Source of the DNA: Rhizophagus irregularis
Taxonomy: Eukaryota > Glomeromycota > Glomeromycetes > Glomerales > Glomeraceae
Direction: 5' to 3'
Assembly: GCF_026210795.1 (NCBI RefSeq)
Contig: NC_089435.1
Span: 558,001 to 622,000 of the forward strand
Length of the DNA stretch: 64,000 bases
Under the pieces are notes generated by a model. The model did not search any database, was not told the DNA's origin, and was given only the letters and a program-made list of their open reading frames with translations. Shown one piece after another: positions 1-64,000 of this stretch; position 1 is the first letter of the stretch; every line of letters begins with the position of its first letter. A program made the position numbers and the translations under genes.

Positions 1-1368
1 AAATTTGTATTTAATTGAAAGTTATCTATGCTTGTAATGTTATTTGTCTGTTGTTCTTCACTTTCATTGATGAGATATGATCTATATAAAGAACTTGTTT
101 CATCATAAAGAGTATAGATATCAGGTCTTTTTGTTGGATCAGCATCCCAACATTGTTCCATTAGTTCTTTATATTTTAAAGGAGTTCCCGGTATTATTCT
201 TGGTCTCATTCCATTTATTATTTTTAGTGCAAGATCATAATTATGTTTATAAACAAATGGTGGTTGTCCGGATGAGATTTCCCACATAAGCATGCCAATA
301 CTATATACGTCAGACGCAAAAGAATATTTCATTTTTACAATAACTTCGGGAGCTATATAAGGAAGATTTCCATATATACTATTTAATGGTTTATCAGCTG
401 GTCCACAAAATCCAAGATCACTTATATAAGTATCTCCATTATATAATATGTTTCCAGAATGCAAATCTCTGTGAATTGCATTTTCTTTATGAATTCTAGA
501 CACACCATACACTATATCATCAATAATTTGAATTCTTCTTTTCCATGTAAGTTTATTATGATTTTGATGTAAATATCCTCTTAAATTATTATCCAATTCA
601 AACATTACAAGCATATAATTCCCATCTGATGGATCTTTTGTTATACCATAGCATTTAACAATTTGACCATATTTGTTACTTATAGATAAATGAGATTTAC
701 CCTATAAAAAATAATGGATATTATTATATAGTAATTATTTTAATCACTTTTTCAAATAATTTTAAATTACATACCTCTTCAAACCAACTTTTATTAGCAC
801 TTTCAACATTTTCTAACTTTTTGAGTACTACATTATGTCCTCCATATCTTTTTAATTGTTTTTCTTTTGAATCCCATTCTTCATAAAATCCATCAATCCA
901 ATATGCTTCATAAATTTCAGAACATCCACCTTTAGTTAAATATTCAATATTTTGTAATTTATCATATGGGATCCATTCTACTATACTATCTGGTTGAAGT
1001 GTTTCCATTTGACATTGTTGTATTAAATTATCAATATCATTATTTCCAGATGTCCAGTTTGAAAATTTTGATTTTAAATAATTTCGAACACAATGTTCAC
1101 AGTATAATGTAGCTAAACATTCATCATGACAATTTTCACAAATTCTTTTTATTCCTTCATTTTCAAGAATTTTATAATAGTCAAAATCTTTATTTAATAA
1201 TTTTACTGCTGCATATGATTTTTCATCTTTTGTAAGAGATTTGTCAGCAAGAATAGTTTGTTGCATAAATTCAAATTGTTTGTCTATGGTATCTTGAGTA
1301 TTAAAATCTGTTAATGCAAATGCTCTATTAATTGCATCAAAAACTATGTCTTCTCGAATAGAAGTCAT
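1..1368 (-). CDS. TKL-like protein kinase, 3' end outside window
   Basis: Two exons are visible: 1368..775 (198 codons, phase 0), a 73-nt GT-AG intron 774..702, then 701 running off the window. The N-terminus starts MTSIREDIVFDAINRAF. A Cys cluster CENC-x9-CEHC lies near residues 77-92, followed by NWTSGNNDIDNLIQ and EWIPY. The kinase domain follows with the Gly-loop variant TKGGCSEIYEA, the beta3 lysine in VVLKKL, HRDLHSGNIL (catalytic loop), DLG in place of DFG, APE, and a C-lobe with MWEISSG and CWDADPTKRP. All catalytic residues are present, so the enzyme is probably active on Ser/Thr or Tyr of unknown substrates; the fold resembles the TKL/Tyr-kinase-like expansions of Glomeromycotina. 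The intron falls just after the alphaC helix. This single-module copy is a useful reference for the degenerate and multi-module relatives elsewhere in the window. No stop is seen before position 1. Confidence 0.9.
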
Positions 1369-2439
1369 AATGTGAGATAAACATAAATTTTTTTTTTTAT
1401 TAAAAATGAAATTTATGGATTAACAAATTCCGGAGCGAGTTTCACAAAATTTCGTAAACAAAGCAAATATTAATTAGACGAGTTAATTGTCACGCTCATG
1501 CATAATATAAATAAATATTGTGCGGTACAGGTGATAAACAGAGTGATGATTAATGTGGTGAACTTGCAGTTTCTGCAGGTGCTGCAGGTGCATAAATCAA
1601 AAACGTCAAATAAAGAATGGTCAATCACGCTATTGAAATGTTGAATCACGTGAGTCACGTGAACCGAAGAAATGACGAAACAAATTGTAAAAGTTGTAAA
1701 AGGAAAAGATTACGTAATTTGAAAATTTACACACAAAATTTGTACGTTTATTATCGCAGAATATAAGTGAACAAATTAGTGTGAATTTCTGTTATAACTT
1801 GATTTTTATCAAATAAATCGTCTAAAGTTGATTTTTAGACAAATTACAGTTTAGTAAAGTAGTTGGTGCTTCAAATCAAGCGATTATAACATTAGAATTA
1901 ATGCAAAAAACAATCACCTGTTGACTAATAAGAAACCATGGCTTAAAGTTAAACAAGTCGCATGCGTGTCCTACTACATCATAACCCTATACAACATCGT
2001 TGTCATACTTTATATTATCTCTGTTATATCACAAAAACTATAAAATAAATAATAATTAGAAGTATAAACAGAATAATTCTACAGTACATGTCACAGAATT
2101 AGTACTTAATAAATCCTAATTTTTTTATAAAAAAGGTATAATCAAAAATTAAATTTTTTTTCTGACATAAAATTTTATAAAAATATATATACATATATAT
2201 TTTTATTACGCCAAAAAAATTCAAAAAAAAATATTACGCTAGTTGGGAATTTAGAACAATCAAAACTGCGCCATATATCAAATCACGCGTACACTGAATC
2301 ACGTGCCTGAGCTTTTTTTGATGTGGAAGATAAATTGTAAGACCTACGCAACATATGCTGCGTTGTATTCCGTTGTTACTACTACACCATAGCACTTATT
2401 TGAGTAAAGTTGTTGGAGTAGATATAACAAAAACATGTT
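1369..2439. other. Intergenic region upstream of the kinase
   Basis: AT-rich sequence with no supportable gene. Positions 1470-1658 carry an open frame on the minus strand, but it has no recognisable features. Several CACGTG-type hexamers are present (around 1650 and 2300); these are possible E-box-like sites only. Confidence 0.5.
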
Positions 2440-3336
2440 CGTAGCTCTGGAAAGTTTAGATAATTCAAAAAATGGTACTTTGGAATTTATGCATGATTAT
2501 TCTGATGTTTTCATAATTAAGTTAATCTTGCTAATATATTGTTTTATTTTTATTTAGTATAGGTTACATTACATAATAAAATAACCAATGCTTTTATTAT
2601 TGGATTTTATGGAATAACTCAGGATTCGGAAACAAAAAATTATATTATAGTTTTAAATTATGCGGAAAATGGAAGTTTACGAAATTATTTAGATAAAGAA
2701 TATAGAAAATTAAATTGGAATGGAAAGATCGATTATATTATGATATTATAATTGGAACGTATTCATGAAAGGAATAAATTCATTGAGATTTACATATTAA
2801 AAATATATTAAAGCTTAAATATGATACTGCTATAACTGATATGGGATTATGTAAACACGCAAATTATATTGAATCAGAAAATAACATTGTGTTTTAACTT
2901 ATATAGCTCCTAAAATTTTAAGAGGATAAAATTATACAAAGGCTGCTAATAATTATAGTTTTGGCATAATTATGTATGAAGTAATTTCTGGACTACCCTC
3001 ATACATTTAAGCCATGATAAAAAATTTAGTAATAAGAATATGCCAAGGGTTCAATATTAAAGTAACTAAATTAATTGTATATTTCTTAAGAGATATTTAG
3101 ATGCAAATCCACTAAATCGACCGATAGCAAGAGAAGTTAAAGATGCTATAAACAAATGGAGATATGAACCAGTAGAATTGCAACCACAAAATTGAAGAAA
3201 CAGAAATAAACAATTCATTAAATAACATCATTCCATCAACTAGTTTAGGATTATCATACAAAACACATTCGGAAGCAAGTACTGCAGATTGCTCGATTTT
3301 AAGAACCTTCTTGAACCAAAAAATTGTTGATTAATG
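2440..3336 (+). pseudogene. Degenerate TKL-like kinase
   Basis: Fragments of a kinase can be followed across frameshifts and stops. They include VALESLDNSKN (end of N-lobe, about 2440), GFYGITQDSETKNYIIVLNY with ENGSLRNYL (beta4-beta5 and hinge, about 2600-2690), a decayed catalytic region around 2760-2830, DMGL (DFG position, about 2838), a APK/APE-like segment near 2905, GIIMYEVISG-like text near 2960, DANPLNRP near 3105 and a C-terminal tail near 3270 resembling the SEAxxTSRLLxF tail of relatives. Stops occur in every frame, and the HRD motif is not readable. It is transcribed in the direction away from the kinase at the left edge. Confidence 0.75.
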
Positions 3337-4242
3337 ATAATATAATAAGCACGAAATTTTCAGGTATTAATGATAATTTCATAATGTAAAATAATTCTTA
3401 AAGATACTAATAAAATTTTTAATTAATTAAATGGAAACTTCACAATTTATTATTTCTCAATTAAATACTAATTAAGATGTAATTTATTGATTTTTCTATG
3501 ATTAATATTATTTTTAAGGTTCAAACAGAAAACAGGTTGAACAAAATCATTATTTAAAGGTAATTAACAACTAAACTTTAGTTGACGTTGCCGACAATAT
3601 TAGATATTTATAATATAATATTCTTGACTTTCAAAAACTTTTTTTTTTTCACGATTACAATTCAAAATTCTGTTTAACGTTTATTTTCATCAGTGTATTA
3701 GTATTTTATTTTAATTAATTTATTTATTTAGTTAATTTTGCATCCAAATGAATTTTTTTATATAATTATTAAGAATTACGCTAAATAATTTAAATTTTAA
3801 TGTATTTTTAAATTATTTACTTGATTAACTTGATTATTTTATATTCTTGATATAATAAATTTTGTTGATTTTGTTGTATATAATTTCCGATCCTGATATA
3901 AAAGTTAAAACTAGTTGATATAAATGTATAAAAATTACTTCAATTTTTATCTTACAAATGAAACAAATAACACTTCAACAATATTGTTATTTGAAATATC
4001 TTAATTAATGTGTTTACTACATCAATTAAATTCCTTGGGATGTGCGATAGGTACTACAAAAACATGTATTGTACGGTTAGCTAAATATGTATTGTACGGT
4101 TGATTTTTTCGCATGTTGTATTAAACAAATAATAATTAATAATACAAATCTTAATATGATGAAAATAAAATACTTTATAAGAACTTCAAAGGTGGAATAT
4201 TAGGTTTTTAAAAATATAATTCCATCTACTTTCTTTTCTCAT
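3337..4242. other. Non-coding AT-rich stretch
   Basis: No gene or clear repeat could be supported between the kinase relic and the hAT element. Confidence 0.5.
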
Positions 4243-4250
4243 CATATAGT

Positions 4251-7200
4251 TAGGGATGGGGAAGTTCCACAAATGAGCGGCTTGAGCACGGTTCTGAACT
4301 GAGAACCGAGCCGGAACCGAGAACCGGTTCCGGTTCTCTAGAACTGAACCGTTTGACTCGAGCAGTTCGGTTCGGTTTATAATTATATATAATATTATAA
4401 TGGTCGTTTGTTGTTACGCCAATTGGCTGAAATCAAAAATGGATGATATTATTTTTCAGAAATACGTCATAATATAAATATTATATCATAATTACGTCAT
4501 TGATTTTTTTTAATTTTTTTTTCAGTTAAATAATAAAAAGACAAATAATATAACCATTTCAATTATTCGTCAAAGATCAAATATATTTTACGTCGGTTAG
4601 ATGCTAAAAGGCAAAAGTTTTCTAATTCTTACGATTATTTTTTAAAACACCATACGAAAAAATTCACCAATAATCAAAGAACTGAAAAATGTTTGAATTA
4701 AACGGAAAAGTTACGATAATTATAAATATACAAAATAGGAAATTTTGATTGTTCCTTTAAGTTGAAATAATAATTAATCGGTTAAGAAACTTGTATTTGA
4801 TCCCGTACACTATGAAATTAACATAATCGTCCCTATCAATATGATGATTTGCCTAAAAAAGAATCTGTAATAAATAAATACTGATAATCTAAAAAGATTA
4901 CTTAAAAAAAATCCACTCTCATCTCGGAATGTCATTAAGTGACGAAGAATTTGTTCCTGACCAAGAAGATTTAGTGCTTGATGATGAAGAGTTTGATGAA
5001 GAGTGGGAAGATGTTTTAGACCTTGATGAGACAGCTAGCCAGTTGTCACGTATGAATATAGGATCAGATACTGATGCTTCGGATATAACAACTACGTTAG
5101 GAAGTGCTGTATGGCAATACTTTGATAAAAATCCATCATATGCTCCAGGCTATAATATTTGCAAAATATGTTCCAATAGATACAGAATAACAACGAGCGT
5201 TAGTACTTTGCGAAAGCATCTTAATAAACATAGTTTAAGTGTACCTAAGAAAAAATACGTTGTAATTGAAAAAAGAGATCCTTTTGATAAAGAAGAACAA
5301 CAAATTCACGATAAATACCTTACTGATTGGTTGATCTGTGACCTTCAGCCATTCACGGTTGTTGAAAACCATTATTTTAAAATGTTCATCAATTTTTTCT
5401 GCCCGCGATATATTATTCCTGATAGACATAAGGCAAAAGGTAATTTATTTTAAAAAACTTTTTAAAACTCACATAATAACATCTAATTTTCTTTCTATTT
5501 AAATAGACTTAATAATCGCTACATTTACAAACCGAAGAGACGCAGTTATCAACAAACTCCATAAAATCGAAGGAAAATTCACGTTAACGGCAGATATGTG
5601 GACGTCTACCATAAATCGGGAGGCATTTTTAGGACTCACTATACATTATGTGGATTCCAACTGGAAACTCCAGAATTTTCTTCTTGATATCGTCCCTTTT
5701 ACAGTTAGCCATTCTGGAGCAAATATGGCAAGAGAAATAATGCGAACTTTGGAGGAGTTCAATATTTCCAATAAAATCGTCGCGCTCACAACAGATAATG
5801 AATCTGCTATGATAGTTTGCGGGAGAGAGATTGCTTTAGATATGGATGATGGGTTTTCATCCATGATTTTTTCTCACTACCGGTGCGCTGCACACGTCCT
5901 AAACTTAGGTGTGAAAGAGGGACTAAAACTAGTTAACGATTCCATTAAAAAGGCTCGTAAACTAATGAATAGCATTAAAAATTCGACCCGTCTATGTGAT
6001 AATCTTCGCCTCTTGTGCAACTTAAAAGAAATTAAGTACCTTAAACCTATTATTGATGTAGAGACACGCTGGAACTCTACCTATTATATGTTGAGGCGTT
6101 TGGAGGTACTTGAACCAGCACTAGTTTTACTAGTAGCTGATAATCGATCAATTCATGCTTTTTACCCAAATGATGATGATTGGATTGCTATCAAAGTAAA
6201 TAATTTCTATTAAATTTTAGAAAATTTAATATTATTAAAAAAAAAATAATGCACCAATTTTTTTTTAAAAAAAAATTAATATTACTTATTTTTAAATAGG
6301 ATACGCTTTTGCTTCTTGAACCCCTAGAAAAAGCTACCAAATATTTGTCGGCATCATCTTATCCAACGATGGGTGAGACTCGCTTTATTTTTCGGGAATC
6401 CAGGCACATCTAACGAAAAATATGGAAAATGAGACCTTTACGCAACGTGAAATGGCAACTTTGATACACCGGAAAATAAGACAATATTGGATGATTATGG
6501 ATAAATCTTCGATTACTTCTGCAATTCTGGACCCTCAAAATAAACTTACAATATTCTCGGATGAGTCAAGACTAAGCGCTCTCCAACATATTCAAGACAC
6601 ATACAATACATATAAAGAATGGTCCTTACCTACGAATACAAAACAATATGCTCCTAATAGTACACGCCAGTATTTTGCACGATTGCAACAAATAAATGAA
6701 GAAATTGACCAAACCAGCGACGAAATTTCTCCAGTAATTCCAGCAGTAGAATTCGAAGAATTGAATCGGTATCTTCAACTACCGATTGATGAGGGGACTG
6801 ATCCTCTAACATGGTGGCAAGCGCATTCTAACGAATTCCCGGTATTATGTAACATTGCGCGAGATTTTCTTTGTATTCAAGCAACGAGCGTTGCATCAGA
6901 ACAAGCATTTTCGGTAGCTGGAAATACAATCACTAAAACCCGGAATCGTTTATTGCCGGAAACTGCAAGAGTTTGTCTGTGTATGAAAAGTTGGATTAAT
7001 AATAAGCTAGTCAAATAATAATTTTTTTTTACTTAGCCAGTTAGCCTAGCTGTTATTCGGTTTTTTTTTACTTTACTTTACAATGCCACTAACTCGAATT
7101 TCGTTATTTTTCACTGATGTCAAAAAAAAAACATTTTAATAAATAAATATATAAAGTTAGCCAAATATATAATAGTAAATAATAAGTGTCTTGATTTATT

Positions 7201-7503
7201 TGGCATAAGAAAAAGAGGCGATTACCGAAATTACAATAATTTTTTTATTTTCAGTTGCGTTTATTTAAACAAAGTGTGCAACTTTAAAAAACCAATTAAA
7301 TTGGCAATATTTTTAAGGCTATTACTAAATTAGTAACGAATGTAGATGATTGGATCGTCATTAATTATAGATCAAATTTAACCGACTCGAGCCGACTCAA
7401 ACTGACTCAAACCGACTAGAGCCGTTCCATGAAACTGAGCTCGGAGCCGGTTCCGCCGCTCAGCAGAACCGGAATGGAACTGATGGAACCGTCCCCATCC
7501 CTA
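4251..7503 (+). mobile_element. Complete hAT DNA transposon
   Basis: The element begins TAGGGATGGGGA and ends in the matching inverted sequence TCCCCATCCCTA. It is flanked by a perfect 8-bp target duplication CATATAGT (4243-4250 and 7504-7511), the length expected for hAT. Both subterminal regions (about 4290-4380 and 7380-7490) are unusually G+C-rich and carry many CCGGTTC/GAACCG and GACTCGAGCCG-like short repeats, which may be transposase binding sites. The interior holds a three-exon hAT transposase with one frameshift. Identical target duplications and near-intact coding sequence indicate a recent insertion. Confidence 0.95.
4929..7018 (+). pseudogene. hAT transposase, three exons, one frameshift
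   Basis: Exons 4929..5439, 5507..6195 and 6300..7018 join through GT-AG introns in a consistent frame (1200 nt at the second junction, phase 0). An acidic N-terminus is followed by a BED-type zinc finger (CKIC...HLNKH, about residues 77-98). Exon 2 carries LTADMWTS with the first catalytic Asp, RCAAHVLNLG and ETRWNSTYYML, all typical of the hAT RNase-H core. Exon 3 ends in the dimerisation region (WWQAHSNEFPVL, SVASEQAFSVAG). Between about 6375 and 6395 the frame shifts by one base, most simply at the T run near 6388-6392, and the shifted frame then continues to the stop at 7018. Without that change the protein would be near the usual family length. A sequencing or assembly error is possible. 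Confidence 0.9.
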
Positions 7504-7511
7504 CATATAGT

Positions 7512-8580
7512 TTAAATAAGTTGATCGAGAAACTATAATTGCTAAATGTAGTTAATTTCTCTAATAATAGTATCCGGCTTATCCTTTGCCAACTATAATT
7601 ATTAATTTAAATTAATAGGGATCTTGAAAGAAGTGCAAAAAATATGTAGGTAAGATTCGATTCATATTTTGCAAGTTTGTTAATAAAAAAGGAAAAAAGA
7701 AAGTTAATAGTTTAACACATGGCCAAAAAATAAAATAAAATGGAATGTAGTGAAATGAAATGAAATGAAAAGATGAAATAAAATAAATGAATTAAATAAG
7801 TCATTATTTGAGAGTCATGCACTAGAAAATAAAAGAACGATGCCAAAAACGTGGCAAGAGTTAATAATAATAATACAATATATTGGGAATAATAAATTAA
7901 ACTTGGAATAAAAAACTTTTGAATTCTTTTATATTAAAAATTGTAATTATAATTGTAAATTATTTAATTAATTGTATAACTGATAAATTCTATTGCCTTT
8001 TTATCATAAAAAATTGCGATTTTACCAAAATTCAGTGTCCGAAATCTAAGGTTGCTAAATCGTCATATACTAGTATTATAAATGGGAAATGATTTTTCCA
8101 GTGGGTTAGGTATAATACTGGTATAATTGAAATTTTGCAAAAAATTTAACCAGCTAAATAATAGATTAAATAACGGAATTCTTTCATTTAGCAGGACTGC
8201 AGGAATGAAAGACTCTGTTTGTTAAGTAGAGTTTAATAGGAGTGAAGGACTTTATGAATTATGATAAATTATGCAGATATTGCCTATTATGTGTGCGGGA
8301 ATGAAATCTACCAAAAATTTTATGCGTCGGTTTCGTCAGTTCATCAAAATTGCTGTGAAATTAGTTATTATTAAATGTTTTTTTAATAGAAAGATACAGT
8401 ATTTCTTAACGGTAACCTGTATTTTTATGTAAAAAGATTATATGTTTAACTTTTTTATTATATCGTCTTGTCAATTATTTCATCTTTAACCATGTTTTTT
8501 CTCTTAAAAAAATTTATCAACTATATGTAAAAAGATTTTGAGCGAGTTAAAAAATCTCATTTAAGAATAAGTAATTCTTC
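7512..8580. other. Non-coding AT-rich stretch
   Basis: Contains a short run of degenerate AAATG pentamers (about 7738-7775). Nothing else is supportable. Confidence 0.4.
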
Positions 8581-8724
8581 ACAGAAACTTCAAAATCGTA
8601 GTGATGGCTTAATGCGCAGTAACTGCATTATAAATACATAGTGACCACATTATGTAATCGTAAGGAAATTACATATATGCAGTTACTGCGCATTAAGCCA
8701 TTGCTACGATCTTGAAGTTTCTGT
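8581..8724. repeat. Hairpin MITE-like inverted repeat
   Basis: Arms 8581-8628 and 8677-8724 are inverted copies (48 nt, about three mismatches) starting ACAGAAACTTCAA, separated by a 48-nt loop. No convincing target duplication is visible. It may be a small non-autonomous element or a transcribed hairpin. Confidence 0.75.
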
Positions 8725-9340
8725 AAAGTTTTTTTAAATATAAAAAGAGTGAAAAGAATAGTTATTTATTTAATACCTGAAAGAAATTTTTTGTCTTTTT
8801 ATTAGTTAGTTAAATACAATAAAAAACGAATAATAAATTAATAATTAATAAGTAAAAAAAAAAATCTAACTAAAAGAACTGAAAAATAAAATATTTTAAA
8901 AAAAGTTTTTTACTTCAAATCACTGGAGGTGATCATCACCGTTGGCCAGAATTATAAATGTTTACCGGCACTATGGTTTTTAATGCTGGTCGATCATCAT
9001 AATTTCAGTCACCGGTGATCATAAATCCGGTGATAGTTAGAAAATCCTTAAAGAAAATTAAAAAAAAAAAATTAAAAATCAATTTTTTTTGGTTTGAAAA
9101 GAAAAACCGGAAAATAAAACTAATTACAGTAATTAAATTCCAGGTTTATAAAAACTGAAAAAAAGGTACCAAATAATAAATAAATTTACCAATTTATAAG
9201 AAAAAAGCTATTTAATAAATTTCCTGATTTATAGGAGCAAAAAAAAAAAAAAAATTAAAAAATAACGATAAAAGTAAAGCCCTTAGCGATCTGCCAAAAT
9301 TTTGATTGTGCACATGACCCGAAATTTCCGATATACTAAC
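8725..9340. other. Non-coding stretch with palindromic GGTGATCA motifs
   Basis: Around 8925-9040 there is imperfect dyad symmetry (CACTGGAGGTGATCATCACC, later CACCGGTGATCATAA) together with a TTGGCCAGAATTATAAATG motif. Similar text recurs at 37,650-37,860. The rest is poly-A/T-rich. Confidence 0.4.
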
Positions 9341-9342
9341 TA

Positions 9343-9761
9343 CAGTCGACTCTGGTTATAACGAACCTGTTTGTACCGAAACCTCGCTATACCGAATCAT
9401 AATTTCCAGAACCGATTTTTTATAAATAATTTCACTGGATATAACGAACTTTTATAATAAAACACTATATAACGCATCCGAACCAAACTTAACCAGCCCT
9501 ATATATCAGCTATATAATAACTTTATACTTTCTATAACGAACGGTCATGTAACTATATAGTAGTCCAGGCCAATTTTATAGTGCTGGCCAGAATTACTAG
9601 TAATTTTTTCGAAAATTTATGTTAAAAGAAATTATAATTTTGGCCAGCATTACAAATTTGGCCTAAATTACCTATAAAGAAAACTAGTTCGGTATATTAT
9701 ATAACTATATACCGAACTAAACCTCCTGGAACGGAGGGTTCGTTATATCCAGAGTTGACTG
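9343..9761. mobile_element. Tc1/pogo-type MITE, 419 bp, TA duplication
   Basis: Terminal inverted repeats CAGTCGACTCTGG and its inverted partner continue to a shared TATAACGAAC, with TA on each side (9341-9342, 9762-9763). There is no coding capacity. The CAGTCAACTCT...TATAACGAA ends are the type seen in Tigger/pogo-like elements. A second copy of the family lies at 47460-47862. Confidence 0.85.
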
Positions 9762-9763
9762 TA

Positions 9764-10417
9764 TGACTCAAAGAACATACAGTATAAATATTATATCATT
9801 CTCACGCCACACAACCCAAATCACCCATATGGAGACTATTCTAAATGTCAGACAAATTTTTTGTTATATAGATTGTTAAAAACAATCCTTATTAAAACTG
9901 CTGGTTATAAAAAAAGAATTAAAATAAAAAATGATCCAACCCGATTATTTTGAAAGATCACATGAATCGACCCATCTGGGAACAATCCGGGATCAATGAA
10001 AATAGAAATAATTGATCAAATCACTTTTAAAATAGAGAACTTATCAAAAATATTTGAGTCTTGAGATACCATTTTCATCTAAAATTTAGAAATCATTTAT
10101 GTAACACGTTAAATTTATACTGTATCTGTGTACCGTTAAAACAAATGATAATAGTAAAAATTATTTTTATTTTCTTGTCGTAAAAAATTTATATTTCGCG
10201 TATTTTGCGTCTAAACAGTCCAAAAATTATTTTAATATACTTATTGATTTGAATGTTCATTTCTTGAATTTTCAAGGTTGTACCATTCTATAGATTAGAT
10301 TTAAAGTATCAAAGCAATACCGATTACTAAAGAATTTTGGCTTTAAACTTTATGTTTATAATGTTTATTATTTTCAAAATTAAATTACATCGTGTGGTGC
10401 TTGAAATTTAGATAAAT
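9764..10417. other. Non-coding stretch
   Basis: AT-rich; no gene, RNA or clear repeat seen. Confidence 0.4.
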
Positions 10418-11432
10418 TTAAGATTCAATCCGCCTATAATCGACAGAAAATTACTATATAAATTCGGGGGAAATTTTATTGCAAAAAATAAACTAAATAG
10501 GCAAAATTTTGCCAATCAAAATCATCACAAATCATGTTGTGATACCAAGTCATGTGATGAAACTTAAAAATGCCAAGAAAAATATCGAGAAAAATATTTT
10601 CACATAGAAACTCACAATAAACGCTAAAATCTGACACCTACCGTGTCTTAAATATTCATTTATTCAGTAAAATTGCTTCACGCATGAAAATTACTCAAAT
10701 ATTATTGTCAAAGGGATGGTTTTTTGGCTAAAAACAAGCGTAACTAACGTACAAATAGAAAAGATCTAAAAATGAAAAATTCAACCTAAAATAACCTATC
10801 TGCTATATAAATCCTTCTAAAAGCCATTATTACCTATTGTTCTGGTAATTGTATGTTATTTTTTTATATTATTGTTACAACACTTTCAAAAAGCTAATAA
10901 TATTTTGCAAACTAATGCTAAGAGTTTGTGTGATGCACTCAAATTGAAAAACTAGATAAGAATACATATACCAAAACTTCCACCATTTGAAATTAATTTA
11001 CGGGTTACTCCTCATGAAAATAGAAAGAGATCATAGTAACATGTGAACTAAAAGCAAGAGAAAATATTAGAATTATATAAAACAAGTAGTTTCAAACATA
11101 TAAAATACATGAGAACATAATTTTAAGTGTTCATATATGTTAAAATAACGTAATATACGACTTGAAATTCTCACATATATATATATACATACCTGTCAAA
11201 TCTGACGCTGCCTCAAAGTAAAGTTTTGAACAAATAAATAAATTTCTCAATTTTTTTTTATTTTTTTCATCTTTGACATTTAAGGAATCATCATGTGAAT
11301 TTTGGTGCCACAGCATGATGATCTGCGGTTTTTATAGCCCATAAAATTTAGCCAATTTTGGCATTTTTATAATAACCTCGCCCCGAATTTATATAGTAAT
11401 TTTCTGTCGTTCGTAGGCGGATCGGCTCTTAA
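10418..11432. mobile_element. Long inverted-repeat element (about 1 kb, non-coding)
   Basis: Left end around 10428-10470 (ATCCGCCTATAATCGACAGA and onward) and right end around 11383-11422 are inverted copies over about 40 nt, including GACAGAAAATTACTATATAA. TTAA occurs directly outside both ends (10418-10421, 11429-11432), which could be a TTAA target duplication of piggyBac type, but in sequence this AT-rich it could also be chance. There is no open frame of note inside. It is a likely non-autonomous DNA transposon. Confidence 0.65.
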
Positions 11433-14241
11433 CGACTTTTGTTTAATGTTGCTTAAAATATCAATAATTAAAAAATACAATTTGTTAATAACATAAAAAA
11501 ATTTATATACTTTAGGAATCTTCAAATAATAATTTTGGTGAATTATTTTTTATCCTTACTACTACTCGAGTCTATTCCACATCATATCAGAATCTTAAAC
11601 CAATATTCAAGCAACTTCATAATAAAATATTTGATGAATTTGAGTAGGGAGTGTGAATATATAACCACCAGCAGTTTTATGTATGTCACGAAGAACAAAA
11701 ATGACATGACCATGAGTATGATGATGTAGTGCTAAAAAAAAAGAAATTCATTAATTCGTTAATTTAATATAATCTTCCCACTATTCGGTTAAAGAGACTC
11801 CATAGGTCTCTATCAAGTTATCCAACTTTTCTCCGAAGTCACAGTTCACCGAAACCCATTTCGCCGAAGGGATGTTTCACCGAAGTGCCATTTCGCCGAT
11901 ATTTTATCGAATGGCCATTTTTGTTTAAGATATGAAATTTTTTAATTTTCCTTTTTTTAGAGAAGGTAAACGAATTTTATTTTAAATCGCGTTTGTTTAT
12001 TTTCTAATTAAAAGAAAATTTGTTTTATTTGACAAATTCATCTGTGTTCATCAATTTTTCGAAACAATGGAAAATAAAATAGTTAAAGAGAATTTGTTCT
12101 TTGAACAATTTTTATTTCTTTGTATCGAATTTATCAAATGGTTAATGATCAACTGTTAAAGGAAATATTATATTAATCAAAAACATTTTCAGCGAAATGT
12201 TCTTCGATGAAATGGAAGTTTTGGGGGAAAGGATTCTGCAAAACGTACCGTAACCCTTTATCAATACTATCAGATGTGGTTTTATGTCATTCTTGTCTTA
12301 AAAGGCAAGATATAAAGACAACGTTCATCCAATAGATTGGAACAAATAAAGTTGCGTTAATTGCATTCTCATTTAATGCTTGAGTTAAATAAGGAATAAA
12401 TGCTGCGAACGATAATTAATTCTCAAAGAAATTCTGTCATAATTTTAAAATAAGAAAAAGATGTATAATATTGTAAAATATTCTTGGAAATTCGAAAATA
12501 AAACAGTGAGCTCTGAACTCCCTTTATAACAAATTTTTCCCAACACATGGTATTTAGCCAATCAAATATAGTACATTAAATACCCTTCAGACAATTAAAT
12601 GTCTTAAATTCTTCGCAATAATCCTATAGCAAATTTGCGTGAAAACCGGAGGGTACGTCATGACTATACATAACTTCCTGTTGGTTTTCTTCCTGTTCAT
12701 CTGCTAGTAAAATTTGGTTTAAGCCAAGTTTCAACTATTTCCTTCGTATTATCATTGTTTGTGAGCATATTTCTAAAGTTAAAACATTTGAATTATTAAT
12801 TCCGCGAGAATCAAAAGTAGTTTTTAACATCTTTACGTGAAGAAGCACAAACTATACTCCAGGTTTTTCTATGCGAAACAATTTTCAAATTAAAAAATGA
12901 AAGAAAAATTTACGAAAATTTAGTAATTTAAATTGAATAAATTCATACGATTCCAGTACCACAAACTAAAACTCCTTTTCTTTTTTGTTTCTTTTTTTGT
13001 TATTAACTAATGGTGCAAATAGATTTTAATATTATTTTTTTTGTAATAATTAATTTTGTGTAAAATCAAGTCCTTAGGGGATAACTTTGATTAATGGATT
13101 AATGACCAAAAAAAATAAATTTTTACAAATTTTATCATTACTGCACAAGAAATATAACCGAGTTTATTTAAAGAATTATATTATTCACTGTATTCAATCC
13201 ACACAACAAAAAAGGATGACAATTTGGAAGAGCTGTTGAGCGTAATGCAGGAGAATTAAAATTATTTTTATAATAACTTCTGAAAAGATCACGGGGGATA
13301 GCTTCTGTGGAAAGTCTCCAGAAATTCATTTGAGAATGTGAAAATAATTCATATAAAATATGAATTAATCATTATAGTTATATGATCTTATTAATATATT
13401 TTTTATTAATATAAGATACCATTTTCAATAAATTAAAATTTTTGGGTTATTATTATAGAGAAATAAAAAAATTTTAAATTTTACATTTTTTTATTGCAAA
13501 ATCAATTACAAAATCAATAAAACTCAATAAATTTAGAATTTATAAAAATCTAAACTACCAAAAAAGTTTAGACTGTGTTAAAGTCTTATATGATTATATT
13601 TATTATAAGAAATATGAATTTTTACTATACTAGTTTCAATATTTTTTTTGTAATACATAAAATTATAACTTTCAATTTCAATTTTACATTACAGCTCTTT
13701 ATGCTTAAAAACTAAAACTTATGTAATTTTTTTTTAAAAAAACCGACATCAATATCATCAGTTCTTAAAATAAAATATAAAAAAATAATTTTATTTTTAA
13801 TTTTATACATTAGAAATGGATTTATATGCTTGTATTATATTAATAGTTTATATTTAATAATTGGAAAAGTTATAAAAAAAAAGATTTATTTAAATTACAA
13901 ACTAAGAAATTTATAAATATTTACTACTCTAACCTCAGTGTTTAAATAAATCTTAATATTTGGATAAAATATAAAAAATGGGAATTATTTAAATTACAAA
14001 CTAAGAATCTTGTAAAATATTTTACTATTCTAGCCTTAGTGTTTAAATAAATTTAAAAAGAATAAAATAAAATCAATTTCTGCTGAATGCAGTAATATCA
14101 CTTATTAAAAAACTAAATAATATCTAAATAATAAATAAATAAAATTAATTTTGCATAAATAATTTGTAAAATTGATTTTGTTTATATATTATATTACATA
14201 CCAAATGACTTAAATTCTTCACTTACTAGCATTTCACTCAC
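11433..14241. other. Long non-coding region
   Basis: At 11815-11915 there is a run of related CGAAG/TTTCNCCGAA motifs, partly echoed in inverse orientation around 12190-12235; this may be a decayed inverted-repeat element. At 13885-13955 and 13985-14052 a 65-70 nt segment is tandemly duplicated with moderate divergence. No gene is supportable. Confidence 0.45.
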
Positions 14242-15385
14242 TTATACACTAATAACTTGTGATTCAAGAATTTCATTCAATTTTTTACTAGTAAGATCAA
14301 GTAAGCGACTTGTATAATATGCTTGTGAATGAGATTCAGTAGCAAAATTGGTATGCCCAATTGGTGCATTTATAAATTCCATAACACTACATTTTAATTC
14401 TTCATTAATATCTTCAATATTCATTTTGTAAGGGATATAAGCCCATTTTTTAATAATATCCGAAACTTCTTCAGAAGATGGCCTTTTAGATGGATTTTTA
14501 TCCCAACATTTTTTCATCAAGTCTACATAACATTGTGGAGTATTTTCAATAATTTCAGGACGTTCACCTTTACAAATATTTAAACAAAGTTGTAGATCAT
14601 GTGCTTTATCATTAAATGTTGACACTCCAGATGTAAATTCCCACATAATCATAGAAAAACTATATATATCACTAGCTGGAGTATAAGAATTTCCTCTTAA
14701 AACTTTAGGTGCTATAAATGGTAAAACACCAAAAATGTCACCTTTTTTTGAAGATGATTTTACAGGTTCTAAATTACTAATATAAATTTTATCTGCTTTA
14801 ATCTCTTCTTTCACTTTATCATTATAATTTAAAATATTGCCATCATGAAGATCACAATGAACAAGATTATTTTTATGTATCTGATTAAGTCCAGTAATAA
14901 TTTCATATCATATATAATTTTTGGTTCCAATTCTTTTTGACTATTCTCATTAAATTTTCTCTTAAATTACCTTTATTTGCATATTCCATTACTACCATAT
15001 ATTTTGAAGTATCTGGATTTTTTGTAAATCCATATAAATCAATAATACTATATGAACTTTTTGGATATTTCCACTATAAAAAAAAATAATAATATATTAG
15101 TATAAATAACAATTTAAATGATAAAATTAAATCAAAAATAAATATAAATAATAATATATTATACTTCATTTAAAAATTCATTTAAATTATCATTTAAATT
15201 ATTATGATATTTAAGAATTACTTCTTCATCTTCGTCAATAGTTAATAAAGGAGGATCTGGTACTACATACAAAGCTATTTTATCAAGATATTTAACATTT
15301 TTAAATTTATTATAAGGAAACCATTTTAAATTATTTTTTTCAATAACTTTATCAATAATTACATTTCCACTTTTTCCGAATCTAT
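14242..15385 (-). pseudogene. Degenerate TKL-like pseudokinase
   Basis: The upstream exon (about 15385..15166) encodes LKWFPYNKFKNVKYL and a beta3 lysine (EEVILKYH) but no Gly-rich loop, and ends FLNE before GTATAA. After an intron (3' end near 15075) come LYGFTKNPDTSKYMVVMEYA and GNLRENL, then two frameshifts (about 14945 and 14910). The frame resumes at GLNQIHKNNLVHCDLHDGNIL and stays open to the stop at 14242. Catalytic HRD is HCD, the DFG position reads SNLE, and APE is APK; the C-lobe (SFSMIMWEFTSG, CWDKNPSKRP) and the tail (YYTSRLLDLTSKKL) are preserved. Frameshifts plus lost catalytic residues argue for a pseudogene. Confidence 0.85.
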
Positions 15386-16198
15386 AATTAAAATTATATT
15401 AAAATTTATATTGAAATTTACATTAAAATTTAAAATTAAAAATTAACACTTACTCTAAAATTTAAATAGGAATTTAATATAATATAAATCTTGGTATTGA
15501 ATAAGTATATATAATAACCTATAATTCACAACTTACCAACTAAAGGAATAGATATTTTTAAATGAAAGAATTCAGTTAACAAATAAATATTATATAAAAT
15601 ATATAATAAAATGAAATAACAACATTGCAGAAATTTTTATAATCGAAACCATATCGTGATTCGTGACTAAGTCAAAAATTTATTGTAGACCTTATAACCA
15701 AGATTTGGCCACAATATGGTTTCACATCATCACGATAAGCTTAAGTTGATCGTATGTATAAAGTTGATGCATATTAAGGAGATCGTCACCTGATTTAACC
15801 GGGTCATACAAATATCGTATCGAGATTAGTCACGTTATATTCAATATATATTAGAAATATATTAAAGTCGTATTTAATATATATAAAAGTTATATTTAAT
15901 GCATATAAAAGTCATATTTAATGTATCGTAAATTTGCATTTACTTTATATTTAACATATCGTGAAGTTGCATTTAATTTATATATAAATTATATTTAACG
16001 TATCGTAATATTGCATTTGATTTATATAAAAGTTATATTTAACATATCGTAAAATTGTATTTAAAGATCAAATTAATTTTTATTTTCAATGTCGCAAATA
16101 AATCATAAAAACTCTATTCTAAATCCAAGTTTGTTGTTCTAAATCATGAATAAAATGAATTTTTTTATGAACGGTGATTAATAAACAAATAATAAACA
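15386..16198. repeat. Non-coding stretch with short tandem repeat
   Basis: From about 15860 to 16065 a degenerate unit of roughly 60 nt containing ATATTTAACATATCGTAAA, TTGCATTTAATTT and ATATAAAAGTT repeats about three to four times. The rest is unassigned. Confidence 0.6.
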
Positions 16199-19100
16199 TC
16201 AAACGGCTTTGAAAAAATATAAGTTTCGTATATACAAATCATTGCTAGAATTGTGATCGCTGTCGATACATTCTTCGCCTCTACAATTGTGAATGAAATG
16301 CATGACGTTAATCGCATTCACTAAACAGATAGAGAAAACCCTTCGCAAATTAGCATTTGTTGTTTGTAACCTGTATACTGGACAGCCTAGTATAGTTCGA
16401 TTTGTTTCCTCAAACCAATCAACGACAACAAATGCAAATCGAAGGTTGTCCTTTTGATGACAAAATATCGCTCTTATAATTGCAAAATTGCCTCCATTTT
16501 CGATATTGATTGATACAACATCCCGATACGTAAACGGCGTAGAATAGTATTATCTCTTTCATTTTCAAAGATAAAACTCGCATACTCAAAGAATAATGGC
16601 ATGCTGTTAGGTATTGCAGAGTTGTCTCTGAAATCTTCGTATGCCAGTTTCAATTCTTCATTGATATTCACCAGTAGTGGCATTTCAACGTTTCTTCGAA
16701 GTACCCATTTCTTTAACAATATATTAGAAATCCGATCATCTGGCGAGCAAACTTTACATACTAAGAGTTAGCAAATTTCATATTTCAATATATATTTTTC
16801 GTATTATAATATTAAATTGTACCTTCTTCTGCATCGTTCTTAATATCAACATTATCTTTCGTAATGAACCAATTGCTCATCAATCGTCGCAAATGTTTTG
16901 GTAAATTCATAAATCCACCGTTTGATGTAGATAATCTCAGATCTATGCCACCATCTAATAAATGCCGTATCGCAAACAAGGTGGTGTAATGCTTTAGTAA
17001 ATCTAAACTCACGTTTTTCAGATTCGTTCGGGGTACAATGTTTTTGAATATCCGATGTATCATCTCCTTTGTTCCAGCATTAGTGTTCAATAACGTCGCG
17101 TAATTCTTTGCATGCAATAGCAGATGGAAGTTGGTATGTAGATTCGGTAAATTTTCAAAATCTTTGAATGCCTATTTGTAAATAATTGAAAATAATTAGA
17201 CTTTGCTGTGTAATATTATTATAAATAAATAAAGAATGGTTATAGTTATATATAAATTTCGAATGCATTTTTTTTTGTTTTCTTGACTTTCATCGATTTT
17301 TGCGTTTGATTTTTGCGTCCTATTTGCGATATGTATTACCTAATACTAGTTAGTGTTATAATTTAAAGAATAATACCTGCGATAAAAGCACTCGTTCATT
17401 ACATAAGCATTCGCGCAATTCGGAATATTCTTCTTTTGTAAAAGAATCTTTAAAAACCATTGCCATCATTTTTGCCATTACGACCCAACATTTCAACCAA
17501 AGTTTGATGGCTAAATCGCTTCTAGTAACTCCTGTTCGACGTTGAAACAAGGCAAGTTCCGAATTTTTGAAATGTGTATTCCTCAAGAACCTATTGAGGA
17601 TAAATGGAATCATCATGGTTAATTCTAGACAGTCCGACATCATGAAACTGTCGATGTGGGATATCGGATTTGGCAATTTTCGCCAAGTCTTCGGGTATTC
17701 AAAATACTTCCAGTTCCTAATGAATTCTGATTTTCCTTTTGGCGAAAGTGCTTCAATTGTGATCTTGAAAAGTCTTGGCGCTTTTCCAGCTGTAAGGTGG
17801 TAGACATCCTGGGGAGACTGTAAGTGTCTTTCCCTTTTCAATTGATCAAGTAAAGGCGGATATAATTGTAGGCCAAATTCGGACGCAATTGCTTTGCGTT
17901 CTGTAATCGTTGACGCCTCAGATATCTCTTTGAATTGTTTATCTGACAGATGATGATAACGAGAGATTAAGTGTAAATCAAGATCGTTGGATGTTAAAGA
18001 TTCTTTTGTTACATTGCATGTCTGGTATCCTCTATTAGCGCTGTGTCGCTTTACTCCAGCCATATCATTGCCTTGCGGCAAATCGGCAGTAGTATCACCA
18101 AGGCTTGCAATTATGACGCATTTGTTCCCTTGAATATTCAAAATCTTTCCTCTCTCCAATACTTTCATTTCTGTAATGAAGGGTTTGATAAATTTGTCGA
18201 AAGAACCACCGAAAGGAACAAATCCTAGAACAAAATGGTTCTTAAGACGATTTCTTTCAGTAAAAAGCATGTTACCTATTTGAACGTAAACGCCACCTAA
18301 AGAATGATAGATGTTTCTGAATGTCCCAAAGTCATCGTAATACAGATCAATGAATAATTTGTAGATTGGAAGATGTGTTTCTGGTTCATCTAATGGCGCG
18401 AATTCCGAAGGATGTTGATATGAATACTTGACATCTCTTAGCTTCCAGCGTCCATTGTACTTGTAGAGAATTTCCTGAATTTTAATTGAATGTCTATTAT
18501 TACTATTATCATAATGAATAGTAATCGGTGCGTGGCTAACAATCGCGTGCAATTCGACATTCATGACCGCATCTTCCATTTCTCAATCAAGAAACCAGAC
18601 TTCATTATCCTGCGATCTTTCTTTGCGATTGTTGCTTTGGAGGTTCCCTGGTAACTCTTCGAATCTTATAATACGTTAGATCTTAATTATCAGTCTGTCA
18701 TCTTTTTGCACAATCGCAATATACGGCCGAATCTTTTCGCATCGCTTGATTCTCTGTATACTACAAAATCCCCAGAGTAATACACATGTTGAGCAATTGT
18801 GATAGACGTTTTACCAAACCTTGCCGATTCTTTCCAAATATCACCGTGCCAGAGTTCTTTGTTTTTTGTGACTTCTTGGCCGGGTCCGAAGTACATGTTG
18901 CTAAATAATAAAGGATTATTCAAAATGTTACAAATGATATCCGTAATGGATAAATAATACGCCTCTCCGATGTTTTTAGACGTTGATAGCATTTTCATGT
19001 TAGTAATATTGATTTTTCGAGATCTTATTGGGAGTAGAGGTAGTCTCTATCTATCTTTCCTGAATCGTCGGCTATTTGGCACAACGTCTTCTTTTCTGAA

Positions 19101-19760
19101 CTGTGGATTATAGATTATATCAACTAGTTCATCATATGCTTGGGTAGCTGGTGAAGAATTACCGTAAGTTATTGTTATATTTTCATTAATAAGCCTTAAA
19201 AGAATATAACTTACATATGTGATGTTTCTGCATCCAACAAAAAAACAGCGATTCAGTGACATTCTTGAAATATGGGGCGAACTCACCAGAGGAATATGAA
19301 AGTTGTTCGCTACTAAGAGGTTGATCAACGATTACTTCTTCATCCGGTTGATCAATGATTACTTCTTCATCTGAATCCCTCCTCTTTCATTTTCATCTTC
19401 GTCGTTTTCATTAAATTCCATCATTATTCTTTCATATTCACTTTCGAGCTCATCTTCGCTTATTTCTTCATTTTCTATATCGATAGTTGTTGTCATTTCT
19501 TCATCTTCGTCATCATAATTTTCCATTTCGGTACTACCATCATTTCTAGTAGTAGCCATAACATCTTCTAGAAATTATAAATATCACTGAAAAATATACA
19601 TTCAAATATAAATTATAATAACAAAGTAACATTATTTACCATCTGTTATGAAAGTTCTTTCGTTCGTTACTGAAGGTACTTGTGAAATTATATTAAATGT
19701 GTTATACCATTGTCTAACATAGCTACGTTGATTATTAGAAGCATATCGATTTCGAAACAT
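16199..19760 (-). pseudogene. Decayed multi-exon gene, transposase-like or BAH-like family
   Basis: Exon 1 (19760..19640) starts MFRNRYASNNQRSYVRQWYN. A GT-AG intron leads to 19567, an acidic segment (ENYDDEDEEMTTTIDIE), then stops. Further pieces are FAPYFKNVTESLFFCW, AYDELVDIIYNPQF, a TAG at 19049-19047, WHGDIWKESARFG, and SGDFVVYRESSDAKRFGRI (BAH-like). A frameshift near 18590 is followed by a long conserved block 18579..17377 (LYYDDFGTFRNIYHSLGG, ADLPQGND, CNVTKESL, RYHHLSD). A 205-nt intron (17376..17172) leads to exon 17171..16823 and then a further exon from about 16760. A frameshift near 16490 leaves GCPVYRLQTTNANLRR and a tail ending at 16199. I recall this as a large family in arbuscular mycorrhizal fungi with a possible KDZ/CMC transposase origin, but the function is not established. 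Several nonsense and frameshift changes make this copy non-functional. Confidence 0.7.
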
Positions 19761-21450
19761 TTTTAAAAACGTGACACGACACGCAAGATTTTATTGAAAA
19801 AAGTATACAAGAAAAACAATTCAAGAAAAAGGATTCGAATAAAGGTCAAAGAGAAAGTTTGTTAAAATATCACTTAAAAATAAAATCAATCACTTAAAGA
19901 TAATCAATTAAAAATATCACTTAAATTTATTTTATAGCTAGAACATTTTCGATATATTAATTTATACTCATTTTTCCTAGTATTTAAGAAATTTAAAAAA
20001 TATTTAAAAAATACTCAAAAAATTAAAGTATATTACAATTATGAATTTAATAATATACATTTTATAAAATTCGTTCTATAATCTATATAATTGCTTATCT
20101 ATCGCTTGGAGGCCAGAGTAAACTATCGTGTATATTTCTATTTATGGAATTAGACTCATTATTATAAAAGTCTAATTTGTATTCGCATTTTTATAAAAGT
20201 CTAATTTACTATTGTTTCATTATCTATAAGTCTAAATAATTAAACTATTTGTTATTGTTCTAATTTATCGATTTGATTGTAATGCCAGAATTTATCTAAT
20301 GAATTTATTAAATGTGGGCGCAGTATTATAATTAGTTTAGATATTCAGAAATTTTTATTTGATTATGAAATGACGTCCTGGCATATAACATTAAACTGTA
20401 CCATATAATCTGATTTATTAGATTATAGTTCTTGTAATATTTATTTTATTTTATTTGTTTATTATTATCGGAACTACGGAATGATGTACATTATGACAAT
20501 GACATCGGAATTAAAGAATTTAAAAGAAAGGATAATTTCTGTAGAGGAACGGATTTGAGATAATGAAAAAGGAAATTAATTGTAACAAGATGAAAGTGAC
20601 TCGGCCCAAAATAACTAAATTGAGTAAAAAGGGCATCGTTTGGATCGAGTAACTTAAAAGTTATAAAAGGAGTTAATAAAATTGGGCGTAGTATTTCAGA
20701 AGCATATGGGGAAAATTTTGATAATAATAGTAAGAATTATTTTATTAAGGATTTATTTGTTCCGATATTATTTTATTAATGGATTAATAAGAATGAAATG
20801 CGAAGTATTATTTTATTAAGGGAAACTATCGAAGTTGATTTTAGGATTAATAATTGGAAGATTTTATTAATGAAAAAGGAAGATTTGAAATTTTGAATAT
20901 AGAAGTATATTTTTATTATTAGAATTATGATGTTTTAATTGTTTTATATTTATTTTGTATATTATTTTGTCTAACTAAGCGTGAACTCGGGATATATTAA
21001 TAATTTAATATTGTATATTTTATTATTAAGAATTTTGTGTGGCGTGAATAAAATCTATGATGATCTATGCCTGAGCTGGGTCTGGATCACGTTGCGACTA
21101 ATTATTTAAAAGAAGATCAGAGAAAAAAAAATTAATTAAATTTCAACGATATGTTAAATATATAAATATTACACCATATTATCGAAAACCAAAATAAATA
21201 TTATCAATAGGTGTTATATTATTATTTACTGCCAATTATAGCTTATAGGAGTAGTCTGATTATTAATAGTCTATAAAAGTCTAGTCTATAAAAGTCTAAT
21301 TATTAAAATTTCTACTTCGCCATAGCAAAACAATCAAACAATCACAATAAAGTTTAATTGTTTTATTATTTAGAGAAACAATTTCTTTTTTTTTTATAAA
21401 CCCTTTCTCTTTCTCTGTTATTATTTTTCTCTAGTCTTCTTATCATTATC
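19761..21450. other. Non-coding stretch
   Basis: Intergenic between diverging genes. ATAAAAGTCTAATT-like motifs recur near 20165-20240 and 21265-21300. No gene is supportable. Confidence 0.4.
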
Positions 21451-23241
21451 ATGCCTTCCAGAAGAAGTACTACCCGAAGTTAAAAGAAAAAACAAATTAT
21501 TCCTGTTGACGAAGATGATGTTGTCAGAACTTCAAGTAATTCTCGTATCCTATAATAAACTGAAATTGTATCAGATTTTTAACTTTCTCTTTAGTTCTGA
21601 AAGAAAATCAAGGACCGGAAGCGATTCAAACCTAAAAACCCCCTGCTAAAAGATGAGGTCGAAAGAAAAAGGATCCTGTTATTGAAGATAATGAACATAT
21701 ACACGATAATGGTCAACAAACCATGGACTCAGCTTCAAAGGCCAATAAACATCAAACTGCCACACCAGTTCCGAAGACCACTGTTAAACGTAGGCGTAAG
21801 GAGGCCATCACTAATGATGATACAATTCAAGAACCAACTTTGATTAATAAACTTCTAGAATTAAGCGATGATGATGATGATCTTTCAGAAGGTTGCTTTC
21901 ACTTTATAATCATCATATTTTGACGTAATATCACTCAGATTATATATTCTTACCTTCCTCGCTTTATTTCTTTAGATGAAAGTCAGTTCAATGAAAGTGC
22001 CATAAATATCGGACGTGAACCTCTTGCACCGATTACAAATATCAACGATAAAATTCATAACGGCATACCGGATGAAAAGACTGAATCTTACGTGAACATT
22101 AATAAGATTCGTAGTGATGGTTCAAATGAGACATCTGAATCTTATTTTCGTTTAAGTTTGAATACTACACCTTGTTCTAATCGCCCTAATAACACATATT
22201 CCTCTTCTCGTACACGTAATATCGATAATGATGACGTTTTTCGTTCGAATACACCTCGTTCGAATACACCTCGTTTGAATACATCTCGTTCGAATACTTC
22301 TTTTTTTGCTAATGGTAACAAGATTCGTTCGACTCTTCGGAAATCACATAATCCAGAATCCGCACCTCCAGCACCATTTCGCGATATGGTGAACGTTCAC
22401 CAAATCTGTTCGTGGTTATGTGTAAACTCGGACATCTTATTACTTGCTTATAATATGTATCTATCTATGCAAACGCCAGCTGCCAACACATTCAACATTA
22501 TTTCACCCAACTTTAATTCATCAACGTTGGCATCTGGTGTACCACAAATGCCAAAGCAAGAAGACAGGGTAAATATAACTGATATAATTTGTCATTAATT
22601 TACTATGTTAATATCTGCTAAATTATTTGCATAATTCAGGTGAAAGCAAATCGAGATTTTCTCAAAGAATTGAAATGTTTGTTTCTTAGGGTTCGAAACC
22701 CTAAGAAGAGCGTTTTCGAGGATTTGGTACAGCAAATATTTAATTGCGATCTAAATTCGTCCGAAGGAATCGATTGGCTGCGTGCGGCGAATAGAAATTT
22801 TAGTGATTTCCGAAATAAATTCCTGGATAGTGTTGAGGAAGCGATTGAGATATTCAAAGAAAAAAGAGCTCAGTAAGCAGATCATTTCGTTTTAATTTTT
22901 TGTTTTATTTGTTTTGCGGTATATTGATTATTTTTACGTTGATTTATAGAGAAAATAAAGATACTACAGCTCGCTCTTTAGATGAATATGAGATAATTTC
23001 GTTTGTCAATGAAAATTTAACATTAGACATCTTGCAAAGATGGTTAAGTGCGACGAACATGGCTAAATTGAGAGATCAAAACTCCTTACGGGTTTTACAA
23101 AGATTCGTCCGAGGATCATTATTAATTGTAAACTATGATTCAAGAGACACTGATGCAATGAAATCTTTGGATAAAATAACAAAAAAAATAGCGGTGCCAT
23201 CTCGAAATGGTAAAAATATTGCCAGCAACTTGGAGTTGTGA
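21451..23241 (+). CDS. Unknown five-exon protein; N-terminal part carries nonsense codons
   Basis: From ATG 21723 the exons 21723..21891, 21976..22568, 22640..22872 and 22950..23241 splice in frame (phases 1, 0, 2) to the stop at 23241. The protein is a basic and Ser/Asn/Thr-rich N-half (SNTPRSNTPR-type repeats near 22240-22300) followed by a helical C-half (DFLKELKCLFLRV, EYEIISFVNENLTLDILQRW). Upstream, an ATG at 21451 (MPSRRSTTRS) meets TAA at codon 11. The following exon (from about 21595) has TAA and TGA in frame just before GRKKKDP, so an AT-hook-like KR-GRKKKDP motif is broken by the TGA. Either translation restarts at 21723 or the whole copy is a pseudogene. I do not recognise the family; the AT-hook-like remnant hints at a nuclear protein. 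Confidence 0.6.
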
Positions 23242-23683
23242 ATTTATTAGTAATAATAACTGAAGAAAATTTGCGCGAATTTTCCTTTGGGTTTCTTTTT
23301 TTTAAATTATGATTACAATGATAATATAATAATATTTGTAATATAAAACCCTTTTATTATTATAATTGGCAATTTATTATAATAGTTATTTTTTATAAGG
23401 TATATTTTACTATAATTAAACTAATAAAACTTTAAAATTTTACGATAATCTTAAAATCGCCTATTTATCATTAATTTGTTGTTAATGCATTGAAAAAAAA
23501 TCGAAGAAATATCTTAAACTAGATTTTTTGGCTATTTTTTCGATTTCTTCACTACTTTTTAAAGATTAATACTGAATCTTGTTACGATTTCGAAAATATT
23601 TTTATTCGATTTTATAACGAAATCGTAACAAAACTTATCGTCACGTGATCGATCCAAAATTGATGTGGAATGTTGGCGATCAC

Positions 23684-26600
23684 TTAACCGCATAGTAACA
23701 AATCACGGGTTTCTGCAATGAAATAACTTACATGCTTTATTATTAAATAATTGTTTAAATAAAGAATTTAGTTAATTCAAATTATATGCAATTATTACAT
23801 AGTAGAATCAAATAAAGAATCAAATAAAAAACTAACACATTATATTATTAAATAATTTATTAAATAATGAATTTAATTAGTTCAAATTTAATAATATATA
23901 AATATGTACTAACAGCTAATAATAGAATTAAATAAATAATTTACCAACTATTATTATTAAAATAAAGAATTTAAGTTAGTTTAAATTATATTATATAAAT
24001 ATGTAATAATAGAATTAAATAAATAACTTACCATCTAATATAAATTAACAAATAATTTTTAAATAAAGAATTAATTAGTTTAAATTATATGTAAATATTA
24101 TATAATAATAGAATTACTTACAATCTATATTAATAAATAATTTTTTAAACAAAGAATTTAGTTAGTTTAAATAATATACAGTATGTAGTAGTAATAGAAT
24201 TAAATAAATAATTTACATGCTATATTATTAAGATAAAGAATTTAGTTAGTTTAAATTATATGTAAATATTATATGAAAATGTACTAACAATAGAATTAAA
24301 TAAATAAATTATAACTTACAATCTAATATAAATTAACAAATAATATTTTAAATAAAGGATTAATTAGTTTAAATTATATGTAAATATTATATAATAATAG
24401 AATTACTTACAAGCTATGTGCCTATGTTAATAAATAATTTTTTTAAACAAAGAATTTAGTTAGTTTAAATAATATACAATATGTAATAGTAATAGAATTA
24501 AATAACTTACACGCTATATTATTAAGATAAAGAATTCAATTAGTTTAAATTATATGTACAGTATATATTATATAAATATGTATAAATATGTAAAATTAAA
24601 TAAGTAACTTACTCGCTATCATATTATTAAATAATTTTAAATAATTTTAAAACAAGGATTTAGTTAGTTTAAATCATATATATATTACACAAATATGTAT
24701 TAATAGAATTAAATAAGTAACTTACTTCCTATATATTAAATATTTTTAAAATAAAGAATTTAGTTAGTTTAAACTATATGTAAATATTATATAAATATGT
24801 AATAATAATAGAATTAAATATATAACTTATAACTTACCAACTAAAAGAAATTACCAAATAATTTTTTAGTTAGTAGTTTAAATTATATGTAAGTATTATG
24901 ATATAAACATGTAATAATGGAAATAAATAACTTACGAACTATATTATTAAATAATTTTTAAATAAAGATTAGTTTAAATTATATATTTATATGTAAATAA
25001 TATGCAAATGTGTAATAATAAAATTAAATAAATAAATTATAACTTACCATCTAATGTAATTATATAAATTACCAAATAAATTTTAAATAAAGAATTTAAT
25101 TATTTTAAATTTATATAAATATGTAATAATAGAACTAAATAAATAACTTACTCCCTATATATTAAATAAATTTTTTAATTAAAGTAATTGGTTAGTTTAA
25201 TTATATGTAAATATTATATGAATATGAATAACAAATAACTTACTCCCTATACATGTTATTAAATAATTTTTTAAATAAAGAATTTAGTTAGTTTAAATTA
25301 TATGTAAATATTATATGAATATAAAATAATAGAATTAAACAAATTTTAGCTTACTCCCTATGTTATTAAATAATTTTTTAAATAAGAAAAAATGTATTTG
25401 TAACAGCCTGTTACATATCTTATTTGTAACATCCTTTTTTTATTTTTTTTTTATAATAAGTTTAATGTGTTTCACAAATAAAATTTTTATATGCAAAATT
25501 TAATTTGGAAAACTTTTACTTAATGTATTTAAGACAGTTTCATAGACAAAATTTTAAGTTATAAGCAGTTTCTTGAAATTTTTTAAAAAATTCTTTTGTC
25601 TTAGTTACACAACTGATCTTTTGTTTTTGTTTACATTACGCCTGATCTTAAATTTTAATTGGATAAAATTGGGGGTTGTTACAAATAAGACACGTAACAG
25701 GCTGTTACAATTAGATTTATCCTTTAAATAAAGAATTTAGTTAGTTTTAAATTATATGTAAATATTATATGAATATGAAATAATAGAATAAAAAATAACT
25801 TACCCTCTATAGTATTAATTTTTTAAGTAAAGAATTTAGTTAATTTAAATTATAAGTAAATATTATATAAATATGTAATAATAGAATTAAATAAATAACT
25901 TACGCCCTATATTAATAAATAATATTTTAAATAAAGAATTTAGTTAGGTTAAATGATATGTAAATATTATATAAATAAATAACCTATAACTTACAATCTA
26001 AAAGAAATTACAATATAATTTTTTTAAATAATATGTTAGTTTATATAAATATGTAATAATAGAATTAAATAAATAACTTACTCCCTATATTATTAAATAA
26101 TATTTAAAATAAAGAATTAAGTTAGGTTAAATTATATGTAAATAAAGGTATAAATAAATAACCTATAACTTACCGTCTAAAAGAAATTATTTTAAATAAA
26201 GAATTTAGTTAGTTTTAAATTATATGCAAATATTATATGAATATGAAATAATAGAATTAAATGAATAAATTACTTACTCTCTATAGTATTAAATAATATT
26301 TTAAATAAAGAATTTAGTTAGTTTAAATTATATATAAATATTATATAAATGAGTAATAATAGAATCAAATAAATAACTTACGAACTATATTATTAAATAA
26401 TTTTTCAAATAAAGAATTTAGTTAGTTTAAATTGTATGTAATATTATATAGATAACTAACCTATAACTTACCATCTAAAAAAAATTATTTTAAATAAAGA
26501 ATTATAAGTTAGTTTAAATTATATTATATAAATATGTGATAATAGAATTAAATAAACAACTTACAATCTATATTATTAAATAATTTTTTAAATGAAGAAT

Positions 26601-27417
26601 TTAGTTAGTTTAAATTATATGTAAATATTATATACTAATGGAATTACTTACGAGCTATTTTAATAAATAATTGAATTTAGTTAGTTTAAATTATATGTAA
26701 ATATAAACATTTAATTATAGAATTAATATAAATTAATAATTTTATAACTTACTATCTAAAAGAAATTACCAAATAATTTTTTAAATAAAGAATTTATTTA
26801 GGTTATATTATATAAAGAATAGAAATATGGACTTACACCCTGTAGTATTATTAATTATTAATTAGTTAAATATGGATATAAGAGAATATACTGTAAATTA
26901 AATATATCACTTGCAATCTAATTATTTATGAAAAATATAATTAGTTGAGTTATACGAAATATTAAACAAATAAATATAGTTTTCAAATATTGTAACTTAC
27001 CATCTGTGATATTAAATAGTTGATTAAACAAAGAATTTAGTTATTTGAATATTATGTGAAATAAAATAAAAAACTAAAGATTTAAATAACTGATAGCTTA
27101 CAAACTATAATATTATTAATCATTAAACGAATTATTTGGTAATATGAAATATAACAAAAATAAGTATTCTCATTATTATTCAATTATAAGATAATCTATT
27201 AACTTACGAGCTAAATTATTATTTAATATATAATTGTTATATAATATAGTTAGTTTATATGTGTATATTATAAGGTATAATAATAGAAAATGATTAAATA
27301 AAAAGTTTAATATATCAGCTTGTTTAATATATTATATTTACCTTTGGATTCCTTGGTGCTAGTACTTCCTTCAAATTCTTCGGTACTATTTCCTCCAAAT
27401 TCTTCAGTATTGGCCAT
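23684..27417 (-). CDS. Candidate micro-exon gene: one 76-nt exon plus about 31 three-nucleotide exons
   Basis: The first exon 27417..27342 encodes MANTEEFGGNSTEEFEGSTS then TKESK and ends one base into a codon before GTAAAT. After it, minus-strand units of about 80-140 nt each show a GT(A)AGT donor, a CTAAC-type branch site about 36-40 nt before the acceptor, and a TAG/CAG acceptor, always leaving exactly three nucleotides before the next donor. Triplets by top coordinate: 27210 CTC, 27104 TTT, 27003 ATG, 26917 ATT, 26839 GGT, 26755 ATA, 26654 CTC, 26567 ATT, 26474 ATG, 26384 TTC, 26280 AGA, 26176 ACG, 26084 GGA, 25997 ATT, 25906 GGC, 25806 AGG, 25357 GGA, 25246 GGA, 25154 GGA, 25050 ATG, 24938 TTC, 24840 TTG, 24728 GAA, 24615 CGA, 24513 CGT, 24413 CTT, 24322 ATT, 24229 CAT, 24124 ATT, 24034 ATG, 23947 TTG, 23734 CAT. 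In the frame set by exon 1 the joined triplets read without a stop, beginning ALYDWYTHYV. A last acceptor (TTTCATTGCAG) opens a 29-nt exon 23712..23684 ending in TAA. Exon 1, 31 triplets and this exon total 198 nt, a multiple of three. Splicing is inferred, not shown. Confidence 0.5.
23713..27341 (-). repeat. Tandem array of intron-like units, about 100 nt each
   Basis: About 33 diverged copies of a unit run head to tail. On the + strand a typical unit reads AATAACTTAC, a variable triplet, CTAT, then AT-rich text containing AAAGAATTTAGTTAG and TTTAAATTATATGTAAATAT. On the minus strand this is donor, branch site and acceptor. Spacing between triplets ranges from about 78 to 113 nt; the one outlier contains an inserted 311-bp element. 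One unit near 23840 has lost donor and acceptor. The donor is GTAAGT in most units; variants are GTAAAT (23941, 24221), GTAAGC (25349, 27096) and one GCAAGT (26909). The last complete unit (triplet 23734) is only 19 nt from the final acceptor. Confidence 0.9.
25399..25709. mobile_element. MITE inside the intron-like array (311 bp)
   Basis: Arms 25399-25430 and 25678-25709 are inverted copies over 32 nt with about three mismatches, both beginning TGTAACAGCCTGTTAC. The element sits between the donor of the unit with triplet 25806 and the acceptor of the unit with triplet 25357, so it enlarges one intron without touching splice signals. Similarity may continue a few bases outward. The target duplication is unclear (possibly ATT). 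Confidence 0.75.
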
Positions 27418-27763
27418 TATTATAATTATATTAAAATTCTTCTTAACTGGAAAAGATAATGTAAAAAACTTTTTTTTTTACGTCTTTATTGATATGGGTA
27501 TATATGGTAATAAATGCAAAAATGTTGATCACATGTACGACAAATTTTGCGCGTCCGGAATGGTTTGTCAATTATCAATTATTGAGCGTCGTTGCTGCGC
27601 GGACAGAGAAAATTTTCTTAATATAATATACCGATGGCATTAAGTAGATGTATCTTTGGCTACTTTGCAAGTTTACTTGGGTGGCAAAAGTAGTTTTGAA
27701 TATATTTTTTGAAAAACCGCATCGAAAATGATCGGCAAAGACAATAATAGCCTTTATATATAG

Positions 27764-28680
27764 TCAGACCTCTACATACTAATTACCACATTCGAAGTGA
27801 AAATTATAGTATAATATAAAGTACTGATTATGCAATGTAAACTTATAGAGGTTTAAAATTAAATTTGTCCGTAGAACTACGAAACTGAATAAATAAATAA
27901 AATAATAATAATAAAAGTTGAAAATTAAAATATAAATAAACAAATGATAAAAATAAAAAAAAGCTTTAAGTTGCTTAAACCCAGAAAATTTTATGAGTAT
28001 ACAGTTTTTGTGATTTCGAATGGTTCGGTCATGATATATCAATAAATCATTAGTGCTGATCAAATACATCCGAAACCTAAAAAAATAAAAAATTTAAGAT
28101 AGTTTGCAAAGTATAATTTTAAAAAATTATAAGCTAGAAATAATGAGTTATTAGAACTTACGTTTCAGCTTGTTATCATGTAATTTTTAAGATATTTTTT
28201 ATGTTTTATTGTTCAATAAAATTTAGCCAAGTTTGTATAGATTTAAATACATCGCTCTCAAAGACATTTGTATTTGCACTTGTTCAGAATCATTTTCACT
28301 AATTTCATTTTCACCTGGATTAATGCATCTGCTAATAAAGCAGTGTAAGAATCCGATATTACATCAAGTTCTTTGATTATTTCATTGATATTTTCTATTT
28401 CATCATTCATTACTGTGTTCTGTCTTGTATTGGTTATATCTTCATTGGTTGAAGAAGGCAAAATTCCAGTTTTTTTCCAGCAATTGAAGATTGTTTCTTC
28501 AGTCACATTTTCCACGAATCTGCTGAACAATTAATAGCTTCTTTAGTAATGTCTTTTCCAAGTTTCAACGTATGGTGAAATATTTTCTCTTAAAATGATT
28601 TTTGAAACTTGCAATTATTTCGGCATCTAGAGATTGAAGATGGCTTGTTGTATAATAATGTTTAACCATAACTATTTGTT
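27764..28680 (-). pseudogene. Tigger/pogo-like transposase relic
   Basis: The minus strand from about 28680 reads TSHLQSLDAEIIASFKNHF, then a stop, then after a frameshift ETIFNCWKKTGILPSS and a short tail to 28258. The LDAxIIxSFK and NCWxKTGILP motifs mark the C-terminal part of Tigger/pogo DDE transposases. The N-terminal HTH and most of the DDE core are missing. Just beyond the 3' end, at 27764, CAGACCTCTACATAC resembles a Tigger-type terminal repeat, so this is probably the remains of an element truncated at its 5' side. The open frame at 27779-28069 in between has no features. Confidence 0.7.
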
Positions 28681-29618
28681 TTAAAAAAGTGCTAGAATGG
28701 TTGTAAAGAAAGAACTATTATTATTAACGCAAATTTCATTTAAAATTTCAGACTTTTTACTAAAAAAAAAATTAACGTTAAAATGTATCAAAAAAATGAT
28801 ATTCTTTTTTAAGAATGTAATTAAATATTATCAACTATTATTAACTTTTTTTATTTGAATTATCATCTTACGTAATTCAATTACGCTACGATAGATTTGA
28901 ATCTTCATCATTAAAACAATTTATTTCTAAACGGTGAATTTATATAAAGATTATACAACAATTTAATGTTACTTATTCTTTATAAAATTTACTAAGAAAT
29001 TAAATAATAAAATTTGTAGAAATTCATTAAATTTTAGTGATTTAAATTTTAATATACTCGAATTAAAAAATTAATAGGAGTCTTATGAGCTGAATCTTGG
29101 TTTCTTTTTCTTTTAACGACATTATGAAAAATCATACAGTATTTTGCAAAATGACATCAAATCTTTTATTATTGTTTTGTATAACATTTAATATTTCCCA
29201 TTTGCACTTCATCTATCACGAAATTAAAATAGTTTGACTAGAATTCAATATCATATTAAGAACGTCAAGCAAGATATCATCGTTTCGAATAATATCCTAT
29301 GATTATCTTTTCAGAAGTTATACACTAAACTCGTGGTTTCTTATTCGTTTTTTATAAATTCATGCCTGAATCATCTTTTCAGATAGATATCGTAAAATAT
29401 TCACATAAGAAATAAATCATGATCTCCAAGTTGATATATCTGATATTACGTAAATGTTAACGATCCTTAAAATTTTTGTTAACCAAATTTGGATAAATTT
29501 GTTTGTGGATCAATGATAATTTTAATATTGATCTCGTGATATGATTACTAATCAAGTGACCCCTTTAAAAAGAATTTAGAAATTTCGAATTTGTTCCATT
29601 ACACAAAAATTGCTTGTT
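28681..29618. other. Non-coding stretch upstream of RpiB-cupin gene
   Basis: AT-rich, no gene seen. It contains the promoter of the downstream gene, with no motif I can call. Confidence 0.4.
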
Positions 29619-29938
29619 ATGAAAAAAAAAAACATCAAAATTTATTTGGGTTCTGATCCATATGGAAAAGAATTAAAAGATGTAGTAAAAAATCATTTAA
29701 CATCTTTATCGACTAATGATCAATTTTCAAACTTAGAAATTGTTGATTTAGGAACACAAGACAAATATTATGATATTGCTTTTGAACTTGCGTCATTAGT
29801 TGGCGAAAGAAAAAAACTTGAAAATTCTGAAGAAGAAAAAAAAGGAATTTTAGTTTGTGGTACCGGAATGGTATGAATTTATTCATTTAAATAATTATTT
29901 AAATTTTTGTAAATTTTTTCTTTTTTTTTAATTTGAGA

Positions 29939-29977
<39 letters not shown>

Positions 29978-30868
29978 TGTAGGGAATGTCAATTATTGCG
30001 AATAAAGTTCCTGGAGTTTATGCTTCTCCATGTCAAGATGTTAAAACTGCTTTTGATTCTCGTGGAATTAATAATTCAAATGTTTTAACTTTAGGAAGTA
30101 TGGTTACAAACAATGATAATGCGAAGGAAATCATCGAAACTTGGCTTAAAACAAGTTTTACTAATGGATGGGAAGACAAACAGGATGTTAAAGTAAGTTC
30201 ATAAAAATGTTCTTTGAAATTTGAAAACTATCACATATATCATATTATCATTTTTTTTTTTTTATAGGATTTCCTTGAAAATTCGATGAAAGAAATTCCA
30301 AAACTTATTAATAATCATTCACATATTCCTTATTCAACTCAAGCATTAAGTGGGGATGCAAATAATGAAGCTTCATTTGTTTCTATTCCTGGGTTGGACG
30401 AACGTTGTAAATGGTGCCTTTTAAGACAGGAACGACATGTAAACACTTCTGATAGTAATGATGATAGTATTGAAAGACTCAGAGCTGTTGTTAGATTTCC
30501 AAAGGGGTCTATGGAGCGTAAGTCTGTTATTTATTCTTTCTTAATCAAAAGAGTGGGAAGAATCAAAGAATGAGAGAATTATATCAAATCAACGAATTAA
30601 CGAATTTCTCTCTTTTTTTTTAGCACCACATCATCATACTCATGGTCATGACGTTTTTGTTATTCGTGGTCATAAAACTGTTAAGAATCTTACAACAGGT
30701 GTTGATTATGAATTACGTCCTGGTGGTTATTTGTATACACCTGCTACTCAAATTCATCAAGTATTTTATCATGAAGATACTGAATATTGGTTTGGTAGTG
30801 ATGAAGGTTTTGATATGATGTGGGATAGTGATGTTAAAAATATTGTTTTTGAGGAGGATCAAAAATAA
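29619..30868 (+). CDS. RpiB/LacA-type sugar-phosphate isomerase fused to a cupin domain
   Basis: Four exons 29619..29870, 29983..30192, 30268..30517 and 30624..30868 join with GT-AG introns in phases 0, 0 and 1 to give 318 residues. I chose the ATG at 29619 because it precedes the first beta-strand (KIYLGSDPYGKEL). Residues about 5-150 are RpiB-like: VDLGTQDKYYD, the nucleophile Cys in ILVCGTGMGMSIIA, and NNSNVLTLGS; the family interconverts ribose-5-P and ribulose-5-P or related phosphosugars. SDPYG replaces the usual SDHAG. Residues about 235-318 are a cupin: HHHTHGHDVFVIRG supplies metal-ligand histidines and PGGYLYTPATQIHQV the second motif. The pairing suggests a metabolic sugar-handling enzyme; the precise substrate is unknown. 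No damage is seen. Intron 1 contains a (TTA)n run. Confidence 0.9.
29938..29978. repeat. ATT/TTA microsatellite in intron 1
   Basis: About 13 uninterrupted TTA units immediately upstream of the acceptor TTTGTAG. Confidence 0.9.
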
Positions 30869-32050
30869 TTTACTTTTTGAAATTTTTTATGATATATTAA
30901 AAGAATTTTTTTTTTAATGTATTATCAATTATATTATTATTATAAGCAATATTGTAAATAAAAGTCGTTAGTTTATTGAAATTCCTAAGAATGCGAGGCT
31001 TTATTAATTTAAATTTTCACATGATGTAACGTTCGGTAATCGGTGTATTTCATCTGAACGTCAACAAGTATACGATTATACGTATATAGTTGTTAACTGT
31101 TTTATACTCGAAACATAAATTTTACGTTTTTATTCCCTATTTTAACGAGTGCAGATACAAATTTAACGTTATATGAACGTCTAAATTCCGAATATTATAT
31201 TAGATAAAATGAGATATTAATATAAATTTGATAAAATATCTGCCAATGAGTTAATAATAAATATTATTTTTTTTAAAAAAATTGAAAAAGTCGTACCACA
31301 CACATCAAAGTGATTATAATATTACAAATATGGAAATAATTAACATGAAAATACTTAAACATCGTTTAACGCATAATAGAGACGTAATCTTATAGTATTA
31401 CTTTAATTAGGATCTGTTACGAAATCCCGAGTCCCGGTTCTTTGACAATCACAATTCCATCAGGCATCAAATCATATCCATGACAACCAAAATCTCACTA
31501 TCCTAATATATATAATTATACTGATAATTTTAAATTACAATATTAACGGTAATTTTATATATTTTTTTTATTTTAGTATAAAATTATTTTTTAATTGTCA
31601 ATTATAATCATTTTTTTTAATTACAATCTAAAAATTAAAATAAGGAATATGAAAATCATTGCTATGAGATTTGCAATCAATATTGGCATAATTTTTCAAG
31701 GCTGAATACAATTACCCTATTATTGATGATTGACCAGGAATACTTTGCAGTCTTGCGGTAGTATAGGCTGTGAACACTTTCAACATAACTTGGGACTGTG
31801 ACCATTTACCATTTTACTGTAGCAGTTTAGCTAGTTATGCCGCTTTAAAATGATTACATAATTACCAAAAGGAAGAAGGGCTGAACCATGGACCTTATAA
31901 AAAAATTTTATCCGTTATTTCTGTAAAACTCAGTAAAAATGAACCTTTCCCGGATTCATTAACGGAAAATGAAAATAATTCGATAGATCCTGTGATAGAA
32001 GGTTATTAATTCCGGAAATATGAGCCTTTTACGAAAAAAAAATGGAATAT
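30869..32050. other. Non-coding stretch
   Basis: Downstream of the RpiB-cupin stop. AT-rich, nothing recognisable. Confidence 0.4.
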
Positions 32051-33785
32051 AAAAAACGGATCAACTTTTTTTACAGGAAATGAACAAATTGATAATCTAT
32101 TTCAATAAACGATGTAATATTTGAATGGATACCATGCCATCAGTTTAATAATACTAAACAACAAAACATATTCAGCAAGATGGAGGGATGGTCCATTAAT
32201 GTATGATGACCGCACATATAAAAATGAATACATAAGATATTCAGAAAATAAACCAGTTATTTTAAAATATTTACTAGCTGATTCACAAAATATTACCAAT
32301 GAATTTTTAAATAAATTATATAAAATTTTTTAAAATTAATTTCAATTATTTTTTATTGTATTTATATATATATATTTTTAGTAGATTATAAACAAATATA
32401 AGGGTTATCACAAAATCCTATTACATAAATATGTAAATACAGAATACGAATGGTGTAAGTCATGTCAAAAAAGTTATTTAAAAAACAACACAAATTGGAC
32501 CAGTAAAAATAAGCAAATTGATAAATTATTAATGACTATGGATGATACAATATTTGAAAGGATACCATATAATCAGTTTAATGATATTAAAGAATTAAGT
32601 AATACAACACATTCATAGGGATTGGAATCGATTATCATTATTAGAATCGATTTTAGAATCGATTAATCGTCGATTAATCGTTAATCGAAATTATACTACT
32701 TTCGGTCACGTGACTATTAAATTTATTAAGATCGGCATAAAAATATCCTTTTTGGGAATTTTGTACAACATAACTTGAATTTCATTGGACAACAAAATTT
32801 CCTTTTTTGGAATTTTGTTAATGTCACGTGACAACGACCTAACTTCTTATTAACGGACTACCCCAAAATGTCACGAAACGGCCGGCATTAAGAAATTAAG
32901 AAATTAACTATGTGACAAATAATGTGTGACAAATAGGTTTTTGTCAACCGAAATAAAACTAATACTTGTAGGGAAATCTTATTAACGCTACTGCGCCACT
33001 ATAAGTAAATTTGATTTTTATTCGATAATCGATTTAAAATCGATTCTTATCGATTTTCGATAAATTCGATTATTGTAAAATCGATTCCAATCCCTACACA
33101 TTCAGCAAGATGAAAAGTTGGTCCAATTATTATATCATTTTAAAAATGAGTATATTAGAGATTAAGCAAATAAAACAGTTATTTTAAAATATTTATTTGT
33201 TTTCAAAATATTACTGATGAATTATTAAATAAGGTATGCAAATTTTATTTTTAAACTTAATTTGGATTATTTTTTATTATATTAACACTTTTTAATAGAT
33301 TATAGAACATTATAATAAATTTCAAATATATGGATAGAATCCTACTAGTATAAAGAACAATTACATTATTGAAGATAAATATTTTAAATTTTTTGTGATA
33401 AATGTGGTAATAAATATACAAATATGGAATAAATGGTGTAAAGTATGTCAAAAGAATTATTTGAAAGAAACTTGACAAACTGGACTAGTAATAGTAACAA
33501 ATTGATAAATTAATTCAAGGAATGCAATTAAAATAACTGAAAGTTAAGTTAATGATTATAAAGACATTATATTTAATAGATACCATATAATTAATTTAAT
33601 GACATTAAAGAAATAGGTAAAGGTGGTTTTGCTAAAGTATATTCAGAAAAATGGAGGAATGGTCCATTATATTGGAATAAAAAGAATACAAAAGAGATAA
33701 AAGAAATTTAAACAAAATAGTGGCTTTAAAATGTTTAAATAATTCTCAAAATATTTCTAATAAATTTTAAATGGAAGAAATGATG
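32051..33785 (+). pseudogene. Three-module kinase N-lobe pseudogene, collinear with 57.4-58.9 kb
   Basis: Three successive modules can be read through stops and frameshifts. Module 1 (about 32070-32330) reads NKTYSARWRDGPLMYDDR and ADSQNITNEFLNK, like 58.5-58.9 kb. Module 2 (about 32390-33235) reads EWCKSCQKSYLKNN and KELSNTTHS, then is split by a hAT MITE before resuming at THSARW. Module 3 (about 33290-33780) reads NKWCKVCQKNYLK, then IGKGGFAKVYSEKWRNGPLY and IVALKCLNNSQNISN. Order and introns match the minus-strand array at 58.9 to 57.45 kb, so this is an inverted, decayed duplicate of that segment. It ends before the catalytic half of the kinase. Confidence 0.85.
32616..33096. mobile_element. 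hAT-type MITE inside the kinase pseudogene (481 bp)
   Basis: Ends TAGGGATTGGAATCGATT and its exact inverse AATCGATTCCAATCCCTA are flanked by a perfect 8-bp duplication CACATTCA (32608-32615, 33097-33104). The subterminal regions are full of ATCGATTAATCG-type repeats. There is no coding capacity. Removing the element and one duplication makes the kinase-module text contiguous with its paralogue near 58.13 kb. Confidence 0.95.
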
Positions 33786-34080
33786 AGATCATTAGATAAT
33801 TATGTTTGAAACGAGAAAGTAAATATTATCTTTTCACACTATTTTATTCATAAAAATAACCAAATAAAAAATTATTTATTAAAAAAGGGCAAAAAAGGCT
33901 CTATATGTATGTTGCTGCAAATCCCAAAATAATTTTGTTAAAATATACAATTATTCAAATTTAAATATAATAATATGTAATTTATTATAAGTTTTTCTAA
34001 CTTAGATAAACTGAACCAAACTATTATTGTAGTTAAAAATTGTCTACCATAAAAATAATGGTTTTCTACAATAATTGTAT

Positions 34081-34138
34081 GTTATTGAACGGGGCGTCAA
34101 AATATCGGCCGAAGGCCGATATAGCCCCGTTCAATAAC
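34081..34138. repeat. Compact GC-rich double hairpin
   Basis: Outer arms GTTATTGAACGGGGC and GCCCCGTTCAATAAC (15 nt, perfect) enclose an inner perfect palindrome ATATCGGCCGAAGGCCGATAT (written here as arms ATATCGGCC and GGCCGATAT around GAA). In very AT-rich surroundings this is conspicuous. It may be a miniature mobile element or a structured RNA or terminator. Confidence 0.85.
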
Positions 34139-34623
34139 AATATTATTATACGTGATATTAGGATTAGTGCGTGTGCTAATATAATTATATTGTCGATCAT
34201 CATTAAAAATATCGGGCATGATAACAAAAATATCGGTACAATGAATTCCGCACAATCCTAATGAGCGTGTAATAATTGATATTAAATTATGAAATTATGA
34301 TGTGTAGTATATGATAATAGATTTATTTCTACAAAATCAACAAACAAACCGTAAATAATGAGAGCATGTAAATAATTAAAATAAACTAATCCATTTTCGT
34401 AACTCAAAATATTTATAAATTAAACTGAAATTTTATTAAATGATCACAAACCCGCAGTAGTTAATGTGTGCAGTAACACCCGCAGATTTCTAAGTTAAGT
34501 TGCAAACTTGCAATGTTTCTGATTATAGAAATTGATCATCATAAAATAATATAAAAAGTGTTCGTACTCCAAACTTAAATTTCCACTGCATTTCTTACTT
34601 ATTCTCATTAAAAATTAAATACA

Positions 34624-36107
34624 ATGTCTTCAAAATTCTTGGCAGAATTATCTAACGATTACGAAAAACTTTTTGAGACAGAAATGGGATATGACGTTAT
34701 TATTTATGCCGGTGAAGATCAATATCATGTTAAGGAAATCCATGCTCATTCAAATATTTTATCTATTAGGTCTCAATACTTTCGCTCCGCATTTTCTAAT
34801 GAATGGGCTGAGAAAAAAGATGGAAAATTTATTTTCAAAAAGCCTAACATTTCTCCACAATTATTTAATATTATTCTTAGGTACTATTTATAATATGTAT
34901 AATAATTTATATGTTAAAGGAAAGGAACTTCTAAATTAATATTATATTATTGCACATTAGGTTTATTTATTGTGGAAATATTGAATTAAAGAATTTACAA
35001 GGTCCTGATGTATTGAAATTGTTAATTGCAGTTGATGAACTCAATATTCATTCTTTGGTTTCTCATATTCAAGAATTTTTGATTGAACATCAAACTGAAT
35101 TTTTATATCAAAATCCAACTGAAATTCTTGAAACTGTTTATCAACATGAAACATTTACAGATTTATGGAATTTCTGCCTTGAAAAAATTTGTGATGAACC
35201 TAAAGTTTTATTCAATTCTGATAAATTTATTGATTTAAAAGCTCCTTTATTAGAATTATTGTTAAAAAGAGATGATTTAAATATGGATGAAATTGAAATT
35301 TAGGAAAATTTGTTAAAATGGTGTTTTTCTCAACAAAATATGAAGAATGAACCATTTAAATGGAATAAAGAAGATATTACAAAGATTGAGAGGGCATTGT
35401 ACAGATTTATTCCTGTAATTCGATTTTATGATATTGAACCTACAGACTTCTTTTATAAAGTTTATTGTTATAAAGATATCTTACCATACGATTTAATACA
35501 TGATCTCTTGGAATTTCATATAGTTCCTAATATTAAGCCTAAATCTAATTTAACACCTTCAAGAAAACCAAATTTTAAATATCAACTTGATTCAACCTTG
35601 ATTGGATCGAACTATATTCCTATTTTTGCTTCATGGGTTGATAAAATGGATTCTTCATACTATAATAGAAAAAATATTCCTTATGACTTTAAATTATTGA
35701 ACCGCTCAAGTCAAGATGGAAATAATATTTCATCTTTTCATAAAAATTGTGTTAATAAAGGAGCCACTATTTGGATTGGAAAAATTAAAAATTCTGCACA
35801 ATTAATTGGTGGATATAATCCACTTGATTGGGATCAAAGTTTCTCTTGGAAAACTACAGCAGATAGTTTTTTATTTAATTTTACAAATGGAAAAGATTTT
35901 TCCACTGCAAAAAGAAGTTATGTTAGTATGCAGAATATGGCTGTTTATTGTAGTCCCAATCATGGAACAACTATGGGTAATTTACAACATTATAAAAATA
36001 GTTGGTCTTATAATAATTCTGATAATGGAAATCGTTATCCTAAAATAGGGATCCCAGAAAATTTTGAAGTAGAAGATTATGAAGTATTTCAAGTAATTAA
36101 AAAATGA
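34624..36107 (+). pseudogene. BTB-BACK-TLDc protein with one nonsense codon
   Basis: Exon 1 34624..34880 and exon 2 34961..36107 join through a GT-AG intron inside an Arg codon, as in the two intact minus-strand paralogues. The BTB/POZ domain (GYDVIIYAGEDQ, SQYFRSAFSNEWAEKK) is followed by BACK (ETVYQHETFTDLWNFCLEKI) and a C-terminal TLDc domain (CVNKGATIWIGKI, ADSFLFNFTNGK, ENFEVEDYEVFQV). A TAG at 35301-35303 replaces the Trp of the EIEIWENLLKW motif; the frame then stays open to 36107. A single-base change or read-through could account for it. The family is expected to act as a substrate adaptor for cullin-3 ubiquitin ligases or in oxidative-stress responses; this is inference from the domains. 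Confidence 0.85.
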
Positions 36108-37312
36108 AAATAAAAGTTTATAAATATTTGTTTCATCTTCTAATACCATTTTATATTCATTAAAAGCGAGATTGTTTTTCAATTTGATATTATAAAGTAA
36201 TTGAGTTCATAATAATAATTAAATGTATGGACGTACTGTAATTATAATGCGATTTTAAGTGAGTAATATTAAATGTTATACTCAAATTAAACTCTAAATA
36301 AATTACAAAATTACCAATTTCAGAAAAAATAATTTGATATTAAAATGATTCACCAAACGCTAAATGTCCACAGTTTGTTATTTTAATGGATATTATTTTA
36401 ACAATTTCCTGGCTAAATTTATTGTTATTTTCCAACGATTGAAGTTTATGTGAATAAAATCAAAGCAACTTTTAAACAATTTTTCACAGTTGATTCAAAA
36501 TTAACATAATAAATTAAATCTATCTAAATAACCAAACTATTGCAAAAAAAAATAAATTAATTAAACCTGCATAATAAAGAAAAAATTGCCTACCTACTTA
36601 TTTTGAATTTGAATCAAAATTTTGTGATCCCCTTTGTCTGTAACTTTTATCTTAAATCCTCTATACTGATCTCCGAAGGTATCTTTTATTTTATGAATAA
36701 TATACTAATTAAATATATTAATGAAATTATTAAAACAAATTGACAAATAAGTTTTATAACTCAGAAATTTTGAATTTTAATGAAGAAAATTCAAAATTAT
36801 AGTAATTTATCAATTCACTCGTTAATTTTGTTAAGTACCTTCCCTTTAATTGATGCCATAACAACTGAACTACATACTGTACATAACTTGAAGAAAATCT
36901 TAAAATACTTTAATTTAAATATTATTACAAAAAAAAAGAGAAGTGATTTAATGAAGTATCTAAACCAACTGACATTCAATTCCTTACTCATGTTTATATT
37001 TTTGATAAATATCTCGAAAAAAGCATTGAAACACCTAATAAATTTTAGCCTATTGCGAGTTAATTTCGAAAGATAATGAATTTTAATTTTCACTTTTTCT
37101 CGATTTGTTCATAATTTATGATCCGTTGATATAAAGAATGAATATGTAAAAATAACTTATAAATGATCATATTTAAATAATACAAAAGCCAAAAATTAGA
37201 AATATTATTAGTATTATATTGATTGACTTGAAATGGTATTAGGGAATATGGATATAGGGATTTATTAGTTTTGATAACATACAAAAGTAAAGAAAATAAT
37301 GGCAGTATCATT
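36108..37312. other. Non-coding stretch
   Basis: AT-rich. Overlapping open frames on both strands at 36,780-37,090 show no recognisable domain. Confidence 0.4.
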
Positions 37313-37321
37313 AAGTAGAAA

Positions 37322-37944
37322 TAGTGGTTTGATCCATGACCAGATGAACCTGGGTAATTTTATTTTTCCAGATATCTGGATAATTGCGGTTTTTATCCAG
37401 ATAAATATCCGGTTAAAAATATCCGGATTTGACCTGGAATCTGGATAATAAAATTTTTTTAAAAAAAATCGATTTTGGGCCACCATAATAGTAATAGCGC
37501 AGCAATTTTGATGATAACAAATTCAACGGAAAATCTTTTGTACTTTATTTTCCATTATTATGCTTCAATTAGTTTGATTGGCTTTATATTTATTGTAATA
37601 TATTTATTGTGTATAACATCTAAAAATAATTTACATTTTTTCAAATTTTCGTGTAATGCTGGCCAAAATTATAATTTAACTTGAATGCACTATTTAATTT
37701 CGTAATTTTAATTATGGGTATAAAGCTCACCAGTGGTGATAGTTATCAGACCAACATTATGATATGCTTTGGCCAGAATTAAAAATCTAATAAAATATTG
37801 GCCGTCATTACATCATAAATAAATTCACAACTAGTAACCGTCACTACTGGTGATATTTAGTAATATCATACCCATTAATTATTATATATTTTATTTAACT
37901 ACAATCCTATCCGGATTTCGGTTTCTATCCGGATCAAAATACTA
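37322..37944. mobile_element. hAT-like MITE with ATCCGGATA-rich ends (623 bp)
   Basis: Ends TAGTGGTTTGATCC and (inverted) TAGTATTTTGATCC are followed on both sides by several TATCCGGAT motifs. The flanks carry the direct repeat AAGTAGAAA (37313-37321, 37945-37953), one base longer than the usual hAT 8-bp duplication. It is the same family as the 53190-54102 element. The interior has CACCAGTGGTGAT dyads and GGCCAGAATTA motifs and no coding frame. Confidence 0.85.
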
Positions 37945-38010
37945 AAGTAGAAAATTTTATGACAGTATAGCTATATATGGTTTGACTTATGCAGAACAAC
38001 GTTATACAAT

Positions 38011-38191
38011 CCCAGTAAAAAGTTCTTGTACCAAATATAGGCCAATTATGAAATGAGCCCATTCGGTATAAAATTTGGCCATATTTATTTTAATTTTATC
38101 CCATTTATGGTCCAATTTTTTATACCAAACGGGCTCATGTATAAATTCAATACAAACCTAATATGAATTCAGTACAGGACTTTTTACTGGG
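38011..38191. mobile_element. Small palindromic MITE (181 bp)
   Basis: Ends CCCAGTAAAAAGTTCTTGTA and (inverted) CCCAGTAAAAAGTCCTGTAC, with a second inner inverted repeat around ATGAGCCCATTCGGTATAAA and its partner at 38105-38130. There is a possible 3-bp AAT flank. Confidence 0.8.
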
Positions 38192-39089
38192 AATGGGATA
38201 TAGATAAACATTAAAGTACTATTCAAACTGAACTTTCCGTTGTATTATGGTCGCTAACAGAAAATTCTATATTTTATTCAACAATTCATTATATAAAAAT
38301 TTGAAAAACTATAAATATATCACATTTTTAATATTTGTTCATACTGTAATATCATAAAATGGAACTTGTAAAATTAAATGATCATGAAAATTTTTTTGAT
38401 CCAACACCAAAATTAAAATCCAGTCTCGTACCAATTTTTTTTGTTTCTTTTAATTGGATGATAATTATTGTATTCATTGTACATAACAACGACTATTTAT
38501 GCTCAAAAATATTGTAAAAAATCTTTATTGTATTATTTAACTAATATATAACTGATTGGACATATACTTATTCACAAAAAAGTTAGAATGTAAATATTAT
38601 ATTATAAACCAAATACTCAGTGATAGTTATAATTTGAATCCTTTCATAATTAAAAACGTGATTGAAAGTGAAAAATATTGTAAACTATGTGGAAAATTAC
38701 AATACCAAGGAACAGACCAGATATTATTAAAATCTCTCTTGGTTGTGTAGAATCAACCTTAATTAAAAAGCCTATTTCAATTATCTATTTGACATGGTGA
38801 GAAAAAAACCTTATTGTTATTGTTATGAAAATTAGTATTTACATCAGACTGTCAAAAATATTTTGAAAATTGTTTCACATTTTTCATTGGACGTAGATAT
38901 TGTTTAACAATAAACATTATTTTTATTATTTTTGGAATCAACTATTATTTTTGATACCATAAAGATTATTAGTATTAACAGCGAGAATAGTGTTTTAGAT
39001 GATTTTCACGTTAATAAGATGATCATATCAATTTGAAATAAAATACGAGTTAAAAAATATTGATAAGTGTTTCATTTTATCAGATAGTA

Positions 39090-39880
39090 TACGTCATTTT
39101 CCTTTATATGTTCCAGGAAAATTTATATAATATATACCATATTCTCAATTTACAAATATAAAAGAAATAGCAAAAGGAAGGATTTAGTAGTATTATTTAT
39201 CAAGCAACTTTGTTAGATAGTTCAATATACAAAGAACATCATTATGTAATAATGTATGATACGGTTGTCATTTTAAAAAGATTTAAAATCATCAACTGAA
39301 TATGCTAAAAAATATTTATGAATGGATAAATTATAATTGTAAAATTGGAGATTTAGGATTATCTCGACCTGCAAATGATACCTCATCGGATAATGGAATT
39401 TATGGAGTAATACTACCTTATATTGCACCAGAAATATTTAAAGGGTCTGCATTTTCAAAAGAATCTGATGTTTATAATTTGGGTATGATTATGTGGGAAC
39501 TTACGACAGGCTGTAAGCCATTTGCTAACGTTAAAGATAATATTCATCTGATTATACAAATTATTGATGGAGAGCGGCCTGAAATCATTACAGAAGATAC
39601 ACTGGAATGTTATGCTAATTTAATGAAAAGTTGTTGGGACCCTGATCCCCCGAAAAGGCCTTCTATAAGTGACATTAATAATATTTGTGAAAACATTGTA
39701 TTGTGATAATCAATTTTATCAAGCTGAACTTAGAAGGAAAAAGTTAATAAATTCAAAGAAGCTTGGTCACAATTTTATTGAAAAGCCGAAAAGCCTCATC
39801 CAAAAGCTATTATTTATACAAGCAGATCATTAAATTCTTAATGTTCATCTATCAACTTTTTTATCAAATGGTATGTATGT
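39090..39880 (+). pseudogene. TKL-like kinase with catalytic loop deleted
   Basis: The N-lobe can be followed at about 39130-39295 (IPYSQFTNIKEIAKGG with a frameshift, YQATLLDSS, VVILKRFK). After NIYEWINYN the sequence jumps straight to KIGDLGLSRP, so the hinge-to-HRD stretch including the catalytic loop is missing. The C-lobe is intact: YIAPEIFKGSAFSKESDVYN, MIMWELTTG, CWDPDPPKRPS, to a stop near 39706, followed by an out-of-frame tail (AIIYTSRSLN). Without HRD it cannot be an active kinase. An open frame with CKLCGKLQYQ at 38,660-38,720 could be a remnant of the Cys-cluster N-terminus. Confidence 0.85.
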
Positions 39881-41259
39881 ATTATACTATTTTAATAAAA
39901 GTTAACTTTGAATAATTAAATTAAATATAGTTTTTTTTTTCTAGATTACAATTCAAAAGAACTTGAATTTGACATAGACATTGAAAAGTATTCAAAGTTA
40001 AAAAATATTTATTAAATTATTTATAATTCAAATCCAATAATTCAAAATAAAATCTTCAAAAAATACAATTTTATATTAAAACTGAATCCAACGTTCTTAG
40101 AACCAGGCGAATTAAACATTAATTCATGTGAAAGTAATGGTACATATTCTATTTGATTAAATTTATAATGTTTATATTTTATTTACTTATTTATCCATTT
40201 TTTTTTTAAATTTAAATATAGGAAAATACATTAAAATTAGTACCAATTATTAAAGGAATTCTTTCACAAACTGAAACGATAACATTTGTCCGGTTATCCG
40301 TATTATATTTGATTTTTAATCCAGTATTTTAATTTTAATTTGTGTATGCATATTTTTTTATTTCGTATTATTATTTAATTAGCTTTGGTGTTTTTTGCAA
40401 AGTGAGATTTAATTATCACAGCTGAGATCATAAATAGATATTTGAAAAACTGAATGTGTATTTTGTAAACTCTTAACGACCTAACCCAAATCTTAGTCCG
40501 GAGCTTAGCGAAGGACTATGTGTTTAGATGAGGTGGTGCAAAAATGTCCCGTTGTCTCGCTCATCCTTTGAGTCGATGTAATTGCTTCTTTCATAAATAA
40601 CAAATACTCTACCTATTTTGGGTTATATTTTTTAGCTTTTCAATATAAAGTTTTTAACGCATTCAAACTATTATCTTTATAAAATGCTATAGCAAGTATG
40701 AAACAAAATAATTATTTGTGCAAATTGTGAAATAGATTAAAGTGAATCAAAAAATAAATTAAATACATCAGTTTGCCTTTTTTATCTTTGTTGACCCTTC
40801 ATGTTGTTGTATCATTTCCAACGTGATAAGCTCCAACGGTTATCGTTTTCCTAGTATAATAAACTTTTGGGTGAATTTATTTGGGTAAGATTTGATATTA
40901 CTACTCACCCCAAAAATGCCAAAAATAATCTTTATACTTTTGTTAAATGGTTGAAGTAAATTTTGTAGGACAGATAAAATTATCTTTTGGAGCTTGTATT
41001 AAGTTTTATTTTAAAAAAAAAAAAAAGAAAGAAAAAATTTCGTCAAAAATTGTCAGTAATCGGCATGACGTCATAAATTTAGGGTGATAACTTTTTCCTA
41101 AACGGTTAAAGAAATTCATATGCAATTTGGTAAACATATACCTGCCCAATTCAAGTATATTATATAAGTGTCAATTAAATTGTTTATATTTTAAGTTACT
41201 TTAAAAATCAAAATAATGATTTGATACTTTTGTAACAGTCATGTGTACGTACATCACAT
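39881..41259. other. Non-coding stretch
   Basis: AT-rich. A slightly G+C-richer patch at 40,480-40,580 has no recognisable gene. Confidence 0.4.
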
Positions 41260-41800
41260 GATCATTAATTATTCCAATTTTCATTGCTAATACAGTTTAT
41301 CGAAATATTATTTTGTTAATTAATGAAAAAAACTTAGTTTGTATTACTAATGATTTTTCATTTTTCAGTCATGCGGTTATCCAAACAAAGTATTATTATT
41401 TGTGTTTAGGCTGAATTTTTATCTATTACGTCAAATTTAAATTAATAAGCAATCTTGATATTTTATTAGATATATAATTGTGACTTTAATTTAAATGAAT
41501 TGAATCATTGCAACAGATTTAGTGAGAAATTTTTTTGTTCATGATAAATTTATAAATATTAAATCATTTTTAGGAATGGACCTGATCCAGTTTCAAGTAC
41601 GAAGGACTATATAATTTTATAAAAGGTGAAACAAATATCTGCATGTTACATTATTAATTTAATTAACTCTGTGACTAATTATTGAAACATATTTATTACA
41701 CAATATTAATCAGTATAAGTTGTATTAATTGTGCGACAATATCGGAATCATATATAATTTACCCATTTCAATATTTGATACTTCCCATTTGATATTTACA
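41260..41800. repeat. 5' flank of F-box-like gene, repeated inverted at 55.05-55.51 kb
   Basis: Blocks such as GCTAATACAGTTTATCGAAA, TCATTGCAACAGATTTAGTG and CGAAGGACTATATAATTT recur in inverse order on the + strand between about 55,050 and 55,510. The block includes the presumptive promoter of the 41.8-kb gene. Confidence 0.75.
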
Positions 41801-41802
41801 AC

Positions 41803-43204
41803 ATGTCATGTTCAAATGTATTTTTAGGAGATTTACCTGAATTATCTTATGATGTCATAAATTATTCTAAGAATCAACTTTATACCATGTATTTTAGTTA
41901 ATAAATTATGGTGTCGTCTAGTGATTCCATTATTATGGGAAAATCTTCCTATCCAGAATTATAGATTTATCGAAATTTACTTGCATAATTTAAATGATGA
42001 TTTTAAAACGAAATTAAATGAATATAAAATTATTAATATTATTTAAGAATATACTGTTTAATTATCCAAAGTTTTTTAGATATTTGAATATAAATAAGTT
42101 TATTTCCTCTATTAAACAGTGGTTGGCTGATGCTAATATTAATACAAAATCTAAGAATTTCAGGAGCTTAATTCAAAGGTCACTATTTAAAATTTTTATT
42201 AAAAATGAGTAAATTTACATACTCTTGAAATTTAAGATCTCAATGACTAATTATACTAATGATATTCTTGAGTTAATTTTACAAAATCAAAATTTCATTC
42301 ACAATGTTAGAAATTTGAAACTTCTTATTGATGAAAATACGAGAATTTATAATCTTACATCACAAATGATTCATTTACATCAAAATCTTAAGAAAATTTT
42401 GATAAGTAATGATATATATTTATATCAATTATCATTGTTATTATCGAAAGATTATAATTGTTCAAATACCTTAAATACAATCATTTTCTATCACGTCGAA
42501 TTTAAATTAGTAAACAATCTTGGCGAAATATTTGAACAATCAAATGTTTTAGAATCCGTTCATATTTTTTTTTGTTCTTTCTTGAATAGTAACCTTACTC
42601 AACAAATTATTAATTTAACAAAACCATTTAAATTAAAATCTTTATTTATTGTAATTGAGAAATCACAAATTGAAGCAGCACAACAATCATTACAAATATC
42701 TGGTGATTATTTAGAAAATTTCTGGTTTTCCTATAATGCATCAATAAATCAACAATTATTAAAATATTGTAAGAATATCAAATTACTTTATTTTGGTATG
42801 TATGAAAAATAGTTTACTTATCAAATAATCAATTCAATTGAAAATATTAAACAAAATCTTAGTTCAATCGGAAATGATCATTTAACAAATTGTAGTTCAA
42901 TCATATTACAAAACCTAGGACATCTAAATTAGGTTACGTAAGCTTGAATCTTCCTATTAAAAAAAGTGATTTTAAAATATTCTTAGAAAATTCTCAAGAT
43001 ATTCTCATTAATAAATTATTAATAATAATACAAAGTTGTAGTGATGATATTTTACATTGCATAAAGGAACATATTATGAAGAAAAAAAGAGCCAAGTATT
43101 TGGATATTCGGGATGATATTAAAAATAAAGAATTGTTTGATTTGAAAGATGAAGTGAAAGAAAAGAATTTGAAATATATAATATTAAAGTTCGAAATGAT
43201 TTAG
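41803..43204 (+). pseudogene. F-box-like protein, frameshifted
   Basis: ATG 41803 opens MSCSNVFLGDLPELSYDVIN, an F-box-like LPEL start. A frameshift and stop near 41890 are followed by NKLWCRLVIPLLWENLPI (the family's F-box end), FIEIYLHNLNDD, another shift, then LFNYPKFFRYLNINKFISSI. Open pieces at 42018-42212, 42225-42812 and 42944-43204 carry the helical and leucine-rich C-terminal region. The arrangement matches the large F-box-like families of Glomeromycotina as I remember them; they would recruit substrates to SCF ubiquitin ligases. At least three frame interruptions make it a pseudogene. Confidence 0.7.
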
Positions 43205-45855
43205 TTATTATGGATCATACCTTTGTAAATAATATTTACAATATTGATTAGTTAAAGAATATTTGATTAGTAGTTATTGTTATAAAGATGAATAATCATA
43301 TTTAATATTTGTAAAAACCATTACAACTGATTAATTAAAGTTCTTGATAAGTTTACTTTTCTAAAAAAAAAAATTAATTCTAGAGACTTAATGAGAAATT
43401 TTTTTTGTTCATGACAAATTATAAATATTAAATCCATTTCCAGAAATGGACTGGATCAATAAAGGGCATAATTCAATTTGCCAATTCAGGGTATTTTGTA
43501 TGGATCATGGGAAAATTTACCGGAATTAGTTATACCCGGGTATATTATAATGGTACGCTGTGTCTTTTAGTCAGTACTATACGGTGGTCTTTATGATATT
43601 GATACATCATTCATTTGTAATAAGGTTTCTAAAAATAGAGCTACTAGTAGTACACAAATAATTTTAAGAATTCTAGTTTAATTGGCCTATTACTTTCGAT
43701 GTTAAACTTATACAAACTAATTGTAATATTTATAGTTGGTATTTTGAATAAATTACTCCAATCAATATTATTTTGATTATAATATGTAATCCATTTAAAT
43801 TGTTGTTAATTATTTTATAAATTTAATATTCCTGAAATATCGGTATCATGAGGTGAAAATATTAGATATTTAGGATTTGGACAATTTTGATAAAATAACC
43901 AGAATCATTCTTTTCATCATAAAGTTCTATATAACAAGTGATCCATTTGTATTTTAAATTAAATTTATTAAATAGTTGACAGGAAATTTATCAAGTTTTA
44001 AAATTGTAAAGAAGGAAATGATAAATATTCTAAACTCTTCTATTTACTTATTATCTTACAACAATTCTAATCCTGTCAATTTCAGTAATAAATGAATTAT
44101 CTAAATCTCATAAAATATTGAATATTATTTAAAAGTTTAATCAAAAATATTACGAAACAGTTCATTTTGCGGCTATCAATAATAATAAATTTCAAAATAA
44201 ACATTAACTAATCCTCAATTTCCCATAATTGTTATTAGACCTTTCAAATAAAATATAAAAGCATCAACTCTAATTGAATTAATTACATACTTTTGTTAAT
44301 CTAACTAAAATATAAACTAAAATTGGACGTATAAGAGCACGATTATACAGCCCTCGCAACATATATTATTCGCATTAGGTAGTACAGAAGAATTGAACAT
44401 TCAATACATTAATAAATTATAAACCTTATTATTTATTACAAAGAGTTTTTATAATTAAGATCTAATTCGTGATCCCATAGTATAGTAGTTAATCTGGTTC
44501 TCTTGGGAACTAATCAAAATTGATTTATGAATTGATAAAATTAATTTCTTCATATTATAATAAATATTTCTTATAATTTTAAATTATTATGTGTTTAAAT
44601 AAGTCAATAGCAAATTTTACAGCGAACCCGTGAAAGAGTGTACGATCAATTATGGAATTTTCAAGTTAATCGAAAAATGAAATTATATAACTAGTAATAT
44701 TGTGATTTGATACAAATATTAGATTTAGATTTCTTTATAGATTCAATCTCTTAAAAAAGATTATGTATTTAATTAAGCCATCATATAGATTTATTCACTA
44801 TCCTTAAGGCTTTATCGTTTTAAGCATTACCATATCACTACTACTATTATATACGTTTTTTGTCAAATTTTTCATACAATAATAGAACTTACGATAATAA
44901 TCTTATAATGTAATTATCAATATTGCTCTAACATTTGTTAAAATGTAATCTTTGAAATATAATTATAATCCGAATAGATGAAATCTGATTCCTAGGCATT
45001 TATGACGTTTTCTAGAAATATTTCATATTTTAATTTAAAAAGCTATGGATAATCTCTATCTGTAAAGGATATCCATATTAAATTTTAAAAAAACTCACCA
45101 TATAAGTAAATAACAATAGACGAAATAAAATAGGGATATACGAGACTTTAATGACCAATATTTTTATGAGACATCCAATATCAAAATCAAGTTTTAATGG
45201 AATTAATTCCTATTTGTCGCCGCAGTATTTATAATGATCGAACTATTGATTCAGTTATTAAGATAATCGAAGATTTATATCTATATTCTCTCATCCAACA
45301 ACTATTTATTTCTTGATATTTTCACAATATAATCTACCTACAATTTATTTAATGATCATTGTATAAAAGACAATCTTTTGCTTGATAAGGAGATTTACAT
45401 GTCATATTATTTATTACTATATCAATATTGTTTAGTCATCTAATGAATTGATGGCTTTGAATACATCTCCAACATGAACAAAAAATTTACTGCCATTTTC
45501 AAAATGAACGAAATCGTTTAAATTCGCGTTTATTATTTTCAAATAAAAAAAAGGAATGACGTGTTAAAAAGTATAAATGAGAAAACAAACAATGAATCCT
45601 TTGGTACTAATTAACAAGAACTGAAATAATGCTGTGTTTAATCTGAGATGAGTTTATCATCTGATATTACAAAGTTAAACAAACATTCAATATAGATTGT
45701 ACCAAAATAGACGAATACTATAGTACATGTTTAGATATAAACTTAATTGTTTATAATATCAAATTTAGACTCTAATTAACACGAATATTGCTTAAGTGCA
45801 CAAAAATGGTTATTGTTAAATTCTTTTTCATTCATAAATTTAATCTTTTTTTTAA
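43205..45855. other. Mostly non-coding, with faint gene remnants
   Basis: Around 43,440-43,560 text resembling an F-box start (ENLPELV) is followed by stops. From 44,440 to 44,650 lies a second block that recurs inverted at about 54,870-55,020. A tRNA-Glu-like fragment at 44,471-44,516 lacks a T arm. Nothing here is an intact gene. Confidence 0.45.
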
Positions 45856-47326
45856 TTATTTTTTAATTACTTGAAATACTTCATAATCTTCTACTTCAAA
45901 ATTCTCTGGGATCCCTATTTTAGAATAACGATTTCCATTATCTTGATTATTATAAGACCAAATATTATTATAACAGATTAAATTACCCATAGTTGGTCCA
46001 TGACTAGAACCACAAAAAACAGCCAAACTCTGTATACTAACATAACTTCTTTTTGCAGTAGAAATATCTTTTCCATTTGTAAAATTAAATAAAAAACTAT
46101 CTGCTGTAGTTTTCCAAGAGAAACTTTGATCCCAATCAAGTGGATTATATCCACCAATTAATTGTGTAGAATTTTTAATTTTTGCGATCCAAATAGTAGC
46201 TCCTTTATTGTCACAATTTCTATGAAAAGATGAAGTATCATTTCCATCTTGACTTGCACGATATAATAAATTAAGATCATATGGAATATTTTTTCTATTA
46301 TAATGTGAAGAATCCATTTTATCAATCCATGAAGCAAAAATAGAAACATGGTTTGATTCAATCAAGGTTGAATTAAGTTGATATTTAAAATTTGGTTTTC
46401 TTGGTGTCAAATTAGTTTTAGGTTTCATATTAGGAACTATATAAAATTCTAAAAGATTATGAATTAAATCTTGTGGTAAGATATCTTTATAACAATAAAC
46501 TTTATAAAAGAAATCTGTAGGTTCAATATCATAAAATCGAATTAAAGGAATAAATCTATACAATGCTCTCTTGATCTTTGTAATATCTTCTTTATTCCAT
46601 TTTAATGGTTCATTCTTCATATTTTGTTGAGAAAAACACCATTTTAACAAATTTTCCCAAATTTCAATTTCATCCATATTTAAATCATCTCTTTTTAACA
46701 ATAATTCTAATAAAGGAGCTTTTAAATTAATAAATTTATCAGAATTGAATAGAACTTCAGGTTCTTCACAAATTTTTTCAAGACAGAAATTCCATAAATC
46801 TGTAAATGTTTCATGTTGATAAACAGTTTCAAGAATTTCAGTTGGATTTTGATATAAAAATTCAGTTTGGTGTTCAATCAAAAATTCTTGAATATGAGAA
46901 ACCAAAGAATGAATATTGAGTTCATCAACTGCAATTAACAATTTCAATACATCAGAACCTTGTAAATTCTTTAATTCAATACTTCCACAATAAATAAACC
47001 TAATGTACAATGATATAATATTAATTAGACTTTCCTTTTATAACATAAATTTATTATAAACATTTTAAATACCTAAGAATAATATTAAATAATTGTGGTG
47101 AGATGTTAGGTTTTCTGAAAATAAATTTTCCATCTTTTTTCTCAGCCCATTCATTGAAAAAAGCAGAGCGAAAGTATTGAGACCTAATGCACAAAATATT
47201 TGAATGAGCATGAATTTCCTTAACATATTGCTCTTCACCAGCATAAATAATAACGTCATATCCAATTTCTGTCTTAAAAAGTTTTTCGTAATCATTAGAT
47301 AATTCTGCCAAGAATTTTGAAGACAT
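45856..47326 (-). CDS. BTB-BACK-TLDc protein, intact
   Basis: Exon 1 47326..47073 and exon 2 46999..45856 join through a 73-nt GT-AG intron within an Arg codon and give 465 residues. I chose the start MSSKFLAELSNDYEKLF by alignment with the two paralogues; an upstream in-frame extension lacks conservation. BTB/POZ covers roughly residues 20-130 (GYDVIIYAGEEQ, SQYFRSAFFNEWAEKKDG, FIYCGSIELKNL), BACK about 136-270 (QHETFTDLWNFCLEKI, EIEIWENLLKW), and TLDc about 293-462 (NHVSIFASWIDK, GATIWIAKIKN, FNFTNGKDISTAKRSYV). The protein probably assembles as a dimer through BTB and could be a Cul3-type adaptor; TLDc domains are linked to oxidative-stress protection and V-ATPase regulation. No damage is seen. 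A Tc1/pogo-type MITE lies about 130 bp upstream. Confidence 0.92.
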
Positions 47327-47459
47327 TGTTTTTAATGTTAAGTAAGAAATGCAGGAAATGCAGTTAAAATTAAGGTTTGGGTACAAACACTTTTTATATT
47401 ATTTTATGATGATCAATTTCTACAACCGGAAATATTGCAGTTCCATAATAGTCCTAGTA

Positions 47460-47862
47460 CAGTCAACTCTTAATATAACGAAGTTGGCGTCCGGGTTGAT
47501 CAGGCTTTCGTTATAGGAATATTCGTTAATATGATGGGAAAATCTGGTATAACCCAGAAAATTTTTGTATATTATGGTATATTGTCGTATAATAATTGTA
47601 TCTTATAATGCAAAAATGCAAGTTACACAAAATATCTTCATTATATTGAAAAAAAATTCGTTATGAAAGAAAATTCATTATTAAAAGGGGCATTTTTCAT
47701 ATATGGTTTATAAAATTTACTTCGTTAAATGGTATACAGCATTTAATTAGTAAAATTCAGTATAATGAGATTTTTTTCATATGTTAAAATCTGTACCATA
47801 CTGAAGATCCGTTATATTGTAAAATTCGTTATATCAAAATTCGTTATAAGAAGAGTTGACTG
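47460..47862. mobile_element. Tc1/pogo-type MITE upstream of BTB gene (403 bp)
   Basis: Ends CAGTCAACTCTTAATATAAC and (inverted) CAGTCAACTCTTCTTATAAC with TA on both sides (47458-47459, 47863-47864). Same terminal family as 9343-9761. The interior contains several further TTCGTTATA-type repeats. It lies in the probable promoter region of the gene starting at 47326. Confidence 0.88.
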
Positions 47863-47864
47863 TA

Positions 47865-48298
47865 CTACTAATTAACATAGAAATTTGCAGTACTGACTTT
47901 GGAATATCATTTCGGTTGCTATGGTTGCTACTGCGCATTACTGGTGACATTAACTACTGCAGATTTGTGATCATTCAATAAAATTATTCTGAGTTACAAA
48001 AATAGATTTATTTGCAGAAATAATTATCTACATTATTATTTATATCATTGTAAAATGTGCTTGTTATTTTGATGAAAGATAATTTTTAGACACACAATCA
48101 GTTGTTCAGTTTAATTTAAATCATTAAAATTACATTATTTATTATATATTGTTACATTTATGAATGTTTAAAATTTTCACGCAATTTTCATAATGGAGCA
48201 TCTCAATTTTAGATTTAATTAGTTTTTTTTAACATAAAGAAAATTTTGATTGTAAAAATTTTAATTAATTAACAAAAAGCACAAATATTGATATTTTT
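47865..48298. other. Intergenic; right half is a duplicated 3' flank
   Basis: From about 48,165 to 48,298 the sequence (GAATGTTTAAAATTTTCAC, AATTAATTAACAAAAAGCAC) is a diverged copy of 48,945-49,078, the 3' flank of the next intact paralogue. Confidence 0.7.
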
Positions 48299-48938
48299 TT
48301 ATCTTTTAATTACTTGAAATACTTCATAATCTTCTACCTCAAATTTTGCTGGGATCCCTATTTTAGGATAACGATTTCCATTATCATTATTATTATAAGA
48401 CCAAGCATCATTAAGACAGTATAAATTACCCATAGTTGGTCCATGACTATCTCCACAAAAAAAAGCCCTATTCTGCATACTAACATAACTTACTTTTGCA
48501 GTAGAAACATTTTTTCCATTTGTAAAATTAAATAAAAACTATCTGCTGTATTTTTCCAAGACCAACTTTGATCTCAATTGAGTGGATTATACCCACCAAT
48601 TAATTGTGTGGAATTTTTAATTCTTGCGATCCAAATAGTAGCTCCTTTATTGTCACAATTTCTATGAAAAGATAAAGTATTATTTCCATCTTGACTTGAT
48701 CGATGTAATAATTTAAAATCATAAGGGATATTTTTTCTATTATAATGTGAAGAATCTTTTTTATCAATCCATGAAGCAAAAATGGGAACATAGTCTGATT
48801 CAATCAAAGTTGAATCAAGTTGATATTTAAAATTCGGTTTTCTTGGTGCTAAATTAGTTTTAGGTTTCATGTTAGGAACTATATAAAATTCTAAAAGATT
48901 ATGAATTAAATCTTGTGGTAGGATATCTTTATAACAAC
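48299..48938 (-). pseudogene. 5'-truncated BTB-BACK-TLDc copy
   Basis: The copy begins abruptly at CYKDILPQDLIHNLLEF (end of BACK), continues through TLDc with GATIWIARIKN, then hits TGA after GGYNPLN and a one-base loss in the following T run (about 48,540). It ends EVEDYEVFQVIKR. Together with its 3' flank it matches the last part of the neighbouring gene (about 49,720-48,945), so a partial tandem duplication of that gene's 3' half created it. Confidence 0.9.
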
Positions 48939-49079
48939 TAAATTCGAATGTTTAAAATTTCCACACAAATTTCATAATAAAGCATCCCAATTTTATATTT
49001 AACTAGTTCTTCAACATAGTCAAGAAATTTATTTGTAAAAATTTTAATTAATTAACAAAAAGCATAAATACTGATTTTT

Positions 49080-50553
49080 CTATTTTTTAATTACTTGAAA
49101 TACTTCATAATCTTCTACCTCAAAATTTGCTGGGATTCCTATTTTAGGATAACGATTCCCATTATCATAATCATTATAAGTCCAAACATGTTGATCACAG
49201 AATAAATTACCCATAGTTGGTCCATATCTAAGGCCACAAAAAACAGCCAAATTCTGTGTACTAACATAACTTCTTTTTGCAGTAGAAATATCTTTTCCAT
49301 TTGTAAAATTAAATAAAAAACTATCTGCTGTAGTTTTCCAAATACAATTGCCCTTCCAATCAAGTGGATTGTACCCACCAATTAATTGTGTAGAATTTTT
49401 AATTTTTGCAATCCAAATAGTGGCTCCTTTATTATCACAATTTCTATGAAAAGATAAAGCATCATTTCCATCTTGACTTGAGCGGTATAATAATTTAAAG
49501 TCATAAGGGATATTTTTTCTATTGTTATGTGAAGAATCTTTTTTATCAATCCATGAAGCAAAAATGGGAACATGGTCTGATTCAATCAAAGTTGAATCAA
49601 GTTGATATTTAAAATTCGGTTTTCTTGGTGCTAAATTAGTTTTAGGTTTCATGTTAGGAACTACATAAAATTCTAAAAGATTATGAATTAAATCTTGTGG
49701 TAAGATATCTTTATAACAATAAACTTTATAGAAAAAATCTGTAGGTTCAATATCATAAAATCGAATTAAAGGAATAAATCTGTACAATGCCCTCTCAATC
49801 TTTGTAATATCTTCTTTATTCCATTTTGATGGTTCATTCTTCACATTTTGTTGAGAAAAACACCATTTTAACAAATTTTCCCAAATTTCAATTTCTTTCA
49901 TATTTAAATCATCTCTTTTTAGCAATAAATCTAATAAAGGAGCTTTTAAATCAATAAATTTATCAGAATCAAATAAAACTTTAGGTTCTTCACAAATTTT
50001 TTCAAGACAAAAATTCCATAAATCTGTAAATGTTTCATGTTGATAAACAGTTTCAAGAATTCCAGTTGGATTTTGATATAAAAATTCAGTTTCGTGTTCA
50101 ATCAAAAATTCTTGAATATGAGAAACTAAAGGATGAATATTAAGCTCATCAACTGCAATTAACAATTTTAATACATCAGGACCTTGTAAATTCTTTAATT
50201 CAATATTTCCACAATAAATAAATCTAATTTAAATAATATAATATTAATTAAACTTTCCTTTTATAATATATATTAATTTATTATAAACATTATAAATACC
50301 TAAGAATAATATTAAATAATTGTGGAGAAATATTTGGTTTTTTGAAAATAAATTTTCCATCTTTTTTCTCAGCCCATTCATTAGAAAAAGCAGAGCGAAA
50401 GTATTGAGACCTTATAGATAAAATATTTGAATGAGCATGAATTTCCTTAACATATTGCTCTTCACCAGCGTAAATAATAACATCATATCCAATTTCTGTC
50501 TCAAAAAGTTTTTCGTAATCGTTAGATAACTCTGCCCAAAATTTTGAAGACAT
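49080..50553 (-). CDS. BTB-BACK-TLDc protein, intact
   Basis: Exon 1 50553..50300 and exon 2 50223..49080 join through a 76-nt GT-AG intron inside an Arg codon (AG|A) for 465 residues, exactly the length of the paralogue at 45.9-47.3 kb. The order is BTB (residues about 20-130), BACK (about 136-270) and TLDc (about 293-462). Differences cluster in TLDc: GGYNPLDWKGNCIWKTT replaces the DQSFSWKTT version, and CGLRYGPTMGNLFCDQHVW replaces CGSSHGPTMGNLICYNNIW, suggesting diversification of the TLDc surface. It is transcribed in the same direction as the other intact copy, with the truncated copy between them, consistent with tandem duplication. Confidence 0.92.
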
Positions 50554-51407
50554 TGTTTTTAATTTATAAACGTAGTAATAAGAATAAGCAAGAAATGCAG
50601 AAAATGCGGTAAAAAATTAAAAAATTTAAGTTTTGAGTACAAACCATTTTTATATTATTCTATGATGATCAATTTCTATAACCGGAAAGTTCAGGAATAT
50701 GATTTTGCGATCATTTAATAAATTTCAAAGTTTAATTTATAAATGTTATGAGTTATGAAAATAGATTTATTTGCGGATTGTTTGATTGACTTACAGAAAT
50801 AAATCTACTGGTCATATACTGCACTTCATAATTATCAATTGTATTACCTATATTATGAGGATCTTTGTAATTTTTACTGTAATACTGTTTACTTTGAGAA
50901 ATAAAAGTAAAAAACATTAATCCAATTCAAATCGTCTAAGAATCCTATTAGTAAATCCCGTTAGTCAGCCTCCAGCTCTATAAAAAAGCGATATATTTTT
51001 AATAATGTTTTTATATGATTTTTTTTCATTTTTTTCATTAGAAATAACATGTATCATAATGGTCCGTTGATGGGGTACAGAAAAATGCACAATTATGTAT
51101 TACTAAAATACAATTTGGATATGGAATTTGCATGGAACTTTGCAAAAATCCTGAAATTTTGTATTAGCATTTTAATATGCTAAATTAATTAAAAGCTATT
51201 AATATAATAGTCTATTAAAAGCATAATAAAGGAATCTATTATATAAAATTACAAATATAGCCTTAAAATAGGTCGTAATAAAGGTCTATAATAGTCAAAT
51301 AATATTTTTTAAAATTTTGTTAAAATTTCATTATATTTATGCAAATATTATATTACGTTTATATTGCTAATATATGATTTTATAATTCTATATTTAGGAT
51401 TATGTAT
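50554..51407. other. Non-coding stretch
   Basis: Upstream region of the BTB gene; AT-rich, no gene seen. Confidence 0.4.
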
Positions 51408-51642
51408 AATTAAGGCTTTTCAGACGAAATAAAGTGCATTTATTATATCAAGCTTAATAATTATTCTATTATAAAGAATTTTCAAATATATATACTGTAT
51501 AGTAATATAAAATTAATAAGATTATTTAATTAGTGAGTTTTATAATATTTATTTGCTGAAACCTCAGATTTAGCGACATTTAATGCTTCTAGCATGTGAC
51601 TATCATGTGACTATAGGGTCGATCGTCCGGAAGCCTTAATTT
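51408..51642. mobile_element. Possible 235-bp inverted-repeat element
   Basis: Ends AATTAAGGCTTTTCAGACGA and (inverted) AATTAAGGCTTCCGGACGAT are related over about 20 nt. No clear target duplication. Tentative. Confidence 0.45.
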
Positions 51643-52379
51643 TTTTTAATTTTAAATAATGACTACTTTTTTAAAAAAAAAATTTATCCTTTCACTTCAA
51701 CTCAGCAATATAGAAGCAATAAGAATGTTAATACAATAATTTTTATTAATCCATTATTGGCTTTGCCATTTATCATAACATTAATTTATTAAAGTTTGTA
51801 TAATTAAACGTAATTAAACATAAGATATATTGATATATATATATAGTTGGAGCTTACTTAAGAATCATAAACTTCGTAGCCACGCTCAATTAAGGCAATG
51901 TATTACTAGACCTACACTAAAGATGACTTTAGTGAGGCTTTCTTTGTGAATTAAAAGAAATTTCATACACTTTGACAGCTGGTGGGATAGCTTATGACCT
52001 TTAACCTCAAGTCTGTTCATACTAATAAATCCAGAATGTTTCTAATAAAAGTATACTTAAGGTACTTCAAAGAATCTCTAAAAAGAAAAAAATAAATAAA
52101 TGAGCAATTAGTAAACATTCATCAATATAAAATAAAAAATAAATAAATACTTTCGTTTTTGTTTATAATCACATGATATCAATTGACACCTCCGACTTAT
52201 ACTGTTATAGCCAAATATAAGGGATATGATCGATATACCAAACGTCTAAATCCATCTAAAGAGCAAATATTCATCTAAAAAGTTTAAGCTTCTTACTCTA
52301 GTAGTTCCAAGAGGTGAAATGATTTAAAAGATATAATTGTTTCAATCTAAGAATGTATAATATATAATTGTAAAGAATA

Positions 52380-52828
52380 TATAAAAAGAAAATTTGAACT
52401 GACCTAAAAAAAGAAAAAAATCCTAAACAATCCTACAAAAAGGAAAGGACTCCTAAACTGATCTACAAAAAAGAAAAAAGAAACTGAATCTTCTCACAAA
52501 AAAAAATCTGCTGGCCTATGAAATAAAAAAATAGATAAATATAAATAAAAAAGAAAGAGGAATAAAGAATAAATCAAAAAAATTTTTTTTTAAAAAGAGA
52601 GTAACAAAGTTAGGAAAGTTAAAAAAAATTCTTTTTTTAAAGGGAGAACGTCAAAGTTAGAAAAAATAAAAATTTTTTATAAAGAGGAAATAGAAGAAAA
52701 TTTTTTAAAAAAAAAAGAAGAGTGGGAATAAAAGAATAAAATCAAAAAAAAAATTTTTTTTTAAAGGAGAGTGATAAAAAAAAAAAAATTTTAAAGTGAG
52801 GTACGAAAAAAAAAAATTTTTTTTTAAA
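52380..52828 (+). repeat. Purine-rich tract with short tandem repeats
   Basis: The + strand is strongly A/G-biased, with repeated AAAGAAAAAA, TCCTAAAC and TTTTTTTTAAAG blocks. It continues beyond two inserted elements at 54,111-54,210 (GAGAAAAGAGAAGGAAGGGA). Confidence 0.6.
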
Positions 52829-53179
52829 GGTAGTGTGTAGCACGTGATTTTTAAATATATATTGTATGGCAAATTTTTTTGCCGATCATTTGTTTACATT
52901 TTATATATCACCGCGTGTTACATTTAATATAAACAACCAATAAAATTTAAGATTGCCTATTCGCAATTTCATATGAGGGTTTTTGAAAATTTTTTTTAAG
53001 GAATAAAATTTTTTAAAGTCAATAGATAAAGTTTGAAAATGTGGCTTTCTAACCATATAATTTTTATCCTTTTATATTAAGTATAACAAAAGTTTATATT
53101 GCACAGAAATTTGTGTTACTATATAATATAAAATTTGCCATGTCAATCAATATGAAACTATCACGTGATACACAATACC
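52829..53179. mobile_element. Inverted-repeat MITE (351 bp)
   Basis: Ends GGTAGTGTGTAGCACGTGAT and (inverted) GGTATTGTGTATCACGTGAT, each followed by ATATTG and ATGGCAAAT. Flanking TTTAAA on both sides (52823-52828, 53180-53185) is a possible 6-bp duplication. It contains TTGCCGATCATTTG. Confidence 0.75.
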
Positions 53180-53189
53180 TTTAAAAGGG

Positions 53190-54102
53190 TAGTGCTTCGA
53201 TCTGGGTAGAAACCGTTATCCGGATAAATTAAAAAAATTATCCAGTTTTTATCCAAATTATCCGGTTCGGATATAAATCTGGATATATCCGGATAGAAAC
53301 TGAAACCCGGATAAGATTATATATAAAATTTTTTTTTCATTAATCGATCTTAACAAATAATATCAGTCGCATTAACTTAATTAAATTTTGACTTGATATT
53401 TTTAACTAAATTAGTGATATTTTATTAATTTTAAATAAAATAAATTTTAATTTTAGCTAGCACTACGAATTTTGCCTGAATTATGACAATTTTTTGAAAA
53501 TTTGAAAAATGTAAAATTTTGCAATAAATACATTATTACAAATATAAAAAATACAGTAAAATTATAAAATAATGGAAGATTAGCATGAACTAATTATTTT
53601 TATTATATTTTTACTATTTTGTACTTAAAATTAATCAATTCAACCTATCTATTAGAAAAAAAAAAATCTTTTTTTTTAAATCATGTATCGACAGTAATTT
53701 GGGCCAAACATATAATTGCGGCCATAATTACAAAAATCCCAAATTTTGTTTAGCTGGTCTGGAAACTGCTGCCTCTTGACAAATATCAAGCAATTTCGCA
53801 AAATTCGGGCTGGCATTATAAATGGCCTGAATTATACTGACCATCGAATGTTCTACTAGTAATTTTAGTAAGATAGATTATGATTTTAATAAATGGTAAT
53901 TTAATAGATAATAATGTCAATAAATATGTAATTTAAATGACAAAAAAAATTTTTTATAATTTTTTTTATCCGGATAACGGGTCAAACCAGATATTTTCTA
54001 TCTAGATATTTATTCGGATAAAAACCGTGGTATCCGGATAGCTATTTTTTTTTCTGGATATCCGGATACCGCAGTTTTATCCATGCACGGATCAAAGCAC
54101 TA
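53190..54102. mobile_element. hAT-like MITE with ATCCGGATA-rich ends (913 bp)
   Basis: Ends TAGTGCTTCGATC and (inverted) TAGTGCTTTGATC are followed by multiple TATCCGGATA motifs. A perfect 8-bp duplication TAAAAGGG flanks it (53182-53189, 54103-54110). No coding frame. Same family as 37322-37944. Confidence 0.92.
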
Positions 54103-54110
54103 TAAAAGGG

Positions 54111-55040
54111 GGTGATGAAAAAAGAAAAAAAATAACAAAAATAAGACAAGAGAAAAGAGAAGGAAGGGAAAGATAGAAAGGAAGATCAGAAGATCAAACT
54201 CATCAAAGTAAGGGTTTATATATAAAAAACAAAAACGTATCATAACAAAACAATAAACAATCACGTGATCTCGTGTTATGATATGAGATTTTTGTAAAAT
54301 TATTTTCTAAAAATATTAAGTTTAAAAATTCCGTATACATTTCGTATGATTAATTTTTTCTGTATATATTTCATATACATCAGTTTTTTTAAAAAATGTT
54401 CAAAAATGAATTGCTTATTAAATATACGGAATTTGTATACGGAATCTATAGAAACGTACATAAAATATATACAAAACGTATCCTTTCCATATACATATTT
54501 CTTATAGGGCACATTCTTGTTATACTTCTTGATTACTCAATCAATTTACAAAAGAACTTCCAAAACATAATGATACTTACAATATTTCAGCAGAAGTTAC
54601 TGATTTTACTGATTTTACAGAGTATGTAACATTTACTTAAATTATTGTTTATTTTTATTGAAAATTTATTAAATTATTATAAATCATTTTATAGGTAGGT
54701 TATCAAACAAAAATGAAAAATAAGTCAATTAGAACATGCATTTGCACCAAATATGAAATACATTTTATGAAAGTTCATCTAAAAAAAAAGCAATAAATAT
54801 AAAATATAAAAGGTGTAATACAATTATGAAAACTCATGTTCTAATTATGATTTGATACTAAACTCCTTATGTTAGCACGTAAACTCTTTCACAGGTTTGC
54901 TAAAATTTGCTATTGACTTATTTAAACACATAATAATTTTAAAATTATAAAAAATATTATTTTAATATGAAGAAATTTATTTTTATCAATTTATAAATCA
55001 ATTTTAATTAATTTATTAACTAAAATGCACGAGTATAAAT
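54111..55040. other. Non-coding; contains inverted copy of the 44.5-kb block
   Basis: About 54,300-54,510 holds loosely repeated CGTATAC/ATACGGAA motifs on both strands. From about 54,870 to 55,020 the sequence is the inverse of 44,490-44,650 (for example AAGTCAATAGCAAATTTT on the minus strand). Confidence 0.6.
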
Positions 55041-55510
55041 GAAGTTTATGGGAAGTATCTGAAATAGGTAAATTATATATGATTTCGATATTGTCATACA
55101 ATTCATGCTGATTAATAGTGTGTAATATGTTTCCAGATATTTGTTTCACCTTTCATAAATTATATAGTCCTTCGCACTTGAAACCGGACCAGGTCCATTC
55201 CTTAAAAATGATTTAATATTTATAAATTTATTATGAACAAAAAAGTTCCTCACTAAATCTGTTGCAATGATTCAATTTGTGATGCTTCATTTAAAATTAA
55301 AGTCACAATTATCTAATAAAACTACTATTCAAGAATGTATGAACATTTTATCAATATTGTTCAAAGATATCAAAATAATAATATTTTTTTGGTAGATCGC
55401 ATGACTGAAAATGAAAAATCATTAATAATACAAACTAAGTTTTTTTCATTAATTTGCAAAGAAAAATATTTCACTAAACTGTATTAGCAATGAAAATTTT
55501 AGAAATTCGA
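55041..55510. repeat. Inverted copy of the F-box gene 5' flank
   Basis: On the minus strand this reads as the 41,270-41,775 region: CGAAGGACTATATAATTTAT, TCATTGCAACAGATTTAGTG and GCTAATACAGTTTAGTGAAA. Here the gene body that should follow is missing; the copy abuts the block related to the gene's 3' flank. Confidence 0.75.
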
Positions 55511-55695
55511 CAGAAAGTACACAACTCTGGCAGCTAATTATTTATACAGACGATAATCTAAACGTGTCAGAGTTTTTTTGTATTTTATAGATGACACTTT
55601 GTTAATCATAACATCAAAAAATTACTTTTTTAAAAAATTGTGACATATTGTAAACCACTTGAAAACCTAGACTTTTATTTAATTATAAGTTTACC

Positions 55696-58600
55696 TCAGA
55701 TTGCACAGTCTAAGCAATCAGTATTATCATCTGCATATTTTGGAAGGTCTTTTGTAAAAGGGTTAAGTAATCTAGATGTATAGATAGCTTCAGTATGAGT
55801 TATTGAATAGTTATTTTTACCTATTCTATCATTATTGTTTAATCTATATTCTTCTGCTTCCTTGAATTGGTCTTCATTATTTGAGTAAAATTGTTTAATG
55901 AGTTTTTCCACTTCAGCAACATTAGGCCTATTAATAGGATTTGAATCTAAACAATTCTTCATTAAATCAATATAGCACTTAGGTGCTTCTGGCTCATTTA
56001 TTTCAGGCCTAATTCTTTTATTACATATATCTAATGCTAATAAATTATCATGAGCACAATTTGCAAATGGCTGTTTTTCAGTTGCTACAAAATACATAAT
56101 CATTCCAAAGCTATATATATCCGCTGCTTTAGTATAAGGACTACCTCTTAATACTTCAGGAGCTACATAAGGCATAACTCCATAAATTTTTGTTTCGTCT
56201 ATATTATCAACTTCTCCACATGAACCAGCATAGCGGACATGCTTTTATCACCTTGCCGATCATTTGTCGATCATATATATATATCATATCACTTCTACTT
56301 TGAAGCATCGGGTAAAGCCATAAATGCTCGGGCAAATTATACTAATTGTTTTTTTTTGTCAGTTTAATTTATGAAAAATATACTATAAAAGTATTATGGC
56401 AAAAAAAAATGTATTTCCAAAGTTAGCCTTGAACCAAAATTTCCAATAATTTGATAATTGCCGATCATTTGCCGATCATCTGCTAATCTGATTTTGAAGC
56501 TTCGGGCGAAGCCACAGATTTACGGGCAAAACTTGAAATTTTTAAAATGTATTATTTAGGTATTCAAGAATCAATGGTTAAAATAAACCAGCAGAATTTT
56601 AGATAAACCAAAAGTTATCATTAAAAGAATGTTTATGAATATTATTAAAATATATATTAGGAATATTAGGAAAAAATTTTGGCAAAATTTTATGAACTGT
56701 TTAAAGAATTATTTTTTGTTTTATTTATTTAAACAACAAATTTGATCATTAAAAATTATATTGTTCATTTTTTTATAAATAGTCTTTAAAATTTTGTGAA
56801 GAAATACTCATTTTATTAGAATTTAAAAAGTTAGTACTAGTAAAAGTTGCCCAATAATGATGCAATCTTGATAAAATTTAATATGCAGTAAATCTAAATG
56901 AATATTAAGCTGTCTGTAGAATTTGAGTATATATTATTATGTAGAATTTTCAACCAAAGCCAATCAATTTAATTATAGCGAAGAGATAAAATTGAATAAA
57001 TGATCGACAAATGATCATCAAAATTGTGATAAAATAGGGATGTCCGCTATGCTACATGAACCCATGTCTGAAATATAGTTTGAAGTAGCCCAATAATAAG
57101 TATCCTTAAATAATATATTTCCCGTATGAAGATCACGATGAACCATCCGTTTTTGATGGATTTCATTAAGGCCATTAATAATATTATTTAACACTTTTAA
57201 TTTGTTTGGCCAATTAAAGTTTTTACAATTATTATTTAGCCAATTGTTAAAATTTCCACCTCTTGCATATTGAAGAACCATAACATAATCTTTTGTATTT
57301 GGATTTTGAGATATACCATATATTTTTAGAATTTCACCAGAATTATCAAAGTTATTAAAATCATTAATTGAATATGCTTTAACCTAAAGAAAGAAAACCT
57401 GTTAATTATAATATTTAAGAAAATTATTCAAATAATTAAATATTTTATATACCTCATTTAAAAATTTATTAGAAATATTTTGAGAATTATTTAAACATTT
57501 TAAAGCCACTATTTTGTTTAAATCCCTTTTGTATTCTTTTTTATCCCAATATAATAGGCCATTCCTCCATTTTGCTGAATATACTTTAGCAAAACCACCT
57601 TTGCCTATTTCTTTAATGTCATTAAATTGATAATATGGTATCCATTCAAATATTATGTCTTTATAGTCATTGATTTTTAGTTGCATTTCTTGAATTAATT
57701 TATCAATTTGTTCACTATTACTAGTCCAGCTTGCAAAGTTTTCTTTCAAATAATTCTTTTGACATACTTTACACCATTTATACTCCATATTTGCATATTT
57801 ATTACCACATTTATCACAAAAAATTTTAAAATATTTATCTTGATTAAGGACAATAATGTAATTGTTCTTTGTACTAGGATTCTGTGATATTCCGTATATT
57901 TGAAATTTATTATAATATGCTATAATCTATTAAAAAGTGTTAATATAATAAAAAATAATCCAAATTAAAAATAAAATTTACATACCTTATTTAGTAATTC
58001 ATTAGTAATATTTTGAAAACAAAATAAATATTTTATAATAACTGCTTTATTTGCTGAATTTCTAATATTCTCATTTTTAGAATGATAGTCATATAATAAT
58101 GGACCATCCTTCCATCTTGCTGAATGTGTTGTATTACTTAATTCTTTAATATCATTAAACTGATTATATGGTATCCATTCAAATATTGTATCATCATAAT
58201 CATTAATTTTTAATTGCATTTTTTGAATTAATTTATCAATTTGCTTATTTTTACTTGTCCAATTTGTGAAGTTGTTTTTTAAATAACTTTTTTGACATAA
58301 CTTACACCATTCATATTCTGCATTTACATATTTATTAGCACATTTATTGCAAACAATTTTAAAATATTGATCTTGATTAAGGACTATAATGTAATCTTTT
58401 GTACTAGAATTTTGTGATATCCCGTAGATTTGAAATTCTTTATAATGCGCTACAATCTATTAAAAAAAAATGTAAATACAATAAAATTAAGTGAAATTAA
58501 GTTTAAAAAATTTTACATACTTTATTTAAAAATCCATCAGTAATATTTTGTGAATCAGCAAGTAAATTTTTTAAAATAACTGATTTATTTTCTGAATTTC

Positions 58601-59462
58601 TTATGTACTCACTTTTGTATGTGTGGTCATACATTAAAGGACCATCTTTCCATATTGCTGAATATGTTTTGTTGCTTAGTAATTCTTCAGTATTATTAAA
58701 CTGATGGTATGGTATCCATTCAAATATTACATCCTTACAATCATTAATACCTAATTGTATTTTTTGAATTAGATTATCAATTTGTTCATTTCCACTGGTC
58801 CAGTTTGTGAAATTTTCTTTTAACCAATCTATTTGACATGGTCTACAGCATTTATAATCTGCATTTGTTAAATACTTTTCACATCTTATACAGCAATTTT
58901 CCAAGTATTTATATTCATCAAACACTATAATGTAATCCTTTGTATTAGGAATTTGTGATATACCATATAATTTAACTTTATTATAATATATTATAATCTA
59001 TTAAAAATGAATGTCAGTATATTATAATATACTTGAATTAAATTCATAAAAAAATTTACATACCTCATTTAGAAATTCATCAGAAATATTTTGTGAATCA
59101 ACTAAATATTTCAAAATAACTGCTTTATTTGTGGAATTTCTTGTATACTCATTTTTAAAGTAACAATTATATAATAATGGACCATTCTTCCATCTTGCCG
59201 AATATGCTGTATGACTTAATTCTTTAATATCATTAAACTGATAATATGGTATCCATTCAAATATTAAATCTTTGTGATCACTAATTCCCAACTGCATTTT
59301 TTTAATTAGATTATCAATTTGTTCATTTTCGCTAGTCCATTTTGTGAAATTTTCTTTTAACCAACTTATTTCACATGGTTTACACCATTTATACCTCATA
59401 TTTGTAAAATATTTTTCACATCTTACACAGCAATTCTCCAAATATTGGTCCTTATTAAAACA
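55696..59462 (-). pseudogene. Multi-module kinase: four Cys-cluster/N-lobe modules, last with full kinase domain, split by a MITE
   Basis: Exons 59462?..59064, 58997..58521, 58456..57986, 57926..57453 and 57383..57063 plus 56217..55696 all join in phase 0 through 60-80 nt introns. Exons 2-4 are 477, 471 and 474 nt and repeat one plan: beta4-beta5 of the preceding lobe (YGISQNPSTKDYIIVLN), a Cys cluster (CNKC...WCKLCQKSYL), NxxSGNEQIDNLIQ, EWIPYxQF, then beta1-alphaC of the next lobe ending FLNE/K. The first three modules lack the Gly loop (SNKTYSAIW) but keep VILK. The fourth has IGKGGFAKVYSAKW and VALK, and exon 5 supplies HRDLHTGNIL, DMG, APE and a C-lobe ending YTSRLLNPF...CLDCAI. An 827-bp MITE interrupts the activation segment after DMGSC; with it the frame ends a few codons later. 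The 5' end is uncertain: an in-frame TAG precedes 59462, where a TTTTAG acceptor is also possible. Confidence 0.85.
56227..57053. mobile_element. Mutator-like MITE in the kinase activation segment (827 bp)
   Basis: Ends AGCATAGCGGACAT (14 nt, perfect) inverted at the other side, with further similarity (TTTTATCAC). A perfect 9-bp duplication ACATGAACC flanks it (56218-56226, 57054-57062); 9 bp is characteristic of Mutator-like elements. Non-coding. Inside are two copies of TTGCCGATCATTTG(C/T)CGATCAT and GAAGC(A/T)TCGGG(T/C) text. Confidence 0.93.
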
Positions 59463-61611
59463 CTAAAAGATTTGTTGGTTGCCGATCGTACTAAAATAGA
59501 AAAGCTTGATTTGAAATGTATTTATATAATCAGCAAATCAATACCAAAGATGGGGGATCAGCATCTTAAAATGGAAATCACTCAAAAACTAATCTTATGT
59601 TAACGTTAAGTTAACGTTAACCTATCATGACATGTCAATCATTTCAAGTCATAACAATAACGTGACGCGCCACCCACCCACCCATAGGGTGATATTGCAC
59701 TTATATAGAATGATCTTTCTTGCTTAAAAATTATGGGATAAAATTTTTAGCAAATCATGTGAAAACTGAATAATTTTTTTGTTAGCCAAAAATGATCAAC
59801 AACCGGATGACAAATTTTAATATTATGTAAATAAACAATTTGTTTGTATTACTTATTTAAATATAGATACATTTTTTTTTTATTTTGAACCAAAAAATAA
59901 ACAATAATCAAATGGTAAATTTTCATTATCGTCATCATTACATTATCGTTATAATTAAAGTTCCCTGCCGAAATTAGGGAGTTTCGGCATGTCAAAATTG
60001 TCAAAACTATTTTGACATGTCAAAATTGTCGAAACCTAAAAATATTACATTTCACGTAATAACTCGGCGTCCAATGATCATAGAAAGATGCACCATAGCT
60101 CGTTGGAATCGTCTCATAACGACGAGTCGAATGGTGGTTAAATCGTCTTTCTACGATCACTGGATGCCGAGATATTAAGCGAAACGTCAAAAATCGGCAT
60201 TTTGTATTTTGCGATACTGCGTTATTTGACGTTTCACTTAATAACTCGGCATCCAATGATCGTAGAAAGATGATTTAACCACCATTCGACTCGTCGTTAT
60301 GAGACGAATCCAACGAGCTATGGTGCATCTTTCTACGATCATTGGATGCCGAGTTATTAAGTGAAACGTCAAATGGCGCAGTATCGCAAAATACAAAATG
60401 TTGATTTTTGACGTTTCGCTCAATATCTCGGCATGCAGTGATCGTAGAAAGACGATCTAACCACCATTCGACTCGTCGTTATGAGACGATTCCAACGAGC
60501 TATGGTGTATCTTTCTACGATCATTGGACGCCGAGTTATTACGTGAAACGTAATATTTTTAGGTTTCGACAATTTTGACATGTCGAAACTATTTCGGCAT
60601 TTCGGCATTTCTACAGGTTTTAGTTTCGACATTTCGACAATAGCCTGTAGAGTTTTGGCAGGCAACTTTAGTTATAATGCTATCATGAAAATTTTTTCAG
60701 GGTAGTAATTCTAAAAATGATTAACAATCAGATAATAAGATTGTTGTTTTATTATAATGTTATCATAAAATTTTTTTTCTCAACAATTGGATGATAAAAT
60801 TAAATAAATGTTATATCAAGTAATTTTTTATTTTGAAACAAAACAATAAACAACAACTAAATGGTAAAATTTCATTATCATTGTCTTATTATTATGATAT
60901 TCAGTTATCATAATTTTCCAGAACTAAAAATGATCAACAATCGGATAGTAGAATTGTTTTATTACAATATAATCATGAAAAATTTTTTTCCAGAGCCGTA
61001 ATTCCAAAAATGATGATAGTAAATATTAAATAAATGCTTTATCAAGTAATAAACAATCTTTCTGTATTGTTATTTAAAGTTAATCACATATTCTGATATA
61101 TATATTTTTTTATTTTTAAACCAAAAAATAAACAACAATCAAGATAATTAACCTTAAAATGATTAACAAGTGAAATAACTAAGCCAAAAATGATTAACAA
61201 GCAAAATAAACCGAAAATGATCATCCTTTACCAAATGAGAAAAAAATTATGTTAATAGCTAGTTAAGAGTAATTTCTCATTTTTTTTTATAGATATGTTA
61301 AATATAATCAAAAATTTTGCAAATAAAGTGAAAGTTATGGTTTGGCTAGAAAAGCCCGGCGAGCGAAGCGAGCCAAATGAAATTGCATCATCATAATAAA
61401 TCACATGAATATTTAATACACAATCACATGATCTACCAGTAATTTTTCCACCAGTTAAAATTTAGAAATTCTCTTTAAATCTTAAAAACTATTTATCATA
61501 ATAATTATGATACTGTATGGTAGTATAAACCAACTTAATTAAAAAAAAAGTCAGAATTATTACAGTTCTAATTATACTATGACTATAGCTCCCTGCCATG
61601 TTTAATGTTAA
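59463..61611. other. 2.1-kb block separating the two halves of the kinase-module array
   Basis: No gene. It contains the composite palindrome 59951-60676 and AT-rich text with repeated AAATGATCAACAA. At its edges the module text breaks on the right after TTTAACAAG (minus strand) and on the left resumes at TTTAATAAG, a near-identical 9-nt sequence, which suggests an insertion. GGCGAGCGAAGCGAGCC at 61,359 is a G+C-rich near-palindrome. Confidence 0.55.
59951..60676. repeat. Composite foldback element of three nested palindromic units
   Basis: Three about 122-bp units (about 60057-60178, 60240-60361, 60420-60541), each with its own inverted ends (TAACTCGGCATCCAATGATC), are arranged so that the whole region folds back around the middle unit. 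The spacers 60179-60239 and 60362-60419 are inverse copies of each other (AAACGTCAAA...TTTTGTATTTTGCGATAC). Outside are inverted GACAATTTTGACATGTC arms and outermost arms near 59955 (TTAAAGTTCCCTGCC) and 60662 (GGCAGGCAACTTTAG). Open frames here are by-products of the repeats. Confidence 0.9.
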
Positions 61612-63092
61612 CTTGTTAAATATTATAATATAATCCTTTGTGTTAGGATCTTGAGATATACCATATATTTTAACCTTATTATAATAAGCTATAGTCTATT
61701 AAAATGAATGTCAATATATTATAATGTACTTGAACTTGAAATTTAATGAAATTTATAGAAAATTTACGTACCTCCTTTAAAGATTCATTAGTAATATTTT
61801 GTGAATTAACTAAGTATTTTAAAATAACTGCTTCACTTTCTGAATTTCTTTTATATTGATTTTTATAATAATTACATAATAATGGACCATCCTTCCATTT
61901 TGCTGAATATGTTTTATTGCTTAATTCTTTAATATCACTAAACTGAAAATATGGTATCCATTCAAATAGTGCATCATCATAATCATTAATTTTTATTTGC
62001 ATTTCTTGAATTAATTTATCGATCTGTTCATTTTTGCTGGTCCGGTTTGTATAATATTTCCTTAAATAATTTTTTTGACATACTTTACACCATTTATTCC
62101 ATAAATTTGTATATTTATTACCACATTTTCTGCAAAAAACTTCAAAATATTGATCTAGGTTAAGAACTATAATGTAATTCTTCATAATAGGATTTTGTGA
62201 TATTCCATATATTTTATATATTTGAAATTTATTATAATATTCTATAGTCTATTAAAAAATATGTTAATAATAAAAAAAAAATTGAAATTAAGTTTATCCA
62301 ACATTCACATACCTCATTTAAAAATTCGTTAGTAATATTTTTAATTAAATATTTTAAAATAACTGTTTTATTTGCTGAATTTCTTGTATATTCGATTTTA
62401 TAAGCGTGATCATATGTTAATGGACCATCCTTCCATCTTGCTGAATATGTTGTACTGTTTAATTCTTTAATATCATTAAACTGATTATATTGTATCCATT
62501 CAATTATCGTATCGTTATAATCATTAATTTTTAATTGCATTTGCTGAATAAAGTTATTAATCTGTTTGTTTTCAATAGTACAAGTTGTGAAATATTCTTT
62601 TAACCAATTTATTTGACATGATTTGCACCATTTAACATCTGTATATTTATTAGTACATTTATTGCAAAAATATTCAAAATACTGATCACTATTAAAAACT
62701 ATAATATAATCCTTTGTATTCGGATTTTGAGATATACCACATATTGCAGCTTTATCATAATATACTCTACCCTATTAAAAAAAGAAAAATTTAATAAAAA
62801 TAATTGAAGTTAAATTTACAGAAAATTTACATACCTCATCTAGAAATTCATTGGTGATATCTTGTGAATTAACTAAATATTTTAAAGTAACCGATTTATT
62901 TTCTAGATTCCTAGTATATCTTTCTTTATTCCAAACCAATGGACCATCCTTCCATCTTGCTGAATATGTTTTATTGCTGAATTCTTTAATATCACTAAAC
63001 TGAAAATATGGTATCCATTCAAATATTACGTCTTTGTAATCATTAATATTTAATTGCATTTTTTGAATTAATTTATCAATTTGTTTATTCAT
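61489..63092 (-). CDS. Multi-module kinase N-lobe gene, without catalytic half
   Basis: Exons 63092..62835 (258 nt), 62771..62313 (459), 62248..61772 (477) and 61695..61489 join in phase 0 through GT-AG introns of 63, 64 and 76 nt. ATG 63092 (MNKQIDKLIQKMQLN) begins inside a module, just after where the Cys cluster would be. Three modules follow, each with EWIPYFQFSDIKE-like text, a Gly-loop-less lobe (SNKTYSARWKDGP), VILKYL and FLNE; modules 2 and 3 start with CNKC...WCKSCQ and CRKC...WCKVCQ. The fourth exon carries beta4-beta5 (YGISQDPNTKDYIIIFNK), then leaves the module plan and stops after 40 unrelated codons at 61489. No HRD, DFG or APE. It is either a truncated gene of about 466 residues or the 5' half of a longer array cut off from 59462-55696 by an insertion. 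Confidence 0.75.
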
Positions 63093-63140
63093 TTTGACAT
63101 ATAAATAATTATATGAATAAGATTTCCAAAAAAAATGCAA

Positions 63141-64000
63141 GTGCTAATACAATAAATGAATTTCGGCTTTTATTGTCATTTCGTATAACATGACATTAAT
63201 GAAGTTTGATATATGTAACATCTCACGAATTTGCCGATCATTTGCCGATCATTATTGATGACTTTTACATAAAAATTCTACAGATCACGCAAGATAAAAT
63301 TATTACAGAAATATGATATATATACATATATTTTTGCAAAAATCGAACAACTTACTGATGATTTGGCATTGTTTATTAAATTTCATACCATTAATTTCGC
63401 AGAAAAAATTTATTAAATTTCATTATTTTGTAGAAATTTAATGGCGTAATATTTTACGCCTCATAACCAAAAAAAGAAAAATATTTTACGTTTTTTTTTT
63501 TAATTATACAAATTTGATTGTCATATTTAATGAATAGATCGTTAAATTTAATAAATTTTGTGACACAATTTGTATATTTATTTGTGGCACAATTTATATA
63601 TTGATTTGTGGCACAATTTGTATATTGATTTGTGACACAACTTACATATTCAGTAAAAAACAGACAATAACTTTTCCCTATTTGGTAATTTGTTGTACTC
63701 TTTAAAATACTGTATTACAATTTTTTTTATATTTTTTAAAATAAAGTGACCCATAAACTCCCGGGTAAACGATCAACAAAACACTTGCAACGTATACTCT
63801 TTTTTGGTTGTGATCAACATGAAAACTTTGCGAATTTAATATCTTGATTATTGGATTTAGGAATAAGAATAATGAATCCTAAATCTAAAAGTTTAACGCC
63901 CACCCCACCCCATTCCTTGTGAATGGGAAACATTTATATATTTTTTCATGAATCAAAAAAAAAATTTTTAATCTATGTTACGCAAAATTTCAGATGATGT
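63141..64000. other. Non-coding stretch
   Basis: Contains TTGCCGATCATTTGCCGATC at about 63,233 and a short TTTGTGGCACAATTTATATA-type tandem repeat (about 63,560-63,645, three to four copies). No gene seen to the window end. Confidence 0.5.

What the first reader, a model, noticed from the sequence alone, without database searches (positions are those of the whole stretch)
23684..27417. Candidate gene made of about 31 three-nucleotide exons
Seen directly: on the minus strand an ATG exon (27417..27342) with a donor is followed by 32 consecutive units in which AG, exactly three nucleotides and GTAAGT (or a close variant) recur about every 100 nt, each with a CTAAC branch-like site 36-40 nt before the AG. 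Known: spliceosomal introns need donor, branch and acceptor, and micro-exons of a few nt exist but are normally isolated. Inferred: one transcript could splice this array so that each repeat contributes one codon; exon 1, 31 triplets and a last 29-nt exon make 66 codons with a terminal stop in frame. I know of no described gene organised this way.
Basis: partly seen in the sequence, partly recalled or inferred. Interest (0 to 1): 0.96.

Follow-up and report, generated by a model that had tools for sequence, protein, structure and literature searches.

The report
Kinase genes built from single-codon exons
In this fungal genome a large family of protein-kinase genes appears to spell out part of each protein one codon at a time, from long rows of three-letter exons separated by ordinary introns; the copy in this window is a damaged member, and no gene built this way turned up in the paper listings searched.

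Summary
In detail: 32 units AG-NNN-GTAAGT-like lie at 27212..23732, minus strand. It is one of many. Matches to the 5' exon lie at 26 loci, 25 with such arrays (10 to 83 triplets). Genome-wide, a strict unit pattern with a 3-nt exon has 775 hits; with 4 nt, 1.

The arrays sit inside protein-kinase genes: 5' exons, 3-nt exons, a 1-nt exon (A), kinase exons. Phases agree; the kinase exon is open with the 1-nt exon in 24 of 24 loci testable by script, without it in 0 of 24.

Decisive test: codons formed across consecutive triplets have 0 stops in 687 (shuffles 21.9±3.8), and 0 in 253 (7.5±2.3) in eight loci picked by kinase exon. Joins skipping one triplet show no avoidance (20 vs 19.6; 7 vs 6.9). 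Selection therefore behaves as if each triplet is joined to the next. Triplets vary more than nearby intron sequence.

No RNA data were available.

The parts
27342..27417 (-). 5' coding exon (ATG..AAAG, 76 nt, ends in phase 1); MANTEEFGGNSTEEFEGSTSTKESK
   Evidence: matches of this exon at 26 loci; in several relatives it is split into a 22-nt ATG exon and a repeat exon
23732..27210 (-). array of 32 three-nt exons (each triplet starts 2 nt below these A-of-AG positions: 27212, 27106, 27005, 26919, 26841, 26757, 26656, 26569, 26476, 26386, 26282, 26178, 26086, 25999, 25908, 25808, 25359, 25248, 25156, 25052, 24940, 24842, 24730, 24617, 24515, 24415, 24324, 24221, 24126, 24036, 23949, 23736)
27208..27210 (-). 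first 3-nt exon, CTC
   Evidence: CTC is first in 16 of the 19 loci counted
25397..25711 (-). about 0.3-kb insertion with inverted ends (GTAACAGCCTGTTAC / GTAACAGGCTGTTAC) in the intron between AGG and GGA; ends approximate
   Evidence: read by eye
   Evidence: ORF 17356..18579 inside has no Pfam match
15537..15539 (-). last 3-nt exon TTG, beyond the insertion
   Evidence: TTG ends the array in 18 of 22 relatives counted
15454..15454 (-). 1-nt exon A (TTTAAATTTTAG|A|GTAAGT)
   Evidence: C7:573448-573466
15165..15381 (-). first kinase exon (FGKSGN...), entered in phase 2
   Evidence: homologues
14242..15073 (-). second kinase exon; 2 nt shorter than relatives near 14.91 kb, so its frame is broken there
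   Evidence: one search compared by eye; ORF 14242..14814

Best explanation
The array is the N-terminal coding part of a protein-kinase gene. Short 5' exons end in phase 1; then 12 to 83 consecutive 3-nt exons (in members not visibly decayed), each flanked by a short intron (median 95 nt) with a near-perfect donor, add one codon each. Every codon is made of the last base of one exon and the first two of the next. A 1-nt exon (A) then shifts the phase by one, so that the kinase exon is read in frame; that codon comes from three exons. Shown by sequence: the units, their exact 3-nt size, the phase agreement at both ends, the absence of stops at consecutive joins, and the family's spread. Inferred: that the ordinary spliceosome does it by intron definition, removing neighbouring introns in sequence like a ratchet, because the factors at an acceptor and a donor 3 nt apart cannot sit there at once; and that the exons are normally all included. 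Less certain: that a codon-sized cassette lets tandem duplication or loss of units change protein length without shifting the frame, giving a fast-changing region in front of a conserved kinase. The window's copy was interrupted by an insertion and has a frameshifted kinase exon, so it is probably dead or dying.
For: 3-nt exon specificity genome-wide: 775 hits for 3 nt; 1 for 4 nt; 1 for 2 nt, the same ambiguous site; 4 for 0 nt, three of them readable as triplets ending in AG. Free-length models give 3-nt exons for 359 of 392 in the test loci, 81 of 84 and 269 of 285. Consecutive joins: 0 stops of 687 against 21.9±3.8, 0 of 1000 shuffles this low; skip-one joins 20 of 620 against 19.6. Eight further loci chosen by kinase exon, 8 of 8 with arrays: 0 of 253 against 7.5±2.3, 0 of 5000; skip-one 7 of 232 against 6.9. 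Of 84 joins where a T would make a stop, none has T; the 30 left after removing similar introns give P about 3.5e-5. The 1-nt exon keeps the kinase exon open in 24 of 24 loci, against 0 of 24 if skipped (5 loci not matched by the script). 76 of 81 exact copies of the 1-nt-exon motif lie about 63-491 nt before a listed kinase exon on the same strand. Spliced in silico, 16 of 22 loci are open for more than 330 aa through the array into the kinase's catalytic loop; Pfam PF07714 E 7.8e-44 for L021. Of the 16 arrays among the first 100 listed hits, 15 are followed by such a kinase exon; the 16th was not examined.
Against: No RNA evidence was available. No spliced, intronless copy of the start or end of an array was found at up to 3 mismatches. 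Some gaps between units hold no good 3-nt exon, so some genes may be broken or use unusual sites; of the 22 loci, four were not assembled by the script and two closed early or ran short (L035, L013). One filled-in weak unit (L035) makes a stop. Removing the whole array while keeping the 1-nt exon would also stay in frame. The small third set alone is not significant (0 of 72, expected 1.8). Relatedness of units means shuffle significance overstates independence. Read as whole codons, triplets also carry few stops (2 of 772; 18.7 expected from base composition), though that frame does not fit the exons on either side.
Confidence: 0.9

Rival explanations
1. The array is removed as one long intron (or in recursive steps that leave nothing behind); triplets never reach the mRNA, and the 5' exon joins the 1-nt exon directly.
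For: Array length is a multiple of 3, so this also keeps the kinase frame. Recursive splicing at juxtaposed splice sites is known in flies (PMC6110457 and PMC8605326, abstract openings seen).
Against: Stops are avoided only at consecutive joins, 0 of 687 and 0 of 253, not at skip-one joins; non-coding triplets should show no such pattern. Zero-length units are nearly absent.
Confidence: 0.05
2. The 3-nt exons are alternatively included, giving many protein versions from one gene, as in schistosome micro-exon genes.
For: Nearly all are 3 nt, so any subset keeps the frame.
Against: Joins that skip exons contain stops at or above the random rate: skip-one 20 vs 19.6 and 7 vs 6.9, skip-two 18 vs 17.4 and 12 vs 6.4; selection does not act as if skipping were common. 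Occasional skipping is not excluded.
Confidence: 0.15
3. A non-coding tandem repeat or chance pattern without function.
For: The units are tandem repeats, and repeats copy their signals by descent.
Against: Splice signals stay nearly fixed while triplets differ; no stops at consecutive joins; the fixed position before a kinase exon; the 1-nt exon.
Confidence: 0.02

Closest known systems
Schistosoma micro-exon genes (MEG; PMC10526429, abstract and passages seen)
   Same: Genes built mostly of tiny exons, mostly multiples of 3, hard to annotate.
   Different: The text gives exons of 6-81 bp, mostly 15 bp (the abstract says 3-81), 10 to 20 exons, introns of 0.1-5 kb, secreted proteins, alternative splicing of central exons. 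Here nearly every array exon is 3 nt, introns have a median of 95 nt, there are up to 83 triplets, and the product is a kinase.
Aphid bicycle and megacycle genes (PMC9168663, passages seen)
   Same: Many small internal exons of one phase; a divergent gene family; one gene with more than 100 microexons.
   Different: Different exon phase (phase 2 in that paper's convention), effector-like proteins of insects. Single-codon exons were not mentioned in the passages seen.
Single-nucleotide exons: Arabidopsis APC11 (PMC4674806, abstract and introduction seen) and Fusarium CYP621A (PMC12940212, abstract seen)
   Same: A 1-nt exon needed for the frame.
   Different: Isolated cases; the second paper calls itself the second example. 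Here the same 1-nt exon recurs before dozens of kinase exons and follows an array.
Recursive splicing / ratchet points (PMC8605326, PMC6110457, abstract openings seen)
   Same: Acceptor and donor almost touching, stepwise removal plausible.
   Different: Ratchet points juxtapose acceptor and donor and leave no sequence (the latter recalled); here each step leaves 3 nt that behave as coding.
SP7-like effectors of R. irregularis (PMC11333574, passages seen)
   Same: Repeat-bearing gene family, probably of the same fungus.
   Different: Signal peptide, amino-acid repeat units, a conserved intron before the first repeat; no kinase is mentioned in the passages seen.

Membership tests
Protein kinase family (Pfam PF07714/PF00069) | significant profile match and catalytic motifs | tested here: met
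   L021 in-silico spliced protein: PF07714 E 7.8e-44, PF00069 E 7.2e-38; HCDFHDGN and DLG read. The window's own copy is frameshifted.
Schistosoma-type micro-exon gene | exons of varied small size, mostly 15 bp | tested here: not met
   3 nt in 359 of 392, 81 of 84 and 269 of 285 called exons
Schistosoma-type micro-exon gene | secreted product with alternatively spliced central exons | not testable with these tools
   no RNA; skip-one joins show no stop avoidance; no signal-peptide program was run
Spliceosomal introns | GT-AG ends, donor consensus, branch-like site | tested here: met
   donor GTAAGT at 96-99% per position, in units selected by a pattern that already demanded most of it; CTAA-, TTAAC- or CTGAC-like motif in 672 of 747 introns under 150 nt
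Spliceosomal introns | removal shown in RNA | not testable with these tools
   no transcript data held
Recursive (zero-length exon) splicing | AG directly followed by GT, nothing retained | tested here: not met
   4 zero-length hits against 775 three-nt hits in the same context; stop avoidance implies retention
Single-nucleotide exon | 1-nt exon required for frame | tested here: met
   24 of 24 loci open with it, 0 of 24 without; RNA not tested
SP7-like effector | signal peptide and hydrophilic repeat units ending in Y[KR]Rx[AP]x[AP] | not tested
   no search made; the encoded products look different by eye

The most novel reading that the evidence does not exclude
The arrays are a genome-encoded repertoire of hypervariable codon cassettes. 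Units are duplicated, lost and shuffled as frame-neutral single codons, and selection drives the triplets apart while the introns stay alike, giving dozens to hundreds of kinases with different N-terminal recognition segments (rich in R, D, G, N, Y, W) that sense partners, microbes or other individuals.
Probability: 0.3. Interest if true: 0.97.

Novelty: categorically new. Interest (0 to 1): 0.94.

Why it matters
If transcripts confirm it, tens of consecutive exons of one codon each become an extreme case of what a spliceosome can do. It would test directly how splice sites 3 nt apart are recognised without exon definition, and in what order. It also offers a mechanism for fast protein change: duplication or loss of a unit always adds or removes whole codons. 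Gene finders are likely to miss exons this small (inference; no annotation of this genome was seen), so the N-termini of a large kinase family in what is probably an ecologically central plant symbiont may be mis-annotated.

Tried and rejected
Two other frames: phase 2 has 120 stops in 704 codons; phase 0 has 2 in 772 but does not fit the exon on either side. Retrocopies of the spliced form as direct proof: none found at up to 3 mismatches. The 9 hits for the start pattern stand beside 4 of the reversed control; of the two I fetched, L055 lies in an unrelated open frame and L056 in none of 40 aa or more; the other seven were not looked at. For the end pattern, two of the 3 hits are ordinary kinase-exon starts from the list; the third was not examined. 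Pfam for the ORF inside the insertion: no match. A genome-wide total extrapolated from pattern sensitivity (44 of 805 units, giving ~14,000) is not used, because sensitivity differs between subfamilies. My first protein script cut the first kinase exon short in L014, L021 and L025, among others, and used a wrong carry for loci without the ATG exon; one search replaces it for all but L025, L027, L030 and L034, and one search replaces the Pfam result.

Rows left out: L011 (interrupted array), L028 (no array) and L031 (array mostly lost) from the stop test; joins across gaps over 150 nt; exons longer than 3 nt were cut to their last 3 nt where an AG preceded these. Two stops seen across such gaps (L026, L032) vanished when a unit was found in the gap; one new one arose (L035). 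One search dropped units that were not 3 or 6 nt (L013, L015, L020, L023, L035). In one search five loci (L030, L035, L040, L044, L045) were not matched by the script and are not in the 24. In one search, chains were cut where units lay 450 nt or more apart. In one search the first-triplet counts leave out L013, L014, L019, L023, L026, L027 and L028, whose starts are shifted, different or absent.
Full report
OBSERVATION. The minus strand from 27417 to 23684 was read. It holds 32 units with exactly three nucleotides between an AG and a GTAAGT-like donor. For AG-N{k}-GTAAGT with k from 0 to 30 the array has 27 hits at k=3, 2 at k=1, 1 at k=11 and none elsewhere. A splice-site model trained on other loci and free to choose exons of 1-60 nt exons here, 31 of 3 nt. 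In 114.5 kb of other strand it exons, one of 3 nt, and in 50 Markov resamples of the array 0.02 3-nt exons on average.

A FAMILY. The window lies in G000, 146.7 Mb in 32 contigs. Size, composition and gene content suggest Rhizophagus irregularis, whose assembly has 32 chromosomes according to a passage seen; this is my inference, no tool named the genome. The 5' exon has 30 matches at 26 loci. All 25 other loci were fetched: 24 carry an array and L028 does not, so with the window it is 25 of 26. L011 is interrupted and L031 mostly lost. Triplets per locus run from 10 (L031) or 12 (L027) to 83 (L015), after a few weak units were filled in. The strict unit pattern has 409+366 hits genome-wide with a 3-nt exon, 1 with 4 nt, 1 with 2 nt at the same ambiguous site, and 4 with 0 nt, three of them readable as triplets ending in AG.

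GENE ANATOMY. Relatives share the plan: in many a 22-nt ATG exon; an exon coding repeats such as STEEFEGS; an array; a 1-nt exon A; then kinase exons beginning FGKSGN. Among 19 loci counted, the array starts with CTC in 16, then TTN in 14 or TCA in 4, ATG in 12, ATT in 18, GGT in 16; among 22, it ends with TTG in 18, preceded by CTT in 14. The 5' exon ends in phase 1, 3-nt exons keep phase 1, the 1-nt exon makes phase 2, and the kinase exon starts in phase 2. Spliced in silico in this way, 16 of 22 loci are open for more than 330 aa, through the array and into the catalytic loop; six of these run from an ATG exon (L014 435 aa, L018 455, L019 441, L021 446, L023 398, L032 468), and three of the six (L014, L021, L032) have no unresolved gap. 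L013 gave 293 aa, L035 closed early at a weak filled-in unit, and four loci were not assembled by the script. L021 matches PF07714 at 7.8e-44. With the 1-nt exon the first 190 nt of the kinase exon are open in 24 of 24 loci matched by the script; without it, in 0 of 24; five loci were not matched. The 1-nt-exon motif has 117 hits at up to one mismatch, against 4 for the reversed control. Of the 81 exact hits, 76 lie about 63-491 nt before one of the 150 kinase exons listed, on the same strand. Starting from arrays instead: the first 100 of the 775 hits fall into 16 clusters; 10 have a listed kinase exon downstream; five more were fetched and have one too, with a matching 1-nt motif upstream; one was not examined.

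THE DECISIVE TEST. If consecutive triplets are joined in phase 1, each codon is the last base of one exon and the first two of the next, ~95 nt apart in the DNA. Stops at such joins: 0 of 687 in 23 loci, against 21.9±3.8 when triplet order is shuffled within loci (0 of 1000 as low; one search gives 0 of 704 with 6-nt exons included, 22.0±3.7, 0 of 5000). Joins that skip one exon: 20 of 620 against 19.6; skip two: 18 against 17.4; distances 4 to 6: 12, 12 and 19 against 15.6, 14.1 and 12.6. I then took eight kinase exons from the lower-identity part of the list, without first looking for arrays there: all 8 have arrays, with 269 of 285 called exons of 3 nt; 0 stops of 253 against 7.5±2.3 (0 of 5000), skip-one 7 of 232 against 6.9, skip-two 12 of 214 against 6.4. 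A third, small set gave 0 of 72 against 1.8, and 0 of 63 against 1.6 for skip-one; neither is significant. Among 84 joins (16 loci of the main set) at which a T would create a stop, none has T; after removing similar introns 30 remain, P about 3.5e-5, the more honest figure because units are related. Filling gaps with weaker units gave 1 stop in 736, at a poor candidate.

VARIABILITY. In unit pairs whose upstream flank is ~97.5% identical (956 pairs), the three triplet positions differ in 43, 24 and 51% of pairs; the downstream flank differs by 15.6%, donor positions +1 to +6 by at most 7%. Conditioned on the downstream flank instead (1461 pairs), triplets differ in 60, 48 and 70%, but the upstream flank differs by 21% and some positions near the acceptor by up to 49%, so the contrast is weaker. 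Pairs at least 97% alike on both sides (135) differ in 11, 6 and 39% at the triplet against 1.3% in the flanks. These pairs are not independent: only 19 clusters are alike on both sides, 9 of them with more than one triplet. Diversifying selection is a reasonable reading; homogenised introns are another. The encoded middle segment (688 residues) is rich in R, D, G, N, Y and W.

THE WINDOW'S COPY. After the last CAT the sequence enters an ~8.1-kb insertion with an inverted match CATTGCAGAAA at 23720 and 15623. The gene resumes with TTG at 15539..15537, the 1-nt exon at 15454 and kinase exons at 15381..15165 and 15073..14242. The second kinase exon is 2 nt shorter than relatives near 14.91 kb (by eye), which breaks its frame.

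MECHANISM. Introns are short (median 95 nt, minimum 63, for the 747 of 780 under 150 nt) with near-perfect donors, and 672 of 747 hold a CTAA-like site. The base before the donor is nearly evenly A, C, G or T, so recognition must rest on the intron: intron definition. From general knowledge, U1 and the 3' splice-site factors cannot sit 3 nt apart together, so neighbouring introns are probably removed in sequence. This is inference.

LITERATURE. Nine full-text searches listed no paper whose title or abstract opening describes an array of 3-nt exons; most listings were capped at 12-25 papers. Closest are schistosome MEGs, aphid bicycle genes, two single-nucleotide exons and recursive splicing. 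The assembly paper for R. irregularis (PMC10234402) was seen in passages only and those passages mention no such genes. Subscription papers, bioRxiv preprints and supplements were not seen.

VERDICT. What is missing is RNA.

Noticed in passing
window 25397..25711: About 0.3-kb insertion with inverted ends inside one array intron, MITE-like (by eye).
   Followed up: no
L040, L043, L044: A second kinase subfamily with arrays and a 1-nt-exon motif; L040 continues into a long coiled-coil-like C-terminus, L043 and L044 into a second kinase-like stretch (by eye).
   Followed up: partly
arrays in general: Triplets beginning with TA are absent among the 766 exons, although most such triplets would make no stop in phase 1; unexplained.
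   Followed up: no
window 60146..60551: A 182-nt unit repeated about 2.2 times whose consensus contains an inverted copy of part of itself.
   Followed up: no
L013, L015, L018, L021, L035: A few 6-nt units, some ending in an extra GTA before GTAAGT, possibly 3-nt exons in transition.
   Followed up: no
window 4929..7018 (+): Three adjacent ORFs that look like a hAT-type transposase; the name is recalled, not searched.
   Followed up: no
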